DNA of 64,000 nt from Verrucomicrobiota bacterium JB022 (GTDB lineage: Bacteria > Verrucomicrobiota > Verrucomicrobiia > Opitutales > Oceanipulchritudinaceae). Below are positions 1 through 64,000 of the stretch, one piece after another. The notes under the pieces were generated by a model, which did not search any database, was not told where the DNA came from, and was given only the letters and a program-made list of their open reading frames with translations. A program made the position numbers and the translations under genes. How positions within the stretch are numbered: position 1 is the stretch's first letter; each line of letters opens with the position of its first letter. The stretch is taken from NCBI GenBank assembly GCA_030673845.1, contig JAUTCQ010000003.1, positions 62,001 through 126,000 of the forward strand, in the 5' to 3' direction.

Positions 1-83
1 AGGCCTTCGCCGTCGTCATGACGGGCGAACTCGCCAAATACGGCAACATCCTGCTCAAAAAAGGCGTGACGCCGGTCGTGTAG
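1..83 (+). CDS. 3' end of an unidentified gene
   Basis: An open frame enters from the left edge and stops at TAG 81-83. Only about 26 C-terminal residues are visible, ending GVTPVV, with no motif that fixes a family. A stem-loop at 98-127 follows directly, so this is probably the end of a transcription unit. The next gene is convergent. Confidence 0.6.
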   Translation, partial: AFAVVMTGELAKYGNILLKKGVTPVV

Positions 84-97
84 AAGTGCGGACGCAG

Positions 98-127
98 AAG
101 CGCCGGGACCTTGCGATCCCGGCGCTT
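98..127. terminator. Stem-loop between convergent genes
   Basis: Perfect 11-bp inverted repeat AAGCGCCGGGA (98-108) / TCCCGGCGCTT (117-127) with an 8-nt loop, between the stop codons at 83 and 179. There is no long T-tract on either side, so the terminator role rests on position and stem strength. Confidence 0.6.
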
Positions 128-178
128 ACTCTAACGGGGTCCAGGCTATAGGGGGCCTGGGTGTCTTGGTTTGGGAAG

Positions 179-3100
179 TTATGCGCCCTGGTCTACCGGG
201 GGTTGCTCAACCGGCACGTAGGCTTCGGACCAGGTCTGGTCGACGCCGACGATAATGCCGATCTCACGCTCCATGCTGTCGCCTTCGCCGTCGGTGACGG
301 TGAAGCGGAAGCTGCCGAGGCCGCTGAAGCCGCTGACCGGCGTGAAGCGGGCGGTGACGCCGTCTTCGAGCATCTCCACGCTGCCTTGCGACTGGTCGAC
401 GACGGCGTGGACCGGCGCGTCGGTGAAGCCGCGGGTATATTGGCTCAAGTCGATCTCCACCGAGCCGTCGACCGCGCAGGTGTAGTGCGGGGTGGCGAGG
501 AAGGCGAGGTAGTCGTCGAGGTTGGTCCAGAAGTCGCCATCCGGGTCGGCATGGGCATCGCTGAAATCGCCGGCGGGTGAGTCGGTCGGGGTGCCGATGA
601 GCGTCTCCCACCAGTCGGGCAGGCCGTCGCCGTCGGTATCCCAGCCGGCGGGGCGTTGCAGCTCGTCATACAGCTCCCAGCCGCCGACGTCTTCCTGGCT
701 GTCGATCAGGCCTGCGTAGTTCGTCTTGCTGCCGCGGTAGGTAAAGGAGCGGTCGAGCGTGTTGGAGATCACACGGTCGTCGTGGCTGTCCTGCATGGGC
801 AGGTTGCAGCCCACATCGGAGAGCACCTTCTTGTAGGCGAGCACGGCCGAATCTTCGGTGATGTGGGAGGGGAAGAACTGTTGGTCGACGTAGGCATCCG
901 GGTGATCATTGTCGGTCGTGTAGCCGCCCGTCTGGTCTTCGGGTCCCACGTCGGTACGGGTCGGGTCGGAATAGTCGAGGATGTTACCCTCCATGAAGTA
1001 GCGCTGCTGGCCCGAGCCCACGCTTTCGTGCTGCGGGTTGAGGAACACGAGGCGAGTGGTGGAGGGGCCCTGCTTGTAGTAATTGCCGACGAAGTTGACC
1101 TCCTTGGCCCCACCGTCGGTAGCGCGGCTGCGCCAGTTGTAGACGATGTTGTTGCGCAGGTCGAGGCGACCGGCGTAGGCCCCCGTGGTGTCGAGGCCGC
1201 CCGCCATGCTCCAGTTGCGACCGGCGCAGTGGACGAGCAGGTTGTGGTGGAACGAGCCGACATCGCCGCCGATGCTGGCCGCATAGCCGTGCTGGGCGCC
1301 TTCGGGGTAGTTCTTGTGGCCGGCTTCGTTCAGGGCCTCGGCCAGGATGGTGCGCTGCAGGGTGATGTTGCGGCCACTGCGGGAGCTGAAGGCCTCGTCG
1401 ATCGACCAGCTGACCGAGACGTGGTCGTAGATCGAGTGGTTGGAGCCTTGCATGCCCGTGCCGTCGGAAGTTTGCTCGGCGGTGTTGCCCAGGCGGATGC
1501 GCATGTAGCGCATGATGCCGTCTTCCACGCCGCTGAAGCCCAGCTTGTGCTTGCGAATGGTGATGCCCTTGCCCGGAGCGGTCTGCCCGGCGATGGTGAT
1601 CTGGTCGTCGTTGTCCTGCACCGTGAGGTTCGACTCCAGCGTGATGGTGCCGGCTACGTTGAAGACGACGGTGCGCGGCCCTTCGACCTCTTCGATCGCC
1701 CAGCGCAGGCTACCCTCGCCGCTGTCGTTGAGGTTGGTCACGGTCACAACCTGGCCGTTGCGGCCCCCCACGGCGAAGCGGCCGTAGCCTTCGGCGCCCG
1801 GGAAGGCGAGGCGGCGCGGGGCAAATTCCCACACGTCGCCCGTGGCGGTGCCGGCGGCGTTGGTGGAGTCGACGCGCCAGTAATAGGTCTGTAGCGGGTT
1901 GAAGGCTCTTTCGACCTCCATCTCCGCCTCCGTGACGCTGCCGAGGTATTCGGGCGACTCCGGCGTGGCATTGGCGACGGCTTCCGGATCGGTGCCAAAG
2001 TAGACGGTGCTGGTTTCCGCCCCCTGGCCGCGTCGCCATGAGAGCAGCACGCTGCCATCTTCGGCATCCACATGCCCGTCTTCATTGGCGGGGGAGGGGG
2101 AGATAGCGGCGGAGGGCATAGGCACCTCGTCGGTGTTGTTGTTCTCCACGTAGCCGAGCGCGAACTCACCTGTCACGCGCTCTTCCGGCAGGTAGACCCA
2201 GTTTTCAAACTCAAAGCTCCAGACCCAGTCGGAGCCCGGGTCGAGGTAGATCGTGCCGAGGAAGTTGCCTGTCCACACGTAGTCTTCGACGCGAGGGAAA
2301 CCGGCCCAGGTCACGTCGGCAGACTGAGGCGGGTTGGCATTGGTGTCGTAGAAATAGACCCAGGAGCCTTCGCTCGTCACCCAGTCGGCGGGGAGATAGA
2401 TCCAGCTGTTGGTGCGGTAGGCCCACAGCCAGTTGTTTTCGGACACATAGAGCGTGCGCAGGAAGTCGCCTGTCCAGGTGTTGCCCTCGGCATCGACGCC
2501 AAAGTTGAGCGCCCAGTTGTTGGATTCGGGCGTGACGGAGGCCCAGGTGCGGCCGACGCGGAGCTCGTCGAGCAGCATCTCGGCGTGCGGGCGCTGGAGG
2601 GCTCCGGTGCCGGTGGTGCTGGCATTGCCCACAAAGGGGCTGATCCAGTTGAGGTTGGTAAAGTCGATCGGCTTTTCGCCGTCCATGATCGCCACTTTGG
2701 TGATGTCGGCGTTGGCGAGGCTTTCGCCCATCGAAAGATCCGGGTTGACCCAGATGTAAAGATTGTCCGCCACGGTCGCATCGCCCACGTGGTCGATCCG
2801 CACCACGATGAAGGCCTGCTCGCTGAAATCGACGTCCGAAACCGTATCGAGGCTGGAGCCGTAGACCGACCATTTGTTGGTCTTCCAGTTGGAGAAATTG
2901 CCGACGGAGATGCGCTCGGAAGTGCCGCTCCAGAGGCGGACGGAAGCGCCGCGCGGGTAGGGGTTGGGGTACCAGCTGTCGAAGTCGTCCGGATCTGGCG
3001 TGCTCGGGTTGTCCTCTGGATCGTCGAGCGGCCCTACCCGTTGCCCGATGAACGAAACGTAGGTGCTCGTATTGGGCTCGGCGCCGAGGGCGGCGGCAAA

Positions 3101-3454
3101 GCGGCGGGCGAGTTGCAGCTCTCCATTGGCCCCGGTGAGGTGCACGTGGTTGCCCTTGGTCGTCAGCCCGCCATAGCTCAGGCTGCCGCTCTGAACGATG
3201 GCGGAGTTACGGACCTGGGAGGAATTGCCGCCGGTAATGTCGACACGCCAACCCCAGCCGCCGTTCCAGCCACTGCCGCCGGAGAGCATCTCGATGCTGC
3301 TGCCGACATCGTATTCAAAGCCTTCGTAGGCGAGCAGGTCGTCGTTTTCCTGCGCCTGGAGCGCGAGCATGGGGCCGGCCAGCAGCAGGCCCAGCGTCGT
3401 GGGGAGGGTGTGTACGCGCAAGGCGCGCACCAAGGGGGAGCACACAAGTTTCAT
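179..3454 (-). CDS. Secreted multidomain pectate lyase, PL1 family
   Basis: Predicted extracellular or periplasmic pectate lyase of 1091 aa that cleaves polygalacturonate by beta-elimination. A signal peptide ends near ALQA (residue ~34). Order: a LamG/jelly-roll-like N-terminal region, two Trp-rich repeats at about 328-445, a fibronectin-III-like segment at ~455-545, then the PL1 beta-helix from ~549 (AFPGAEGYGR, GGRNG, LRWAIE and AGQTAPGKGI are typical of the family). After the helix come a calcium-binding-like motif DTDGDGLPDWWE (~938) and a cadherin-like C-terminal domain. The start at 3454 is supported by the signal peptide. A 20-bp palindrome lies 66-85 bp upstream. Family is confident; substrate fine specificity is inferred. 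Confidence 0.88.
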   Translation of the reverse strand: MKLVCSPLVRALRVHTLPTTLGLLLAGPMLALQAQENDDLLAYEGFEYDVGSSIEMLSGGSGWNGGWGWRVDITGGNSSQVRNSAIVQSGSLSYGGLTTKGNHVHLTGANGELQLARRFAAALGAEPNTSTYVSFIGQRVGPLDDPEDNPSTPDPDDFDSWYPNPYPRGASVRLWSGTSERISVGNFSNWKTNKWSVYGSSLDTVSDVDFSEQAFIVVRIDHVGDATVADNLYIWVNPDLSMGESLANADITKVAIMDGEKPIDFTNLNWISPFVGNASTTGTGALQRPHAEMLLDELRVGRTWASVTPESNNWALNFGVDAEGNTWTGDFLRTLYVSENNWLWAYRTNSWIYLPADWVTSEGSWVYFYDTNANPPQSADVTWAGFPRVEDYVWTGNFLGTIYLDPGSDWVWSFEFENWVYLPEERVTGEFALGYVENNNTDEVPMPSAAISPSPANEDGHVDAEDGSVLLSWRRGQGAETSTVYFGTDPEAVANATPESPEYLGSVTEAEMEVERAFNPLQTYYWRVDSTNAAGTATGDVWEFAPRRLAFPGAEGYGRFAVGGRNGQVVTVTNLNDSGEGSLRWAIEEVEGPRTVVFNVAGTITLESNLTVQDNDDQITIAGQTAPGKGITIRKHKLGFSGVEDGIMRYMRIRLGNTAEQTSDGTGMQGSNHSIYDHVSVSWSIDEAFSSRSGRNITLQRTILAEALNEAGHKNYPEGAQHGYAASIGGDVGSFHHNLLVHCAGRNWSMAGGLDTTGAYAGRLDLRNNIVYNWRSRATDGGAKEVNFVGNYYKQGPSTTRLVFLNPQHESVGSGQQRYFMEGNILDYSDPTRTDVGPEDQTGGYTTDNDHPDAYVDQQFFPSHITEDSAVLAYKKVLSDVGCNLPMQDSHDDRVISNTLDRSFTYRGSKTNYAGLIDSQEDVGGWELYDELQRPAGWDTDGDGLPDWWETLIGTPTDSPAGDFSDAHADPDGDFWTNLDDYLAFLATPHYTCAVDGSVEIDLSQYTRGFTDAPVHAVVDQSQGSVEMLEDGVTARFTPVSGFSGLGSFRFTVTDGEGDSMEREIGIIVGVDQTWSEAYVPVEQPPVDQGA

Positions 3455-3519
3455 GGAGTAGGTCTACGCCAGCCGTGGGAGGGAGGCGAAGAAAAGCGGG
3501 GGTAGGGTAAAGATGGGAA

Positions 3520-3539
3520 GTTATTTCAAATGAAATAAC
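3520..3539. promoter_or_regulatory. Near-perfect palindrome, candidate operator of the pectate lyase gene
   Basis: GTTATTTCA-N2-TGAAATAAC, 9-bp perfect arms around AA, in the AT-rich gap between the divergent pectate lyase and LolA-like genes, 66-85 bp upstream of the lyase start. It has the size and symmetry of an operator for a dimeric repressor or activator. I do not recognise the cognate factor. Confidence 0.5.
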
Positions 3540-3726
3540 CTGCTACAGGGATGAAATTAATTGAAAATAGAGTCAAGGATTATCCCCCGGGCATGGACGA
3601 TTTTTTTACAAATTACTGGCGCATATTATTATATTTAGATGTGAGGCTGCGCTGCCGTCGCTTCATCTTTTCTCGCGCCAAGGTTGTCACTGGCAACGCT
3701 TCTGGCGTAATGGGGTTTACTCTACC

Positions 3727-4581
3727 ATGCATCAGTTTCGTATCCCGGCCCTGCTCCTCGCCCTCAGCGCACTCACGGCGGCGGCGCCCCTGCACGCGCA
3801 GCCCCGCAACCGCCCCTCGCCCGTGATCCAGGGCCCCGAGCAGCTCAACGAGGCGGAAGGCCACCGCGTGCTGCAACAGTTTCGCCAGATCGGCTGGCCG
3901 GGCGACTTTGCCTTCCGCTTTCGCCTGCTGCATTACCCGCGCGGCGGCAAGACGGAGGTCTATTACGGCACGCTCTACGGCGCCTGGAATGCCCAGCACC
4001 CGGAGACCCGGGTCGACTTCGACCCGCTGGACGGCGAGCGCCAGGCCTACCTCTGGGAGGGCAACCGCGAAAGCTGGCACTACGCCGGTGCAGGTGAGCC
4101 TACGCCGCTCGATGGCGAGACGCTGCACCAGCCGTTGCTCCCCGGCCTTGTCTACACGCCCTTCGATTTCCAGATCCCCTTCCTGGAGTGGCAGGATTAC
4201 GTTTATGAGGGCACCCACCGCGTCGCCGGCCGCCCGGCGCACTACTACCTGATGTACCCGCCGAGCGACGACCCCCGTTATGCCGAGATCGGCGCGGTGC
4301 GCATCATGATCGACGCCGATTTCTACGCCATCCTGCGCGCCGAAGTGCTCAGCCCGGAGGAAAAGATCATCCGCACCCTGCGCGTCGGCTCGTTCAAGAA
4401 AGTCGACGACCAGTGGGTGGTGACGCGTTTCGACCTCAGCGACGAGCGCACCCGCACCCGCACGCGCCTGGAGTTCGACGCGGCTGCGCTGGGTCGGGAT
4501 TTGCCCGATACGCTCTTCACGCCCGAAAGCCTGGAAGCGCCCTACGAGGCCCTGCCGCGCCAAGCCTTCCGATCGCTATAG
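3727..4581 (+). CDS. Outer-membrane lipoprotein-sorting-like (LolA-like) protein
   Basis: 284 aa with a signal peptide (MHQFRIPALLLALSALTAAA, cleaved near LHAQ). The body matches the LolA-like fold of the 'outer membrane lipoprotein-sorting protein' group: EVYYGTLYGAW, DFDPLDGE, FDFQIPFLEWQDYVYEG and a C-terminal LFTPESLE. Proteins of this group bind lipids or lipoproteins in the periplasm. Here it stands alone, divergent from the PL1 gene. There is no lipobox Cys, so it is probably soluble periplasmic. The exact ligand is unknown. Confidence 0.72.
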   Translation: MHQFRIPALLLALSALTAAAPLHAQPRNRPSPVIQGPEQLNEAEGHRVLQQFRQIGWPGDFAFRFRLLHYPRGGKTEVYYGTLYGAWNAQHPETRVDFDPLDGERQAYLWEGNRESWHYAGAGEPTPLDGETLHQPLLPGLVYTPFDFQIPFLEWQDYVYEGTHRVAGRPAHYYLMYPPSDDPRYAEIGAVRIMIDADFYAILRAEVLSPEEKIIRTLRVGSFKKVDDQWVVTRFDLSDERTRTRTRLEFDAAALGRDLPDTLFTPESLEAPYEALPRQAFRSL

Positions 4582-4717
4582 CGAAGCGCGGGCTGCCATT
4601 GGGGGCAGGAGAGCCAAGGTGTGATGAAATAGAAAAAAGGATTGTGCTTTGCGCCAATGAAAGATTTGATCGCTACACCCCAATCTGGTTCATCACAACA
4701 CTCTCCTTACCCCTACT

Positions 4718-5236
4718 ATGGTCTCCTCATCAAGCCCGGTAAGCTTTGAGGTTGAGCAGCCATTGTGGCAGCGCCTGCAATCCCTGGCGGATCATGCCGG
4801 CCACCTGCCCATCTCCCGTCTGGTGGAGACGGCGCTCAATCGCCTTGCTGCCCAACCCCTGCCCGAGGCGCCCCCGCCCCGCCGGCAGATGTCTGTCCGT
4901 CTCAAGCCAGAACTCCGCGACGTGCTCGACCAGCTTTCCGAAGAAGCTGGCCTCAGCCGCTCGCGTCTGATCCGAGAGGCGCTCGAAGCCCTCGTCGAGC
5001 ATCCCCCGCTGGAGTGGATGCACAACGGCAACGGCCTGGCCAAGAAGCCCGCCGCCTCTCCCGCCACCCCGGTGGAAGAAGACGCTGCTTCGGCCTCCAG
5101 CCGCCGCAAACGCCGCCTGGGCGCGGGCCCCGCACCCCGAGCCCGTCGTCGCCCTGGCGCCGAAGTGGCCCTGGTGGGCGAGAGCCCCGGCCTCAACGGC
5201 AAGCGCAAGCCCAAGAAGGCGAAAAAAGGCGCATAA
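4718..5236 (+). CDS. Tandem ribbon-helix-helix DNA-binding protein with basic tail
   Basis: 172 aa. Two ribbon-helix-helix (CopG/MetJ-type) units are visible: residues ~6-42 (VSFEVEQPLWQRLQSL..ISRLVETALNRL) and ~54-88 (RQMSVRLKPELRDVLDQL..LSRSRLIREALEAL). RHH proteins normally dimerise to form one DNA-binding unit; two in one chain could make a monomeric binder or a higher-order oligomer. Residues ~115-172 are disordered and Lys/Arg-rich (SRRKRRLG, RKPKKAKKGA), resembling histone-like tails. No toxin gene is adjacent, so an antitoxin role is not supported. A stem-loop at 5262-5291 follows. Confidence 0.75.
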   Translation: MVSSSSPVSFEVEQPLWQRLQSLADHAGHLPISRLVETALNRLAAQPLPEAPPPRRQMSVRLKPELRDVLDQLSEEAGLSRSRLIREALEALVEHPPLEWMHNGNGLAKKPAASPATPVEEDAASASSRRKRRLGAGPAPRARRRPGAEVALVGESPGLNGKRKPKKAKKGA

Positions 5237-5261
5237 ACCGCAGCCCTGCCTCTTGCAGGAC

Positions 5262-5291
5262 GAGGCGGAAAGGGCTAGGCTCTTCCGCCTC
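5262..5291 (+). terminator. Stem-loop after the RHH gene
   Basis: GAGGCGGAA (5262-5270) / TTCCGCCTC (5283-5291), 9-bp perfect stem with a 12-nt loop, 26 nt after the RHH stop codon. No T-tract, so it is weak evidence for intrinsic termination. Confidence 0.4.
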
Positions 5292-5434
5292 CGCTGCATG
5301 TACCGACCCGGCTGCGGTGGAGCTTCCCCGAGCCGCCAAAGCCTGCGCGCGACCGGAAAATCCTTGCCACCGGGCTGGGAACTGACGTGATAGGCGATTG
5401 CCTCTCGAGCTATTCGTTTTTACGGGATTTCGCA

Positions 5435-6676
5435 ATGAGTTATCAGCATCTTACACCCCCCGCTGGCGAGAAAGTCGCCAAGGTGAACAATCAACTGCAC
5501 GTGCCGGACCAACCGGTGCTGCCCTTCATTGAAGGCGACGGCATTGGCCCCGACATCTGGGCCGCCTCCCAGCGCGTGTTCGATGCCGCAGTCGAAAAGG
5601 CCTACGGCGGCAAGAAGAAGATCACCTGGTTCGAAGTTTACGCCGGTGAAAAGGCCTTCAACAAGTTCGGCACCTGGCTGCCCGAAGACACCCTGCAAGC
5701 CTTCAAGGAATACCTCGTCGGCATCAAGGGCCCGTTGACGACCCCGGTGGGCGGCGGTATCCGCTCCCTGAATGTGGCCCTGCGCCAAGAGCTGGACCTC
5801 TACGTGTGCCAGCGCCCCGTCCGCTACTTCAAGGGCGTGCAAAGCCCCGTCAAGGAGCCGGAGCTGGTCGACATGGTGATCTTCCGTGAAAACAGCGAAG
5901 ACATCTACGCCGGTATCGAGTTCCAGAAGGGCACGCCCGAGGCCGCCAAGTTTGCCTCGCTGCTCAAGGAGCACTTCCCGAAGCCCTTCAGCAAGGTCCG
6001 CTTCCCCGAGACCTCCGGCTTCGGCATCAAGCCCGTCTCCGAAGAAGGCACCAAGCGCATCGTCCGCTCGACCATCCAGTATGCGATCGAGCAAGGCCGC
6101 AAGAGCGTTACGCTCGTGCACAAGGGCAACATCATGAAGTTCACCGAAGGTGCCTTCCGCGACTGGGGTTACGAAGTAGCCCGCGAAGAGTTCGGCGGCA
6201 AGGTCATCGGTGAAGGCCCCTGGGTCGAGCTGCCCAACGGCATCGTCGTCAAGGACGTAATCGCCGATGCCTTCCTGCAGCAGATCCTGATGCGCCCCGC
6301 CGAATACGACGTCATCGCCACCCTCAACCTCAACGGCGACTACATCTCCGACGCCCTGGCCGCGCAGGTCGGCGGCATCGGTATCGCCCCCGGCGGTAAC
6401 ATCAACTACATCAACGGCGCCGCCATCTTCGAAGCCACCCACGGCACGGCCCCCAAGTATGCCGGCCAGGACAAGGTCAACCCCGGCTCCGTGATCCTCT
6501 CCGGCGAGATGATGTTCCGCTACCTCGGCTGGAACGAAGCCGCCGACCTCGTGATCAAGGGTATGGAAAAGGCGATCTCCGGCGGTCAAGTGACTTACGA
6601 CCTCGCCCGCATGATGAACATCGACCCGATCAAGTGCTCCGAGTTCGGCAGCGCCGTGATCAAGGCGATGGACTAA
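5435..6676 (+). CDS. icd: Isocitrate dehydrogenase, NADP-dependent
   Basis: 413 aa, close to the ~416 aa of E. coli Icd. Converts isocitrate to 2-oxoglutarate and CO2 in the TCA cycle, in the cytoplasm. Motifs: GDGIGPDIW near the N terminus, the substrate-binding loop RSLNVALRQ containing the regulatory Ser of E. coli Icd, [30 protein letters not shown], and the NADP-site region [12 protein letters not shown]. Start chosen at 5435 (MSYQHLTPP) because the in-frame start at 5387 would add 16 unrelated residues. No Shine-Dalgarno. The ORF ends 57 nt before the barrel-protein gene, possibly co-transcribed. Confidence 0.95.
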
Positions 6677-6733
6677 GCCAGGAGTTTCATTGTAAGGCCT
6701 ATCGCGCCAATCTCTCAAAAACCCTGCCAGAAA

Positions 6734-7381
6734 ATGAAACTCCCACTGCGCTATCTTCTCGGCGGCGCGGCACTGCTTGCCGGTGCCTCGTCGCTTCAGG
6801 CCATCGACCAGACCGTCCGCGTCTCGGCGTTTTACAGCGTACCGGGCGACTCCGACTTCTCGGGCCCGTCCGACGCCGTGCTCGACGGTGAAGGCGGCCT
6901 CGGCCTGTCCCTCGCCTGGGGCGTCAACCTGCCCGTCCTGCGCGCCGAAGTGGAATTCCTCGGTGCCCAGTACGACTACGACGGTATCCAGTCGGAAGAC
7001 CTGAACGACTTCGACGGCGATTACGAACGCTACGGCCTCTTCGGCAACGCGATCTTCGACCTGCCCGGCGTGCCGTTCATCGACCCCTACATCGGGGCCG
7101 GTGTGGGTGTGGTCCGCACCTCGACCAACCTCACGGTGCAGACCCGCACCGAGAGCAATGGCACCGTGACGACCACCAACACCCAGACGGTCAACGACGC
7201 CAACATGACGCCCGCCGTCCAGTTCATGGTCGGCCTCAAGGCGGAAGTGGCGGACAAGATCTACGCGACCGCCGGCTACCGCCTGCTGTATGCCGATCAG
7301 GACATCACCGAGTCGGCCCTGGAAGTGTCGCCCAACGAGCTCAGCCACTTCTTCGAGCTGGGCCTTGGTTACAATTTCTAG
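6734..7381 (+). CDS. Outer-membrane beta-barrel protein
   Basis: 215 aa with a signal peptide (MKLPLRYLLGGAALLAGASSLQA). The mature part alternates hydrophobic and polar residues, contains YIGAGVGVV and YATAGYRLLYA strand-like segments typical of small 8-stranded OmpA/OmpW/opacity-type barrels, and ends in Phe (LGLGYNF), the C-terminal signal read by the BAM machinery. No peptidoglycan-binding domain. A strong terminator (7407-7439) follows. Specific role unknown. Confidence 0.8.
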   Translation: MKLPLRYLLGGAALLAGASSLQAIDQTVRVSAFYSVPGDSDFSGPSDAVLDGEGGLGLSLAWGVNLPVLRAEVEFLGAQYDYDGIQSEDLNDFDGDYERYGLFGNAIFDLPGVPFIDPYIGAGVGVVRTSTNLTVQTRTESNGTVTTTNTQTVNDANMTPAVQFMVGLKAEVADKIYATAGYRLLYADQDITESALEVSPNELSHFFELGLGYNF

Positions 7382-7406
7382 AGCCTGAATCTGGTCCCAC
7401 CTTTGC

Positions 7407-7439
7407 GCCCGGAACCTCCAGTAGGCTCCGGGCTTTTTT
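7407..7439 (+). terminator. Rho-independent terminator
   Basis: GCCCGGA (7407-7413) pairs with TCCGGGC (7427-7433) and is followed at once by a run of six T. It ends the barrel-protein transcript and lies just beyond the convergent GH2 gene's stop codon. Confidence 0.85.
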
Positions 7440-7445
7440 GTGTCT

Positions 7446-10226
7446 CTACTCCTCTACGTGGATGCGCACGGTAGCCGGGGTCAGCCCGTCGGCCACGGCG
7501 CGGAGTTCGACCACGCCGGGTTCTCCGGTGCCTTGCACGATGACTTGAGCGAGGCCGTTGAAGACGCGACGCTGAGCGGGTGGGGCCGGCTCGATGATTT
7601 TCCACTGGGCCGGCTTCGTCTGCGCCAGCAGCTCTCGCGAGCGCCAGTCGCCGAAGGGCTGGGCGGCGATCTGCAGCACGTTGCCGGTCGGCTTCAGCTC
7701 CAGCGAATTGAGGGGCAAGGCGGCGGTCGCGGTCTTGGGATCCGCATGGTCGAAGAGCACCTTGCCGTTGAGCGTCACCCGCTGTTCCTGCCCGAGGGCC
7801 GAAAGCAGCAGCTGTACCTGAGCGCCTTTTGGGGCCTTGGGCCGGTCGAAGCGCACTTCGTAGACAACGGCGCTTTGGGTGTCCGCCGGGTTGGGGGCTT
7901 GCCAAGCGCCCAGGCTGCGGGTGGAGACGGTGGGGTTGAACTGCTCCGGCTCGTGCGAAGAGGGGTTGCCGTTGCCGACGCCCACGATCCGCCCCGGCCC
8001 GGTCAGGCTGAAGCGCACGAGGTGGTCCGCCGTCGGCACCAGGTAGCCATCGGCGGCATGCACGCCCACTGCGATCACGGCCGTAGCTTGCGGGTCGGCA
8101 GGCATCGTGAGCCGGTCGGCCAACAGCTTCACGGTGGCGGCTGGCCCGGTGGTGGGGCGGCGCTCTTCCATCGCCAACTTGCCGCCGTTGTAGCCGCGCA
8201 AGACCAGCTCGCCCGGCGCGTAGACGACGTTCCAGCTCAGGAAGCCGTTGCGCGGCATCGCCTGGCGGCCTTGGGACTCGCCGTTCACGAGCAGCTCGAC
8301 TTCGTCGCAGTTGCTGTAAGCGCTTATTTCGATGGTTTCACCCTCGCGCCCCGGCCAATTCCAGTGCGGGAAGACGTGCAGCACCGGCTCGTTTTGCCAC
8401 CATGCGCGCAGGTAATAAAAGCTGTCTTTGGGGAAGCCGCAGTTGTCGAGAATGCCGAACTGCGAGAGCACCGCCGGCCAGCCAAACGGCGTCGGCTCGC
8501 CCCGGTAATCGAAGCCCGTCCAGTAAAAGACGCCCGCCGCGTAGTCGCGCGCGGCATAGTGCTGCCAGCCAGTGATGGCGTTGCCGCCGGACGAGCCGTC
8601 TTCGCGCGGGGCCTGGTGGGCGAGGGCAGGGGCGTCGACGTAGATGCCGCGCGTGGCCTGGATCGTCGTTTCTTCGGTGCCGACGATGATTTGCTGCGGG
8701 TAATCGCGGTGCTGCCGGTCGGTGTCTCCATGCTTGATGTAGTTGACGCCCATCACGTCGACCACGGTGGAGATGCCGCCCCAACCGCCGCTGATGGCCG
8801 CCGTCACGCGTCGGGTCGGGTCGAGCCGCTGGACGAAGCGCTGCATCCGCTCGGTGACGCGGGCACCCTTTACATTGCCCTCGATCGCCCACTCTTCGTT
8901 CCCGATCGACCACAGGATCACGCTCGGGTGGTTGCGGTCGCGCAAGATCATGTGCCGCAGCTCGTCGAGGTGGTAATCGTTGATCCCCATCAAGCGGTTT
9001 TCGTCGATCACGAGCATGCCCAGCCGGTCGCAAGCCTCCAGCAGGGCCGGTGAGGCCGGGTGGTGCGACACGCGGTAGGCGTTGCTGCCCATCGCTTTAA
9101 GTTGGCGCAGTCGGTATTCCTGCAGGTCGTCGGTCAAAGCTGTGCCGACGCCCGCATGGTCCTGGTGATTGTTCGTCCCCTTCAGCTTCACGTGGCGCCC
9201 GTTGAGGAAGAAGCCCTCGTCGGGGTCGAAACGGATCTCACGAATGCCGAAGGGCGTGCGATAGCGGTCGATCTCTCCCCCGTCTCGGTCGGCCAAAACC
9301 GTGCGCAGCGTGTAGAGGTAGGGCGCGTCCAACTCCCAAAGACTCGCGTCGATCACGTTCAGGGCGTCGCTGACCGTGACGGTGCCGCCAGGATCAAGCG
9401 TCAAAGTGTCTGATTCGGTCGTCGAGACGACGTTCCCTTCTGCGTCGATCACCTGTTGATGAACTTGGAAGGTAGCGGTCTCGAAGCCCTCGTTTTGCAC
9501 CGTGGTTTCGACCGATACCGTAGCGTTTGCGCCTTCGATTTCGGTGGTGACGTAGGTGCCGTAGCGGGCGACGTGCAGCGGGGCCGTCTTGAGTAGGTAG
9601 ACGTGCCGGTAAATACCCGCGCCCTCGTAATACCAGCCCTCTTCCATCGAGGCGTCCGCACGCACCGCGACCACGTTGTCGCCGCCGTAGTTGAGGTATT
9701 CGGAGAGGTCGTAACTCTGGGAGAGGTAGCCGCTCGGCTCTTGGCCGACGAAGAAGCCGTTTACAAAGATGGCGGCGTCGCGGTAGATACCGTCGAATTC
9801 GACCCGGATCCGGCGGCCAAGATCACTCTCGGGCACGTGGAAAGTATGGCGATACCAGCCCACGCTGTTTTCCGGGAACCCTCGGCCCACTGCCTTAAAG
9901 CCGTGGCTTGGGCTGGCGTCGGGCGCGTAATCCAGCTCGGCCGCCCAGTCGTGGGGCAGGGTGATCTCGCGCCACCCTCGGTCGTCAAACGACGGTGCGG
10001 CAGGGCCGTCGCCGAATCCAGCCTTGGCGAGGTAAGAGAAGTAACCTTCGTTGAAGTCCCAGTCGGCGTCGGTCTCGGTGGCGTGTCCCAGCGCAAAACG
10101 CCACCCGTCGTTGATCTGGGTGCGTGTGCGGCTAGGTGAGTCGGGGTAGGTTTCGGTGGCGGCAGCCGCTCCAACGGAGGCGAGCAGCATGCACCATGGC
10201 AGGAGCCAACAGCTGTAATGCATCAT
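7446..10226 (-). CDS. Secreted glycoside hydrolase family 2 beta-galactosidase-like enzyme
   Basis: 926 aa with a signal peptide (MMHYSCWLLPWCMLLASVGAAAA). Order: GH2 sugar-binding jelly roll (~35-210, with GWYRHTFHVP and YYEGAGIYRHVYL), immunoglobulin-like domain (~215-320), and catalytic barrel with the acid/base Glu in SIGNEEW (~443) and a probable nucleophile Glu in GTEE (~518). A DUF4982-like domain (VELLVNGESQG) and an invasin/bacterial Ig-like domain (~715-790) follow, then a final sugar-binding-like module. This architecture is common in beta-galactosidases of plant-polysaccharide degraders. Likely substrate is galactan side chains of pectin, inferred from neighbours; glucuronidase or other GH2 activity cannot be excluded. 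Confidence 0.88.
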   Translation of the reverse strand: MMHYSCWLLPWCMLLASVGAAAATETYPDSPSRTRTQINDGWRFALGHATETDADWDFNEGYFSYLAKAGFGDGPAAPSFDDRGWREITLPHDWAAELDYAPDASPSHGFKAVGRGFPENSVGWYRHTFHVPESDLGRRIRVEFDGIYRDAAIFVNGFFVGQEPSGYLSQSYDLSEYLNYGGDNVVAVRADASMEEGWYYEGAGIYRHVYLLKTAPLHVARYGTYVTTEIEGANATVSVETTVQNEGFETATFQVHQQVIDAEGNVVSTTESDTLTLDPGGTVTVSDALNVIDASLWELDAPYLYTLRTVLADRDGGEIDRYRTPFGIREIRFDPDEGFFLNGRHVKLKGTNNHQDHAGVGTALTDDLQEYRLRQLKAMGSNAYRVSHHPASPALLEACDRLGMLVIDENRLMGINDYHLDELRHMILRDRNHPSVILWSIGNEEWAIEGNVKGARVTERMQRFVQRLDPTRRVTAAISGGWGGISTVVDVMGVNYIKHGDTDRQHRDYPQQIIVGTEETTIQATRGIYVDAPALAHQAPREDGSSGGNAITGWQHYAARDYAAGVFYWTGFDYRGEPTPFGWPAVLSQFGILDNCGFPKDSFYYLRAWWQNEPVLHVFPHWNWPGREGETIEISAYSNCDEVELLVNGESQGRQAMPRNGFLSWNVVYAPGELVLRGYNGGKLAMEERRPTTGPAATVKLLADRLTMPADPQATAVIAVGVHAADGYLVPTADHLVRFSLTGPGRIVGVGNGNPSSHEPEQFNPTVSTRSLGAWQAPNPADTQSAVVYEVRFDRPKAPKGAQVQLLLSALGQEQRVTLNGKVLFDHADPKTATAALPLNSLELKPTGNVLQIAAQPFGDWRSRELLAQTKPAQWKIIEPAPPAQRRVFNGLAQVIVQGTGEPGVVELRAVADGLTPATVRIHVEE

Positions 10227-10597
10227 TCATAAGGAGTTTGAGGCGGGGATGCCGTCAGTTTGGGAGATGCGGCTACGGTTCTCAATCACAATATGCAGAC
10301 AGCCTGATTTGTGCGTTAGGATATTTAGAGGATAAGATTCAGTCGCAAAATCGGTGAAATCGAGTCTCAATCGCCTTGACAGGGCCTAGTAGGGCTGCGA
10401 TCAAAGGCGCAGTAAATCCGCCTGGGAGCTGACTTTCGTTCCCTGCGCTTGTCTATCTCGTTGAGAGTCATCGACGCTATTACGCTGATTCCATTTTGGT
10501 TGGTCTATCTTGAGTAGCGTTGGTTTCTGGGCGGTTTTACCAGTTTTCTTCCCCAAGTAACCATGCCCGCCGCCGGGCTTTCGCAGAACCACAACCG
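10227..10597 (+). other. Intergenic region upstream of the TonB receptor, possible Fur-like sites
   Basis: 371 bp between divergent genes with no convincing ORF. Two related stretches stand out: TTGAGAGTCATCGA at 10461-10474 (+) and ATTGAGACTCGATT at 10359-10372 read on the minus strand. Both resemble half of the TGAGAATCATTCTCA-type Fur box. The match is loose. Iron control would fit the downstream receptor/PepSY pair. No riboswitch was recognised. Confidence 0.3.
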
Positions 10598-12592
10598 ATG
10601 AAACGCATCTCGTCCCTCTACCTCACGCTCTTGGCTGTTGGCAGCCTTGTTGTGCCGACCGCAGTCGCCCAAACCGCCTTTCAAGAAGAAGAGCCCGCCT
10701 TCGAGCTCGCTCCCTTTGCCGTAACGGCGGACGGCGCGCAAAGCGTGCTCTTCATTACCAGCCGCGACCTCAACGAGCGCCAGGCCAGCGACCTCGAAGA
10801 CACCTTGTCGATCGACCCCAGCGTGACCGTGGGCGGCTCGACCGCCATCGCGCAAAAGATCTACGTGCGCAACCTCGGTGAGGGCCTGATCAACGTCTCG
10901 GTCGACGGCGCCACGCAGTCGGGCTCGCTCTTTCACCACACCGGCCGCATCGCCATCGAGCCCGAGCTGCTGAAGCAAGTCGAAGTGCAGCCCGGCGTGG
11001 GCAACGCGACCGACGGCCCTGGCGCGCTCGGCGGCGCGATCCGCTTTGTGACCAAAGACCCGGAAGACATGCTGGCAGACGGCCAGACGGTGGGTGCGCA
11101 GACCAAATACACCTATTTCAGCAATACCGACGGCCACAAGGGCAGCGTGATCGGCTATGGCCGGTTGAGCGATGGCTGGAGCATCCTCGCCAGCTACGTC
11201 GGCTCCGAGCATGAAGAGATCGAAGACGGCGACGGCAACGAGCTGGCGGGCTCCGGCTCGCGTCAGGACGTGATAATGACCAAGGTGGTTGGCCACTTCG
11301 GCGACGGCCACACCGTGCGCGCCAGCTTCGAACATCTGGACGAGGAAGGCGAGAAGCTCCGCCGCCCCGAATGGGCTCCCAGCCCCGGCAACCCGTCCTA
11401 CCCGATGGAATCCGAGCGCAAGACGGGCACTGTCGGCTACAGCTTTGATCCCGCCTCCATCGAGTGGATCGACCTCGAGTTTACCGCCAGCTACACCACC
11501 GCCGAACTCATGCAAAACGGGTCTTATGGCCCGTACGAAGGTAAAGTGGAAGGGCTGCAGTTCGACCTCCGGAACCATCAGGAAGTCGGCATCACCAAGG
11601 TGACTTACGGCATCGACTACCGACGTGACGAAGTGGAAGCAGGTTCGGTTGGCAGCTCGGTCCGCGAAACCGAGAGGGGTAACGTGACGGGCCTCTTTGC
11701 CCAAAGCGAGTTTGACTTCACCGAAGCCTTCACCCTGACCGGCGGTGCGCGCCTCGATTATTACAGATTGAAGGACCGTCAGGACCAACGCTTTACGGAC
11801 AACGGCTTTAGCCCCAACATCGGCGCGATTTACCGGCTGACGCCCGAGCTGAGCATCAACGCCAGCGCCGCGACCGCTTTCCGTGGCCCGGATGTAGCCG
11901 ACGCCTTCCGTGTCGACATTGCAGACAACGACCCGGATCTCGAAGCCGAAAAGGCCCGCAACTACGAGCTGCGCCTGATGTACGAGCAGGGCGGCCTGCT
12001 GCTCGAAGGCGGCGTCTACCGCAATGAGATCCACGACGTCATCACCAACACGACACCGTGGGACCGCCACTATCTTAACGCTGGCGATGTCGAGACCGAT
12101 GGTGTCTTTGTGCGTGCCGTCTACAGCACTGAGCGCTACAACCTGAGCCTGCAATACAACCACGCCGACACCACCATTAACGGCCAGACGGCGACGCGCT
12201 ACCAATACAGCTCGCTCGTCTCCCGGATCGGCGATACCTGGGTGGCCGACGCCACCTGGCGCCCGCTCGACCAGCTCGATGTGGGCTGGAACGTGCGCTA
12301 CGTGCAGGGCCTAGACGATATCTCGATTCCCGAATCCATCACCGGCGGAGTTCCGGGTGTATCTATCGACAAGCCTGGCTACGTAACTCACGACTTCTTC
12401 CTGCGCTGGCGCCCGGAATTCTTCGAATACCTCACGCTCAACCTTACGGTGAAGAATATCTTCGACAAGCAATACCTCAGCCACGGCAGTGTGGAAGATA
12501 TGCGGAACATGCCCGGAACCGGTTGGGAATCCACGGTGGGCGCACCGGAGCAAGGCCGCGACATCCGCCTCTCCGCTACCCTCCGCTTCTAG
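10598..12592 (+). CDS. TonB-dependent outer-membrane receptor, probably siderophore/iron
   Basis: 664 aa with signal peptide MKRISSLYLTLLAVGSLVVPTAVAQ. Plug domain at ~30-165 (LEDTLSIDPSVTVGG, GALGGAIRFVTKDP), then the beta barrel, ending in a terminal Phe (DIRLSATLRF) as usual for outer-membrane barrels. Start at 10598 is chosen because the signal peptide begins there. The PepSY-domain gene begins 6 nt after the stop codon, and this receptor-PepSY pairing is a recurrent arrangement in siderophore or heme uptake. Energy would come from TonB with ExbB/ExbD, a candidate pair of which lies at 27.4-28.4 kb. Confidence 0.88.
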   Translation: MKRISSLYLTLLAVGSLVVPTAVAQTAFQEEEPAFELAPFAVTADGAQSVLFITSRDLNERQASDLEDTLSIDPSVTVGGSTAIAQKIYVRNLGEGLINVSVDGATQSGSLFHHTGRIAIEPELLKQVEVQPGVGNATDGPGALGGAIRFVTKDPEDMLADGQTVGAQTKYTYFSNTDGHKGSVIGYGRLSDGWSILASYVGSEHEEIEDGDGNELAGSGSRQDVIMTKVVGHFGDGHTVRASFEHLDEEGEKLRRPEWAPSPGNPSYPMESERKTGTVGYSFDPASIEWIDLEFTASYTTAELMQNGSYGPYEGKVEGLQFDLRNHQEVGITKVTYGIDYRRDEVEAGSVGSSVRETERGNVTGLFAQSEFDFTEAFTLTGGARLDYYRLKDRQDQRFTDNGFSPNIGAIYRLTPELSINASAATAFRGPDVADAFRVDIADNDPDLEAEKARNYELRLMYEQGGLLLEGGVYRNEIHDVITNTTPWDRHYLNAGDVETDGVFVRAVYSTERYNLSLQYNHADTTINGQTATRYQYSSLVSRIGDTWVADATWRPLDQLDVGWNVRYVQGLDDISIPESITGGVPGVSIDKPGYVTHDFFLRWRPEFFEYLTLNLTVKNIFDKQYLSHGSVEDMRNMPGTGWESTVGAPEQGRDIRLSATLRF

Positions 12593-12597
12593 TTCCG

Positions 12598-13809
12598 ATG
12601 AGTCAGCCCCAGCCAGCCAAGGCGGCGCGCCGCCCCTTCTCGTTTCGCCGCCTGATCTTCTGGGGCCACCTCATCCTGGGCATCGTCACCGGGGTCGTCG
12701 TCTTTATTATGTCGGCCACCGGGATTGCGATCGCCTTCGAAGAAGAAATGCTCGCCTGGGCCGATCGTGAAGTGAGCCACGTCTCGCCACCGGCGGAAGC
12801 TGCGGCCCGCCTGCCGGTCGAGGCCCTCGTTGAGCGCGTAACGGCGGCGCACCCGGACTTTGTGCCGACGAGCATCACCGTTTTCAGCGAGCCCGACCAT
12901 GCCCACGCCTTCTACGCAGGTCGCGAAGGGCCGCTCTACGTCAACCCCTACACCGGGGAGACGCGCGAGAGCGAGGCGCACGACCTCCACCACTTCATCC
13001 ATTACATGGAAGAGTGGCACCGCTGGCTGGCGATGGAGGGCGACGCCTTCCCTGTCGGTCGCATGATCACCGGCGTGGCCAACATTGGCTTCCTGCTGCT
13101 CTGCATCAGCGGGCTCTACCTGTGGTTACCGCGCCGCTGGAGCTGGCGGGCGCTGCGGCCCATCCTGTGGTTCGTCAAAGGCTACAAAGGCAAGGCGCGC
13201 GACTACAACTGGCACAACGTGCTCGGCTTTTGGAGCCTGCCCGTGCTCGTCGTGCTCGCCGCCACCGCCGTCGTCATCTCGTTCCGGTGGGGGCACAACC
13301 TGCCGTTCCAGCTCGCCGGCGAGACGCCGCCCGAGGCCCGCAACTACGGCATGATGCGCACCCCACCCGCCGAGGTCCCGACTCCGCCCGAAGGTGCCCA
13401 ACGCGTGCCGCTCGACGTGGCGCTGACAGAGGTGAGCAATGCCTACCCCGAGTGGGTCAATATCGGGCTTGAGCTGCCCACCCCCGAGCAACTGGCCGCC
13501 GAGACGCCCGACCCGCTCCACCTTGGCGTAACGGTGCCGGATTATATGCCCAGCCGGGCTTACATCCCGATCGAGTCGGACCCTTTTACCGGCACGATCC
13601 TCAAGACGACGCATTTCGAGACCCGCAGCCCCGGCCTGCAAGCCCGCGTCTGGATCCGCTTTCTGCACACCGGCGGGGCCTTCGGCTTCTGGGGCAAGCT
13701 GATCGCCTCCATCGCCTGCCTCGCCTCTCTGGTGCTTGTCTACACCGGCTTCGCCCTCACCTGGCGCCGCTGGCTCCGCAGCCAGAAGAAGAAGGCGAAG
13801 ACGGCGTAA
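12598..13809 (+). CDS. PepSY-associated transmembrane protein
   Basis: 403 aa inner-membrane protein of the PepSY_TM family. Four hydrophobic segments: ~22-50 (HLILGIVTGVVVFIMSATGI), ~155-180 (GVANIGFLLLCISGLYLWLP), ~212-232 and ~365-392. A large periplasmic loop carries PepSY-like sequence (VEALVERVTAAHPDF, YVNPYTGE). Members act with TonB receptors, with proposed reductive release of iron from siderophores. The gene starts 6 nt after the receptor stop codon, a clear operon. The RRWSWRAL and WRRWL segments fit positive-inside topology. Confidence 0.87.
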   Translation: MSQPQPAKAARRPFSFRRLIFWGHLILGIVTGVVVFIMSATGIAIAFEEEMLAWADREVSHVSPPAEAAARLPVEALVERVTAAHPDFVPTSITVFSEPDHAHAFYAGREGPLYVNPYTGETRESEAHDLHHFIHYMEEWHRWLAMEGDAFPVGRMITGVANIGFLLLCISGLYLWLPRRWSWRALRPILWFVKGYKGKARDYNWHNVLGFWSLPVLVVLAATAVVISFRWGHNLPFQLAGETPPEARNYGMMRTPPAEVPTPPEGAQRVPLDVALTEVSNAYPEWVNIGLELPTPEQLAAETPDPLHLGVTVPDYMPSRAYIPIESDPFTGTILKTTHFETRSPGLQARVWIRFLHTGGAFGFWGKLIASIACLASLVLVYTGFALTWRRWLRSQKKKAKTA

Positions 13810-14049
13810 GGGAAGAGGAGGGATGCCGTGCGGATCAACGATGTGACCGACGCTTCCGTTGTCGCCCGAAATAATGAGGCGTAAGGAACCTGGGTGATGC
13901 ACCGTTCTTTGACGTTCCCATCTGCCTGCCGGGAGTGACCTCGCTCTCTTCCGGTCACGTTTGATGGATGCCGGAAACGGAGAGAGCCATGGCAAGGCGG
14001 GGGGCTGGAGAATGAGCATTGCATCTGCAACCTCAACCCCCCGTTACCC

Positions 14050-14940
14050 ATGTTACGATTCCTCCCGATCGCACTCCTGTGCCTCGCATCGGTGGTCCAC
14101 GCGGCAACCCGCTATGTGCCCTCCCAATATTCGACCATCCAGGCCGCTGTAAATGCCTCCGGTTCGGGCGACACCATTCAGATCGCCAACGGCACTTACT
14201 ACGAGCAAGTCAACATCCCGAGCAGCAAGTCCAACCTGAGTCTGGTGGGCGAGACGCAGACTGGCGTCAAGCTGAGCGTGGGCAGTGCCTCGCAGACGGC
14301 TCTCACGGTCAATGGGACCGACATCACCGTCAGCTACATGACGATCGAGAACACTGCCGGTCAAACCGCAGGCCCCGCCAATGCCGTGCGCGTCAACAGC
14401 CAGCGCGTCCAGTTTCACCGCTGTTATATCCTCGGCTGGCAGGATACCTTCGCTATCTGGAACAACGCCCTTGTCTACTGCAGCCTCAGTGAGATCCGGG
14501 GAAGTGTCGACTTCATCTACAGCGGCGGCACCGCCTTCTTCTACTCGTGCAATATCAAGCAGATCCGCAGCTCTGGCGGGGTGATCGCCGCCCCCAGCAC
14601 CCCGCAAAACGTGCCCTACGGCTTCGTCTTCTACCGCTGCAAGATCAACCGGTCCAGCAATGTGCCCGACGACAGCAGCACGCTCATGCGCCCCTGGCGT
14701 GAGTTCGGCCAGACGGCCTTTATCGACTGCACGCTGGAGGATCATATTACTGATGTGGCCTGGAGCCCTTGGGATGGCCGCGAAGCAACCTGCCGCGCTG
14801 CCGAATATGGCAGTAAAACGCCCTCCGGGGCCAGCATCAGCCTCACCCCGCGCGCCTGGTGGGTCGTGCGCCTTACCTCCTCCCAAGCCGCAACTTATTC
14901 AGAGAGCAACGTGCTCGGCGGCTGGAACCCGCCCCTCTGA
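14050..14940 (+). CDS. Secreted pectinesterase (carbohydrate esterase family 8)
   Basis: 296 aa with signal peptide MLRFLPIALLCLASVVHA. Removes methyl esters from homogalacturonan so that pectate lyases can act. CE8 signatures are all present: GWQDT (~129-133) and GSVDFIYSG (~152-160) carrying the two catalytic Asp, and the substrate-binding Arg in LMRPWREFG (~214). The length is that of a minimal single-domain CE8 enzyme. The 240-bp gap upstream holds a GTGACC/GGTCAC inverted repeat (13935-13958) but no clear promoter. A strong terminator follows. Confidence 0.92.
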   Translation: MLRFLPIALLCLASVVHAATRYVPSQYSTIQAAVNASGSGDTIQIANGTYYEQVNIPSSKSNLSLVGETQTGVKLSVGSASQTALTVNGTDITVSYMTIENTAGQTAGPANAVRVNSQRVQFHRCYILGWQDTFAIWNNALVYCSLSEIRGSVDFIYSGGTAFFYSCNIKQIRSSGGVIAAPSTPQNVPYGFVFYRCKINRSSNVPDDSSTLMRPWREFGQTAFIDCTLEDHITDVAWSPWDGREATCRAAEYGSKTPSGASISLTPRAWWVVRLTSSQAATYSESNVLGGWNPPL

Positions 14941-14984
14941 TTGGCCCCTGCGCTTTCTCAAGCAAAGACTACAGAACTCAGGCT

Positions 14985-15020
14985 ACGGCGCGACCTTCCC
15001 AACGGTCGCGCCGTTTTTTT
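14985..15020 (+). terminator. Rho-independent terminator
   Basis: Perfect 11-bp stem ACGGCGCGACC (14985-14995) / GGTCGCGCCGT (15004-15014) with an 8-nt loop, followed by a T-run. Ends the pectinesterase transcript; it may also serve the convergent serine hydrolase. Confidence 0.9.
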
Positions 15021-15048
15021 GCTTTGATCACCGCCCCGCACTTAGGCG

Positions 15049-16581
15049 TCAGCTGTATTGGCAGCTTTCGAGGTAGTGTTCGTGGGAGGGGGAGGCGGAG
15101 GTCTCGTTGCGGGAATTCTGGTGGTGAGGGCGGCTGTGGAAGATCGCCAGGAGGCCGAGCGCCGAGAGCAGACCTGCGACAATCGAGGCGAGTATGACCA
15201 AGTCTGGCGCGGTCAAAGCCAGGGTGCGCAGGGGGATCTGCAGGCGGTGCAGCGCGGTGGGGATGAGGGCGAGGCCGCTGGCGAGGGTCAACGTGCCGCC
15301 TACATTCCACCAAGGGCTGAAGGCGTGGCGCGGGGCATGTCGTAGATGCCTCGCCAGCCCGGCTAGAAGCGCCGCGAGCGCTGCGACGATGGCCGAGCCG
15401 TAGAGCCACACCGGGTGCCACGAAGCTTCCACCGGAGGCGGTGTCTCGCCGAGCAGCAGCGCTTCGATGCCCAGTGCGAGGGCATGGAGCTGGTCGGCTT
15501 CGAGCGGGTGGCTGCGGTTGGCGAGCAGTGCGAAGCCCCAGCCGCTCTCGGGCAGCAGAAACACTTCCGAGTGGAAATCGGCCGTGCTGCCGGCGTGCCA
15601 GATGCGGGTGAGGTTGTCGCGCGTGCTGCCGATGCGCCAGCCAAAGCCGTAGGCCCCGAGGTCGCTGGCGGGGGCGAGCGGGTCGAGATACCATTGCGTC
15701 TCACGCTCGGGCAAGGCGGCACCCGGGCGCTGGAGCGCGCTGAGGAAGCGGCCCATGTCTTCCGCGCTCGCTGCGATGTAGCCGTAGGGCGCGCCCGCCG
15801 TGTCGTAGGGCAGGCCGCTGCGGAAGGGCACGCCCCACCACGCGCGGTAGCCGGGTTGCCAGCCGGCGGCGAGGGCCGCAGCCTCGGAAGCGGCCGCGTG
15901 TTCCATGCCCAACGGCCCAAACACGCGGGCCTGCAGGAAATCCGCGAACGTCTGCCCCGACACCCGCTCAATGATGGCCCCGAGCAGCGCGTAATTGGCG
16001 GCGCTGTATTGATAGGCCGCACCCGGTTGGGCGATCAGGGATTCGTGGGCGAGGCGGGTCAGGCTGTGCTGGAGCGCCTGCGGGTCGTTCTCGGCGTGGT
16101 CGGCGAGGTGCAGGCCGCTTTCGGTGCTGATGCCGCTGTGGTGGGCGAGTAGCTGCCATACGGTAATCTTCGATGCGCGGCGGCTCGCCATCGTAAATTC
16201 GGGCAGGTAGGTCGACACGGGGGCATCGAGCTGCACCTTGCCTTCGTGGATCAGGATCATGATTGCGTAGGCCGTCAGCGCCTTGCTGTTGGAGCCGATG
16301 AGGAAGGGCGTTTGCGGAGTCACCGGGGTCGGTGCGCCGCCGGTTTCGCCCCAGCTTTGCAGGTGTGCGATGTCGCCCTCGTGGACGATTGCGAGTGAAG
16401 CGCCGGGGACGCCGAACTCGTCCAGCGCTTGCTCCACGTATTGGCTGACGCGGGCGAGGTCGGTCGCAGGTTCGGCGGCGGAAAGAGAACGAGGTGAAAA
16501 GAGCCAGCTAAAGAGCAGCAGAAGCAGGGCGCAGCAGGAGGAAGCAGCAGGACAGCCGTTTGAGACGTGCATGCTTGGCAC
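15049..16581 (-). CDS. Serine hydrolase, beta-lactamase/D-Ala-D-Ala carboxypeptidase type, membrane-anchored
   Basis: 510 aa. N-terminal signal/anchor (CCALLLLLFSWLF), then a class C beta-lactamase-like domain with the S-x-x-K motif SNSK (~95-98), the Tyr-x-Asn motif in YSAANY (~193) and HAG (near 330) in place of the KTG triad. The C-terminal ~120 residues hold three hydrophobic helices. This matches the beta-lactamase-related family that includes DD-peptidases and esterases; actual substrate unknown. Resistance is not implied. Transcribed alone toward the pectinesterase terminator. Confidence 0.85.
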   Translation of the reverse strand: MPSMHVSNGCPAASSCCALLLLLFSWLFSPRSLSAAEPATDLARVSQYVEQALDEFGVPGASLAIVHEGDIAHLQSWGETGGAPTPVTPQTPFLIGSNSKALTAYAIMILIHEGKVQLDAPVSTYLPEFTMASRRASKITVWQLLAHHSGISTESGLHLADHAENDPQALQHSLTRLAHESLIAQPGAAYQYSAANYALLGAIIERVSGQTFADFLQARVFGPLGMEHAAASEAAALAAGWQPGYRAWWGVPFRSGLPYDTAGAPYGYIAASAEDMGRFLSALQRPGAALPERETQWYLDPLAPASDLGAYGFGWRIGSTRDNLTRIWHAGSTADFHSEVFLLPESGWGFALLANRSHPLEADQLHALALGIEALLLGETPPPVEASWHPVWLYGSAIVAALAALLAGLARHLRHAPRHAFSPWWNVGGTLTLASGLALIPTALHRLQIPLRTLALTAPDLVILASIVAGLLSALGLLAIFHSRPHHQNSRNETSASPSHEHYLESCQYS

Positions 16582-16814
16582 TTAACAAAGTCCGCGCCAA
16601 GGCGGCGGTCTGATGTTGCAAGTGTCTTTATATAAGCCGGAAACAAAATTGGATAGTTTGTTTATTCGGCGTGAGGCGCCACCTGCTGGCGATTGCCGCC
16701 AGTTCGGGTCTGGTGGATTTCACCACGGTGCCGATTCCAAAACCGACCCAAAGTTACCATGTCGCGTGGTTCGTTCCCGCTTGCGACCACAAGTTTGGGC
16801 GGCAGAATAAGGCC

Positions 16815-17414
16815 ATGACTCCCATCTTGATTGTTTTGCTCGTTTTGGCGGTTGTCGTGGTGGTGGCGGTGCTCTGGGCCATTGGGGTTTATAACGGCCT
16901 GGTGGCGTTGCGAAACCGTTTCAAGAACGCCTTTGCGCAGATCGACGTGCAGTTGAAGCGCCGTTACGATCTGATCCCCAACCTCGTCGAGACGGCGAAG
17001 GGCTACCTGAAGCACGAGCGCGAGACGCTGGAGGCTGTCATGCAGGCGCGCAGTGCGGCGACTGCTGCACAATCGGCTGCCGTGGCCGCGCCGGGAGACC
17101 CGCAGGCGATGGGCCAGCTAATGCAGGCCGAGGGCGCGCTGACGGGTGCGTTGGGCCGCTTTTATGCGGTGTCCGAAGCTTATCCCGAGCTGAAGGCCAA
17201 CCAGAACATGATGCAGCTGACGGAGGAGTTGACCTCGACGGAGAACAAGATCGCCTTTGCCCGTCAGGCTTACAACGACGCGGTGATGCGCTACAACACC
17301 GAGCGCGAGCAATTCCCCGCCGTGGTCTTTGCCGGCATGTTCAACTTTGGCGAGGCTCGCCTCTTCGAGGTGAAGGTGGAGAGCGAGCGCGAGGCCCCCA
17401 AGGTCAGCTTCTAA
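16815..17414 (+). CDS. lemA: LemA family protein
   Basis: 199 aa. One N-terminal transmembrane helix (ILIVLLVLAVVVVVAVLWAIG), then the LemA signature: YNGLVALRNRFKNAFAQIDVQLKRRYDLIPNLVETAKGYLKHE, a long helical core, and a C-terminal FPAVVFAGMFNF. Start chosen at the ATG before the membrane helix (16815). The M48 peptidase gene follows after 22 nt. LemA next to an M48/HtpX-type protease is a common pairing linked to membrane protein quality control; the molecular role of LemA is not established. Confidence 0.93.
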   Translation: MTPILIVLLVLAVVVVVAVLWAIGVYNGLVALRNRFKNAFAQIDVQLKRRYDLIPNLVETAKGYLKHERETLEAVMQARSAATAAQSAAVAAPGDPQAMGQLMQAEGALTGALGRFYAVSEAYPELKANQNMMQLTEELTSTENKIAFARQAYNDAVMRYNTEREQFPAVVFAGMFNFGEARLFEVKVESEREAPKVSF

Positions 17415-17436
17415 ACCCCCGTCGCTTCCTCTTTCC

Positions 17437-19389
17437 ATGGCGCAGCCTTCCACCGACGGCACCCTCGACTTTTTTGGCGCGCAGGAGCAGGCGCACCGCA
17501 AGTCGGGCTGGCTGCTCCTGTATTTCGCACTGGCGGTCGCGTTGATCGTGCTCGGCGTCAACCTGCTCGTCACCGGCGGCTGGGTTTTCCTGCTCACGCT
17601 CAACGAAGAGCGCTCTTCCTTGCCCGCCGGGGCCTGGTGGAGCTGGCCGCGCTTCGGCGTGGTCTCCGGCATCACCGTGCTGATCATCGTGATCGCGGCG
17701 TGGTCCAAGCTGGAGGAATACAACCAGGGTGGGGGAGCGGTCGCGCGCAGCCTCGGCGGGCGCAAGGTCGATGAAACCACGCGGCAACCGGCCGAGCGGC
17801 GCCTGCTCAACGTGGTGGAAGAAATGGCCCTCGCCGCGGGCGTCCCAGTGCCCGAAGTCTACGTGCTGGAAAACGAGGCGGCGATCAACGCCTTTGCCGC
17901 TGGCACCACGATCGAAAACGCCGCCGTAGCGGTGACGCAGGGCACGCTCGACAGCCTCACGCGCGACGAGCTGCAGGGCGTGATCGGCCACGAGTTCAGT
18001 CACATCCTCAATGGAGACATGCGGCTCAATATCCGCATCGGTGGCATGCTCTTTGGCATCATGGCCCTGGCGATCCTGGCGGGTGGTCTGTTGCGCGGCA
18101 TGTTTGGCGGGCCACGCGCGGCCTACCCGGCTACATATTCGACCCGCCGCAAAGGGGAGGGCAACGGCAACGCGGGGGCGTTTATCCTCGTGCTGGTCGT
18201 CGTGGCGGTGGGCGTCTATGTGCTGGGGCAGATCGGCACCTTTTTCGGACACCTGATCCAGGCGGCGATCTCGCGCCAGCGCGAATTCCTCGCCGATGCT
18301 TCCGCCGTGCAGTTTACGCGCAACCCCGAAGGCCTTGCCGGCGCGCTGAAGAAGATCGGCGGCTGGAGCCAGCGCGGCAAGCTGACTGAGCCCAAGGCCT
18401 CGGCCATGGCGCACCTCTTTTTCGCCAACGCGCTCAACACCCAGTGGCTGGGCCTGATGGCGACCCACCCGCCGCTGAAAGAGCGCATCCTGCGCGTCGA
18501 CCCGGGCTGGGACGGCAAATTTTCGCGCCCCGAAGAAACGCGCCGCGAGGCCACCAAGCCTCCGCCCATTCCTCCGCAAGGTGAGCCGCTCAACCCCGCG
18601 CAGATGGTGATGATGGCTGGCGCGATCCAGAGCACGAGCCTCGAATATGCCCGCCGCCTGCGCCAGACTTTGCCCCGTGGGCTCCGCAGCGTGGGCGAAG
18701 ATCCGCAGCTTTCCCGCTTTGCCTTGCTGGGCCTGATGGTCGACCGTGAGTTCGGTGGGCAGCGGGAGCGGCAACTGAACTGGTTGTTGCAGCGCTATCC
18801 AGATCACAAATTTCAGCTCAACGAAGTCGTGCAACTGGTCGACGAGTTGCCGCGCTCTGCCCACCTGCCGTTGCTGGAGCTGGCGAGCAATGCCCTGCGG
18901 CAAGCTTCGATGGCCGATGCGGAAAGCCTTCGCGAAGAGCTGCAACATCTGGCGCAAGTGGACCGGAGGGTCGATTTGCGCGAGTGGTGCATCCTCACGA
19001 TCGCCTTGCGCCGATTGGAGCGAAATACCGCCACTCCGCCCATCCAGACGGAGGTGCCGCCGGTGGCGGGAGCGATGTCGCGCGTATTGAGCCGCATTGT
19101 TGAGCTCGATCAGTCGGGCGATCGCTCGGCGGCGTTCCGGCAGGCCCTGCAAGGGCTCTACCTCGCGAAATACCTCCAGTACGTGCCAGCCGGGGAGGCG
19201 AAGACAGATGAGCTGACGAGCGACCTGGAAAGCCTGCGGCCCTGTTCACCCCCGATGAAGAGCGCCTTCTTGCAGGCCTGTGGGCGAGCAATTCAGCAGG
19301 ATGCGCAAATTACGGCCGAAGAGGCCGAGCTGTTTCGTGCGCTGGCCATCGGGCTGGGAGTGCCGATGCCCCCTGTCATCGTGCAGTAG
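17437..19389 (+). CDS. M48 family membrane zinc metallopeptidase with C-terminal TerB-like region
   Basis: 650 aa, longer than HtpX (~290). Two N-terminal membrane helices (~25-55, ~75-92), catalytic zinc motif HEFSH (His185, Glu186, His189), two more hydrophobic stretches (~203-222, ~246-270), and the third-ligand region REFLADASAVQFTRNP. Residues ~375-650 form a helical extension: VDRRVDLREWCILTIALRRL and the final ACGRAIQQDAQITAEEAELFRALAIGL resemble TerB-like helical repeats. Co-transcribed with lemA. Probable role is turnover of damaged inner-membrane proteins, with the extension perhaps binding a partner. Confidence 0.9.
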   Translation: MAQPSTDGTLDFFGAQEQAHRKSGWLLLYFALAVALIVLGVNLLVTGGWVFLLTLNEERSSLPAGAWWSWPRFGVVSGITVLIIVIAAWSKLEEYNQGGGAVARSLGGRKVDETTRQPAERRLLNVVEEMALAAGVPVPEVYVLENEAAINAFAAGTTIENAAVAVTQGTLDSLTRDELQGVIGHEFSHILNGDMRLNIRIGGMLFGIMALAILAGGLLRGMFGGPRAAYPATYSTRRKGEGNGNAGAFILVLVVVAVGVYVLGQIGTFFGHLIQAAISRQREFLADASAVQFTRNPEGLAGALKKIGGWSQRGKLTEPKASAMAHLFFANALNTQWLGLMATHPPLKERILRVDPGWDGKFSRPEETRREATKPPPIPPQGEPLNPAQMVMMAGAIQSTSLEYARRLRQTLPRGLRSVGEDPQLSRFALLGLMVDREFGGQRERQLNWLLQRYPDHKFQLNEVVQLVDELPRSAHLPLLELASNALRQASMADAESLREELQHLAQVDRRVDLREWCILTIALRRLERNTATPPIQTEVPPVAGAMSRVLSRIVELDQSGDRSAAFRQALQGLYLAKYLQYVPAGEAKTDELTSDLESLRPCSPPMKSAFLQACGRAIQQDAQITAEEAELFRALAIGLGVPMPPVIVQ

Positions 19390-19396
19390 GCAAAAA

Positions 19397-19426
19397 GAAA
19401 TCCCCCGGTCGCTTCCGAGGGATTTC
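19397..19426. terminator. Stem-loop after the M48 gene
   Basis: GAAATCCC (19397-19404) / GGGATTTC (19419-19426) hairpin 7 nt after the stop codon. The T-rich side (CTTTTTG) is on the minus strand, so it is a better intrinsic terminator for leftward than for rightward transcripts. Confidence 0.65.
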
Positions 19427-19736
19427 TAGGCTCTAAAAACTACAAACGCTTCAGGTTGGATCCTCTATAAACTCTCTTGAAGAGTAGGAATACGATCTTG
19501 GGGAATCCGCCCAGCAAAGTCAAGGAACGTAACGGAAAAGGAGTAGATTTTGTTCATTTTTTTTTGAATGAGTTGAATCCTGGGGCGTTTGAGAGGTATG
19601 GAAAGAGATTCTCCCGCCGTCGGCACGGCGTTTCCGACCGCTCGGTTGAGGGTGCCTTGCCACTTGACGTGTGGTCGATCTGCTCACAGGCATGAAGGCG
19701 AGCCCGACACGTGACCCCGGCCAACGGCACCCCCTG
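19427..19736. other. Intergenic region without a supported gene
   Basis: 310 bp between the M48 gene and the small zinc-finger gene. It is more AT-rich than the surroundings (a T9 run near 19557-19565). Short frames in it lack coding character. It may hold the promoter of the downstream gene, or a leftward small RNA ending at the 19397-19426 hairpin. Confidence 0.35.
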
Positions 19737-19949
19737 ATGGAAAAAGTCTGCGAAAACCTGCTGCCGAACTGTCACTCCGCCCTCCAGATCGTGGAGACGG
19801 GGATCGCGCGCGACCTCAGCCTGAAGGAGCGTCTGGCGCTGCGCTACCACAGCCAGCTCTGCCCCTTCTGCAGCTGCAAGCGCTTCAAGCTCGATACCAT
19901 GCTGGAAGAGATGCGCGAGGCCGAGCGGGCGCGGCGGAAGGCCACCTAG
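19737..19949 (+). CDS. Small soluble zinc-finger (anti-sigma ZAS/zf-HC2-like) protein
   Basis: 70 aa from the start at 19737 (MEKVCENLLPN); an in-frame ATG at 19692 or GTG at 19671 would add 15-22 residues without similarity. The core fits the zf-HC2 pattern exactly: Cys, 25 residues, then H-x3-C-x2-C (HSQLCPFC). In zinc-binding anti-sigma factors this domain holds an ECF sigma factor and releases it on signal. Here there is no membrane helix and no sigma gene nearby, so it may be a cytoplasmic anti-sigma, a redox-sensing zinc protein, or something else. Confidence 0.65.
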   Translation: MEKVCENLLPNCHSALQIVETGIARDLSLKERLALRYHSQLCPFCSCKRFKLDTMLEEMREAERARRKAT

Positions 19950-20019
19950 AGCGTCTTCAGGTAGTCTACAGCCTTGAATCCATGAAGAGGAGTTCGTATA
20001 TTACTCCCTTTGATTGCCC

Positions 20020-20913
20020 ATGGGATCTTTGGTAACTCTCCAGAATCAGCGGTTCACGGCCAAGATTTCGGCCCAGGGAGCGGAAATATGCTCCCTCTAC
20101 GATCGCCAGACGCAAACCGAACACATTTGGCAAGGTGATGTCGAATGGTGGGCCAAGCACGCGCCCATCCTGTTCCCCATCGTGGGGTCGCTCAAAGACA
20201 ACCGCTACACCTACCGCGGCGTCAGCTACGAGATGCCCCGGCATGGCCTCGCCCGCACCCGCGAGTGGGAGTTGATTGAAGAGCTGCCCGTACGGGCCCG
20301 CTTCCGCCTGAACAGCGATGCGGAGACGCGCTTCAGCTACCCCTTCGACTGGCAACTCGTGGCGACGTATCAGCTGGAGATGGACGGCCTCCACATCCGC
20401 TACAAGGTGCGCAACATCGGCCAGAGCGACATGTATTTTTCCCTCGGCTCGCACCCCGCGCTCAACGTGCCCTGGATCCCCGATTGTGAATTCGAGGACC
20501 ACAACATCGTCTTCAGCGAAGACGAAGTCTGGGCACGCTACCCGCTGACCGAAGACGGGCTGCTCTCGACGACCCCCGAGCCGCTGCCGGTGGAAGACCG
20601 CAGGCTGCGCCTCAACCACCCGATGTTCGAGCGCGATGCCCTCGTGCTGAAGGGCATCCACTCTCGCCGCGTGCAGATCTGCTGCGAGATGGCCACGCAG
20701 TACCTGGAAGTGGACCTCGGTGGCGCGCCCGATCTCGGCATCTGGCAGCCCGCCGGCGCTCCCTTTGTCTGCATCGAGCCCTGGTTTGGCCATTCCGATC
20801 CGGAAGACCACGACCAGGACCTGACACGCAAGCCCGGCATCCTCCGACTCGAGTCGGGCGAAGCCTTTCGCACCGCCTACAGCATTTGCGTGCGCGACGG
20901 GCTGATGGAGTAA
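20020..20913 (+). CDS. Aldose 1-epimerase family protein (LacX-like mutarotase)
   Basis: 297 aa from ATG 20020 (TTG at 20014 is also possible). Galactose-mutarotase-like beta-sandwich: LFPIVGSLKDNRYTYRG, MPRHGLARTREWEL with a catalytic-type His, YKVRNIGQSDMYFSLGSHPALNVPW, and a C-terminal CIEPWFG carrying the probable general-base Glu. The LacX-like subgroup acts on sugars or hexose-6-phosphates to interconvert alpha and beta anomers in the cytoplasm; exact substrate unknown. The carbonic-anhydrase-like gene starts 51 nt downstream. Confidence 0.85.
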   Translation: MGSLVTLQNQRFTAKISAQGAEICSLYDRQTQTEHIWQGDVEWWAKHAPILFPIVGSLKDNRYTYRGVSYEMPRHGLARTREWELIEELPVRARFRLNSDAETRFSYPFDWQLVATYQLEMDGLHIRYKVRNIGQSDMYFSLGSHPALNVPWIPDCEFEDHNIVFSEDEVWARYPLTEDGLLSTTPEPLPVEDRRLRLNHPMFERDALVLKGIHSRRVQICCEMATQYLEVDLGGAPDLGIWQPAGAPFVCIEPWFGHSDPEDHDQDLTRKPGILRLESGEAFRTAYSICVRDGLME

Positions 20914-20964
20914 GCCGCGCGACTGGGGGTGGACATTCGCGTTTTGGCGCGCCAGACTGCTTGT

Positions 20965-21498
20965 ATGACCGTGCAAGAGCGCCTTGCCACCTACCTGACC
21001 CAAACTCCGGAGGTCGATCCGACCGCCTATATTGCCGACAGCGCCGAGCTGATGGGCTGCGTCAAGATCGGGCCCCACGCCTCCGTCTGGCCGCAATGTG
21101 TGCTGCGCGGCGACATCCACTCGATTGAAGTCGGGGAAGGGTCCAACATCCAGGACGGCACCATCGTCCACCTCGCCGACGACTACGGGGTCAAGATCGG
21201 CCGCTACGTCACCATTGGCCACGCGGCCATGATCCACGCCTGCACGATCGAGGACGAGTGCCTCATCGGCATGCGGGCCACGGTGCTCGACGGGGCGGTG
21301 ATCGGCAAAGGCTCTATCGTCGGGGCAGGCGCGCTGGTCACCAAGGGCACGATCGTGCCGCCGTATTCGCTCGTCGTCGGCCTGCCAGCCAAAGTCGTGC
21401 GCACCCTCGACCCCGACCACAATCAAGGCCTCGACCTCTCCCGCAAATACGTGGAAGTGGCCAAGGCCCACAAAGCCCAGCAGCAAAAGCGCGGGTAA
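20965..21498 (+). CDS. Gamma-carbonic anhydrase-like hexapeptide-repeat protein
   Basis: 177 aa from MTVQERLATY. Left-handed beta-helix of the gamma-CA/PaaY/YrdA group: many [IV]G-x4 hexapeptides, the LRGDIHSIEVGEGSNIQDGTIVH segment with conserved Arg, Asp, Asn, Gln and Asp and a first zinc-ligand His, followed by TIGHAAMIHACTIED with further His ligands. Forms trimers with metal at subunit interfaces. Many homologs are annotated as carbonic anhydrases though activity is proven for few. Start at 20965 was chosen over 20929 because the family begins near there. Confidence 0.87.
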   Translation: MTVQERLATYLTQTPEVDPTAYIADSAELMGCVKIGPHASVWPQCVLRGDIHSIEVGEGSNIQDGTIVHLADDYGVKIGRYVTIGHAAMIHACTIEDECLIGMRATVLDGAVIGKGSIVGAGALVTKGTIVPPYSLVVGLPAKVVRTLDPDHNQGLDLSRKYVEVAKAHKAQQQKRG

Positions 21499-21509
21499 AA
21501 AAGCTGGCC

Positions 21510-22532
21510 TTACTCCGCGCTCCAGCTGCCCAGGACGCGGAAGAAGGCCGCTTCGGTGCTGGTCGGCAGGGCGACGGTGCGGCTGACCGGCGTCGTTTCC
21601 GCGTTGGCGGGGACCGTTTCCACGTCGGCCCAGCTTTCGCCGCTCCAAGCTTGGATGGTGTAGGCCACTCCCGCTTCTGCCTGCCAGGTAAGCTGTGCCG
21701 TAGTGGCGCTGGCGAGGGCGAAAGTCACTTCCGGCGCAGCGGGCGGCACGGGCAGGGCAGGGTGGATGTAGCCCACCGCTTCCAGATCGAAGCCCGCCGA
21801 GGCCGAGACCGGGTAGGGGTCGTAGATCGGGTCGCCATCGCTGTCGAGCGAGTTGCCGTCGCCTACCACGTCCACGATCTTGACGTAGCGGATGGCCTCG
21901 AAGTCCAGATGCTCGCTGCCCGGCAGGCCGCGCAAGTCGGCGAGGTCGAAAGGCGTGCCGTAGCCGATGCGGTATTTGCCCGCCAAGCCGTCCACGTCGC
22001 GGGCGTCGAGGCGGCCAAAGGCTCCGACCGTCGAGGCGGTCAGCGAGTCGCTGGGGAAGCGGACGAAGTTCACGCCGTCGCTGGAGACCTCGACGTAGGC
22101 CAGCTCCAGCATCTCGTCGTTGAAGGAGTTTTCGAACACCGCCAGGTCCCAGCCCTCGCCGTCGCGGAAGGCCTCATCGAAGCCCAGCACGACTTCGCCG
22201 CCGCGCCCGATGCAGAGGATGTCGTAGACGCCGCCGGTGCGGGTCTCGGGGTCGCCGTCGTGGTAAGGATCTTCGGCGGGTGCCGGCCCGACGGAGGGGC
22301 CGAGGGCGCGCGCCGGGGTTTTCCAGATCTCCGACACGTCGGTGCCGTAGTTGAGCGTCACGATGCTCGAAGCCCAGCCAGCAAAGTTTTCGGCCGTGCC
22401 GGGGATGGCGGTGGTGGGCGTGCCCTCCCAGTCGCGCAGGCCGGGAGCCTGGCGGGGATAAGGGCCGTAGGCGTAGAGTGAGGCGGCGGCGGTCAGGCCG
22501 AGCAAGGTGGCGGAGAGGCGGAGGTGCTTCAT
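21510..22532 (-). CDS. Secreted cell-surface protein of a corrinoid-uptake-type locus
   Basis: 340 aa with signal peptide [21 protein letters not shown]. Central domain has [39 protein letters not shown], and a calcium-loop-like segment [15 protein letters not shown]; the last ~90 residues form a fibronectin-like domain ending [11 protein letters not shown], the type seen at the ends of other verrucomicrobial exported proteins, including the paralogs at 37.8-41.9 kb. It starts 1 nt after the BtuB-like receptor's stop codon, so the two are one operon. Inferred role: a surface accessory that captures ligand for the receptor. Confidence 0.7.
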
Positions 22533-22533
22533 G

Positions 22534-24489
22534 CTAGAAAGAGTATTGGGCGCCGGTCCGCCAGCGGATACCGGGGGCGGGATACCAGGCGCCGCTGTAT
22601 TTGACGGTGGCGTAGCGGTTGTCGAAAAGGTTCTCAGCGGCGCAGTAGACGCTCAGGGCCTGCCGCGGCTGCCAACGCACGCGGGCATCGACCACGGCGG
22701 CGGCAGGAAGGCGCGGCTGGATATTGCGGAAGTCGTCGCCTTCGTAGGCGCTGCTGGTGTAGCGATAGCCGACGCCGAGCGTGACGGTCTCGATCACCTC
22801 CACCTCGCCGCCCAGCGTCACTTGATGCGCAGGCACGAGAAAGCGGTCGTTGCCCTCAAACGGGCCACTGGTGAAGCGGGCGTCGATCCAGGTGTGGTCG
22901 AGCTGCAGGCTCCAGCGGTCGGCCTGCCAGCGGGCACTGGTTTCGAGCCCCAGGCGGCGCACGTCGGCCAGGTTGACGTTTTCGTTGCCGTTGAAGTCGA
23001 TCTCGCCCTCCATCCACTGCGCAAAGGCGTTGAGCCGCAAGGTCAGCGACTCCTGCCGCCACTCGCCGCCCAGCTCCACGTTGTAACCCTCTTCCGGCTC
23101 CAGCTGGCTATCGAAGTCCGGGAAGCCGCGGTAGGAGAAAGCCTCGTCGATGGCTGGGTAGCGGTAGAGCCGGTCGACCCGCAGCCATTGGCGGAAGTTC
23201 ACACTTGGCTGCCAGACGAGGCCGAGGTTGGCCGACCAGCCATCGAGGTCGCGCGTGGCCTCGCGGTAAACTCCTCGGCTGTAGTCCGGCGAAAAGGGGT
23301 CGTAGGTGACGAGGTCGTAATCGTAGCGCGCCAGCTCGCCCCGCACGCCGCCGCTGATCTGCCACCGCTCGCTCAGCTCCTGGCGGCGGTGGAGGTAAAG
23401 GGCGGCGGTCGAGAGCGAGACGTCGGCCTTACCGATCAACACCTCGCGCGAACGGTCCTGAAAGTCGTCGATCTTGAGGCCCGTGCGGGTCAGGTCGAGC
23501 CCGGCGGAGCTCTCGCCGCTGGCGTCGGCCCGCTGCACGCGAGGGGCGGCGTGGGCGATGTGGTAGGTGTCTTCGGTGAAGATGCCGTCGAGGTCGGGCC
23601 GCACGTAGCGGTGCGTGTAGCCGGCCGGTACTTCCACCGCCCAGTCTTCCGTCTCCAGCGTCCAACTGCCCTGCGTGGCGAGGTAGGTCTCGTGAGACGA
23701 CGTGCGGCCGCCCCGGCTGGTCTGCGGGTCGCGGTGATACCATTCGGTCGTCAACGGGCCGGGCATCTCGCTGTAGCTGTCGACCCATGTCACTTTGCCA
23801 CTGGCGTGCCAGCGGGCGTTTTGCGGGCGGTAGCCGAGGGAAAAGTGGGCAGAGTCGGCCTCCTGGGCGCTGTGCTGGCGGTAGCCGTCCTCCTCATAAT
23901 GCTGGGCGGCGGCAAACGCGCTCCAGCCGCCTCCGAGGCGACTGCCGGCGGCCAGTTGAGCGTCGCGGTAGCCAAGGTTGCCCCCGGCCAGTGTGGTGCG
24001 GAAAAACGGGGCGGTGGGGGCCTCGCGGGTAGTAATCTTGATCACGCCGCCGACCGCGTGGTTGCCGTAGAGAGTCGTCTGCGAGCCGCGAATCACCTCC
24101 ACCTGCTCGATCAAGACGGGCGGGATCTCCAGCCAGTTGATGCCGCCGATGTCGGGCGGGTTCATCGGGATGCCGTCGACGAGTACCAGCGCCCGTTGCG
24201 TGCCGACCGAGCCGAAGCCCCGCAGGTTGATCTCGGCCTGCAAGGGCGAGCCGCTGTAGGAGCGGAACTGCAGGTTGGCCTCCTGCCGCAGCAGGTCGAC
24301 TACCGTCAGCGCGCGGGAAGGATCGAGCGCATCCCCGCCGATCACGTCGATCGAGGCGGGTACGGCACCCACTTCGACCGGGAAATGCCAGGCCGTGGTG
24401 GTAACGGCAGGCAACGCCACCGGCTCCTCACCCTGCCCCCAGAGGATGGATGCGGTTATTAGGGGAAGTGCTGGTAGGAATTTGTTCAA
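22534..24489 (-). CDS. TonB-dependent receptor, BtuB-like (probable corrinoid receptor)
   Basis: 651 aa. Signal peptide [20 protein letters not shown], then [14 protein letters not shown] just before the plug (~45-150: [58 protein letters not shown]), and a 22-strand-type barrel ending in Phe (RTGAQYSF). The plug resembles BtuB-type receptors. Neighbours support B12: a secreted surface protein immediately downstream, a divergent PEP-CTERM protein, and a BtuF-like binding protein. No cobalamin riboswitch precedes it; only 75 bp separate it from the divergent gene. Substrate is an inference. Confidence 0.85.
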
Positions 24490-24531
24490 TTAGAGATTTT
24501 TGTCTTGCTCCCAGGCCTGATGGCAAGCGTT

Positions 24532-24560
24532 TTGGCATGTGACTGCCATTTTGGTATACT
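24532..24560 (+). promoter_or_regulatory. Sigma-70-like promoter overlapped by a TGGCA-N6-TGCCA palindrome
   Basis: TTGGCA (24532-24537), exactly 17 bp, then TATACT (24555-24560): a near-consensus promoter for the PEP-CTERM gene. A palindrome TGGCA-N6-TGCCA (24533-24548) overlaps the -35 element and sits in the 75-bp divergent gap shared with the receptor gene. The ATG at 24565 is only 4 nt past the -10 box, which would give a leaderless mRNA. Confidence 0.6.
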
Positions 24561-24564
24561 GACT

Positions 24565-25239
24565 ATGAACTTGAAATCAACCTTCTCTCTGCTGGCGGCA
24601 TTTCTGTTCGCTGGCACGCAGGCCATTTCGGCCCAATTCTTCGGCCTCGACGACATCTCCAACTGGGTCGGCACCGGCAGCCAGACTTCCGCGCTGGTGG
24701 TCGACTGGAACGACGGCCAAGGCTCGGTGGCGTGGGGCTTCCGCTATGACGGTACCGCCACCGCCTTCGACATGGTCGCCGCCGTGGCCGCCGCCGACAG
24801 CCGCTTCAGCGTCATCGAAAGCACCGACTACGACGACACCGTCGTGGGCATGGGCTACGACCGCGATGGCGACGGCTTCTCGGTGACTCCCTCCGTGACG
24901 TTCACCGACGGCATGGGGCTGGCAGGTTCGGCGGATGCCGACGGCCTGGTGTCGAACGACCTCGACGACTCCTTTGCTGCCGGCTGGTTCACCAACGGCT
25001 TCTTCGCCTTTTTCACCTCCATGGCCGAGCCTTACCTCAACGACAACTGGGAAGAGGCGATGATCGGTGCGGGTACATTTGAGCTGACCGATGGCAGCTG
25101 GAGCGGCTTCACCTGGGCCGCTGCGCCCGGCTGGTCGGCCGACGCCCCGGTAGCTCCGGTGCCCGAGCCTTCGACCTACGCCGCGCTGCTCGGCCTGGCC
25201 GCCTGCGGTTTCGTCTTCTGGCGTCGCCGCCGCGCCTAA
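24565..25239 (+). CDS. PEP-CTERM-sorted surface protein of the corrinoid-type locus
   Basis: 224 aa. Signal peptide MNLKSTFSLLAAFLFAGTQAISA; domain starting DDISNWVGTGSQTSALVVDWNDGQ with AWGFRYDGTATAFDMVAAV and GMGYDRDGDGF, which I associate with secreted proteins encoded beside BtuB-like receptors; then a C-terminal PEP-CTERM tail: VPEPSTYAALLGLAA, hydrophobic helix, and RRRR at the end. The tail is recognised by an exosortase (not in this window) and cleaved for surface or exopolysaccharide-associated display. Start chosen at the signal peptide; in-frame starts at 24505 and 24523 lie upstream of the promoter. Confidence 0.85.
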   Translation: MNLKSTFSLLAAFLFAGTQAISAQFFGLDDISNWVGTGSQTSALVVDWNDGQGSVAWGFRYDGTATAFDMVAAVAAADSRFSVIESTDYDDTVVGMGYDRDGDGFSVTPSVTFTDGMGLAGSADADGLVSNDLDDSFAAGWFTNGFFAFFTSMAEPYLNDNWEEAMIGAGTFELTDGSWSGFTWAAAPGWSADAPVAPVPEPSTYAALLGLAACGFVFWRRRRA

Positions 25240-25353
25240 AGGTGCGCATTTTGTGAGGAAAACTTGTGAATGAGGAGGGCGGCCGAGTGGATCGGTCGCC
25301 CTTTTCGTTTCTTTGCGCTTGGCGCACCCGCCTGCGCTTTACACGCTTGTTTG

Positions 25354-26373
25354 ATGCCCCTTTCCAAGAAGGAAAAAACGACCGTCTTCCTGATCGGTTT
25401 TGCCCTCGGCACCGCCATGCTCACGCTGGCATATCCGCTGATCAAGCCCGACGGCAAGGAGCACCCTTGGCGCGACCAGACGGCGGCGGAAGGCTCGTTC
25501 CCTTACACCTTTACCGACGATCTGGGCCGCGAGATCACGCTGCGTCGCCAGCCGCGCCACTACATTTCCCTCGCCCCGAGCGTCACCGAGATCGTCTACG
25601 CCATGGGGATGGGCGACCACATCATGGCGGTCACGGATTTCGACACCTACCCGCTGGAGGCCAAGGAGCTGCGCGACCGGGGCGCCACCGTCGGCAGCCT
25701 CGATACCCCCAACCTCGAGCTGATCATGGGGCTGCAGTCCGACATCGTGCTGGGCTCCGACCTTACGCCCACCACCGTTTACGAACAGTTGCAGGACCCG
25801 CCCCGCACGGTCGCGGTTGCCTTCCGGCACGACTCGTATGAAGACGTGATCGGCGATATCAAGCAGATCGCCCTCGCCCTCGGCGTGCCGGGCAACGGCC
25901 TCAAGCTCGTGCGCGAGCTGGAAGAGCGGCACAACGCGGTCGAGCAACGCGTGGAGACGGTGCGCGACCAGCCCGAGCGCCGCGCCATCGTGCTCTACGG
26001 CATCGAAGACAACCTGCTGCCGGGCGTTTCCCCCGGCCAGAATACCTGGATCGGCGACCTCTTGGAATCGAGCCACGCCCACAATATCGCAGGCGAAAGC
26101 AAGAGCGGGTGGGGCACTCTCGGCCTCGAAGGCCTGCTCGCCGCCCGCCCGGAAGTCATCGTGGTGCAAGACGGCCGCACGCCGGAGGAAAAGCGCGTGC
26201 TGCGCGAACGCCTTGGCCAACTGGCCGCCCACCCGGTGTGGTCGCAAATGCCTGCCGTGCGCAACAGCCGCGTGGTGCTCGTCGCGCCCGACCCGTTTTC
26301 AATCCCCGGCCCCCGCATGGTCGAGGCCTACGAGTCCCTCGCCCGCGCCATCTGGCCCGAAGCGTTTCGTTGA
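25354..26373 (+). CDS. ABC transporter substrate-binding protein, BtuF/cobalamin-type
   Basis: 339 aa. N-terminal single membrane anchor (TVFLIGFALGTAMLTLAYPL), then the class III periplasmic binding fold of B12/siderophore transporters: FTDDLGREITLRRQPRHYISLAPSVTEIVYAMGMGDHIMAVTDF, GSLDTPNLELIMGLQSDIVLGS, and C-terminal GLLAARPEVIVVQDG. It would receive ligand from the receptor and hand it to an inner-membrane permease; no permease (BtuC) or ATPase (BtuD) gene is in the window. It follows the PEP-CTERM gene by 114 bp. A siderophore ligand is the alternative. Confidence 0.82.
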   Translation: MPLSKKEKTTVFLIGFALGTAMLTLAYPLIKPDGKEHPWRDQTAAEGSFPYTFTDDLGREITLRRQPRHYISLAPSVTEIVYAMGMGDHIMAVTDFDTYPLEAKELRDRGATVGSLDTPNLELIMGLQSDIVLGSDLTPTTVYEQLQDPPRTVAVAFRHDSYEDVIGDIKQIALALGVPGNGLKLVRELEERHNAVEQRVETVRDQPERRAIVLYGIEDNLLPGVSPGQNTWIGDLLESSHAHNIAGESKSGWGTLGLEGLLAARPEVIVVQDGRTPEEKRVLRERLGQLAAHPVWSQMPAVRNSRVVLVAPDPFSIPGPRMVEAYESLARAIWPEAFR

Positions 26374-26394
26374 GCGGGTGGAGGGGGCGTGCTC

Positions 26395-26557
26395 TGGAGT
26401 GCTGCGCTCCGCGCAGATCTGGATGATGGATGGGAGGCGGCTAGCCATGGCGGAGCGCTCAAGCGAGGTCGTATTGTATGTTCCGAGGTAAGGGATGATC
26501 TCAGAGTAAGGCAGCCCACTCGTGAAATCAGATCGGCGCGGAGCGCCCCGCACTCCA
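26395..26557. repeat. Inverted-repeat element (25-27 bp arms) in intergenic DNA
   Basis: Left arm 26395-26419 begins TGGAGTGC-TGCGCTCCGCGC and ends AGATC; the right arm 26531-26557, read on the minus strand, begins TGGAGTGC-GGGGCGCTCCGCGC and ends CGATC. About 111 bp of non-coding sequence lie between them. It occupies most of the gap between two convergent genes. No copy was noticed elsewhere in the window. Could be a MITE/REP-type element or a very large terminator structure. Confidence 0.5.
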
Positions 26558-26600
26558 CATCGCGTCAGGAGATTCGTCTGCACCTGAATGCCAGCGCCCC

Positions 26601-27311
26601 TTACTGGTCCCCAAATCCCAAATCCTGTTGGGTGGGGCCGGGTTCGGGCTCGGTGGCACGGCGGATCCAGTCGTTGATCTGCTGGGGTGAGAGCACGTCG
26701 CTGGCGGGCAGCTCGTCGAGGCTGCGCAGGCCGATGAAGTCGAGAAAGCCCTTGGTGGTGCCGTATTGGATCGGTCGACCCGGGAGGTCGGCGCGGCCCT
26801 TGATCTCGATCAGCGCGCGGTCCATCAGGCGATTGAGCGCGTTGTCGCTGGAGACGCCGCGGATGGCTTCGATTTCGGCTCGCGTAACCGGCTGGCGATA
26901 GGCGACGATGGCCACTGTCTCCATCTGCGCGGCGGAGAGGCGCTTCGGGCGGGGCTCGTTGCGCAGCAGGCGCACCCAGTCGGCATGTTCGGGGGCGATG
27001 GCCAGCTTGTAGCCTTCGACGCCTTCCACGAGGCGCCAAGGCTCCTGTTTTTGCTCCAGTTCGACCGTGATGCCACGCATGGCTTCGCGGATCTGGGCTG
27101 CCGTGAGCAGCGAAGGCACCTGGTCGAGCAGGCTCTGCAGCACGCCCTGCCCGGCGTCGGCGGGCGGCTCGGCAATCTCGTCGTTCGCTTCCGAGGTATC
27201 GGCCTCCGCCTGCTCGTGGAAGCGCTGGACGACGTTCTGGATCTGGCGAATCGTCAGCGGCTCCGAGCTGGAGAAGAGAAGGGCGAGCAACGTCTTTTTC
27301 AGGTCGAACAT
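26601..27311 (-). CDS. scpB: Segregation and condensation protein B
   Basis: 236 aa. ScpB is the winged-helix kleisin partner that binds ScpA and regulates SMC in chromosome condensation. Family motifs: LLALLFSSSEPLTIRQI at the N terminus (first winged helix), then RLVEGVEGYKLAI, LSAAQMETVAIVAYRQPVTRAEIEAIRGV, ALIEIKGRADLPGRPIQYGTTKGFLDFIGLRSLDELP (second winged helix). Start at 27311 (MFDLKK) rather than 27362. scpA is not adjacent. An acidic insertion (QAEADTSEANDEIAEPP, ~32-50) lies between family elements. Confidence 0.94.
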   Translation of the reverse strand: MFDLKKTLLALLFSSSEPLTIRQIQNVVQRFHEQAEADTSEANDEIAEPPADAGQGVLQSLLDQVPSLLTAAQIREAMRGITVELEQKQEPWRLVEGVEGYKLAIAPEHADWVRLLRNEPRPKRLSAAQMETVAIVAYRQPVTRAEIEAIRGVSSDNALNRLMDRALIEIKGRADLPGRPIQYGTTKGFLDFIGLRSLDELPASDVLSPQQINDWIRRATEPEPGPTQQDLGFGDQ

Positions 27312-27412
27312 GGAAGCGACTTGTTCTACAACAGTGTGCGCGCGAGGCAAAGCCGATTCCATTTCGCACTCGCGTTGAACGATTTCGGCCTGTAACCCGT
27401 CTCCACAAACAG

Positions 27413-28000
27413 ATGTATCAATTGTTCGAAGATGCCGGTGTGTTTGCCTGGCCGCTGCTCCTCTGCTCGGTGCTGGCCATGGTCATTATCATTGAGCGGC
27501 TGATCGCGCTGCGCACGCCCCGCGTCATCCCCAAGCATTACCAGGACGCCTTCATGCGCGGAGAAGTCCCGGCGGCAGGGGATCATACCGTGATGGGCCG
27601 CATCGTGACCGCCTTTCACCAGGCCGAGTTCGACTCCGACCAACTCAAGGCGGTCGCGCGCCTGCAGGTGACGCGGATGGAGCGCGGCCTCTTCATCGTG
27701 GAGGTGATCATTGCCGCCGCGCCGCTCATCGGCCTGCTCGGCACCGTGACGGGGCTCGTCAACGTCTTCGGGCAGATCGACGCCGAATCGGGCCTGCCGG
27801 ACTCCAAGGCCTTCGTCGAAGGCGTGGCGTTGGCGCTGACGACCACCATGCTCGGCCTCAGCATCGCGATCCCGGCCCTCGCCGCCAATGGCTACCTCCA
27901 GCGCCGGATCGACACCTTTTCCGCCATGCTCGGCGTCGGCGTCGAGCGCCTAGTCGCCCTCAAGCGCGAGCAGGAGCAAAAGCAGCCCGCCAAGGTATGA
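27413..28000 (+). CDS. exbB: MotA/TolQ/ExbB proton channel protein
   Basis: 195 aa. Three membrane helices: ~11-28 (WPLLLCSVLAMVIIIERLI), ~98-120 (VIIAAAPLIGLLGTVTGLVNVF), ~140-160 (VALALTTTMLGLSIAIPALA). GLLGTVTGLV and the TTxxGL segment are hallmark ExbB/TolQ motifs. With ExbD it forms the proton-driven motor for TonB receptors such as those at 10.6 and 22.5 kb (inference). Its stop overlaps the exbD start by 4 nt (ATGA). Confidence 0.92.
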   Translation: MYQLFEDAGVFAWPLLLCSVLAMVIIIERLIALRTPRVIPKHYQDAFMRGEVPAAGDHTVMGRIVTAFHQAEFDSDQLKAVARLQVTRMERGLFIVEVIIAAAPLIGLLGTVTGLVNVFGQIDAESGLPDSKAFVEGVALALTTTMLGLSIAIPALAANGYLQRRIDTFSAMLGVGVERLVALKREQEQKQPAKV

Positions 28001-28404
28001 GCGAGAGCATCATCCCCCCGCGCCCGCGCCGGAAGCCGGAGATCAACATCGTGCCGCTCGTCGACGTGCTGGTGGTGCTGATCTTCTTCTTCCTCATGTT
28101 CATGCAGTTCCGTAACCTTACGGCCCTGAAGCTGACGCTGCCGCAGATTGAGACCGCCGGGCAGAGCGACATGGAGCAGCGCCCGATCGAGATCGGTGTC
28201 TTCCCCGACGGCAGCTTTGCGCTCAGCGGCGAGGCGATTGCCGAAGAGGAGCTGCGCAACTTCCTGCGCGTGATGGCCAACGACGACCCCAACCGCAAGG
28301 TGCTCGTGCTGGCCGACGAAGACAGCCGCACCAAAGACCTGACCAAGGTGATGGACATGTGCGGCAAGCTCGGCCTGCGCAACCTCAGCCTGCAGAGCCG
28401 CTAG
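27997..28404 (+). CDS. exbD: Biopolymer transport protein ExbD/TolR
   Basis: 135 aa. Cytoplasmic N terminus rich in Arg, then one membrane helix (EINIVPLVDVLVVLIFFFLMFM) with the essential Asp in PLVDVLVVL (~25), and a periplasmic domain with VLVLADEDSRTKDLTKVMDMCGKLGL as in ExbD/TolR. Translationally coupled to exbB by a 4-nt overlap. No tonB/tolA gene follows, so whether it serves TonB or Tol is not decided by context. Confidence 0.92.
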   Translation: MSESIIPPRPRRKPEINIVPLVDVLVVLIFFFLMFMQFRNLTALKLTLPQIETAGQSDMEQRPIEIGVFPDGSFALSGEAIAEEELRNFLRVMANDDPNRKVLVLADEDSRTKDLTKVMDMCGKLGLRNLSLQSR

Positions 28405-28436
28405 CGCGCCCCTTTACGAACCCACTCCTTACCCCG

Positions 28437-29522
28437 ATGAAGAAACTGACCTCCACGCTGCTGGGGCTGCTTTGCCTTGCCCCGGTCCTGTTGCTCGCTC
28501 AACCTCACGGTCGCACCCTCGGCCGCGTCCAGACGACCCCCGAAGGCGATACGCTGATGGGCTTTCCTGGCGTCGCCGTCGATGCGCGCTTCACGGGGGT
28601 GCAGCGCATCGCCTTTCGCGCCTCGATGGTCGGCGGACAAGGGCAGGGATTCTTCAACGTCTACGTCAACGGCGTCGAGCTGCCGATGATCGAGGTGACG
28701 GGCGCGGAGCCCAAAGACTACCCCATCGCCGACCGCCTCGACCCGCGCGAGGCCTACGACGTGCGCCTCGTGCGCCGCAATGAGCCCTGGCATGGCGTGG
28801 TGCGCTGGCAGGAGTTTGTGGCGGCGGAGAGCGTACAATGGCTAGAGCCCGCGCCGTTGCCCGCGCGCAAGCTCATGTGCCTGGGCGACTCGATCACCTG
28901 CGGCTATTTCTCGGAATACTACGGGCCGTATGTGCGCGAGGGCTTCCACAGCACCAACGCCGAAGCGGCCTACGGCTGGCAGCTCGCAAAGCTCCTCCAC
29001 GCGCAGGTGAACCTGATCAGCTACGGCGGCAAGGGGCTCATCCGCGATTGGCAGGGTAACGAAGACGCGGTAACGCTCGCGCAGCTCTTTGAGCGCAGCC
29101 TGCCCGATACGGCGGATAGCCGTTGGGACCATGCCGCCTACGTGCCCGACGTCGTCACCATCTGCATCGGCCAGAACGACTTCAACCCTGGCGTGATCGA
29201 GGCTGATCGCTACGTGCCCGCCTATATCGCGCTGGTGGAGCGTATCCTCGCAGTCTACCCGGAGGCCAAGGTGCTGCTCATTTCCAGCCCCATGCAAAAC
29301 CCCGCCGACGAGGCTGACGGGCACAAGAAGCAAGTCCTCGAAAGCCACCTGCAGGCCGTCGTGGCGCACTTCGAGCAAGAGGGCAACCAGCAGGTCCGCT
29401 GGCACTCGGTCCACTACTACCCCGGCACGGAACTCGACGCCCATCCCATCGCACCCCAGCACTATCAGATGGCACGTGAACTCGCGGCCGACCTCGGTCC
29501 TTGGCTCGGGTGGGCAGAGTAG
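28437..29522 (+). CDS. Secreted SGNH carbohydrate esterase (CE2-like)
   Basis: 361 aa with signal peptide MKKLTSTLLGLLCLAPVLLLAQ. An N-terminal jelly-roll (~25-135) precedes an SGNH hydrolase domain, the CE2 acetylesterase architecture. Catalytic Ser151 in GDSITCGY, oxyanion Gly in SYGGKG, Asn in IGQND, and the probable Asp-x-His dyad in DAHPIAPQH (~334-336). CE2 enzymes remove acetyl groups from xylan or other polysaccharides. It starts 32 nt after exbD and may be in the same transcript. Substrate (acetylated hemicellulose or pectin) is inferred. Confidence 0.87.
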   Translation: MKKLTSTLLGLLCLAPVLLLAQPHGRTLGRVQTTPEGDTLMGFPGVAVDARFTGVQRIAFRASMVGGQGQGFFNVYVNGVELPMIEVTGAEPKDYPIADRLDPREAYDVRLVRRNEPWHGVVRWQEFVAAESVQWLEPAPLPARKLMCLGDSITCGYFSEYYGPYVREGFHSTNAEAAYGWQLAKLLHAQVNLISYGGKGLIRDWQGNEDAVTLAQLFERSLPDTADSRWDHAAYVPDVVTICIGQNDFNPGVIEADRYVPAYIALVERILAVYPEAKVLLISSPMQNPADEADGHKKQVLESHLQAVVAHFEQEGNQQVRWHSVHYYPGTELDAHPIAPQHYQMARELAADLGPWLGWAE

Positions 29523-29580
29523 GCGAGATCGCTGCAAATTCGGCTGGCCAAACCGCGCGCGTTCGTTGTCTTTTGGGTGG

Positions 29581-30594
29581 ATGAGCAGTGCGGAACAACC
29601 GGTCGTTTTGACATGCGCGCAGCCCACGGGGCAATTGCACCTGGGCAACTACTTCGGCGCGGTGCGCAACTGGACGAGCTTCCTCGACAGCCACGAATGC
29701 TATTTTGGCATCGTGGACCAGCACGCGATCACCATGCCCTACGTGCCGGCCGAGCTGCGCCAGAGCTGCTACAAGACGCTCGCGCTCTACATCGCCTGCG
29801 GCCTCGAGCCCGAGAAGTGCAATCTGTTCCTGCAAAGCCACGTCATCGGCCACACCGAGCTGGCTTGGATCCTCGGCTGCCTCTGCCCGCTCGGCCAATT
29901 GGAGCGCATGACGCAATACAAGGACAAGTCGGCCCGTGCAGATGAGGGCGTCTTCATCGGCAGCGGCCTGCTCTATTACCCCGTGCTGATGGCCGCCGAC
30001 ATCCTGCTCTACAACGCCGATGTCGTGCCCGTGGGCGAAGACCAGCGCCAGCACGTAGAGCTGACCCGCGACCTCGCGATCAAGTTCAACGCCACCTACA
30101 GCGACACCTTCAAGGTGCCCTCGCTCAACATCCCCAAGCACGCCGCCCGCATCAAGAGCCTGCAAGACCCGACGCGCAAGATGTCGAAGAGCGACCCCAA
30201 TCAAGGGGGCGTGCTCTACCTGCTCGACGAGCCCAACATCATCCGCAAGAAGATCAAGAGCGCCGTGACCGACAGCGGCAGCGAAGTGCGTGCGGATGAC
30301 GAGAAGCCCGGCATCACCAACCTCTTGCACATCATGAGCGCCTCCACCGGCCGCTCGATCGAAGAGCTGGAGGCGGCATTCGCGGGCAGCCAATACGGGG
30401 CCTTCAAGGAAGCCGTCGCCGAATCGGTGGTCGACCTGCTCACGCCCATTCAAGAGCGCTACAAAGCCATCTCCGAGGACAAGAAATACCTCGAAGGTGT
30501 GATGAAAGCCGGCGCCGACGCCGCCCAGAAGCGCGCCTACAAAGTCCTGAGCAAGGTTTCCCGCAAGGCAGGCTTTGTCGAACGCCCGCGCTAA
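29581..30594 (+). CDS. trpS: Tryptophanyl-tRNA synthetase
   Basis: 337 aa class I synthetase that charges tRNA-Trp in the cytoplasm. The HIGH-type signature appears in QPTGQLHLGNYFGA (~13-26) and the KMSKS loop in KMSKSDPNQGG (~200). VPVGEDQRQHVELTRDLA is also typical. Length matches bacterial TrpS (~330-340). Start at 29581 was preferred to 29476 because the Rossmann fold begins right after it. Ends 12 nt before a convergent small gene. Confidence 0.96.
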   Translation: MSSAEQPVVLTCAQPTGQLHLGNYFGAVRNWTSFLDSHECYFGIVDQHAITMPYVPAELRQSCYKTLALYIACGLEPEKCNLFLQSHVIGHTELAWILGCLCPLGQLERMTQYKDKSARADEGVFIGSGLLYYPVLMAADILLYNADVVPVGEDQRQHVELTRDLAIKFNATYSDTFKVPSLNIPKHAARIKSLQDPTRKMSKSDPNQGGVLYLLDEPNIIRKKIKSAVTDSGSEVRADDEKPGITNLLHIMSASTGRSIEELEAAFAGSQYGAFKEAVAESVVDLLTPIQERYKAISEDKKYLEGVMKAGADAAQKRAYKVLSKVSRKAGFVERPR

Positions 30595-30606
30595 AGCGTT
30601 GGGGTT

Positions 30607-30810
30607 CTAGCTCTTCACCTGGCCACTCTCATCGAGCGGCGGGGCATTGGTCTGGCGCTCGTGGTGCTTTTCTTCCTTGGAGAGCACCGTCTCGTTGGCG
30701 CGCGGCGGCTTGTGCCCAACCCGCTCCTTCTTCTTCCATGGCCGGATCAACACGACGAGGAAGACAAGGGCGATCAGGAGAATAATGGGGATGAATTCGA
30801 GTCCAAACAT
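30607..30810 (-). CDS. Small single-pass membrane protein
   Basis: 67 aa: one N-terminal membrane helix (FIPIILLIALVFLVVLIRPW) followed by a charged tail (KKKERVGH..SKEEKHHER). No family recognised. The hydrophobic-then-basic layout looks real rather than accidental. Convergent to trpS with a 12-nt gap. Confidence 0.55.
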   Translation of the reverse strand: MFGLEFIPIILLIALVFLVVLIRPWKKKERVGHKPPRANETVLSKEEKHHERQTNAPPLDESGQVKS

Positions 30811-30888
30811 GGGGTAGCCTTGGTTGAGTGTGACCCCAATTGATGCATAACGTGTGCCGGTTTGTGGAGGGAGGGTACAGAGAGTCGG

Positions 30889-31203
30889 TTATATGTCCAT
30901 GTCCATGCTATAGGTTTGCTGAGGCGGTTCGGATTTCCACGTTTCTATGTCTTTACCGTCGCAAAAGGTGTCGATTATATAGCCTAATAAATCATAACGT
31001 CCGTTGTCTGATCCGAGGAAAAGAAGGTAAGGCGTGGTTTCGCTCTGCAGTGCCCAATCGTCAGATCCGATCGGGATTAATGAATATGCCCCTACGTTTT
31101 GGCCACTCTCTACACATTTAAAAAGCGCATAGACTGCATCCTTGTCGTTGGGCGAAATTCTAGCCTCATCCAGCCACAATCTGAAGTCTTTCAAATAGTT
31201 CAT
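30889..31203 (-). CDS. Hypothetical protein of foreign-looking composition
   Basis: 104 aa, beginning MNYLKDFRLWLDEARISPND. Soluble, acidic, no signal peptide; has aromatic/hydrophobic strands (TTPYLLFLGSDNGRYDLLGYI) and a DGKDIETWKSEPP tail. The gene and its flanks are clearly lower in GC than the surroundings (near 45%), and codon usage differs, pointing to recent acquisition. The size and style recall small immunity-type proteins, but I recognise no family and no toxin partner. Confidence 0.6.
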   Translation of the reverse strand: MNYLKDFRLWLDEARISPNDKDAVYALFKCVESGQNVGAYSLIPIGSDDWALQSETTPYLLFLGSDNGRYDLLGYIIDTFCDGKDIETWKSEPPQQTYSMDMDI

Positions 31204-31257
31204 GCCTATTTCTAGCGGCGCTATTTATTGAACGCAAGGTATTTCCCCTCATCTCCC

Positions 31258-33723
31258 TCACCCCCGCATCCGCCACGACACGATCCCGATGGTGACCAGC
31301 GAACTCAGCGGCATGAGAATGGCGGCTAACAAGGGGTTCATGAGGGCGGCGAGGCAGAGGGCGATGGCGACGAGGTTGTAGCAGACGGCGAAGGCGAAGA
31401 CGGCTTGCACGGCGCGGCGGCGGCGGTGCTCGATGTCGAGCAGCGTGAGCAGGCCCCCGAGGTTGCGGCCGAGGAAGTAAAAGTCGGCTTTGGCTTCGAG
31501 CAGGCCCCGGTCGACCACCGGGGTGCCGCGCACTGCCGCCGCGTCGAAGGCGAGGCTGTCGTTGGCCCCGTCGCCGATAAAAAGCGTGAGCGCCGGGTCG
31601 TGCTGCTGCACCCATTCGGCCTTTTGCTCGGGGGTGAGGCGGCCTAGTGCGGCTTCGGCGGGCAGGCCGAGGTGGCGGGCCATCGCGGAGACCTTTTCCT
31701 CGCGGTCGCCGCTGAGGATGTGCAGCTGCAGTCCGCGTTTTTGGAGCGACGCGACGGCGGGGACCGCGTCTTCCCGCACCGTCTCGACAAACTTCAATTG
31801 CGCGAGCAGTTCGCCATCTCGGGCGAGGGCGCAGTCAAAATTGCCGTTGATGTCGTTGCCCGCGATCCGGTCCAGCTCGCCCTGGCTGGCGGCTGCCGCC
31901 CACATGGGGCGACCGAGCGCGTAGCGGTGGCCGTCGATCAACACCGTGACGCCAAAGCCCACCGCTTCCTGCACGGGCGAAACGCTGGCATTGTCGGGGT
32001 TGCCGTGGAGCGCGGCCTTCTTGCGCACCGGCGATTGGCCCAGCGCCAACAGCGACTCTCGCAGCGCGCGCGAGATCGGGTGCAGGCCGTCTTCGACCAG
32101 TCGCCAGAGGGCGGCGCGCTCCGCCTCGCCCAGCGCGTGGAGCACCTCCGGGTGGGCGAGGTCGGGCGTTTCGAGGGTCAGGGTGCCCGTTTTGTCAAAG
32201 ACGATGCGCTTGAGGTGGCGCAGGCGGTGGAAGAGATCGGCCTCCTTCACATAGACGCCGGCGCGGCGCAGTTGGGCCACGCTCTGCTCTTGCGCCAGCG
32301 GGTAGGCGACCCCCAGCGCGCAGGGGCAACTCACCACCAGCACACTCAGCGCCACTTGGCCCGCGACGAGCCAGTTGCCCGTGCTGAGGCCCCAGGTCAG
32401 GGAGCCGATCACGCCAATGATCAGCACCGCCACGAGGTAGTAGCGCAGGATCGCCTCCAGTTGCACGTGGCGGAGCTGGCGCGGCTCAATGGTCGTCAGG
32501 CGGCGCAGCAGCGACTCCTCCCACGTCTCCTCCGCCGTCAGGTCAAACGGTTGGCGGCTGACGTTGATTGCGCCCGCCGGCACCACCTGGCCCGGCTGGA
32601 AGCGCACCGGTTCGGCCTCGCCGTTGATCCATTCCAGGCTCAACTCGGCGGCGGGCGACTGGTCGGAAAGACGGCTGCGCACCGGCACGAGATCGCCCGG
32701 ACCGCAACGCACTACCTGCCCCGGCTTGAGCGTTTCGATGGCCTGATCCGAAACGCCGCCCGTGCTGCCGACCACCCGGGCCGTCGTGGGTTGGAGGCGC
32801 GACTGCCGCAGCGCAAAGCGGTTGCGCTCCACCGCGCGCTCCTGCAGCCAGCGGCCCCCGAGCATGAGGAAGGTGAAGATGGCGACAAAGTCAAAATAGG
32901 CGTAAGTCTCGTGTCCGTAAAAATAGCCGAAGAGCGAGCCCGCGTAGGCCAGTGTGATGCCGAGCGCGATGGGAAAGTCGATATGCAGCGCGCCGATGCG
33001 CAGGGCCCGCACCGCGCGGTCGATAAAATAGGTGCCGCCCGCCAGCAGGGCGATGGTCGCGCTCAGCAGCGTGAAGAGGCCGAACAGCCCCGCCAGCTCA
33101 AAGTCGTCGGGCATGCCCAGGTAGCGGGGCAGCGTAAAGAGCATGGCATTCATCGCCGCCGCGCCCGTGATGCCTACGCGGCCCAGCAGACGCTGGCTCT
33201 CGCCCGTCTCGCGCTTGCCCGGCGGTTGGAGCAGGTAGCCGAATTGCTGGAGCGCCTCCGCCGCCCGCGTCAGCACGGTCGTCGGCGAATCGTCGGTGTC
33301 GCCCAGCGCCAGCCGGTCGAGCCGCTCGCTTTGCCACTGGATGCGCACCTGGCCCAGTTGCGCGTTTACCTCCACCCGCTGGATACCCTCCTGCTGGCTC
33401 ACCACGCGCTCAATCAGCCACACGCAGCCCACGCAGGAGATGCCCGTCAGGTCGAGATCGGTCGTGGCGCTGGGCTTGGCCTGCTGTGCTTCGGCGTCGG
33501 CCTGCAGTTGCGCCAGCCAGCGGTAATCACGTTTCTGCAGGGCGGCAGGTTTGACTGGCGAGATGATGCGGTCGCGCAGGTCGTAGTATTGGTCGAACCC
33601 GCTGGAGGCGATCATGCGCGCCACGTAGGCGCAGCCGTTGCAGCAATATTCGCTCTCCTGGCTCGCACGCGCTTCAAATGGCGTGCCGCAGTGGGCGCAG
33701 ACTTTGGTCGTGGCGGAAGGCAT
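31258..33723 (-). CDS. ccoI: Copper-transporting P-type ATPase, CcoI/FixI type
   Basis: 821 aa. N-terminal Cys cluster (CAHCGTPFEA..CCNGCAYV), then a heavy-metal-associated domain with C-V-G-C (Cys97, Cys100), eight membrane helices, the CPC metal-translocation motif in SCPCALGVAYPLAQ (~465), phosphorylation site DKTGTLT (~507), and hinge GDGANDS. The N-terminal cluster plus HMA is characteristic of CcoI, which supplies copper to cbb3-type cytochrome oxidase. The SafE-like partner immediately upstream in the transcript supports this. No ccoNOP genes are in the window. Confidence 0.88.
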   Translation of the reverse strand: MPSATTKVCAHCGTPFEARASQESEYCCNGCAYVARMIASSGFDQYYDLRDRIISPVKPAALQKRDYRWLAQLQADAEAQQAKPSATTDLDLTGISCVGCVWLIERVVSQQEGIQRVEVNAQLGQVRIQWQSERLDRLALGDTDDSPTTVLTRAAEALQQFGYLLQPPGKRETGESQRLLGRVGITGAAAMNAMLFTLPRYLGMPDDFELAGLFGLFTLLSATIALLAGGTYFIDRAVRALRIGALHIDFPIALGITLAYAGSLFGYFYGHETYAYFDFVAIFTFLMLGGRWLQERAVERNRFALRQSRLQPTTARVVGSTGGVSDQAIETLKPGQVVRCGPGDLVPVRSRLSDQSPAAELSLEWINGEAEPVRFQPGQVVPAGAINVSRQPFDLTAEETWEESLLRRLTTIEPRQLRHVQLEAILRYYLVAVLIIGVIGSLTWGLSTGNWLVAGQVALSVLVVSCPCALGVAYPLAQEQSVAQLRRAGVYVKEADLFHRLRHLKRIVFDKTGTLTLETPDLAHPEVLHALGEAERAALWRLVEDGLHPISRALRESLLALGQSPVRKKAALHGNPDNASVSPVQEAVGFGVTVLIDGHRYALGRPMWAAAASQGELDRIAGNDINGNFDCALARDGELLAQLKFVETVREDAVPAVASLQKRGLQLHILSGDREEKVSAMARHLGLPAEAALGRLTPEQKAEWVQQHDPALTLFIGDGANDSLAFDAAAVRGTPVVDRGLLEAKADFYFLGRNLGGLLTLLDIEHRRRRAVQAVFAFAVCYNLVAIALCLAALMNPLLAAILMPLSSLVTIGIVSWRMRG

Positions 33724-33747
33724 GGGGGAACGGTGGCCCCTTGCCGG

Positions 33748-34503
33748 TCAGGAACCGCAGAAGAGGCCGTTCTGGTTCATCGTCTCGAAGTGGACGATGC
33801 GGAAAATGAGCACCGCTGCAACCACCGCCGCCAGGCCGCGCTGCCAAAGGCCGAGCGTCGAGGGCTTGAGTCGACCGCTCCAGCGCACGTAGCCCGCCTG
33901 CACCAGCCAGAGCAGCGGCAAGGTGCCCAGCCCAAAGGCGAGCATCAGCTCCGCGCCCGAGACGGGGTCTTGCGTCATGATGGAAAGCCACAGCAGCAGG
34001 TAGAGCGGCCCGCAGGGCAGCAGGGGCGTGCAAAAGCCGAGCAGCGCACTGGCCAGCGGACGCGGCATGCGCAGAAATTTGCCCGTCTGCCGGTGCAGGT
34101 AGCGCGCGGGGCCTTGCGGCTTGGGCAGCCATTGGTCGATCCGCAAGGCTACCACGAGGAAGAACAGCGCCATGGCCCAAGGGAAGAAGCGCGCGACCGG
34201 CTGGCCCCAGGTCTCGAACCACCCGAGCGCGGTCATGCCGAGAATACCTCCGACCACCCCGAGCAGGGTGTAGCTCGTCAGCCGCGCCGCCTGGTAGACG
34301 CCTGCGCTGGCGGCAAAGCTGGCCGCTTCACCCGGGCGGGGAGCGATGAAGCACGCCAGCGGCCCGCACATGCCCGCGCAGTGCAGGCTGGTGACGAGGC
34401 CGGCGGTAAAGGCGGCACCGGGGCCGGTGATGCTGGCAATATCCAAGGCGATCAGGCGGGAAAAATGGGCGCTAGCGGTCGAAGGCCAGCAGCCGCAGTC
34501 CAA
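33748..34503 (-). CDS. TauE/SafE (DsbD_2-like) membrane protein of cbb3 oxidase assembly type
   Basis: 251 aa with about six membrane helices. LVTSLHCAGMCGPLACF (Cys-rich first helix) and a second ALLGFCTPLLPCGPLYLLLW are the hallmarks of the 'sulfite exporter TauE/SafE' group often encoded beside CcoI and implicated in copper delivery. It ends 24 nt before ccoI. The start is uncertain: ATG at 34503 overlaps the LysE gene by 32 nt; TTG at 34446 (LDIASITGPG) would remove the overlap. Confidence 0.82.
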   Translation of the reverse strand: MDCGCWPSTASAHFSRLIALDIASITGPGAAFTAGLVTSLHCAGMCGPLACFIAPRPGEAASFAASAGVYQAARLTSYTLLGVVGGILGMTALGWFETWGQPVARFFPWAMALFFLVVALRIDQWLPKPQGPARYLHRQTGKFLRMPRPLASALLGFCTPLLPCGPLYLLLWLSIMTQDPVSGAELMLAFGLGTLPLLWLVQAGYVRWSGRLKPSTLGLWQRGLAAVVAAVLIFRIVHFETMNQNGLFCGS

Positions 34504-35095
34504 AGACAGTAAAGAGCGAGCCGGTGGCGTAGCGCAGCCCGTCTTTCATCTTGGGGAAACGCTCGAACGCTGCCCGCAGTTGCGCCGCCAGAATCGAAAC
34601 CAAGCTGAACCAGCCCAGCGCGAGCGTACCCAACGTGAAGCCGAGGAAACCGATCAACCCCGTATGGTCGAGGCCGTCCTGCGGGATGAATTGCGGCATA
34701 AAGGCCAGAAACGTCAGCCCCACCTTGGGATTAAGGACGTTGGTCAAAAAAGCCTGTCGCACCAGCCGCCCAGTCGAGAGGGCAGGGGATTCGCCGGAAA
34801 AATCGAGGGCGCCGCCGCGTTTGAAGGCCATCACCGCGAGATACAGCAGGTAGGCCGCGCCCGCGTACTTCACCACCGCAAAGGCGAGCGCCGAAGTCTG
34901 CAACAGGGCGGTCAGCCCGACGACAGCCGCCGTGGTGTGGACGAGCAGGCCCAGCCAGAGGCCGAGCGCCGACCACAGCCCCGCCCGCACGCCCTGCGAC
35001 AGCGCGCGTCCGCTCACGTAGAGGAAGTCTGGCCCCGGAGAGGCGATCAACAACAGGCTTCCCCCGCAAAACAGCAGGTAAGTCCCTCCATCCAT
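34472..35095 (-). CDS. LysE/RhtB family amino-acid exporter
   Basis: 207 aa, six hydrophobic segments. LysE signature SPGPDFLYVSGRALSQGVRAGLWSALG near the N terminus, then KYAGAAYLLYLAVMAFK and FLTNVLNPKVGLTFLAFMPQF. Exports amino acids or homoserine-lactone-like compounds by proton exchange; substrate unknown. First gene of a run with the SafE-like and CcoI genes. Upstream, TTGCTC-16 bp-CATACT (minus strand) ends 7 nt before the ATG, a possible promoter giving a very short or no leader. Confidence 0.88.
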   Translation of the reverse strand: MDGGTYLLFCGGSLLLIASPGPDFLYVSGRALSQGVRAGLWSALGLWLGLLVHTTAAVVGLTALLQTSALAFAVVKYAGAAYLLYLAVMAFKRGGALDFSGESPALSTGRLVRQAFLTNVLNPKVGLTFLAFMPQFIPQDGLDHTGLIGFLGFTLGTLALGWFSLVSILAAQLRAAFERFPKMKDGLRYATGSLFTVFGLRLLAFDR

Positions 35096-35157
35096 ACAGA
35101 CTAGTATGGCTATCAGGCTGCACAGAGCAAGTTTTCCACAGCGGGAGTCGGATTAAT

Positions 35158-35229
35158 CAGAAAAGGCAGAGAAGACAGAGAAGGAAGGGGGCAGCTCACC
35201 TCTTTTTCTGCCTCTTCTGTCTTTTCTGG
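35158..35229. repeat. Degenerate copy of the CCAGAAAAGGCAGAGAAGA inverted-repeat element
   Basis: CAGAAAAGGCAGAGAAGACA at 35158-35177 and its imperfect inverse complement at 35202-35229 (about 21 of 27 positions match). The outer 19 bases are almost the same as the arms of the 177-bp element at 59032-59208, so the two appear to be members of one dispersed family. This copy has lost most of the interior. Confidence 0.6.
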
Positions 35230-35230
35230 T

Positions 35231-35268
35231 AAAAAGAAAAGCGCCCCGCTTTGTCAAAACGGGGACGC
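35231..35268 (-). terminator. Rho-independent terminator of nrdD
   Basis: On the minus strand a GCGTCCCCG / CGGGGCGC stem (35268-35241, one bulge) is followed by a TTTTCTTTTT tract (35240-35231), 33 nt after the nrdD stop codon. Confidence 0.8.
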
Positions 35269-35300
35269 CCTCATTCAAACTATTACCTAGACCCGCGGCC

Positions 35301-37502
35301 TCAACCGACCGCTTGCTGTGCTTCCTTGGCGGCTTTGGCCGAGGCGCTCTTTTCGCGCACTTCGTATTCGCGGCGCACGTCGAACTCGGCTTGCTTGCCG
35401 GCGTTCCATTGCTCGACCGGGCGCAGGTAGCCGACCACGCGGCTGTAGATCTCAGCCTGGCGACCGCAGTGCGGGCAGTTGGCGTGCTCGCCGTTCAGGT
35501 AGCCGTGCTCGGCGCAGACGCTGAAGGTGGGGGTGAGCGAGAAATACGGCAGGTGGTAGCTCTCGGCCACACGACGGATCAGGCGCTTGGTGATCGTGAG
35601 GTCGCGGATACGCTCGCCGAGGAAGAGGTGGAGCACGGTGCCGCCGGTGTAGCGGGTCTGGAGGTCGTCCTGCTTGTCCAGCGCCTCGAAGATGTCTTCG
35701 GTGTAGTTGACCGGGAGGTGCGTGCTGTTGGTGTAGAAGGGCTCGGCTCCCAGCTCGCGCACGGCCTTGTCGTTGGCAAATTGGATATCGGGGAAGCGGT
35801 CGCGGTCGGCCTGGGCGAAACGGTAGGTCGTGGACTCCCCGGGGGTGGCCTCGAGGTTGTAGAGGTGCCCGGTTTCCTGCTGGTAGCTCACCAGCCGTTC
35901 GCGCATGAAGTCGAGCACATCGCGGGCAAAGGCCTGGCCGCGTTCGGTGCCGATGTCTTCGCCGAAGAGGTTGGCGCAGGCCTCGTTCATGCCCAGCAGG
36001 CCGATGGTGCTGAAGTGGTTGGCCCAATACGTGCCGCGCCGCTCCTTGATGTCGCGGAGGTAGAAGGTGGTGTAGGGGTACAGGCCGCCGTCGGTCAGGC
36101 GTTCGAGCAGCTTGCGCTTCACTTCGAGGCTGTCGCGGGCGAGGTCCATCAGGCGGGCGAGGCGGGCGTAGAAGTCCTGCTCGTTGGTGGCGAGGTGGCC
36201 GAGGCGCGGCATGTTGATCGTCACGACGCCCACAGAACCCGTCAGCGGGTGAGCACCGAACAGGCCGCCGCCGCGCTTGTCGAGCTGCGTGTTGTCGATC
36301 CGCAGACGGCAGCACATGCTGCGCGCGTCCTCTGGATCCATGTCGCTGTTGATGAAGTTGCTGAAGTAAGGCACGCCATACTTGGCCGTCATCTCCCACA
36401 GCGGGTCGTGCTCCGGGTTGTCCCAGTCGAAGTCCTTCGTCAGGTTGATCGTGGGGATGGGGAAGGTGAGGATGCGGCCCCGGGCGTCGCCATCGGCATA
36501 CAGCTCGAAGAGCGCCTTGTTGAAGCGGTCCATCTCGGCCTGGAACTCGCCGTAGGTCTCGGGCTGCAGCTCGCCGCCGCGGATCACGGGGTGGTCGCGG
36601 TAGTGCGACGGGCACTTGAGGTCGAGCGTCACGTTGGTAAACGGCGTCTGGAAGCCCACCCGCGTCGGCACGTTGACGTTGAACATGAACTCCTGCAGGG
36701 CCTGCTTCAGCTCCGCATCGCTCAGCTTGTCGTAGCGGATATAGGGGGCGAGGAGCGTGTCGAAGCTGCTGAAGGCCTGCGCGCCGGCGGCCTCGCCCTG
36801 CAACGTGTAGAAGAAGTTGACCACTTGGCCCAGCGCGGCGCGGAAGTGCTTGGCCGGGCGGCTCTCCAGCTTGCCCGAAACGCCGCGGAAGCCCTCCTTG
36901 AGCAGGTCGAAGAGGTCCCAGCCCACGCAGTAAACGCTGATCAGGTTGAGGTCGTGGATGTGGAAATCGCCGTGCTCGTGGGCGTCGCGCACCTCGCTGC
37001 TGTAGACCTTGCGCAGCCAGTAGCTCTTGCTGAGGCTGCTGGAGAGGTAGTGGTTGAGCCCTTGCAGAGAGAAGCTCATGTTGCTGTTTTCCTTCACCTC
37101 CCAGTCGAGACGGCTCAGGTATTGGTCGACCTTATCCACGTCGGCCGCCTGCTGGATCTCGCGCAGGCGGGCGTGCTGCTCGCGGTAGACGATGAAGGCG
37201 CGGGCGGTGGCGCGGAAGGGCGAGGCCAGCAGCACCTCTTCGCACATGTCCTGGATCTGCTCGACCGTCGGCACGTCGACAGTGAGGATCGTCAAGGCGT
37301 GTTCGACCACGCGCACGGCGAGGCGCAGGGCCATGTCTTCGCCGAATTCGCCGGTCGCAGCGCCCGCCTTGGCGATGGAAGCGGTGATCTTGCGGGTGTC
37401 GAACGGTGCGATCCGTCCGTCACGTTTCTTGACCTGCGAGAAGAGGCCGGTCTTGCTGGCCAGATAGGCTTGGAGGTGGGTATTCGGGGAAAGGTCGAGC
37501 AT
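35301..37502 (-). CDS. nrdD: Anaerobic ribonucleoside-triphosphate reductase (class III)
   Basis: 733 aa. Reduces NTPs to dNTPs without oxygen, using a glycyl radical. N-terminal ATP-cone (~15-105: VKKRDGRIAPFDTRKITASIAKA), barrel core with NVPTRVGFQTPFTN and MNEACANLFG, four-Cys zinc site (CAEHGYLNGEHANCPHCG, ~662-679) and the glycyl-radical loop RVVGYLRPV (Gly ~690). Start at 37502 (MLDLSPNTH) is preferred to 37544. The activating enzyme gene nrdG is not adjacent and not in the window. Two NrdR-like boxes lie upstream. Confidence 0.95.
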   Translation of the reverse strand: MLDLSPNTHLQAYLASKTGLFSQVKKRDGRIAPFDTRKITASIAKAGAATGEFGEDMALRLAVRVVEHALTILTVDVPTVEQIQDMCEEVLLASPFRATARAFIVYREQHARLREIQQAADVDKVDQYLSRLDWEVKENSNMSFSLQGLNHYLSSSLSKSYWLRKVYSSEVRDAHEHGDFHIHDLNLISVYCVGWDLFDLLKEGFRGVSGKLESRPAKHFRAALGQVVNFFYTLQGEAAGAQAFSSFDTLLAPYIRYDKLSDAELKQALQEFMFNVNVPTRVGFQTPFTNVTLDLKCPSHYRDHPVIRGGELQPETYGEFQAEMDRFNKALFELYADGDARGRILTFPIPTINLTKDFDWDNPEHDPLWEMTAKYGVPYFSNFINSDMDPEDARSMCCRLRIDNTQLDKRGGGLFGAHPLTGSVGVVTINMPRLGHLATNEQDFYARLARLMDLARDSLEVKRKLLERLTDGGLYPYTTFYLRDIKERRGTYWANHFSTIGLLGMNEACANLFGEDIGTERGQAFARDVLDFMRERLVSYQQETGHLYNLEATPGESTTYRFAQADRDRFPDIQFANDKAVRELGAEPFYTNSTHLPVNYTEDIFEALDKQDDLQTRYTGGTVLHLFLGERIRDLTITKRLIRRVAESYHLPYFSLTPTFSVCAEHGYLNGEHANCPHCGRQAEIYSRVVGYLRPVEQWNAGKQAEFDVRREYEVREKSASAKAAKEAQQAVG

Positions 37503-37567
37503 GACAAAAGGTGTTTTTGGAGGAAGGGGAGGCGTAAGCCCCAAAATGTGAACAACCAGGCGTATTG

Positions 37568-37615
37568 CCTACATTTAGTGTCCATCAGGGTGAACGACCA
37601 CAACATATAGTACCC
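37568..37615 (-). promoter_or_regulatory. Tandem NrdR-box-like sites upstream of nrdD
   Basis: CCTACATTTAGTGTCC (37568-37583) and ACAACATATAGTACCC (37600-37615) share ACAT(T/A)TAGT and are offset by exactly 32 bp, about three helical turns. NrdR boxes (consensus about ACA-N-ATATA-N-TGT) occur as pairs at this spacing before ribonucleotide reductase genes. They lie 66-113 bp upstream of the nrdD start. Confidence 0.6.
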
Positions 37616-37714
37616 GCTCTTCCTCCAAAAAGGATAAAGCGCTTCTCCGCCGATGCTTTCAGCAGCACTGAACCTGTCGATTAGCAGCCGTGACAGGTCT
37701 CCATCTCCGGGCAC

Positions 37715-37744
37715 AAAAAAGCGCCAGGCAGGAGTGCGCGGCGC
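37715..37744 (-). terminator. Rho-independent terminator after the first HAF-like paralog
   Basis: On the minus strand, GGCGC (37744-37740) pairs with GCGCC (37725-37721), followed by a run of six T (37720-37715). Lies 30-60 nt beyond the stop codon at 37774. Confidence 0.7.
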
Positions 37745-37773
37745 TCGGAAAGAGGAGGAGGGTGGCGTGCTGG

Positions 37774-39051
37774 CTAAAGTCGTGAAGCCACGATGCGGTA
37801 GTAGCCGTAACTGTTGAGGCTGACGTCGCGCTGGTAGAGGCTCGCTTCGGTTGCGGAGTGGTCAATCGTCTCGAGATCCGTCCAGGTGCCGTCGATGTTG
37901 CGCCCTTGCAGTACGTGGCGCACGCTGGGTTGGGCATGCCAACTGAGGCGCAGGGTCGTCTCGTTCAGCACCGCCGCTTCGAGATCGGGCATCAGGACAG
38001 GGAAGGTGTAGTCGTAGATGACCCAGGGGCGATAGGCACCGTCTTGCCAGAGGGATCCCCAAATAGTGCTACCATCTAAGCTCGTATTGTGGACATGAAA
38101 GTTGGAGATGTAGTCGAGGCCCTCGTGGTCTTCCACCTCGTTGAGCAGGTTCAGGATCTTGCCGTTCTCCCAGATGACGGGCACCTGCGCGCCCGTGTGT
38201 GTGAGCGCATTGCCAATAACGATTGCTGCGCGAGCACTGGAGGCGCTCATGTTGATGATACCATGGCTACCTTGGTTGGTGGCGATGCGTCCACGAAATC
38301 CAGAGAATGGCCGCGGCTCTTCCTCGCCCGCAAAAACCCAGTGCGGTAGATGGTCTCCGAGGTCGATCGCGGTAATATCTCGCGTCACACTCCGCCACAC
38401 CCATTCAGGCACTTCGCGGTACATGCCCTTTTTCCATTCGTAGCGAGTATGCTCCCCGAAGTCGGCGGAGAATATGATGTTGCTCCCGTCGTGGTTGACG
38501 CTGTGGGCGACGGAGTTGGGAGCAAAGACATCCCAGCCCCCTGCTTCGTTCAGCTTATAGATGCTGTAGTAGTAGCGGCCATTGGAGGATGGCAATCCGG
38601 GTTTGGTCGTGTGGAGGATCGTTTTGCCATCGTCGCTGATTTCAAAGTTGGTGGTGATCAGGTTATCCTGAATGTCCATCCGCACGTATCCAGTAGCTTC
38701 CGTCCAATAGAAGAAGGCCTCATCATCTAGATATGTTTTGCGCGCCGCGACTATCCAGGCCGTCCCTGCATCGCTGACGACATCAAAGCGCATGTAAGTA
38801 TATCCTTCAGGCGCTGCAATCGACTCCACACCCTTTTCTGGGGTCCATTGAGAGGCTCTTCCCACGTCGTTACCGGTGGTGGCATCGGGAAACCAGGCGG
38901 TGCCCCAGACGGTATCACCATCTGCACTGGCTCCAGCGGTCCATTTCCAGTTCTCTGGCAAAACAGCGAAGGTGAAGTCTCTTGCTACACCAGGAACAGT
39001 TAATCCGATGAGCGTGGCGAGCCCCACCAGGCGACGACATTTAGCAGTCAT
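37774..39051 (-). CDS. Secreted HAF-repeat-like protein, paralog 1
   Basis: 425 aa from ATG 39051. N-terminal signal (LVGLATLIGLTVPGVA). The body carries repeats of the 'extracellular HAF' kind, about 45-60 residues each: GASADGDTVWGTAW, DVVSDAGTAWIV, EISDDGKTILHTT, SVNHDGSNIIFSA, TSLDGSTIWGSL, with WTEATGYVR-type strands between, probably a beta-propeller. The C-terminal ~85 residues are a fibronectin-like domain (LRLSWHAQPSVRHVLQGRNIDGTWTDLET) ending YYRIVASRL. Most diverged of the three tandem copies. Function unknown; surface location inferred. Confidence 0.75.
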   Translation of the reverse strand: MTAKCRRLVGLATLIGLTVPGVARDFTFAVLPENWKWTAGASADGDTVWGTAWFPDATTGNDVGRASQWTPEKGVESIAAPEGYTYMRFDVVSDAGTAWIVAARKTYLDDEAFFYWTEATGYVRMDIQDNLITTNFEISDDGKTILHTTKPGLPSSNGRYYYSIYKLNEAGGWDVFAPNSVAHSVNHDGSNIIFSADFGEHTRYEWKKGMYREVPEWVWRSVTRDITAIDLGDHLPHWVFAGEEEPRPFSGFRGRIATNQGSHGIINMSASSARAAIVIGNALTHTGAQVPVIWENGKILNLLNEVEDHEGLDYISNFHVHNTSLDGSTIWGSLWQDGAYRPWVIYDYTFPVLMPDLEAAVLNETTLRLSWHAQPSVRHVLQGRNIDGTWTDLETIDHSATEASLYQRDVSLNSYGYYRIVASRL

Positions 39052-39089
39052 GCCTGTTTGTGGGGTTATGCATTCAATAACGCCAGTAC

Positions 39090-39129
39090 AAAAACTCACG
39101 GTCGCAGGCGTTGGAGCCTGACGACCGTG
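39090..39129 (-). terminator. Repeated hairpin spacer, copy A
   Basis: On the minus strand CACGGTCG-T-CAGGC / GCCTG-CGACCGTG (39129-39097) followed by AGTTTTTGT. It lies after the paralog 2 stop codon and 46 nt before the paralog 1 ATG. The same sequence recurs at 40506-40545 and 41988-42027. Confidence 0.75.
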
Positions 39130-39152
39130 GGGAAAGGAGGCAAGGGGCTTGC

Positions 39153-40466
39153 TTACAGCTTCGTGGCTACGACGCGGTAGTAGCGGGCGGCGTCTTCGAC
39201 GGCTACCTCGTAGGTGTAGGGGCCGATCTCGGTCGATGAGGCGTCGTGGGTCGCCAGATCGGTCCAGGAGCCGTCGGGGTTGTGCACCTGCAGCACGTGG
39301 CGCACACCCGGTTGCGGCGACCAGACCAGGCGCATTGTCTCGTCGTCGAGCGGCACCATTTCAATCGCTGGTTGCACGACCGGCACCGGGTAGTCGCGGA
39401 TGATCCAGCTAACCCACTCTTTTGGCTCATTATCCACATATAACTGTCCGTTGCCGATGAGGACTGAGCCGTCGCGGCTAATATGCAGGATCTCGAGGCC
39501 CCTTACTTCTCCCGTGCCACCCGCTGCTGCGATGACTTCCCAGATGCCGGTCTTGCCGGTTTGAGCATCGATTACTGCGCTGCTAGTATGTACAACGCCT
39601 CCTGCAGCGCCAGCTTCAGCCAAGGTCGAGGGAGTGTAGTTGGTGACCTCATCAAGCTGAGATAGCCCGGCGGCCTTACTCCAGGAAAAGACAACATTGG
39701 TGCCCCAGAAAGTAGCGGTGCCTTTTCGGCTGGTGCCATAGACGACCAACCCGTCGGGGCTGATGTCTGTGGCCCAGTTCGATTCAAAATGGTCTTCAGC
39801 GGCATCTTCCACGACAGGGAAGGCAGGAATGCGTTCCATACCTCCAGCTTCGCTCCACCTGAAGGCGTGGCTGGTGATGCTGCCAGCTATCGGATAGAAA
39901 TTTCCGGCCACCGTCGCTCCGTCAGCGCTCACCGCTGTTATTTTCGTGTGATCCGCGAATAACTCCAGCCCGTGGGTTACTGTCCATCGAAATCCGTTGA
40001 TCGTGGTCCAATAACTCCCGGCCTCCCACTTAGTCTGAGAAATGGTGCCTACAATGACGCTACCGTCTTCGTTCAACGTGGCAGAGCTGATATCAATTTC
40101 TGCTTCCAGGCCAATTTTCTCCTTTAAGGAGATCGGTTCTTCTTCTTCCGTCCAAAAGAACCGCTCGAAATTTTCACCGTAAAAGATGATGCTGGAGCCA
40201 TCCCCACTTACCGCTTCGACACTCATGCAGAAAAAATCCTTCAGTAGGGTAGTTCCTCCCTCTTGAAATATCAAAAGCCTGGGTTCGGCATCGTCTCCTT
40301 CGGTGGCGTATCCGTAGAAGATCGTTCCGTTTGAGTTCATTTTTTGAATTGTCGCGCTTTCCACAAGCGGTGACTCAAAAACTTCAAACGTCATCGCCCA
40401 GGCAGGCGAGGCGGCGGTAACCAGCGTGAGGAGCGAGAACCAGCGGCAGCAGGACGGTAGGTGCAT
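39153..40466 (-). CDS. Secreted HAF-repeat-like protein, paralog 2
   Basis: 437 aa from ATG 40466. Signal peptide MHLPSCCRWFSLLTLVTAA..AWA is nearly identical to that of paralog 3, as is the whole C-terminal domain (GVRHVLQVHNPDGSWTDL..RYYRVVATKL). The middle (~30-345) diverges and carries HAF-type units: KMNSNGTIFYGYA, AVSGDGSSIIFYG, TLNEDGSVIVGTI, AVSADGATVAGNF with AFRWSEAGGMERIP, DISPDGLVVYGTS and HISRDGSVLIGNG. Predicted extracellular beta-propeller plus fibronectin-like end. Gene and flanking spacer look duplicated as a unit. Confidence 0.78.
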   Translation of the reverse strand: MHLPSCCRWFSLLTLVTAASPAWAMTFEVFESPLVESATIQKMNSNGTIFYGYATEGDDAEPRLLIFQEGGTTLLKDFFCMSVEAVSGDGSSIIFYGENFERFFWTEEEEPISLKEKIGLEAEIDISSATLNEDGSVIVGTISQTKWEAGSYWTTINGFRWTVTHGLELFADHTKITAVSADGATVAGNFYPIAGSITSHAFRWSEAGGMERIPAFPVVEDAAEDHFESNWATDISPDGLVVYGTSRKGTATFWGTNVVFSWSKAAGLSQLDEVTNYTPSTLAEAGAAGGVVHTSSAVIDAQTGKTGIWEVIAAAGGTGEVRGLEILHISRDGSVLIGNGQLYVDNEPKEWVSWIIRDYPVPVVQPAIEMVPLDDETMRLVWSPQPGVRHVLQVHNPDGSWTDLATHDASSTEIGPYTYEVAVEDAARYYRVVATKL

Positions 40467-40505
40467 CACCAATACCTGAAGCCTCTACCTTAATAACGCC
40501 AGTAC

Positions 40506-40545
40506 AAAAACTCACGGTCGCAGGCGTTGGAGCCTGACGACCGTG
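40506..40545 (-). terminator. Repeated hairpin spacer, copy B
   Basis: Same hairpin as copies A and C (stem 40513-40545, minus-strand T-tract at 40510-40506), between the paralog 3 stop codon (40569) and the paralog 2 ATG (40466). Near-identity to copy A extends well past the hairpin, into the 3' end of the flanking gene. Confidence 0.75.
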
Positions 40546-40568
40546 GGGAAAGGAGGCGAGGGGCTTGC

Positions 40569-41948
40569 TTACAGCTTCGTGGCTACGACGCGGTAGTAGC
40601 GGGCGGCGTCTTCGACGGCTACCTCGTAGGTGTAGGGGCCGATCTCGGTCGAAGAAGCGTCGTGGGTCGCCAGATCGGTCCAGGTGCCGTCGGGGTTGTG
40701 CACCTGCAGCACGTGGCGCACACCCGGTTGCGGCGACCAGATCAGGCATATCGTGTCTTCGTCGAGCGGCACCATTTCAATCGCTGGTTGCACGACCGGC
40801 ACCGGGTAGTCGCGGATGATCCAGCCGATGTGGGTGGTTTCCAACGTGCTTTCCTTGAATGTCGATCCTCTACCGATAATCGTGGAGCCATCGCGACTGA
40901 TACCGGTGATCTCTTCGAGGGTTAAGTCTTCTGCATCAAAGCCGCTTTCTTCCACTAGCTCGCTGATGTAGCGCTTCCCTTTTTCAGCGTCGATGATGAA
41001 AGGACTATCCTCGGCGTGAATCATGACAACACCTCCCCCCGCTGCTCCATACGCGCCTTTCGTCTGGGGAGCATCCAGATAGTTCTCCAGCGGAGTCGGA
41101 ATCCCTTCTCCTTTCCAGACAAAAGCGGTGGAAGTGCCCCAGGGCGTAGGGGGGCCGAAACTGCCAAACCCGTGGACGGTGCGCCCATCCGGGCTGACTC
41201 CTGTCGCACTACTTTTGGTTCTGTAGCCCGCTTCCGGGTCTTCTTCTGTCGGCATAAAAGGAATGGCCTCGAAGCCATTTTCCTCTGTCCACCGAAAGGC
41301 TTGGCGCGAGGTTATCATTCCATAGTCCCCCTCAGGGGACTCGGTGTTTTGGCGAGTGTATCTTGTGCCGACCGCTGTTTTGCCATCGGCGCTCACGGCT
41401 GCCAGCTCGATCTCATCTTCAAATATTTTCATCCCGGCTTCGGCCGACCAATAGAAGCTGCGATACGGAACAGTGACCTCGCTGCCGGTGATGACCGTGC
41501 CGTCTTCGTTCATCGAGAAGGAGGTTCCAAGGCTTTCGCCTTGGGTGACTCCTAAGTGCTCTTTCAAGTCGACTGCACCGGTGGATGCTGTCCAGATCAG
41601 ATATTCACGCTCATCTGTGCTATTGAAAATGAGCGTCTTTCCATCGCCGCTTATGGCCAGAATATCATAAACAGGGACCTCGTAGATGGTGACTTCTCCT
41701 CCGGCGGTGATGCTGAACAGCTTGCCGGGCTCGGCCTGCATATTTGTGTAAGCAATCCCATACATGATGCTACTGTCAGCACTGATGGCTTTCAGTTGAT
41801 TCTCTGGATATCGAATCCATCCGACATCCGGTAGCTCTGAGCGGATAATGGGGATTTCAACAACCTCAAACGTCATCGCCCACGCAGGCGGTGCGGCAGT
41901 TGCAAGGGCGAGGAGCGAGAACCAGCGGCAGCAGGACGGTAGGTGCAT
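40569..41948 (-). CDS. Secreted HAF-repeat-like protein, paralog 3
   Basis: 459 aa. Signal peptide MHLPSCCRWFSLLALATAAPPAWA. HAF-type units in the middle: AISADSSIMYGIA, AISGDGKTLIFNS, SMNEDGTVITGSE, AVSADGKTAVGTR with AFRWTEENGFEAIP, GVSPDGRTVHGFG and GISRDGSTIIGRG. The final ~85 residues match paralog 2 almost residue for residue. At the DNA level the two genes are close to identical at both ends (about 250 bp at the 3' end, ~70 bp at the 5' end) but diverged between, suggesting duplication followed by diversification or end-homogenising gene conversion. Confidence 0.78.
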   Translation of the reverse strand: MHLPSCCRWFSLLALATAAPPAWAMTFEVVEIPIIRSELPDVGWIRYPENQLKAISADSSIMYGIAYTNMQAEPGKLFSITAGGEVTIYEVPVYDILAISGDGKTLIFNSTDEREYLIWTASTGAVDLKEHLGVTQGESLGTSFSMNEDGTVITGSEVTVPYRSFYWSAEAGMKIFEDEIELAAVSADGKTAVGTRYTRQNTESPEGDYGMITSRQAFRWTEENGFEAIPFMPTEEDPEAGYRTKSSATGVSPDGRTVHGFGSFGPPTPWGTSTAFVWKGEGIPTPLENYLDAPQTKGAYGAAGGGVVMIHAEDSPFIIDAEKGKRYISELVEESGFDAEDLTLEEITGISRDGSTIIGRGSTFKESTLETTHIGWIIRDYPVPVVQPAIEMVPLDEDTICLIWSPQPGVRHVLQVHNPDGTWTDLATHDASSTEIGPYTYEVAVEDAARYYRVVATKL

Positions 41949-41987
41949 TTTTAATACCTGAAGCCTCTACCTTAACAACGCCAGTAC

Positions 41988-42027
41988 AAAAACTCACGGT
42001 CGCAGGCGTTGGAGCCTAGCGACCGTG
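41988..42027 (-). terminator. Repeated hairpin spacer, copy C, after valS
   Basis: Third copy of the hairpin (stem 41995-42027, T-tract on the minus strand at 41992-41988), 45 nt downstream of the valS stop codon and 46 nt upstream of the paralog 3 ATG. One base transposed relative to copies A and B (CTAGCG instead of CTGACG). Confidence 0.78.
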
Positions 42028-42071
42028 GGGAAATGCTTGCGGCGGGTTGCCGCGAGGCCTGAGGAATCGCT

Positions 42072-44909
42072 TTAGCCGAGGCTGGCGAGCAGGCGCTCGA
42101 TCTCTTCCTTCTTGGCCTTGGTTTCGGCGAGCTGGGCGCGGGCCCCTTCGACGATGTTGGCCGGGGCGCTGGAGACGAATTTCTCGTTGTTCAGCTTGGC
42201 TTCGCCGGACTGGATGCCCTTTTCGAGCTTGGCCAGTTCCTTGCCCAGGCGTTCCTTTTCGGCTGCGACGTCGATCGCGCTGGCGAGGTCGAGGAAGATG
42301 GTGCCGAGGCTCGTTACGGTGGCAGGCATCCCGTCGGGGCGCTGGTCGAGGGTGGGCATCTCGCCGGCGGGGATCAGGTTGAGGATGGTGGCGAGGTTGT
42401 CTTCCACCACTTGGCGCTGCGCCGGGTCTTCCGCAAGGTAGCGCAGGGACACGTCGCGCTTGTTGGCCACGTTGTAACCGGCCTTGAGGGCGCGGGCTTG
42501 CGTGATGAACTCCTTCACCTGCTCGACTTGGGCGGCGGCGGCGCTGTCGACCACGATGCCGGTGCCGGCCAGCTCGCGGCGGAGCTGTTCGGCGGAGCAG
42601 AGGCGGCTGTCTTGCAGGAAGCGCTGGCCCTTGCCCACATAGCCCAGCTCTTGCCACAGTTCTTCGGCGATGAAGGGCATCAGCGGCTCGGCGAGCTGCA
42701 AGGTCTGGCGCAGGCACAAGTCGAGGATGGCGAGCACGGTGCCCTTGGTCGCCTCGTCGCGCAGCTTCGTCTTGGAGGCCTCTACATACCAGTCGCAATA
42801 GTCGCTCCAGAAGAAGGCGTAGAGCTCCTGCGGGTAGGGGTGCATCTCGAAGCGGCCAAAGGCGTCGGCGATGTTCTGCGTGGCCTGGATCAGGCGGTGC
42901 AGGATCCAGTGGTCGTAGCGGTCGAGCTTGGAGGGCTCGATGCGACGCAGGATGGCGCCGAGGCCGGAATTGTCGCTCGCGGACCCGCTCATCTGGCGGA
43001 AGCGGCAGGCGTTCCACAGCTTGTTGCAGAAGTTGCGGCCCAGCTCGACCGACGGGGACTGGATGGGCTGGTCGCCCTTGGCCTCGGTAAACTCGAAGCG
43101 GATGTCCTGGCCCTTGGGGGCGATGTTGACGATGCCGTAGCGCAGGGCGTCGGCCCCGTAGGCGGCGATGAGGTCGAGCGGGTCGGGCGAGTTGCCGAGG
43201 CTCTTCGACATCTTGCGGCCGATGCCGTCGCGGATCAGGCCGGTGATGTAGACGTCGCGGAAGGGCAGGCGCTTGGCGATCTCGGCATCCGTCAGCTCGG
43301 TCTTGCCTTCGCCACTGAACTCGAGGCCGGCCATCACCATGCGGGCGACCCACAGGAAGATGATGTCGAAGCCCGTCACGAGGGTGCTCGTGGGGTAAAA
43401 GTAATCCAGCTCCTGCTGTTGTTCGCCGGTGGCGTTGGGCCAGCCGAAGTTGGCCAGCGGCCAGAGCCAGGACGAGGCCCAGGTGTCGAGCACGTCTTCT
43501 TCCTGCTCCCAGTTGTCGGGATCTTCCGGGCCTTCGACGGAGACGTGGACGAGCTTGCCGTTGGCGTAGTCCTGCTCGGTGAGGGCGCTGCGGTCGATGC
43601 CCTTCTTGTACCACACGGGGATGCGGTGGCCCCACCAGAGCTGGCGGCTGACGCACCAGTCGATGTTGTCGCGCTCCATCGTGTCGAGCCAGTGCAGGTA
43701 GGTCTTGGCCCAGCGCTGCGGGTGGAAGCGGAGCAGCGGCTGGCCGTTGGCGTCGACGGCTTCGATTGCGCGCTTGGCTTCGGCCACCTTGGGGTAGCGC
43801 AGCCACCATTGCATCGTGAGGCGGGGCTCGATCGGCACGTCGGCACGCTCGGAGAAGCCCACGTTGTTTTCGTAGGCTTCCTTCTCGATCAGCAGGCCCA
43901 GCTTTTCCAGCTCTTCGGCGGCGGCCTTGCGGGCCTTGAAACGGTCCATACCCACGAAGATCTTTGCGCGCTCGTGGATCGTGCCGTCGGGGTTGAGCAC
44001 GTCGATGATCGGCAGGTTGTGGCGCTGGCCGATTTCAAAGTCTACCTGGTCGTGGGCGGGCGTCACCTTGAGCGCACCGGTGCCGAACTCCTTGTCCACC
44101 GCCGCATCGGCGATGACGGGGATGGGCTCGCGAGGGAAGGGGCGCCAGACCATCTTGCCGACGAGGTGCTGGTAACGCTCGTCTTCCGGGTGCACGGCGA
44201 CAGCCGTATCGCCCATGATCGTCTCCGGGCGGGTGGTCGAGATTTCGAGGTGGGTGCGCGTGACGCCGTCGGCGCCGGTGGCCGGCTCAACCAGCTCGTA
44301 GCGCATCTTGTAGAAGAAGCCCTTTTGCGGCTTCATGATCACCTCTTCATTGGAGAGGGCCGTGAGGCTGACGGGGCACCAGTTGCTCATGCGCAGGCCG
44401 CGGTAGATGTAGCCGCGGCGGTAGAGCTCCACAAACGAAGTCAGCACGGCCTTGGAGTAGCCTTCGTCGAGCGTAAAGCTCGTGCGGCTCCAGTCGCAGG
44501 ACGCGCCCAGCTTGCGCAGCTGGTTGAGGATGATGCCGCCGTAGTCTTCCTTCCACTGCCACACCTCTTCGAGGAACTTCTCGCGCCCGAGGTCGCGGCG
44601 GTGCTGGCCGCGCTCGCGCAGCTTCTTCTCGACGCGCGTCTGCGTGGCAATGCCGGCGTGGTCGGTGCCGGGGAACCAGAGGGCTTCCTTGCCTTCGAGG
44701 CGCGCGCGGCGGGTAAAGATGTCCTGCAACGTATTGTTGAGGATGTGGCCCATGTGGAGCATGCCCGTCACGTTGGGCGGCGGGATCATGATGGTGTGCG
44801 GCTGCTTGTCGGGGGCAACGTGCGCCGCGAAGGCGCCCTGCTGCTCCCAGGCAGCGTACCACTTGTCTTCCACCTGCGAGGGGTCGTATGCTTTGGCGAG
44901 TTCAGGCAT
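42072..44909 (-). CDS. valS: Valyl-tRNA synthetase
   Basis: 945 aa class I synthetase charging tRNA-Val, with editing of mischarged Thr. HIGH motif as HMGH in PPPNVTGMLHMGHILNN (~42-58), editing domain with STTRPETIMGDTAVAVHPED, KMSKS in GRKMSKSLGNSPDP (~565), anticodon-binding domain, and the C-terminal coiled-coil arm (ERLGKELAKLEKGIQSGEAKLNNEKFVSSAPANIV). Start at 44909 (MPELAKAYDPSQVEDKWY); the upstream in-frame start at 44981 adds non-homologous residues. The downstream hairpin is shared with the paralog cluster. Confidence 0.96.
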   Translation of the reverse strand: MPELAKAYDPSQVEDKWYAAWEQQGAFAAHVAPDKQPHTIMIPPPNVTGMLHMGHILNNTLQDIFTRRARLEGKEALWFPGTDHAGIATQTRVEKKLRERGQHRRDLGREKFLEEVWQWKEDYGGIILNQLRKLGASCDWSRTSFTLDEGYSKAVLTSFVELYRRGYIYRGLRMSNWCPVSLTALSNEEVIMKPQKGFFYKMRYELVEPATGADGVTRTHLEISTTRPETIMGDTAVAVHPEDERYQHLVGKMVWRPFPREPIPVIADAAVDKEFGTGALKVTPAHDQVDFEIGQRHNLPIIDVLNPDGTIHERAKIFVGMDRFKARKAAAEELEKLGLLIEKEAYENNVGFSERADVPIEPRLTMQWWLRYPKVAEAKRAIEAVDANGQPLLRFHPQRWAKTYLHWLDTMERDNIDWCVSRQLWWGHRIPVWYKKGIDRSALTEQDYANGKLVHVSVEGPEDPDNWEQEEDVLDTWASSWLWPLANFGWPNATGEQQQELDYFYPTSTLVTGFDIIFLWVARMVMAGLEFSGEGKTELTDAEIAKRLPFRDVYITGLIRDGIGRKMSKSLGNSPDPLDLIAAYGADALRYGIVNIAPKGQDIRFEFTEAKGDQPIQSPSVELGRNFCNKLWNACRFRQMSGSASDNSGLGAILRRIEPSKLDRYDHWILHRLIQATQNIADAFGRFEMHPYPQELYAFFWSDYCDWYVEASKTKLRDEATKGTVLAILDLCLRQTLQLAEPLMPFIAEELWQELGYVGKGQRFLQDSRLCSAEQLRRELAGTGIVVDSAAAAQVEQVKEFITQARALKAGYNVANKRDVSLRYLAEDPAQRQVVEDNLATILNLIPAGEMPTLDQRPDGMPATVTSLGTIFLDLASAIDVAAEKERLGKELAKLEKGIQSGEAKLNNEKFVSSAPANIVEGARAQLAETKAKKEEIERLLASLG

Positions 44910-45025
44910 GGCCGTCTGGTAACTGAAGAATCGAAGGCGCGGCCGCACCACTCGTGTCGACCGCAAAGGATCGAAAATCACCAGCGCAGCCCCCGGTAGT
45001 CAAAGGAAAAGACGCGGGGAGGGGG

Positions 45026-45252
45026 CTAGGAAGCTTCGGTCGACGCTTCCGCCTGGATGAGCCCGTGCAGATACTCCGGCGCAAAGTCGGCGCCGTTTGG
45101 CCAGGCAAGCGTGTGCCCCTCAAGGTGAAACTCTCGAAAGTAGGCGAGGTCCTTGACCTCAGGTCGGCCACGCCGGATGAGCCGTCGTTGAAGCGAAGCT
45201 CCACGCGGTGCCCACTCGCATAGCGTGCATCTATCACGTGTAAAAAGGGCAT
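45026..45252 (-). pseudogene. Frameshifted DUF2442 protein gene
   Basis: Reading from 45252, MPFLHVIDARYASGHRVELRF and NDGSSGVADLR match the N-terminal half of DUF2442 proteins. The other half, RPEVKDLAYFREFHLEG followed by HTLAWPNGADFAPEYLHGLI, lies in a different frame and ends at 45026. The join is near 45160-45170 and is consistent with loss of 7 nt between two GACCTG copies. DUF2442 proteins often accompany DUF4160 in toxin-antitoxin-like pairs; no partner is seen here. A sequencing error is the alternative. Confidence 0.7.
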
Positions 45253-45372
45253 GGAGGCAGGCTGTTTTAATCGTTTGAGATCGCAACCTTCCCCTCCCTT
45301 GCAGCCCATCGTTGACGCCGCATCGCCAAGCAGTTAACGATGTCTTGGTTTTACGTCGTTCGGTGTCTGCCC

Positions 45373-47712
45373 ATGGCTTTTTCCCTTCTCAACCGCGAGC
45401 AACTCGTCCGTTTCGTCCAGCGGATACCGGCGGCGGTGGCTGTGTTCGACCGCGAGATGCGTTACATCGCCTACACGCAGCGGTGGTTGGTAGACTACAA
45501 TCTGCCGGAGAATATGGAGCTGGCGGGGCGCAGCCATTACGAGATTTTTCCCGAGGTGCCGGAGCGCTGGAAGCAGATCCACCGCGAGTGTCTGGGCGGG
45601 CGAGCGCTGCGCAGCGATGAAGACTATTTTGTGCGCTCCGACGGGCGCACGGTGTGGGTGAAGTTCGAGCTCGACCCCTGGTACGACGACCATACGGGCG
45701 AGATCGGGGGCATGATCATGTATACCGAGGTGATCACCGAGCGTGTGGAGCAGCGCCTGGCCTGGCAAAAACAGGTCGAGCGCATGCAGCTGCTCTACCA
45801 GGCCGCCTCGCAGGATGCCGAGAACATTGCCGCGCAGCTGACGGAGACCTTGCGGGTGGGCACGCTTTCGCTGGGCCTCTCCATGGGCATCATCAGCGAG
45901 ATCAAGGGCAATTCCTATCGCGTTCTTTATACCTACGACGAGAGCGACCAGCTCCAGCCGGGGGCCGAGTTCCCCCTGCAGCAGACTTATTGTCAGTTGA
46001 CCCTCGATCGTGGCACGATCACTTACACCGAACACGCCCAAAACTCGATTTTCCAGGGCCACCCCTGCTATGCCGCCTTTGGCCTCGAATCTTACGTGGG
46101 GGTGCCCATCCGGCGGCGCGGCAAAGTGATCGGCACGCTCAACTTTTCCAGCTCGCAGCCCCGCAAAACGCCCTTCACCGCGCTGGAGGTCGAGTTTATC
46201 AACCTGATGAGCCGCTGGGTGGCCAATACGCTGGAGCGCCAGGAGATCGAGCAAGACCTTAACGAAGCCCGCCGCCGCGCCGAGGAAGCGAACCAGGCCA
46301 AGAGCAGCTTTTTGGCCAACGTCAGCCACGAGATCCGCACGCCGATGAACGCCATCCTCGGCTTCAGCGAGTTACTTGCGCAACGGGTCAACGAGCCGGT
46401 GGCGCGCCGCTACCTGCAGTCGATCACCAACAGCGGGCGCATCCTGCTCAACCTGATCAACGACCTGCTCGACCTGTCGAAAGTCGAGGCGGGCAAAATC
46501 GAGCTCAGCCCCGTGCCGGTGGACTTGCGCGAGCTGATGATGGAGCTGGAGAGCATCTTCTCGCTGCAAATGGCCCACAAGGGACTCGACTTCAGCATCG
46601 TGCTCCCGGAAACGGTGCCGACGGTTTACCTCGACCATGCGCGCTTCCAGCAGGTGCTCGTGAACCTCGTGAGCAACGCGATGAAGTATACCGTGAAGGG
46701 GCATGTGAGGTTGAGCGTGCAATTTGAGGACGGCGAGGAGTCCGACCAGGTGCACCTGTGCGTGGCGGTGGAAGACACGGGTATCGGGATTGCGGATGAG
46801 AAGAAATCCATGATCTTTTCCCCGTTTGTACAGCTGCACCGCGAGCAGGATGTGAAGGCGGGCGGCACCGGGCTGGGGCTCGCCATCTGCCACCGCCTCG
46901 TGCTCCTGATGGAGGGGGAGATCACGCTCGATAGCCAGCAAGGGAGGGGCAGCACCTTCCACATCTCGCTGCCCAACCTGCGCGTGGCCCGTCGCGAATC
47001 CTCTGCCCCGCGCCCACGCAAGAAGCATCAGCACTTTGCCCGACAGGGTAATGGCGAGCGCATCCTCGTGGTCGACGACGACATCAGTAACCGCTACCTG
47101 CTGGTCAACTTCCTCAATCAGCTCGGCTATTCGCCTTACGAAGCCGTCAACGGGCGTGATGCGCTGGACAAAGTTCGCCAGTCGCCCCCCGCGCTGATCT
47201 TCCTCGACCTTTCGATGCCGCAGATGGACGGGGTCACGTTTTGCGAGACGATGCTGCAAAGCGAAGAGATCCCCACCTGCCCGGTGATCATCAACAGCGC
47301 CACCTACCAGATCGAAAAGGTCTCCATCGCGCGGCTCCCCAATGTGGTGGCCAAGATCCCCAAGCCTGTCTCGCTGGAGCAGGTGGCGCAGCTGTTGCGC
47401 GACTTCTTCCGCAAGCTGGCAGAAGAGGGCATGGGCCCGGCGGAAGGCGTCGAGCGCGCTCACCTTGCCTCCACCGCCCGCCAGATCATCGTCAACGCCC
47501 AAGGCCTGCCGGATATGGACCGGCTGGTGCGCACCCTCGATTTTCGCCTGCTCGACCAGTTGATCCACCTGCTGCAAGCCGTGAAGCATATCCATGCCGA
47601 CTTGCGCCGCCTGGGGGATGAATTGCAGCAAGCCAAAGACCGCCTGGAGCTGGAGCAGATCCGCCAGACGCTGACCTGGCTCCAGCAGGAGCTGAAAGAC
47701 CCGACGCCATGA
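45373..47712 (+). CDS. Hybrid sensor histidine kinase (PAS-GAF-HisKA-HATPase-REC)
   Basis: 779 aa from ATG 45373 (ATG 45340 is possible). Order: PAS (~12-130, VAVFDREMRYIAYTQRWLVDY), GAF (~140-295, SYVGVPIRRRGKVIGTLNFSS), HisKA with phospho-acceptor His in SHEIRTPMN (~317), HATPase (NAMKYT, DTGIGIAD, GTGLGLAI), receiver with phospho-acceptor Asp in FLDLSMPQMDG (~611) and Lys in KIPKP, then ~80 helical residues with no HPt signature. No membrane helix, so it is cytoplasmic. The next kinase gene overlaps its stop by 4 nt (ATGA). Confidence 0.92.
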   Translation: MAFSLLNREQLVRFVQRIPAAVAVFDREMRYIAYTQRWLVDYNLPENMELAGRSHYEIFPEVPERWKQIHRECLGGRALRSDEDYFVRSDGRTVWVKFELDPWYDDHTGEIGGMIMYTEVITERVEQRLAWQKQVERMQLLYQAASQDAENIAAQLTETLRVGTLSLGLSMGIISEIKGNSYRVLYTYDESDQLQPGAEFPLQQTYCQLTLDRGTITYTEHAQNSIFQGHPCYAAFGLESYVGVPIRRRGKVIGTLNFSSSQPRKTPFTALEVEFINLMSRWVANTLERQEIEQDLNEARRRAEEANQAKSSFLANVSHEIRTPMNAILGFSELLAQRVNEPVARRYLQSITNSGRILLNLINDLLDLSKVEAGKIELSPVPVDLRELMMELESIFSLQMAHKGLDFSIVLPETVPTVYLDHARFQQVLVNLVSNAMKYTVKGHVRLSVQFEDGEESDQVHLCVAVEDTGIGIADEKKSMIFSPFVQLHREQDVKAGGTGLGLAICHRLVLLMEGEITLDSQQGRGSTFHISLPNLRVARRESSAPRPRKKHQHFARQGNGERILVVDDDISNRYLLVNFLNQLGYSPYEAVNGRDALDKVRQSPPALIFLDLSMPQMDGVTFCETMLQSEEIPTCPVIINSATYQIEKVSIARLPNVVAKIPKPVSLEQVAQLLRDFFRKLAEEGMGPAEGVERAHLASTARQIIVNAQGLPDMDRLVRTLDFRLLDQLIHLLQAVKHIHADLRRLGDELQQAKDRLELEQIRQTLTWLQQELKDPTP

Positions 47713-48815
47713 GCAAAGTTACCTCCAGCTGCATCTTGATCGTGGACGACAATGTGGAGAACCAGCGTGTCATCGCCGGCCACCTGATCGAACACGGCCA
47801 CGCCCCGCTTTTCGCCGGCAACGGGTTTCACGCACTCGACATCCTCGACGAAGAAAAACCCGACCTCGTGCTGCTCGACATCATGATGCCCGGGATCGAC
47901 GGCTGGGAAACTTGCCGCCGCATCCGCGAGGACCATAGCGCGCTCGAGCTGCCCGTCGTAATGCTCTCGGCCAAGAACTCGCTCAACGACATCATGCGCT
48001 CGTTCGACGTGGGCGCCAACGATTACGTGACCAAGCCCATCATCGGCCGCGAGCTGATTGCGCGGGTGCAAAACCAGCTGCTGGTAAAGCACGGGGTCCG
48101 CGAACGCGACGCCCTCAACGATTCGTTGCGCGAGCTGACCGAAAACCAGCAGACCTTCTTCTCCGTCCTCGCCCACGACCTGCGCAACCGCCTCGCCAGC
48201 AGCATCAGCCTGATCGATGTGGTGACGCACCAGGTCAAGCTCGAGCCCAACTACCATGAGCTCTGCCAGATCGCCGGGCAGGAGCTGGCGCGAACTCACC
48301 TCTTCCTCGACAATCTCCTGACTTGGGGGATGCGTGAGATGCGCCAGGCCGATTACCAGCCCATCACCTTCCGCTTCGACGAGCTCAGCTCCAAGCTGCA
48401 CCTCTTTGCCGAGATGCACCTCGCACGGCACCAGCTCGAGCTGATCAACGAAATCCCTGCCAAGCTGGACGTATATGGCGACTTCGACCTCGTCTTCGCC
48501 ATCCTGCGCAACTTCCTCGACAACGCGCAGAAGTTCAGCGAGCCGGGCAGCCGCATCTGGCTCCAGAGCCGCGACGAGCCCGATTTTCTGTGCATCACCG
48601 TCAAGGACGAAGGGCCGGGGATGAGCGAAGAGCAGGTGGCACAACTGCGCCAGAACGGGCCCGTGATCCCGCAAGATACGATCGAGCGGGCCGGGAGCGG
48701 CTTCGGCCTCCAGCTCAGCCGATCGTTTGCAGCTCGGCACGGCGGCAGGATCGAGATCGCCTCACAGTTGGGGGAGGGGAGCGCATTCACGCTTTGTTTA
48801 CCGCGCAAGTCCTAG
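47709..48815 (+). CDS. Receiver-histidine kinase fusion (REC-HisKA-HATPase)
   Basis: 368 aa. An N-terminal receiver (~8-125: ILIVDDNVENQ, LLDIMMPGIDG with the phospho-Asp, KPIIGREL) is joined to a kinase core: His in LAHDLRNRLASS (~157), N-box NFLDNAQKFS, G1 DEGPGMS, G2 GSGFGLQLS. Such proteins take phosphate on the receiver and use it to control their own kinase. Translationally coupled to the hybrid kinase upstream. No output domain. Confidence 0.92.
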   Translation: MSKVTSSCILIVDDNVENQRVIAGHLIEHGHAPLFAGNGFHALDILDEEKPDLVLLDIMMPGIDGWETCRRIREDHSALELPVVMLSAKNSLNDIMRSFDVGANDYVTKPIIGRELIARVQNQLLVKHGVRERDALNDSLRELTENQQTFFSVLAHDLRNRLASSISLIDVVTHQVKLEPNYHELCQIAGQELARTHLFLDNLLTWGMREMRQADYQPITFRFDELSSKLHLFAEMHLARHQLELINEIPAKLDVYGDFDLVFAILRNFLDNAQKFSEPGSRIWLQSRDEPDFLCITVKDEGPGMSEEQVAQLRQNGPVIPQDTIERAGSGFGLQLSRSFAARHGGRIEIASQLGEGSAFTLCLPRKS

Positions 48816-48914
48816 ATTACGTACCAGGGTAACGTGTGGAGCGAGCACGGCCGAATGTCGCCGGTCCCGCTTGCAATAGTGTAGTTCGCCGCCATAATTG
48901 CAGTTGCTTGATCC

Positions 48915-51900
48915 ATGTTTACGCCGAGCGATTCCACCGCACCGGAGTCCGGTCCTGCCCAGGAGTTGCTGGCGCTGGCCCGCGTGCCCATTTTCCGCTT
49001 CCAGCCTGCCGAAGATCGCTGGACCTTCGACGCGGTGGCTGCGGCATTGACGGGTGGCCACACCACCTTGACCACCGACGACTGGCGCTCGCACTTTGAG
49101 CCCGCCGCCGGGGAGGCCCTGGACAAGTGGATTGCCTACGTCTGTGGCGAGCAGGCGGGCGCGCTGGTGGAGCACCGCTGCCGCTACCACGCCCAGGGCA
49201 GGCCTCACGTTGTCCTGCTCCGCGCGAAAGTGCAGCCCGACGGGAGCCTGCGCGGCGTGATGCTCGACGAAACGGCCCACCACCTCCAGCAGCGCAGCCT
49301 CGATGTGGCCCATGCCCGGCTCGACGCCTTGCTCGAAGCCTTTCCCGTCGCGACTATTATCGTCGATGCAGAGTTCAACCTCTTGCGCTGCAATCAGGAA
49401 GCCCGCCGGATCTGGGGCGATGCCCTGGAAGAAGGGCAACCCCTTCCGCAGCGGCAGGCCACCTTTGTCGACACCGGCGAGCCTGTGGCGCCCAGCCAAT
49501 GGGCCATCTACCGGGCCGTGAAAGAGAGCCGGCCCGTCGTCAACGATTTGCTCCACGTCCGCCCGGCGCGCGATGGCGAGCCCTGTTACGTGCTCAACTG
49601 CGCCGCGCCCGTCTTCAACTCTGCGGGAGAGGTCGAGGGGGGCGTCAGTGTGGCTTTCGATGTCACCGAACGTATGCGCCACCTCAACGCCCTGCGCAAC
49701 AGCGAAGCCCAGCTGCGCATCAGCAACGAAGTGGCCAAGCTCGGCTCGTTTGTCTGGGACGTGGTGAACGACGACGACCAGTGGTCGCCCGAGCTGGAAA
49801 AGCTCTACGGCTTCGAGCCCGGCGGCTTCCCCGGCGCATTCAAAGACTGGGAAGACCGCCTGCACCCCGACGACCGGGTATATGCGCGAGCCGCTGCGAT
49901 CGACGCCCTCAAGACCGGCGAGATGAACGTCGAGTTTCGCATTGTCATGCCCGACGGTGGCACCCGCTGGCTCGCGGCCCGCGCATCCGTCTTTTTCGAT
50001 GAGGAAGGTAAGCCTCAGAAAATGATCGGGGTTAACATTGACATTACGGACCAAAAGGAGGCAGAAGAGGCTATGCGGGCGAGCGAAGAACGCTACCGCC
50101 AGTTGGCGGACGCTATGCCTCAGTTGGTATGGACGGCTGCAGGCGATGGTCGCGTCACGTACTACAACGTACGAGCCCAGGAATACAAAGGCCTGCGCGA
50201 AGAAAGCCCCGGCAACTGGGTATGGGAGCCCATCGTGCATGCCGACGATATGGGGGAGACCCGCGATGCCTGGCAACACGCCCTCTCCACCCGCGAGCCC
50301 TACCAGTGCGAGCACCGCGTGGCCATGGCCGACGGCTCCTACCGCTGGCACCTCAGCCGCGCCCTGCCCCGAATCGACCAGGAAACAGGCAGCATCACCT
50401 GGTATGGCACCGCGACCGACATTCAGGACTTCCGCGAAACCGAGGAAACGCTGCATGGCTTCTTCGAAGGCAACGAAGTCTACCTCGCGGTGATGGAGCT
50501 GCGGGAAAGCGATTTCCACTATCTGCTGGTCAACCAGCACATGGCCAATTTCTATCGACGGCCCCCGGAGTCCATGGTCGGCAGCAGCAGCAGCGAGATG
50601 GGGGTCGACGACGAGATTCGCAACTGGTGGATCCGCACGATGCGCCTCTGTGCCCGCTCGGGCAAGCCCCTCAAGTTTGAATACCAGATCAACCGCTGGG
50701 GCCGTAAGGAGTGGCTGCAGTGCAGCCTCAACCAGATTGCTTCCGGCACGATGGACTGCCCCCGCTTCGCGCTCACGGGGGTCGACATTACGGCGCTCAA
50801 GCAAAGCGAGGAAGACCTGCGTGTGAAGTCGGAGGAAGCCGACCGGGCCAACCGGGCCAAGAGCGAATTCCTTGCTCACATGAGCCATGAGATCCGCAGC
50901 CCGATGACGGCCATCCTCGGCTATACCGAGTTGTTGACCCAGATGGTACGCGGTGAGACGGAGCAGGACTTCCTCCAGACGATCCGGACGGAAGGCGAGC
51001 ACCTCGTGCAGGTGATCAACGACATCCTCGACCTCTCCCGCATCGAGGCCGGTCGGGTGGAGCTGAACCTCCGCCTCGTCAGCCCGCTGGAGCTGGTGGA
51101 GAGCGTAATATCGCTCATGAATGCCACTGCGGTGGAAAAAGGCCTCCCGCTGCGCCTGGAGTTGGGCGACAACCTGCCGGCGCAGATCGAGACCGACCCG
51201 ACCCGCCTCCGCCAGATCCTGCTCAACCTCGTGGGCAATGCGATCAAGTTTACCGAGAAAGGCGAAGTGGCCCTGCGCCTCTTCCGCCGCGAAGACGATT
51301 GCCTCTGCTTTGTGATCGAAGACACCGGCATCGGCATCAGCGAAGAGCAGCAAGAGCGCCTCTTCCAGCCCTTCTCGCAAGGCGACCCCTCCGTCACCCG
51401 CAAATACGGGGGCACTGGGCTCGGGCTCGTCATCTCGCGCCGCCTGGCCGATCTGCTGGGCGCGAGCATCCACCTTACCAGCGAGATCGGGCAAGGCAGC
51501 ACCTTTACTGTCTGTGTGCCGATCCCCGAAGAGTTGGCGGAAGGCGAGACGGCGACGCCCGCTGCCGGCGGCACCAAGACCGAAGAAACGGAGCGTTCCG
51601 CAGCGTTGAGCGGCGTCGAAATCCTGCTGGTCGACGACCGGCGGGAGACGCGCGAGCTGGTTTGCCGCCTGCTGGAGCGCGCCGAGGCCAACGTCCGCAT
51701 CGCGCAGGACGGCAAGCAGGCCGTCGACGAGGTCACTCGCAAGGAGCCCGACCTCGTGGTGATGGACATGCAGATGCCGGTGATGGATGGCTACCAGGCC
51801 AGCCGCCGCCTGCGGGCCAACGGCTTTGTGCGCCCTATTGTGGCCCTGACAGCCCACGCCATGCAGGGTGAGCGCGAAAAGTGCCTCCAGGCCGGCTGCG

Positions 51901-51974
51901 ACGAGCACCTCATCAAGCCGATCAACGCCCGCAAGCTCGTGGATGTGCTCCGCCGCCTCGCGGCGGGCCAGTAG
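48915..51974 (+). CDS. Multi-PAS hybrid histidine kinase
   Basis: 1019 aa, no membrane helix. An N-terminal PAS-like segment (~10-110), then about four PAS units (~130-250, ~255-375, ~385-505, ~510-635), at least two of PAS_3 type (LHPDDR, YRWHLSRALPRID). HisKA His in HMSHEIRSPMTA (~658), HATPase (NAIKFT, DTGIGISEEQ, GTGLGLVISRRL), receiver with Asp in VVMDMQMPVMDGY (~950) and KPINARKL. Starts 99 nt after the preceding kinase, same strand. Signal unknown; probably passes phosphate to an HPt protein encoded elsewhere. Confidence 0.92.
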   Translation: MFTPSDSTAPESGPAQELLALARVPIFRFQPAEDRWTFDAVAAALTGGHTTLTTDDWRSHFEPAAGEALDKWIAYVCGEQAGALVEHRCRYHAQGRPHVVLLRAKVQPDGSLRGVMLDETAHHLQQRSLDVAHARLDALLEAFPVATIIVDAEFNLLRCNQEARRIWGDALEEGQPLPQRQATFVDTGEPVAPSQWAIYRAVKESRPVVNDLLHVRPARDGEPCYVLNCAAPVFNSAGEVEGGVSVAFDVTERMRHLNALRNSEAQLRISNEVAKLGSFVWDVVNDDDQWSPELEKLYGFEPGGFPGAFKDWEDRLHPDDRVYARAAAIDALKTGEMNVEFRIVMPDGGTRWLAARASVFFDEEGKPQKMIGVNIDITDQKEAEEAMRASEERYRQLADAMPQLVWTAAGDGRVTYYNVRAQEYKGLREESPGNWVWEPIVHADDMGETRDAWQHALSTREPYQCEHRVAMADGSYRWHLSRALPRIDQETGSITWYGTATDIQDFRETEETLHGFFEGNEVYLAVMELRESDFHYLLVNQHMANFYRRPPESMVGSSSSEMGVDDEIRNWWIRTMRLCARSGKPLKFEYQINRWGRKEWLQCSLNQIASGTMDCPRFALTGVDITALKQSEEDLRVKSEEADRANRAKSEFLAHMSHEIRSPMTAILGYTELLTQMVRGETEQDFLQTIRTEGEHLVQVINDILDLSRIEAGRVELNLRLVSPLELVESVISLMNATAVEKGLPLRLELGDNLPAQIETDPTRLRQILLNLVGNAIKFTEKGEVALRLFRREDDCLCFVIEDTGIGISEEQQERLFQPFSQGDPSVTRKYGGTGLGLVISRRLADLLGASIHLTSEIGQGSTFTVCVPIPEELAEGETATPAAGGTKTEETERSAALSGVEILLVDDRRETRELVCRLLERAEANVRIAQDGKQAVDEVTRKEPDLVVMDMQMPVMDGYQASRRLRANGFVRPIVALTAHAMQGEREKCLQAGCDEHLIKPINARKLVDVLRRLAAGQ

Positions 51975-52035
51975 AGCAGGGCCAGCTGACATCAGCCTCG
52001 GGGTGGCCCGGCTTCTTCTCCTTTAAAACGGAAAA

Positions 52036-52061
52036 CCCGCTCGGCCATGTGGCCGAGCGGG
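52036..52061. terminator. Bidirectional terminator hairpin
   Basis: CCCGCTCGGCCA (52036-52047) / TGGCCGAGCGGG (52050-52061): perfect 12-bp stem with a 2-nt core between two convergent genes. A TTTT run follows on the minus-strand side, so it best serves the gene ending at 52089. Confidence 0.88.
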
Positions 52062-52088
52062 CTCGGGACCTCCTCCTCAGGTCACCTA

Positions 52089-55000
52089 CTATCTCAGATA
52101 AAGAATGCGGCGGTTCCAGCTTTCGGAGTGGACGTAGCGCACCATGATTTGCACCACGCGGTCGTTGGTATTGGCCGGGACGGTGAAGGGGATGGCCAGC
52201 TTGCCATCTTGCACCGCGTAGTAGCCGGATCCATCGAGCTCTTGAAGGTCGGACGTGACGATCTTGACTTCGACTGGCACGCTTCCTTTGCCGTTGCAGA
52301 GCACTTGGATCGTATTCTGGTCGCCACGAGCGGTGATGAACGGGGCGGCGAGGCTGGGAATGTCGAGGGTGTAGGGCACCACGAGCAGGGCGCGGCCATC
52401 GGCTTTGCCGAGTTGCAGGTTTTTGATCGTGATGGTGCCATCCTTGTTGGTGGTATGGCTCAGCGTCTTGCGTTGCAGGAGGTCGTAGACCTTCACGCTG
52501 CCGTTCACCTTCAGGTGCAGGTTCGTGGTTTGAGCGATGCCGTCGGCCTGGGCGGAAGTGTCGGTGCGCAGGTCGTTGACTACGAAGACGTAGCGGGCGT
52601 CGCCATCGCGCAGTTCATTGACCACGGCGGAAGTGGTGTCGACCCAGGCGTCGGGGCGGAAGCCAGCCTTGAAGAACGCGCTGCGCAGCACTTGGGCGGC
52701 CTTGTAGTAGTCGCTGATGATGCGGGCATCATGCTGGGTGGGCCACCAGCGGGACTGGTTGTCGATCACGAAGAAGTCAGGATCGACCACTTGGGTGTTC
52801 GGCAGGGTGGGGAAAGTGTCCCGGGCCTTCTTGTCCATGAAGATGGTGCCGCCGTTCTGGGCGAAGGTCTTCAGCTTGGCGAACACGTCGTCGGGCAGCA
52901 CCTCGGTGGCGAGGACGAAGACGGCGTCGAAGTCTTCGAGGGCGCCTTCGCGGACGTCGCTGTCGTGCACCGGCTCCCAGGGAATGTTGGCGAGGGCGAG
53001 GGCACGCTCACGATACTTCAGCAAGCCCTGGCTGCGCCAGTCGTGCATGTATTCGGAGGCGCGGCCACCACGGTAGAGCCAGGCTGCTTCGCTGTTGATG
53101 AAGCCCACCTTGGCGTAGGGGCGCTCCGTATTCGCGATGGCGGGGAAAAGGGGCTTGGCGAGCGTCTCTTGCATGCGCTCCATTTCGGCGATCTGCTCGT
53201 TGAAGGCGGCCTGGCGCTCGGGCGAGTTGCTCGGGTCGAGGGCTCGGTCGGTGCCCCAGTGGCCCATGCGGTCGGGGCGGTTGGAGAACACTGTCCAGAA
53301 CGATTCGCGGAAGATGGCGCGGGAGAGAGGCTCTTCGCTCGCCACAAACTGGAACAGGGCGGAGTTCTTGTGGCCATACTTGCGAGCGCTGTAGCGCATG
53401 TCTGCCATGTGGCCGTTGTAGAAGACCGGGTCGTTTTCGCCGCCACCGCCGGTGCGATACCAGAACTCGAGCCAGTCGGCGCCTTCGGGGGCGAATTCGA
53501 CCGTCATCTCCACTTCCGGGAAGTGCTGGTCGATCGCTTCGCCCAAGGCCTTGTGGATGGGCTGATAGCCGCCGTGGCGCTTCCACCACAGCCAGGTGCG
53601 GTAGTGCAGGTTGTTGGCCGAGATCAGGCCCTTGGCCGGCTTTTCCACCGAGGGGTGGTTGAGGTCGAGCTCGGGCACATCGCTGGTGGTAAAGCCAGCG
53701 GGGAAGTTCTCATTGGCCTTCAGGTATCCGCGAGCGCGGGCGTCGGCCAAGGCTTCGGGGTTGTAGGCGAGAGGGCCTTCCTTCTTCTCGGTATTGACGA
53801 GCAGGTTGTTGAAGGCTTGGTGATCGCCCACGTTGCCCAACTGGTCGAGCACGTAGTTGACGATCACGTCGTGGTAGGTCTGCGAAAAGGGGTTGATGCG
53901 GTCCAGCTCCTGACCGTTGACGCCGAGCGTCTGGAATTGCTCATGGGTGCGCAGCTGCGCGACTTCTTCCTTGAAGAGCCCGGTGGTCGAGCCGAGGTGG
54001 CCGCCGTGCATGAAGCCCTTGGCCAAGTGCAGGTCGAGCTGCTCGGTCGTGGGGAGCGAAAGGGTGCTCGACCACATCTTGTTCTGGTTGAAGCCCCAGC
54101 TGGCGGTCAAGTCGAGCTGGTCGACCTCGAAGCGGTTCCAGGTCTCGTAGGGCAGCTGGGTGATGTGGCGGCTGGGGGCGACGGTCAAGGGCAGCTTGAG
54201 CGTCTCGGTGGCGCCGTCATTGAGCTGCATGACCAGCTCCAGCTCGTATTCGCCGGGCTTGAAGTCGGCGGGCTCGAAGGGCAGCTCCACTTGGGTCGTG
54301 CTGAGGGCTGCCGCGTCAAAGGCTTGCTTGCCGAGCTGCACCCCGTCGAGCATGGCCGTCATCTGGCCGCTGCGGCGGGAGAGGGAAAGGTTGTCGTAGC
54401 TCAGCTTGAGCGTCTGGGCCTGCTCGTCGCGGGCAAAAATGTGGCGGCTCTTCCAGTTGGTGCCGAAGGTGACCTTGGTGCCGTTTTCGCGTTGGATCTT
54501 GCGGACTTCCACCCGGGTGAGGCCGTCGCCGGTGGTGGCGGCGGAATTGAAGTTGCCGACCTGGATCACGCCCTGGCCGCGCCAGTCTTCGATGCCGGTG
54601 CCTTGGCGGTAGGGCATCACGAAGGGGTTGCAGAGGGCTTGGCCATTGGCGTCGGTGTAGCCGATCTCGATGCGGTCGCCGTAGAAGCTGAGGTTGATGC
54701 GGTACCATACGCCCGGCTTGAAGGGCACGCCCCCGAAGTGGGAGCCATCGGTGCCGCCCCATTGGATGCGTTGGCCGTCGCCCGTGAAGCGCACCCAGAT
54801 GTAGCGCGAGCCAAAGCGGGCGAGCAGGCCGGGGCCTTGGGTGCGGCTGTTCAGCGTGACGGGGTGGGAGAGGCGGAACTCGGCGCTGAAGCTCTTTACG
54901 GCGCTGCCGTCGACCGGCACTTCGAAGAAGCTGGTGGCGTAGGCCGGGTTGTAGAGGCCGATGACGCCGTCGGCGGCGTCGAAAGTCGTGCGGCTGAGCT

Positions 55001-55763
55001 GCTTGCCGAAGTCGATGAATTCGTGGACCATGCCGTCGACCCCCACCAGATCGGGGTGAGCGTAGGCGATCTCGTTGATTTCTTCGGCGGCGGGCACGGG
55101 CTCGAGCCCTTCCAGCTTGTAATTGCGAACCTGGACCGTCGTTTCGCCGGCGTTGCAGCTGGCGAGGTGGTTGAAGGCACCGAGGCGCACTTCACCCTGG
55201 CCCATCCAGCGGGCAGCTTGCTCGGCATCCTTGAAGGCCAGCTTTTGCGGGCTGTTCAGCGCCATGCCGGTTTCGTTGAAATACTGCAGCTCCAGGCCGT
55301 CGTTTTGCCAGGTGATGGCGACCTTGTACCACTGGCCGGGCACAAAGCCGGGGCCACCGTAGTTTTGGCCGAGAGCGCCGGCGTGTTGGATGCGCTGGCC
55401 GTCGGGCGAGAAGGCCACGATCAGCTCGTCGTTGCCGAACTTGAGGCGCAGGCCGGGGGAAGTGCCGCGGTAGGGCACGTTCACCGCTTCAGAGAAGCGG
55501 AATTCGGCGGAAAGCTGACGGGCCTTGCGGCCGTCGATTTGCGTGGAAAGGTAGTTGGTGCCAAAGTCGCTGGACCGGAGCGCGTAGCCGTTGCCGGAGA
55601 GGGGGAGCACTTCGGGCTCGCAAGTCCCAACCGGCGTAGAAGTCCAGGTCACCTGAGTGGAGGCGGTATCAAGCTGCGGTGCTTCCAACCCAACGGTGGC
55701 CCCCTGCACGGGCAGGGCGATTAGCATTAAGGTGGTCAGTGACGCTGCAATGCGCGGGATCAT
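52089..55763 (-). CDS. Large secreted protein with duplicated jelly-roll modules, probable glycan-active enzyme
   Basis: 1224 aa with signal peptide MIPRIAASLTTLMLIALPVQG. Residues ~40-205 and ~235-395 are two homologous LamG/jelly-roll-like repeats (GLRLKFGNDELIVAFSPDGQRIQ and GLLARFGSRYIWVRFTGDGQRIQ). Then an Ig-like spacer, a large region with barrel-like features (~560-930: TWLWWKRHGGYQPI, VEFAPEGADWLEFWYR), a segment like the GH42 glutamine-amidotransferase-type domain (~945-985: DAVFVLATEVLPDDVFAKL, NGGTIFMD), and beta-rich C-terminal domains. Ends YLR with no sorting signal. I do not recognise a defined family; a glycoside hydrolase is an inference. Confidence 0.65.
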   Translation of the reverse strand: MIPRIAASLTTLMLIALPVQGATVGLEAPQLDTASTQVTWTSTPVGTCEPEVLPLSGNGYALRSSDFGTNYLSTQIDGRKARQLSAEFRFSEAVNVPYRGTSPGLRLKFGNDELIVAFSPDGQRIQHAGALGQNYGGPGFVPGQWYKVAITWQNDGLELQYFNETGMALNSPQKLAFKDAEQAARWMGQGEVRLGAFNHLASCNAGETTVQVRNYKLEGLEPVPAAEEINEIAYAHPDLVGVDGMVHEFIDFGKQLSRTTFDAADGVIGLYNPAYATSFFEVPVDGSAVKSFSAEFRLSHPVTLNSRTQGPGLLARFGSRYIWVRFTGDGQRIQWGGTDGSHFGGVPFKPGVWYRINLSFYGDRIEIGYTDANGQALCNPFVMPYRQGTGIEDWRGQGVIQVGNFNSAATTGDGLTRVEVRKIQRENGTKVTFGTNWKSRHIFARDEQAQTLKLSYDNLSLSRRSGQMTAMLDGVQLGKQAFDAAALSTTQVELPFEPADFKPGEYELELVMQLNDGATETLKLPLTVAPSRHITQLPYETWNRFEVDQLDLTASWGFNQNKMWSSTLSLPTTEQLDLHLAKGFMHGGHLGSTTGLFKEEVAQLRTHEQFQTLGVNGQELDRINPFSQTYHDVIVNYVLDQLGNVGDHQAFNNLLVNTEKKEGPLAYNPEALADARARGYLKANENFPAGFTTSDVPELDLNHPSVEKPAKGLISANNLHYRTWLWWKRHGGYQPIHKALGEAIDQHFPEVEMTVEFAPEGADWLEFWYRTGGGGENDPVFYNGHMADMRYSARKYGHKNSALFQFVASEEPLSRAIFRESFWTVFSNRPDRMGHWGTDRALDPSNSPERQAAFNEQIAEMERMQETLAKPLFPAIANTERPYAKVGFINSEAAWLYRGGRASEYMHDWRSQGLLKYRERALALANIPWEPVHDSDVREGALEDFDAVFVLATEVLPDDVFAKLKTFAQNGGTIFMDKKARDTFPTLPNTQVVDPDFFVIDNQSRWWPTQHDARIISDYYKAAQVLRSAFFKAGFRPDAWVDTTSAVVNELRDGDARYVFVVNDLRTDTSAQADGIAQTTNLHLKVNGSVKVYDLLQRKTLSHTTNKDGTITIKNLQLGKADGRALLVVPYTLDIPSLAAPFITARGDQNTIQVLCNGKGSVPVEVKIVTSDLQELDGSGYYAVQDGKLAIPFTVPANTNDRVVQIMVRYVHSESWNRRILYLR

Positions 55764-56296
55764 GATGATAGTATGTCGCGGAGGAGGAGGAGGAATCTGT
55801 CCGTCCCACACTTCAGCCGAAAGGGTCTGTCGTGGGGAACTGTGGTGGCGGTGTCAAAGCCGCTCTCCCTTTCTTTCGGATTCACCTCATTCCCTTAAAG
55901 CGCATCGAATCGAGCATTCTAAAATCTCAAAAAGCAACAACTTGCATGCTGCAATGGGGATTTGTTAATAAATTGTAAGCAAAATCCAAAATACGTAGAA
56001 GGACTTACGCCTTGTCGGTGTTTGTTTCAGGCTGAACGCATGAATCTGTTCGGAATAAAATCTCAACTGATGCAGTTTGCATTTGACCCTAGCATAGGGC
56101 TGATCTCCTAGCTGCACCTTGCGAATCGCCTAAAAAATGCAAAAAAATCGTTCTTGCACGAAAAATGGGCGTGGTGGGTGACAAAGTAACGTTCCAGGGC
56201 CTTCGAGAATGATTGATCGGTCTCATCTGGGTGCTGAAAGGCCGCCGGTTTGGGGTGGTCGGTTGCAGGCCGGTGGGCGGGTGACCCGTTTAAAAC
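55764..56296. other. Long AT-richer intergenic region
   Basis: About 530 bp upstream of the large secreted gene, lower in GC than its neighbours, with no ORF of coding quality. Contains ATGCA-N3-TGCAT (56070-56082) and the related TTGCATGCTGCAA (near 55943), possible regulatory sites. No riboswitch or RNA gene was recognised. The promoter of the leftward gene is expected here. Confidence 0.4.
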
Positions 56297-56330
56297 GACG
56301 CAGCGCCGGTGGGTAGACCGGCGCTGCGTC
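56297..56330 (-). terminator. Rho-independent terminator of the HPr gene
   Basis: 14-bp perfect stem GACGCAGCGCCGGT (56297-56310) / ACCGGCGCTGCGTC (56317-56330), 6-nt loop, followed on the minus strand by GTTTTAAA. Confidence 0.85.
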
Positions 56331-56366
56331 ATTGGGAAAATTTAACGATGGAAGGGCAGGAGGCGC

Positions 56367-56636
56367 TCAGGCTTCCTCGAACTTGCGGTCGAAGAGGTCT
56401 GCCAGATCGGCCAACATTTGCTCCGCGCCTTCCCCGCTGGTGGTGAAGCGCAGGTTGGAGCCTTGGCCGGCGGCGAGCATCATCAAGCCCATGATGCTCT
56501 TGCCGTTCACCTGCTCGTCGTCCTTCTCCACATACACTTCGGCCGGGTACTTGTTGGCGATCCGGACGATCATCGCGGCGGGGCGGGCGTGAATGCCCAT
56601 CTTGTTCTTAACCGTTAGTGTAATGGTATGTTCCAT
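56367..56636 (-). CDS. ptsH: HPr-family phosphocarrier protein
   Basis: 89 aa, the usual HPr size. Active-site His16 in GIHARPAA and regulatory-site Ser47 in GKSIMGLMML, the target of HPr kinase in other bacteria. Carries phosphate in the PTS or, as an Npr-type protein, in regulatory relays. No enzyme I or EII gene lies in the window; the gene stands between an ABC transporter and a terminator. Start at 56636 (MEHTITL) removes a 23-residue extension without similarity. Confidence 0.92.
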   Translation of the reverse strand: MEHTITLTVKNKMGIHARPAAMIVRIANKYPAEVYVEKDDEQVNGKSIMGLMMLAAGQGSNLRFTTSGEGAEQMLADLADLFDRKFEEA

Positions 56637-56729
56637 GGCTGTCACCGAGGCGAGACGACTTTCGAGGCTACAGCGTGCATGCATGCCGCGCTTTAGCAAC
56701 GTCAAATTATTGTACAGAGGCTGCAGCCT

Positions 56730-58514
56730 TCATTCATTGTAGGCGGGTTCGGCCTCAGGGATGAGATCCCTTTGGTAGGACCAGAGGCGCGCGTAGTGGC
56801 CGCCGAAGGCGCACAGCTCGTCGTGCGTGCCGCGCTCGATCATGCGGCCACGCTCGAGCACCACAATCTGGTCGGCCTTGCGCACGGTGGAGAGGCGGTG
56901 GGCGATCACAAGCACGGTGCGGTCGGCCATGAGGTTTTCGAGGGCCTCCTGGATCAGGCGCTCCGTCAGCGTGTCGACCGAGGCGGTGGCCTCGTCGAGG
57001 ATGACGAAGGGCGGGTTCTTGAGCAGCACGCGCGCGATGGTCAGGCGCTGCTTCTCCCCCTGCGAGAGGCGGATGCCCTTTTCGCCGATGTTGGTGTCGA
57101 GCCCCTCGGGCAGGCGTTCCACAAAATCCCACGCCGCTGCGCCTTCGAGTGCCGCGCGCATCTGGGCCTCGGTCGCCTCCGGGCGGGCCAACAGCAGGTT
57201 GTCCTTCACCGTGCCCTCAAAAAGGAAGGGGTCTTGCGCCACGTGGCCGATCTGCCCGTGGATGTCCTTCAGCGACAAGTCGCGGATGTCGACGCCATTG
57301 AGCAAAATCCGGCCGCTCGTCACGTCGTAGGCGCGCATGGAGAGGTTGGCCACGGTGCTCTTGCCCGCGCCGGTGTGGCCGACGAGGGCCGTCACCTTGC
57401 CGGCGGGGATGGTCAGCTCAAAGCTGTCCAGCACGTCCGGGCGGCCCGGATAGGCAAAGGAGACGTTGTCGTAATGCACTTCCACCTTGCCGCTGGGGAA
57501 AGGCTTGGGCTCGGCCGGCTCCTGCACCTCAATCGGCGCATCGAGGATCTCGAACACGCGCTCGCCGCTCGCCTTGCCCGCTGCCAGCAGGTGGTTGATG
57601 CCGTGCAGCTGGCCGAGGGGCTGGTAAATCATGTTGGCATACATGAGGAAGCTGACCAGCTGCGGCATGCCAAAGCTGCCGTCGCCGCTGATCATGAGGT
57701 AGCCGCCGACCGCGATCACGCTGCCGGTGCCGAGCTTCGTCATGATGTTGGTAAAGGGGCTGTACTTCGCCCAACGGTACATCGCGCGCAGGGTGGCGTC
57801 GCGCAGGCTCTCGGCCTTGTCGTTGAAGCGGCGACTCTCGCGGTCTTGCAGGGCGAAGGTCTGGATCAGGCGATTGCCCTGGATGTCTTCGACCAGCAGG
57901 CTGTTGAGGTCGCCCGACGACTCGCGCACCTGCTTCCACACCTTGCGGGAGTTGCGCGCGTAGAAAATGCCGATCACCAGCAGCAGCGGCACCGGCAGGA
58001 AGACGAACCACGCCAGAAACGCATTGGTGTAAAAGAGCATCGCCGTGACGCCGATCAACATCACGATCGCCTGGCTGCCCTGTTCGGTGCCATCCAGCAA
58101 CGCGCGCTCGACCGAGGCCACGTCTTCGATCACGCGGCTGGAGATCTCGCCGCTCTTGCGCTGGTCGTAAAACGAGACCGGCAGGTGCAACAGCTTCTGG
58201 TGCAGATCGCTCCGCATATCCAGCAACACCTTCTGCTCCAGCGTATTGTTGATCGCGATGCGCAGGCCGTTGAAGATTTCGCTGCCCACATAGAGCGCGA
58301 CGATAATAACGGTTCCCGTGATCAACCCGCTATAGTCCTGCGTGTCCGCAATGTTCTGCAGGATCGCCTCGACCACCTTGGGCACGGCGATCATCAGCCC
58401 GACCATGCCCACGGCCAGCGCCATGGTGCCCCAAAACAGCCCGGGATAGCGAAAAAGGTATTTGGAAACCCGCCAGATTACCTTGCCGGATTTCTTCTGC
58501 TCAGCCTCGTCCAT
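56730..58514 (-). CDS. ABC transporter, fused permease-ATPase (MsbA-like exporter)
   Basis: 594 aa half-transporter. Six membrane helices in ~15-330, then the ATPase: Walker A GHTGAGKST (~378), Q-loop, signature LSQGEKQR (~488), Walker B FVILDEATASVD (~510), H-loop VIAHRLSTV. Works as a homodimer to export lipids, lipid A or drugs; substrate not determinable. Transcribed toward the HPr gene with a 93-nt gap. An in-frame ATG at 58514 with AAAGG just upstream is one of few weak ribosome sites here. Confidence 0.93.
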   Translation of the reverse strand: MDEAEQKKSGKVIWRVSKYLFRYPGLFWGTMALAVGMVGLMIAVPKVVEAILQNIADTQDYSGLITGTVIIVALYVGSEIFNGLRIAINNTLEQKVLLDMRSDLHQKLLHLPVSFYDQRKSGEISSRVIEDVASVERALLDGTEQGSQAIVMLIGVTAMLFYTNAFLAWFVFLPVPLLLVIGIFYARNSRKVWKQVRESSGDLNSLLVEDIQGNRLIQTFALQDRESRRFNDKAESLRDATLRAMYRWAKYSPFTNIMTKLGTGSVIAVGGYLMISGDGSFGMPQLVSFLMYANMIYQPLGQLHGINHLLAAGKASGERVFEILDAPIEVQEPAEPKPFPSGKVEVHYDNVSFAYPGRPDVLDSFELTIPAGKVTALVGHTGAGKSTVANLSMRAYDVTSGRILLNGVDIRDLSLKDIHGQIGHVAQDPFLFEGTVKDNLLLARPEATEAQMRAALEGAAAWDFVERLPEGLDTNIGEKGIRLSQGEKQRLTIARVLLKNPPFVILDEATASVDTLTERLIQEALENLMADRTVLVIAHRLSTVRKADQIVVLERGRMIERGTHDELCAFGGHYARLWSYQRDLIPEAEPAYNE

Positions 58515-58650
58515 CCTTTAACCTCAAACACTTGTTCGGCCCCATGGCAAGAATCGGTCTCAATTTGCTCCAACTCCGGGCCGCGATCGGTAAAATAGTC
58601 TGCGCTTCCCGGTTGCGTGCGACGGGCAAGGCCACAAAATACGTGGGGTT

Positions 58651-59010
58651 ATGGACGTGCCCTATCACACGACGGATGTCTTTGGCGTATCGCACATGGC
58701 CCCGGATGAGGACCAGATGCGCGAGGTGCTGGAGTCGCTGGAGGATGCCGATTTTGGCGAACACCCCTACGTCAGCCTTACCCATTCGACCGGCTGGACG
58801 CTCAGCTACTACGAAAGCGGCGTCCTGCTCTGGGAAAACCTCTCCGACGACGAAGACGACGACACCCCGAGCCAGCCCCAGCGCTACCTGCGCAACGTCT
58901 CCCCCGAAGCCGCCTTGCGCTACTGGACCCAACTGGCCGAAGGCCGCCTCCGCGACCTGCAACGCCTCCAATGGCAACGCCATGCCCCCAGCGAAGAAGA
59001 AGAAGAGTAG
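58651..59010 (+). CDS. Conserved-looking small acidic protein of unknown function
   Basis: 119 aa, starting MDVPYHTTDVFGVSHMAPDE. Core VSLTHSTGWTLSYYESGVLLWENL alternates aromatic and polar residues like a compact alpha/beta fold, then EAALRYWTQLAEGRLRDLQRL (helix) and an acidic tail of five Glu. No signal peptide. I have no family name for it. Divergent from the ABC transporter and followed closely by the 177-bp inverted-repeat element. Confidence 0.65.
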   Translation: MDVPYHTTDVFGVSHMAPDEDQMREVLESLEDADFGEHPYVSLTHSTGWTLSYYESGVLLWENLSDDEDDDTPSQPQRYLRNVSPEAALRYWTQLAEGRLRDLQRLQWQRHAPSEEEEE

Positions 59011-59031
59011 GGAAGCGGAAGGGGATATTTT

Positions 59032-59208
59032 ACCAGAAAAGGCAGAGAAGAGGGTCAGGAAAGCGATGGAAGCTCCCCCGTTCTCTGGTGTCTCCCCTTC
59101 TTATAGAATTGGGCATAATCCCAAACCCCTTTATAGAGTTTTAATGAGAATCCAGAATCATCTCGATTGTCGCCTGCTTTCCTGACCCTCTTCTCTGCCT
59201 TTTCTGGT
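59032..59208. mobile_element. MITE-like element with 33-bp perfect terminal inverted repeats
   Basis: Left arm 59032-59064 begins ACCAGAAAAGGCAGAGAAGA and ends TCAGGAAAGC; the right arm 59176-59208 is its exact reverse complement over 33 bp. The 111-bp interior has no ORF but carries two TTATAGA copies 30 bp apart. A shorter degenerate relative is at 35158-35229. No transposase and no clear target-site duplication. Lies between two genes and could also fold as a long hairpin RNA. Confidence 0.75.
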
Positions 59209-59229
59209 CAGAATTTCCGCCCCATTCGC

Positions 59230-60102
59230 CTACCCGCGCAGCTTTTTGAGTTCGCGTTCGACGCTGTCGCTGAGGGCGGGTTCGAGTTCGCGGGCCTGCA
59301 CGAGACTGGCGCGGGCGGCTTCATGCTGGTCGAGAGCGGAGAGAATCTGTCCAAGGCGCCAATGGGCGGCGCCTTCGCTCGGCATCATCAGGGCGATGGG
59401 CAGTTGCAAACCCAGGTAGTGCTCCAGGTGCTGGCGGCCCTTGTCGAGCTCCTGGCCGGAGAGGGCGCTGAGGCGGCCCGATTGATACAAGGCCAGCGGG
59501 TTGTCCGGCGAGGCGGCGATGACCTCGTCCAGGTTTTGGCGCGCCTCGTCGAAGCGCTTCTGCTCGATGGCAGTGAGGCCGCTCATCAGCTTGGCCTCCA
59601 GCGGATCAAGCTCCTGCAGGCGCTCCATCGTGCTGGCGGCCTTGTCCTTGCTGCCGCCGGCGATGCCCGGCGCGAGCAGGTAAAACTGCTGCAGCCCGCG
59701 CAATGCATCCTGATTCTTCGGGTCGAGCGCGAGCGTCTGCTGAAAGGCTGCCTGCAAGCCGCGCGCGACCCCCATCTTTTGCATCATGCCCACCTCGTCG
59801 ACCCGCTCCACGTAGGCGTAGCCGAGGGTGGCAAAATATTGGGCCTTCGATGCGTCCAGCTCGGTTGCGAGCTTGGCGTTGTCGACGGCGGCTTCGCCGT
59901 CGCCCCGGGCCAGAGCCATCAGGGCCAGCCAATAGCACGCTTCTGCATCCTGCTGCTCCGCCAGTTCCTGCACGGCCGGCTCGGCTTCGCGCCATTGCGG
60001 CGAATTGAGCACCGGGTGCAGCTGTTCCCAGGTCGGCAAGTCTTTGGCGAGGAGGGGGCAGACGCCGGCCAGGGCGAGCAGAAGGGTAAAAACGATCTTC
60101 AT
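59230..60102 (-). CDS. Exported TPR-repeat protein
   Basis: 290 aa with signal peptide MKIVFTLLLALAGVCPLLA. Several tetratricopeptide-like helical pairs, e.g. AEACYWLALMALARGDGEAAVDNAKLATEL, FATLGYAYVERVDE and AHWRLGQILSALDQHEAARASLVQARELEP. Periplasmic scaffold for protein contacts; partner unknown. Lacks a lipobox Cys. Lies 98 nt beyond the Pta regulatory gene on the same strand, possibly co-transcribed. Confidence 0.8.
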   Translation of the reverse strand: MKIVFTLLLALAGVCPLLAKDLPTWEQLHPVLNSPQWREAEPAVQELAEQQDAEACYWLALMALARGDGEAAVDNAKLATELDASKAQYFATLGYAYVERVDEVGMMQKMGVARGLQAAFQQTLALDPKNQDALRGLQQFYLLAPGIAGGSKDKAASTMERLQELDPLEAKLMSGLTAIEQKRFDEARQNLDEVIAASPDNPLALYQSGRLSALSGQELDKGRQHLEHYLGLQLPIALMMPSEGAAHWRLGQILSALDQHEAARASLVQARELEPALSDSVERELKKLRG

Positions 60103-60199
60103 ACGGGCAAGCTAGCAGCAACAACGCCAGATTCCCCTCGCGCGTCAAGGGCGAGGCGCGACAGGGAAGGCGAGGGTAGCTGTATAAACGCCAGTGCGC

Positions 60200-61450
60200 C
60201 TACGGACGTTGCAGGCGGGGGATCAACTCGTCGATGCGCACGTGGTCGTGGATCAAGTCCTTGATGATCGGGATCTTGTCGGCGTCTTCCGGCTGCGTCT
60301 TGACCGTCATCGAGTGAATCTTGGAGGCCACGGCGTAGCTTTCCTCACTGCTGATCACCAGCGGCACCTCCGTCTGCGAGAACATCTCCATCAGCTTGGG
60401 GTGGGGCAGCAGGTTGCGCGTCAGGATGACGCCCGAGACCGGGCGGCGACCGGAAATGCCAGCGGCGGCGATGGTCGCGAGCAGGATGTCGTCGCGGTCG
60501 CCCGGGGTGATGATCAGCGTGCCGGGGCGCAGGTAATCGACTACGCCCTTGGCCGCCATCGCGCCCACGACGACTTGCTTGATGCGCTCGTGGCGGCCCG
60601 TGTCGCGTGCATTGAGCCAGCGGCCATTCACCTCTTCCACGATCTGGCTGAGGTTGGGCGCGGCCAACTGCGGCTGGGTGGGGATGACGCCGAGCAGGGG
60701 CACGCCGATGCGCTCCAGCGCCTTGCGGGTGTAGTGCTCGATCACGTCCAGCTTGTCGGGCAGCACCTTGTTGATGATCGCGCCGACCACCTCCACGCCG
60801 TAGCGGTCGAAAAGGCTCTTGTTCAGCGCGATCTCGTCGACCGGCTTGCCGATGCCGCCCCGGCTTACGATCACGGCCTTGGCCCCGAGCAGTCGGGCCA
60901 CCTGGGCGTTGGAAAGGTCGCAGATGGCACCCACGCCGGCGTGGCCCGAGCCCTCGATGATCACGGCATCCTTCTCATACGTCGCACGGTCGAAGGCGCG
61001 TACAATGCGGTCGACGAGCTGCGGGTGGATGTTCTCCGGATCGTCGAGGTAGCGGCGGGTAAAAGTCGTGTCGATGGCGACCGGGCTCATGGCCTCGATC
61101 GGCACCTCCACGCGGTAGATGTGGTTGAGCAGAAACGAGTCTTCGTCGATCTTCAGGCCTTCGACCTCGATGAAGCGCTGGCCGATGGGCTTGATGTAGG
61201 CCACGCGCTTGAAGTGCTGCTCCAGTGCGTTGAAGAGGCCGAGGCAGGTCGTGGTCTTGCCGTCGTTCTGGCGGGTGGCGGCCACGAAGAGCCGGGGGAT
61301 CTCGCGATTGAGCGGGGTGAGCTGCAGCGCCTGGCTAGGCTGGCGCGGAAACCCGCCGTCCGGCGAGTAATAGCTGAGTCGAGCGGTGTCCACGGAGGTG
61401 GTGGGACTGGGTTTCTTGGGATCGCGGGCCGTTTCGCCGGAAGACATCAT
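60200..61450 (-). CDS. Stand-alone Pta N-terminal-type protein (P-loop BioD-like + DRTGG domain)
   Basis: 416 aa. P-loop ATRQNDGKTTTCLG (~57-70) of the dethiobiotin-synthetase-like fold, IIEGSGHAGVG, VSRGGIGKPVDEI, then a DRTGG domain (~255-370: SQIVEEVNGRWLNA, PGDRDDILLATIAA, GVILTRNLLPHP). In E. coli this pair forms the regulatory N-terminal half of the 714-aa Pta. Here it is a separate gene whose start overlaps the stop of the catalytic gene by 4 nt. The ~45 N-terminal residues are low-complexity. Confidence 0.88.
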   Translation of the reverse strand: MMSSGETARDPKKPSPTTSVDTARLSYYSPDGGFPRQPSQALQLTPLNREIPRLFVAATRQNDGKTTTCLGLFNALEQHFKRVAYIKPIGQRFIEVEGLKIDEDSFLLNHIYRVEVPIEAMSPVAIDTTFTRRYLDDPENIHPQLVDRIVRAFDRATYEKDAVIIEGSGHAGVGAICDLSNAQVARLLGAKAVIVSRGGIGKPVDEIALNKSLFDRYGVEVVGAIINKVLPDKLDVIEHYTRKALERIGVPLLGVIPTQPQLAAPNLSQIVEEVNGRWLNARDTGRHERIKQVVVGAMAAKGVVDYLRPGTLIITPGDRDDILLATIAAAGISGRRPVSGVILTRNLLPHPKLMEMFSQTEVPLVISSEESYAVASKIHSMTVKTQPEDADKIPIIKDLIHDHVRIDELIPRLQRP

Positions 61451-62511
61451 GAACCTTCAGTAAGGACGGTTTCAGAATCGTTGGAATAAAGCAGGCGTCG
61501 GTCGATGGACTGGCACGCGGCCACCACCGCCGTCCCGAAGATGTCGTAGGCGTGGGCGCCCCGGCTGATCTCGGCGCAAGGCTTGTCCAGGCCGATGATG
61601 AGCTGCCCGTAGGTGCGGGCGCCCGCCACCAGCTGGATCATCTTGGAGGCGATGTTGCCAGAGTTGAGGTCGGGGAACACCAGCACATTGGCGCGCCCCG
61701 CCACCGGGTCGTCCGGCAGGCCCTTTTGGCCCGCCACGAGCGGGCTCAGGGCGGCGTCGAGCTGCAGCTCGCCCTCGATCTGGCAGCGCAGGCCCAGCGC
61801 GTCGGCCCGCTTGCGCGCGATGTCCCGCGCCTCCCGGATCTTGGAAATCGACGGGTGCACGATCTTTTGCGCATGGGTGGCAAAGCTCAGCATGGCCACC
61901 CGAGGCTCCTCGTTGGTCAAGTGGTGGGCGATGCGCGCGGTGGAGACGGCGATGTCGGCCAGTTGCTCGACCGTCGGCTCCGGGATCACGCCGCAGTCCG
62001 CGAGGAAGAGCAGCCCGTTGAGCCCGAAATTCGGGTTTTCCTGGTCGAGGATCAGCATCGAGGAGGCGCTCTTGACGCCCTTTTGCGTCGGGATAAACCG
62101 GAAGAGCGAGCGCAGGCCGCTGGAGGCCGACATGGTGGCGCCGGCCACGAGTGCGTCGACGCGGTGGTTTTCCAGCATCAGCGCGGCAAAGTTGTGCCGG
62201 TCGAGCAGGATGCTCCGCTTCTCATCCTCCGTGGCCTCCGCATACTTGGGATGCTGGTCGATCATCGGGCGGAAGATCTCGAAGTCTTCGCTCCGGTCGG
62301 GCTCCAGGATGCGGATGCCGTCGAGGCGGATGTCGAGACGCCGTGCGCGCTCCTTGATCTCGGCCCGGTCGCCGAGGAGGACGGGTACGCCGCAACGCCG
62401 CGTCACAAACTGGCGCGCGGTCTGGATGATCCGGGGGTCGTGCCCTTCCGGGAAGACCACACGCTTGGGGTGACGCTGCAGCTTGCCGAGGAGTTGGTCT
62501 ATGAGGCCCAT
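61447..62511 (-). CDS. pta: Phosphate acetyltransferase, catalytic-domain protein
   Basis: 354 aa PTA/PTB domain. Interconverts acetyl-CoA and acetyl phosphate in overflow or fermentative metabolism. Motifs: RVVFPEGHDPRIIQTA, VDALVAGATMSASSGLRS, FLADCGVIPEPTVEQLADIAVSTARI, ANVLVFPDLNSGNIASKMIQ, and C-terminal SRGAHAYDIFGTAVVAACQSID. The length equals single-domain Pta enzymes. Overlaps the regulatory-domain gene (ATGA). No ackA is adjacent. Phosphobutyryl transferase is less likely given the partner. Confidence 0.93.
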   Translation of the reverse strand: MGLIDQLLGKLQRHPKRVVFPEGHDPRIIQTARQFVTRRCGVPVLLGDRAEIKERARRLDIRLDGIRILEPDRSEDFEIFRPMIDQHPKYAEATEDEKRSILLDRHNFAALMLENHRVDALVAGATMSASSGLRSLFRFIPTQKGVKSASSMLILDQENPNFGLNGLLFLADCGVIPEPTVEQLADIAVSTARIAHHLTNEEPRVAMLSFATHAQKIVHPSISKIREARDIARKRADALGLRCQIEGELQLDAALSPLVAGQKGLPDDPVAGRANVLVFPDLNSGNIASKMIQLVAGARTYGQLIIGLDKPCAEISRGAHAYDIFGTAVVAACQSIDRRLLYSNDSETVLTEGS

Positions 62512-62606
62512 CGGTAATTGGCGGCAGACAAAATGGTGAGGTGAGCCTGTGGGCTAAGGCCCTCGGTCTCAAGTGGAAAGTCGTACATGGGAGAATCTTC
62601 GAGATG

Positions 62607-62641
62607 TAAAAAGCCCCTGTCCGAAGACCGGCGCAGGGGCT
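62607..62641 (-). terminator. Rho-independent terminator
   Basis: AGCCCCTG (62641-62634 on minus) pairs with CAGGGGCT (62619-62612), followed by TTTTT (62611-62607). Ends the small gene at 62659-62859. Confidence 0.85.
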
Positions 62642-62658
62642 AGCGAACGAAGGGCCGC

Positions 62659-62859
62659 TTATGCGCGGCAGGGCTGGGCGAGACCACGCTGGAACACCTC
62701 GGCGCGCCAGATTTCGCGCGCGTCGCGGCTCAGCCCTTCGACTTCGACGGCCAGGAGTTGGCGGTCGCTCAAGTGGCGGTAGAGCAGGCGCAGGTATTCC
62801 TTGTCGATGGGGGTCTCGCGCAGGTTCTCCCAGATGGATTTTACAAAATGCAGCATCAT
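62659..62859 (-). CDS. Small hypothetical protein
   Basis: 66 aa: MMLHFVKSIWENLRETPIDK, then EYLRLLYRHLSDRQLLAVEVEG and a basic/acidic helical end. Predicted all-helical and soluble. Own terminator downstream supports a real transcript. No family recognised; a second ATG at 62856 is equally possible. Confidence 0.6.
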   Translation of the reverse strand: MMLHFVKSIWENLRETPIDKEYLRLLYRHLSDRQLLAVEVEGLSRDAREIWRAEVFQRGLAQPCRA

Positions 62860-62941
62860 GATGACGAATATTCTAACGTTTGAGGGCGCCGGTTTCAGTG
62901 AGGCGCCCTATGCACTGCAGCCGGGCGGGGCTGCGCCGTCG

Positions 62942-63301
62942 TCATGCTGCGTGCGGCGGCCCCACTATCGGGCAGGCGCGCTTGTGCCAATCGGTCAGCC
63001 AGCGATGGCTGCCATCCAAAAAGGTGCTCGGCTGGGCGGGCAGGGCCGCCCAGGTAGGGCGTTGGGCAGGCGATACATCGTCGCCTCCCGCGACAAACCA
63101 GTCGTCTTCGGCCGTTTTGCTGCTGGCGGTGCCCAGCTCGCTGCAAGTCGCCTGCCGGGCCACGCAGGCCGCCGTGTCGGAGGCTCCCGGCAACAGGATA
63201 GGCCCTTGCGCAGAGGAAAGCTCCGCATGAGCTGCTTCCGGCCCCAGCAGGAGCAGCGTCCACCACAACCAGACTTGAAGTAGGGTGCCGATGGGGACCA
63301 T
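62942..63301 (-). CDS. Possible small secreted protein
   Basis: 119 aa from ATG 63301, which begins a plausible signal peptide (LLQVWLWWTLLLLGPEAAHA). The mature part has three Cys and many Ala/Pro/Trp, no known domain. The longer frame from 63388 adds 29 residues. Coding is uncertain because other frames are open over the same stretch. Confidence 0.4.
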   Translation of the reverse strand: MVPIGTLLQVWLWWTLLLLGPEAAHAELSSAQGPILLPGASDTAACVARQATCSELGTASSKTAEDDWFVAGGDDVSPAQRPTWAALPAQPSTFLDGSHRWLTDWHKRACPIVGPPHAA

Positions 63302-63627
63302 TGTCGCCGAAACCGCCCGGGAGTCAATCGCCGCCGCTCCAGGCCGGGCATTTTGCGCAATAATGACCGTGTTTAGCGTCCCTGCCACGCTTTCTCCCTT
63401 GTTTCAGGGATTCTGTGCGAGCTGCAGATGCGTTATTATTAGCAGGCCTCATGCAGGTTGTTAGGTGCGGCCCGCCAGTGCCCCCCCATTACGCTGGCCA
63501 GCCCGACCCCGGCTCATCCGCACCCCATCCCCCAAAAGAGCTTCCGCCCCCCCCGGAAGAACGGCCCGGCGCGCCCAAATCTGCGTATCCGGCCCGTTTC
63601 GTTACCGAACACTCCCAAACCCCACCT
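63302..63627. other. Intergenic region, no feature seen
   Basis: About 325 bp between divergent genes. No ORF of coding quality and no recognisable promoter, riboswitch or strong hairpin. Presumably carries the promoter of the rhamnogalacturonan lyase gene. Confidence 0.4.
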
Positions 63628-64000
63628 ATGAACTCCAAAAAACTACTGCCCAGCCTCCTCGCCCTCTCCTTGCTCCCGCTCGGGCTGCAAGGGCAAAGAG
63701 AGATGGAGAAGCTGGATCGTGGCGTCGTGGCCGTCCGCACCGGCTCCAGCGCCACCTTTATCAGCTGGCGCGTGCTCGGCCTGGATGCCTCCAGCACCCA
63801 GTACAACCTCTACCGCTCGACCAACGGCGGCCCGGCGGTGAAGCTCAACGGCTCGCCCCTGCAGGTCAGCAATTATACCGACACCTCGGCCCCCACCAGC
63901 TCGGCCTACACCTATACCGTGCGGCCCGTCGTCGGCGGGGTGGAGCAGGCTTCGAGCGTGCCGTTTACCCTCTCGGCCAACGGCCCCTACGAGCCGGCGG
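63628..64000 (+). CDS. Rhamnogalacturonan lyase, PL11 family (5' part)
   Basis: Runs off the right edge; 124 residues visible. Signal peptide MNSKKLLPSLLALSLLPLGLQG, then REMEKLDRGVVAVRTG, FISWRVLGLDASSTQYNLYRS and TDTSAPTSSAYTYTVRPVV, the N-terminal fibronectin-like module of PL11 rhamnogalacturonan lyases (compare B. subtilis YesW: 'LDRG.VAV' start). Cleaves the rhamnogalacturonan-I backbone of pectin outside the cell or in the periplasm. Fits with PL1, CE8 and GH2 in this window. The catalytic beta-propeller is outside the window. Confidence 0.85.
   Translation, partial: MNSKKLLPSLLALSLLPLGLQGQREMEKLDRGVVAVRTGSSATFISWRVLGLDASSTQYNLYRSTNGGPAVKLNGSPLQVSNYTDTSAPTSSAYTYTVRPVVGGVEQASSVPFTLSANGPYEPA

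Follow-up and report, generated by a model that had tools for sequence, protein, structure and literature searches.

Gene content of the array

The 64,000-nucleotide stretch of DNA analysed here (the window), from Verrucomicrobiota bacterium JB022, carries three intact minus-strand open reading frames between valS (42072..44981, minus strand), the upstream flank, and a gene for an anaerobic ribonucleotide reductase (35301..37544, minus strand), the downstream flank, which we take from its sequence to be nrdD; the synteny of both flanks is kept in a sister species. In order of transcription they are p3 (40569..41948, minus strand), encoding a predicted secreted HAF/PD40-like propeller protein of 459 aa; its paralog p2 (39153..40466, minus strand), of 437 aa from an ATG start; and the more distant paralog p1 (37774..39051, minus strand), of 425 aa from an ATG start. 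The start of p2 is probably the ATG at 40466 and that of p1 probably the ATG at 39051, as the GTG at 39099 falls within a terminator hairpin. The three tandem paralogs proposed in an earlier, sequence-only reading are therefore present as described. The assembly is a draft, and near-identical repeats of 300 nt within the array could conceal collapsed or extra 1.4-kb units.

Two candidate NrdR-site-like boxes, gtactatatgttgtgg and gacactaaatgtaggc, lie at 37567-37613 upstream of nrdD and are partly conserved in the sister species, placing the array between these boxes and the valS terminator. No tRNA or Rfam feature was found near the array.

Protein architecture and predicted fold

As read from their sequences, p1, p2 and p3 each begin with a Sec-type signal peptide, which in p2 and p3 ends in PAWA followed by MTFEV, and the latter two have MHLPSCCRWFSLL in common. 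SxDGxxxxG-type units follow, about six each in p3 and p2 with fewer clean units in p1, so the repeated motif in an exported protein that characterises HAF repeats is present, in agreement with the initial description of secreted proteins carrying such units. The layout of p3 comprises the signal peptide, a propeller (residues ~22-385) and a C-terminal beta-sandwich (~388-459). These proteins resemble those of the HAF (TIGR02913) and PD40 (PF07676) families in their SxDGxxxxG units, secretion and predicted propeller, but score just below the curated cut-offs: p2 matched HAF_rpt with 22.6 bits (E 8e-5; curated cut-off 22.65), and PD40 scored 20.2 bits in p3 and 10.6 in p2 (Pfam gathering score 20.9). 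TIGR02913 did not match p1 or p3, and a whole-genome search with this model returned nothing above its 22.65-bit curated cut-off.

The C-termini also differ: in place of PEP-CTERM or an autotransporter barrel, p1-p3 have a beta-sandwich module without a family model. All three terminate in YYR(V/I)VA(T/S)(K/R)L with no hydrophobic helix and lack the PEP-CTERM signal (PEP motif, hydrophobic stretch, basic tail), although exosortases are encoded in this genome, as they are in that of the sister species. A further secreted protein encoded in the window (21510-22532, minus strand) ends in the same C-terminal module, and its gene adjoins one for a BtuB-like TonB-dependent receptor (22534-24489, minus strand).

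The structural model of p3, built on a three-sequence alignment, is almost all beta with a mean pLDDT of 60. Its residues 38-383 matched the S9-peptidase propeller 8wt1 (Z 17.0, 289 residues, rmsd 4.4 A), the best PDB match, with many further propellers ranking below it, so a PD40/WD40-like beta-propeller fold is indicated for p3 at this mean pLDDT. The suggestion of a propeller-like middle was thus upheld by a model of moderate quality for p3, the prediction for p1 being unusable (mean pLDDT 39), and searching solved structures by sequence gave weak matches only (E 0.03 and 0.18). The last ~70 residues of p3 are modelled as more strands, read as a separate beta-sandwich, and the C-terminal module of all three proteins appears Fn3-like. 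A propeller fold in common does not establish function.

Array genes had no match in PHROGs, and no match to known defence families was found with PADLOC, on which ground an anti-phage defence system was set aside. A phage or plasmid origin was also rejected, as no phage matched and plasmids carried just distant autotransporter proteins. A search for named relatives by p3 peptide patterns found none. The products of p1-p3 are most likely exported scaffold or binding proteins of the cell surface or matrix, whose exposed propeller may bind a ligand or scaffold.

Shared tracts and terminator copies

Near-identical DNA ends, noted earlier by eye, were recovered by a repeat finder as two families: D1, in which 39076-39375 matches 40492-40791 (300 nt, 97%), and D2, in which 40375-40551 matches 41857-42033 (177 nt, 90%). 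On the minus strand, the tail of p2 with its intergenic DNA (39079..39409) is ~97% identical to the tail of p3 with its intergenic DNA (40495..40825), and the terminator, leader and signal peptide of p2 (40375..40551) are 90% identical to those of p3 (41857..42033). Because D1 and D2 overlap between the genes, the tail is continuous with the next start in a single block that crosses the gene boundary and takes in ~75-100 nt of intergenic DNA. When the junctions are aligned, the p3/p2 junction matches the p2/p1 junction on its left side and the valS/p3 junction on its right, which is the pattern expected for tandem units.

The common core of the junctions is a strong hairpin (predicted -25.5 kcal/mol) followed by a T-run, found three times in the window: T1, the valS terminator upstream of p3 (41995..42027, minus strand); T2, between p3 and p2 (40513..40545, minus strand); and T3, between p2 and p1 (39097..39129, minus strand). 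A corresponding hairpin and T-run lie directly behind valS in the sister species, which makes the valS terminator the most likely source of the copies between the paralogs. The terminator/leader block had no further strong match in the genome beyond the three array copies, which excludes a genome-wide repeat element as the origin of the identical ends.

The first reading likened the ends of these proteins to the constant export and attachment modules of a cassette. That such ends were selected as a cassette is not supported, because near-identity continues through the intergenic DNA and the copied terminator, which indicates that copying, rather than protein function, explains the like ends.

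Divergence along the paralogs

The last 84 residues of p2 and p3 are 93% identical, confirming the near-identical signal peptide and C-terminus of ~85 residues reported before, while their middles share ~35-45% identity in protein and ~50% in DNA; the C-terminus of p1 is 51% identical, in keeping with its description as the more distant copy. Codon alignment of p2 and p3 gave pS 0.05, Ks 0.05 and pN 0.03 for the last 84 codons, Ks 0.39 for the first 26 codons, and pS 0.72, Ks 2.3 (saturated) and pN 0.45 for the 317 aligned codons of the middle. Divergence is thus non-uniform along the length, as anticipated. Between p1 and either paralog the middle is saturated and the tail is nearer saturation (pS 0.52-0.57), the p1 tail being more alike to its paralogs than the p1 middle.

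The best-matching segments of p2 and p3 scored 291 (tail and intergenic DNA) and 105 (terminator and start), whereas permuting the same sites 2000 times never gave more than 43; the contrast between ends and middle is far above chance. This pair accordingly shows the mark of gene conversion or concerted evolution, an identity that is locally raised at both synonymous and non-coding positions. The middle had been suggested to be diversifying, but it bears no sign of fast change: its saturated pS with a lower pN indicates old divergence under amino-acid constraint, leaving positive selection unsupported.

Fourfold-site GC is 0.67-0.71 in p1-p3 versus 0.88-0.94 in five other window genes, which are the whole of the background used, and it is higher in the tails (0.84-0.88) than in the middles. 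This fits, without proving, a resident C-terminal module to which propeller bodies of foreign origin, or with relaxed codon usage, were joined.

The locus in a sister species and in the wider order

Comparison within the genus was made with a single genome, that of the sister Puniceicoccaceae bacterium 5H (G001), each species being represented by one genome. In this relative, valS and nrdD are adjacent with ~450 bp between them and the array is absent from the intact junction, so the locus differs between relatives, as foreseen; the difference reflects either gain of the array in JB022 or its loss from the sister lineage. In other members of the family the valS-nrdD order is not kept within 1.5-kb flanks. 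Ks between the two species is 0.43 for valS and 0.66 for nrdD, from which it follows that the species split is about tenfold older than the p2/p3 tails but younger than the middles.

Other HAF proteins of the genus carry PEP-CTERM ends. One is encoded elsewhere in the JB022 genome (L005:1435-2601) by a gene of low fourfold-site GC (0.62), and a tandem pair with fourfold-site GC of ~0.77 is present in the sister species (L024:7750-9998), away from valS-nrdD. Their propeller is homologous to that of p1-p3 up to the last-strand Y-x-P motif, right after which the genus proteins switch to a PEP-CTERM anchor, whereas p1-p3 change to their other C-terminal module at the same point. The bodies of the sister pair are near-saturated, yet the last 86 nt are 86% identical, a possible weaker and independent sign of tail homogenisation. 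No tail homogenisation at synonymous sites was seen in five further sets of paralogs from the order.

Profile matches occurred in 30 of the 273 sampled genomes of the order, in which the propeller is partnered with PEP-CTERM, autotransporter-barrel-like ends or Fn3-like FYR/FFR endings (the latter two assigned by eye). The modularity of the C-termini envisaged from the array alone thus extends to the wider family.

Evolution of the array

The evolution of p2 and p3 probably involved old duplication followed by later homogenisation of tail, terminator and start through ordinary homologous recombination, a case of partial concerted evolution. The array would be a tandem series of three old paralogs, each repeat unit consisting of a valS-terminator copy, leader and gene, whose exported and probably surface-associated or extracellular products would combine a HAF/PD40-like propeller with an Fn3-like beta-sandwich. 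After the split from the sister species, either gene conversion or unequal crossing-over would have homogenised the tail, terminator and next start between the p3 and p2 units. The middles, too divergent for recombination by then, would have escaped, and only the tail-terminator-start segments, still able to recombine, would have stayed alike. Such homogenisation would account jointly for the non-coding identity, the contiguity and the contrast in age. The start is less homogenised than the tail, which argues against one event and suggests that more than one was needed.

The same pattern is given by a recent duplicate whose middle was replaced by imported DNA, and this is the main rival to partial concerted evolution. 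It holds that p2 and p3 are recent duplicates, one middle having been swapped through the shared ends for a divergent homologue from another strain or species, as in the exchange of surface-antigen alleles. This rival accounts equally well for an old middle between young ends. It also fits middles of lower fourfold-site GC than the tails, in genes far below their neighbours, and surface proteins are known to undergo allelic exchange and domain rearrangement, for example in Porphyromonas gingivalis (PMC5266723). However, the p2 and p3 middles are alike in composition, neither looking newer; low GC is common to the other HAF genes of the genus and so marks the family rather than a single import; and searches of 273 genomes of the order, of named genomes, and of phages and viral contigs turned up no close donor middle. 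Replacement from outside is on balance unlikely. That identical ends reflect independent functional constraint on export or sorting, with no copying between genes, is scarcely credible: the function of signal peptides and of C-terminal modules speaks for it, as does a p1 tail that is likewise more alike than its middle, but constraint on protein cannot account for near-identity at synonymous sites and in intergenic DNA, and this, with the tail Ks of 0.05, refutes constraint alone for p2 and p3.

The original proposal of a dedicated diversifying system, whether adhesin, recognition or self/non-self, in which the ends are fixed and the exposed propeller varies, now seems improbable. Its expected anatomy of signal peptide, propeller and constant C-terminal module is compatible with p1-p3, the array is present in one sister species and absent from the other, and the tail of the sister tandem HAF pair is also partly homogenised. 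Against this, identity runs through non-coding DNA and the terminator copy, the middle has no excess of amino-acid change, PADLOC gave no match, the five other paralog sets of the order lack tail homogenisation at synonymous sites, and neither silent cassettes nor further copies of p3 were found elsewhere in this genome. A related scheme, in which the valS-terminator copies with flanking tail and start serve as recombination anchors, the middles being exchanged or amplified to diversify a surface binding protein, is to be regarded as very improbable.

The tuf genes of Salmonella (PMC5485169) are a described case of bacterial paralogs undergoing partial concerted evolution through gene conversion, and they likewise have non-uniform identity with conversion halting at divergent sequence; unlike in tuf, the homogenised tract here links tandem neighbours, running from the tail of one through the terminator to the start of the next. 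The surface antigens of P. gingivalis, for which gene exchange was shown by strain comparison (PMC5266723), are similarly modular secreted proteins with conserved ends, but p1-p3 are known from one genome and exhibit no sign of rapid change.

The array therefore represents mostly ordinary gene-family evolution rather than clear evidence of diversifying recognition. Fixed ends around a variable middle are easily misread as a designed cassette, whereas the constant ends here are one recombination tract, which includes a copied transcription terminator. In Opitutales, the occurrence of the same HAF-type propeller on several C-termini helps to annotate exported proteins that are as yet unstudied. 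If strains do exchange middles, the locus would offer a tractable model of surface-protein diversification in Verrucomicrobiota.
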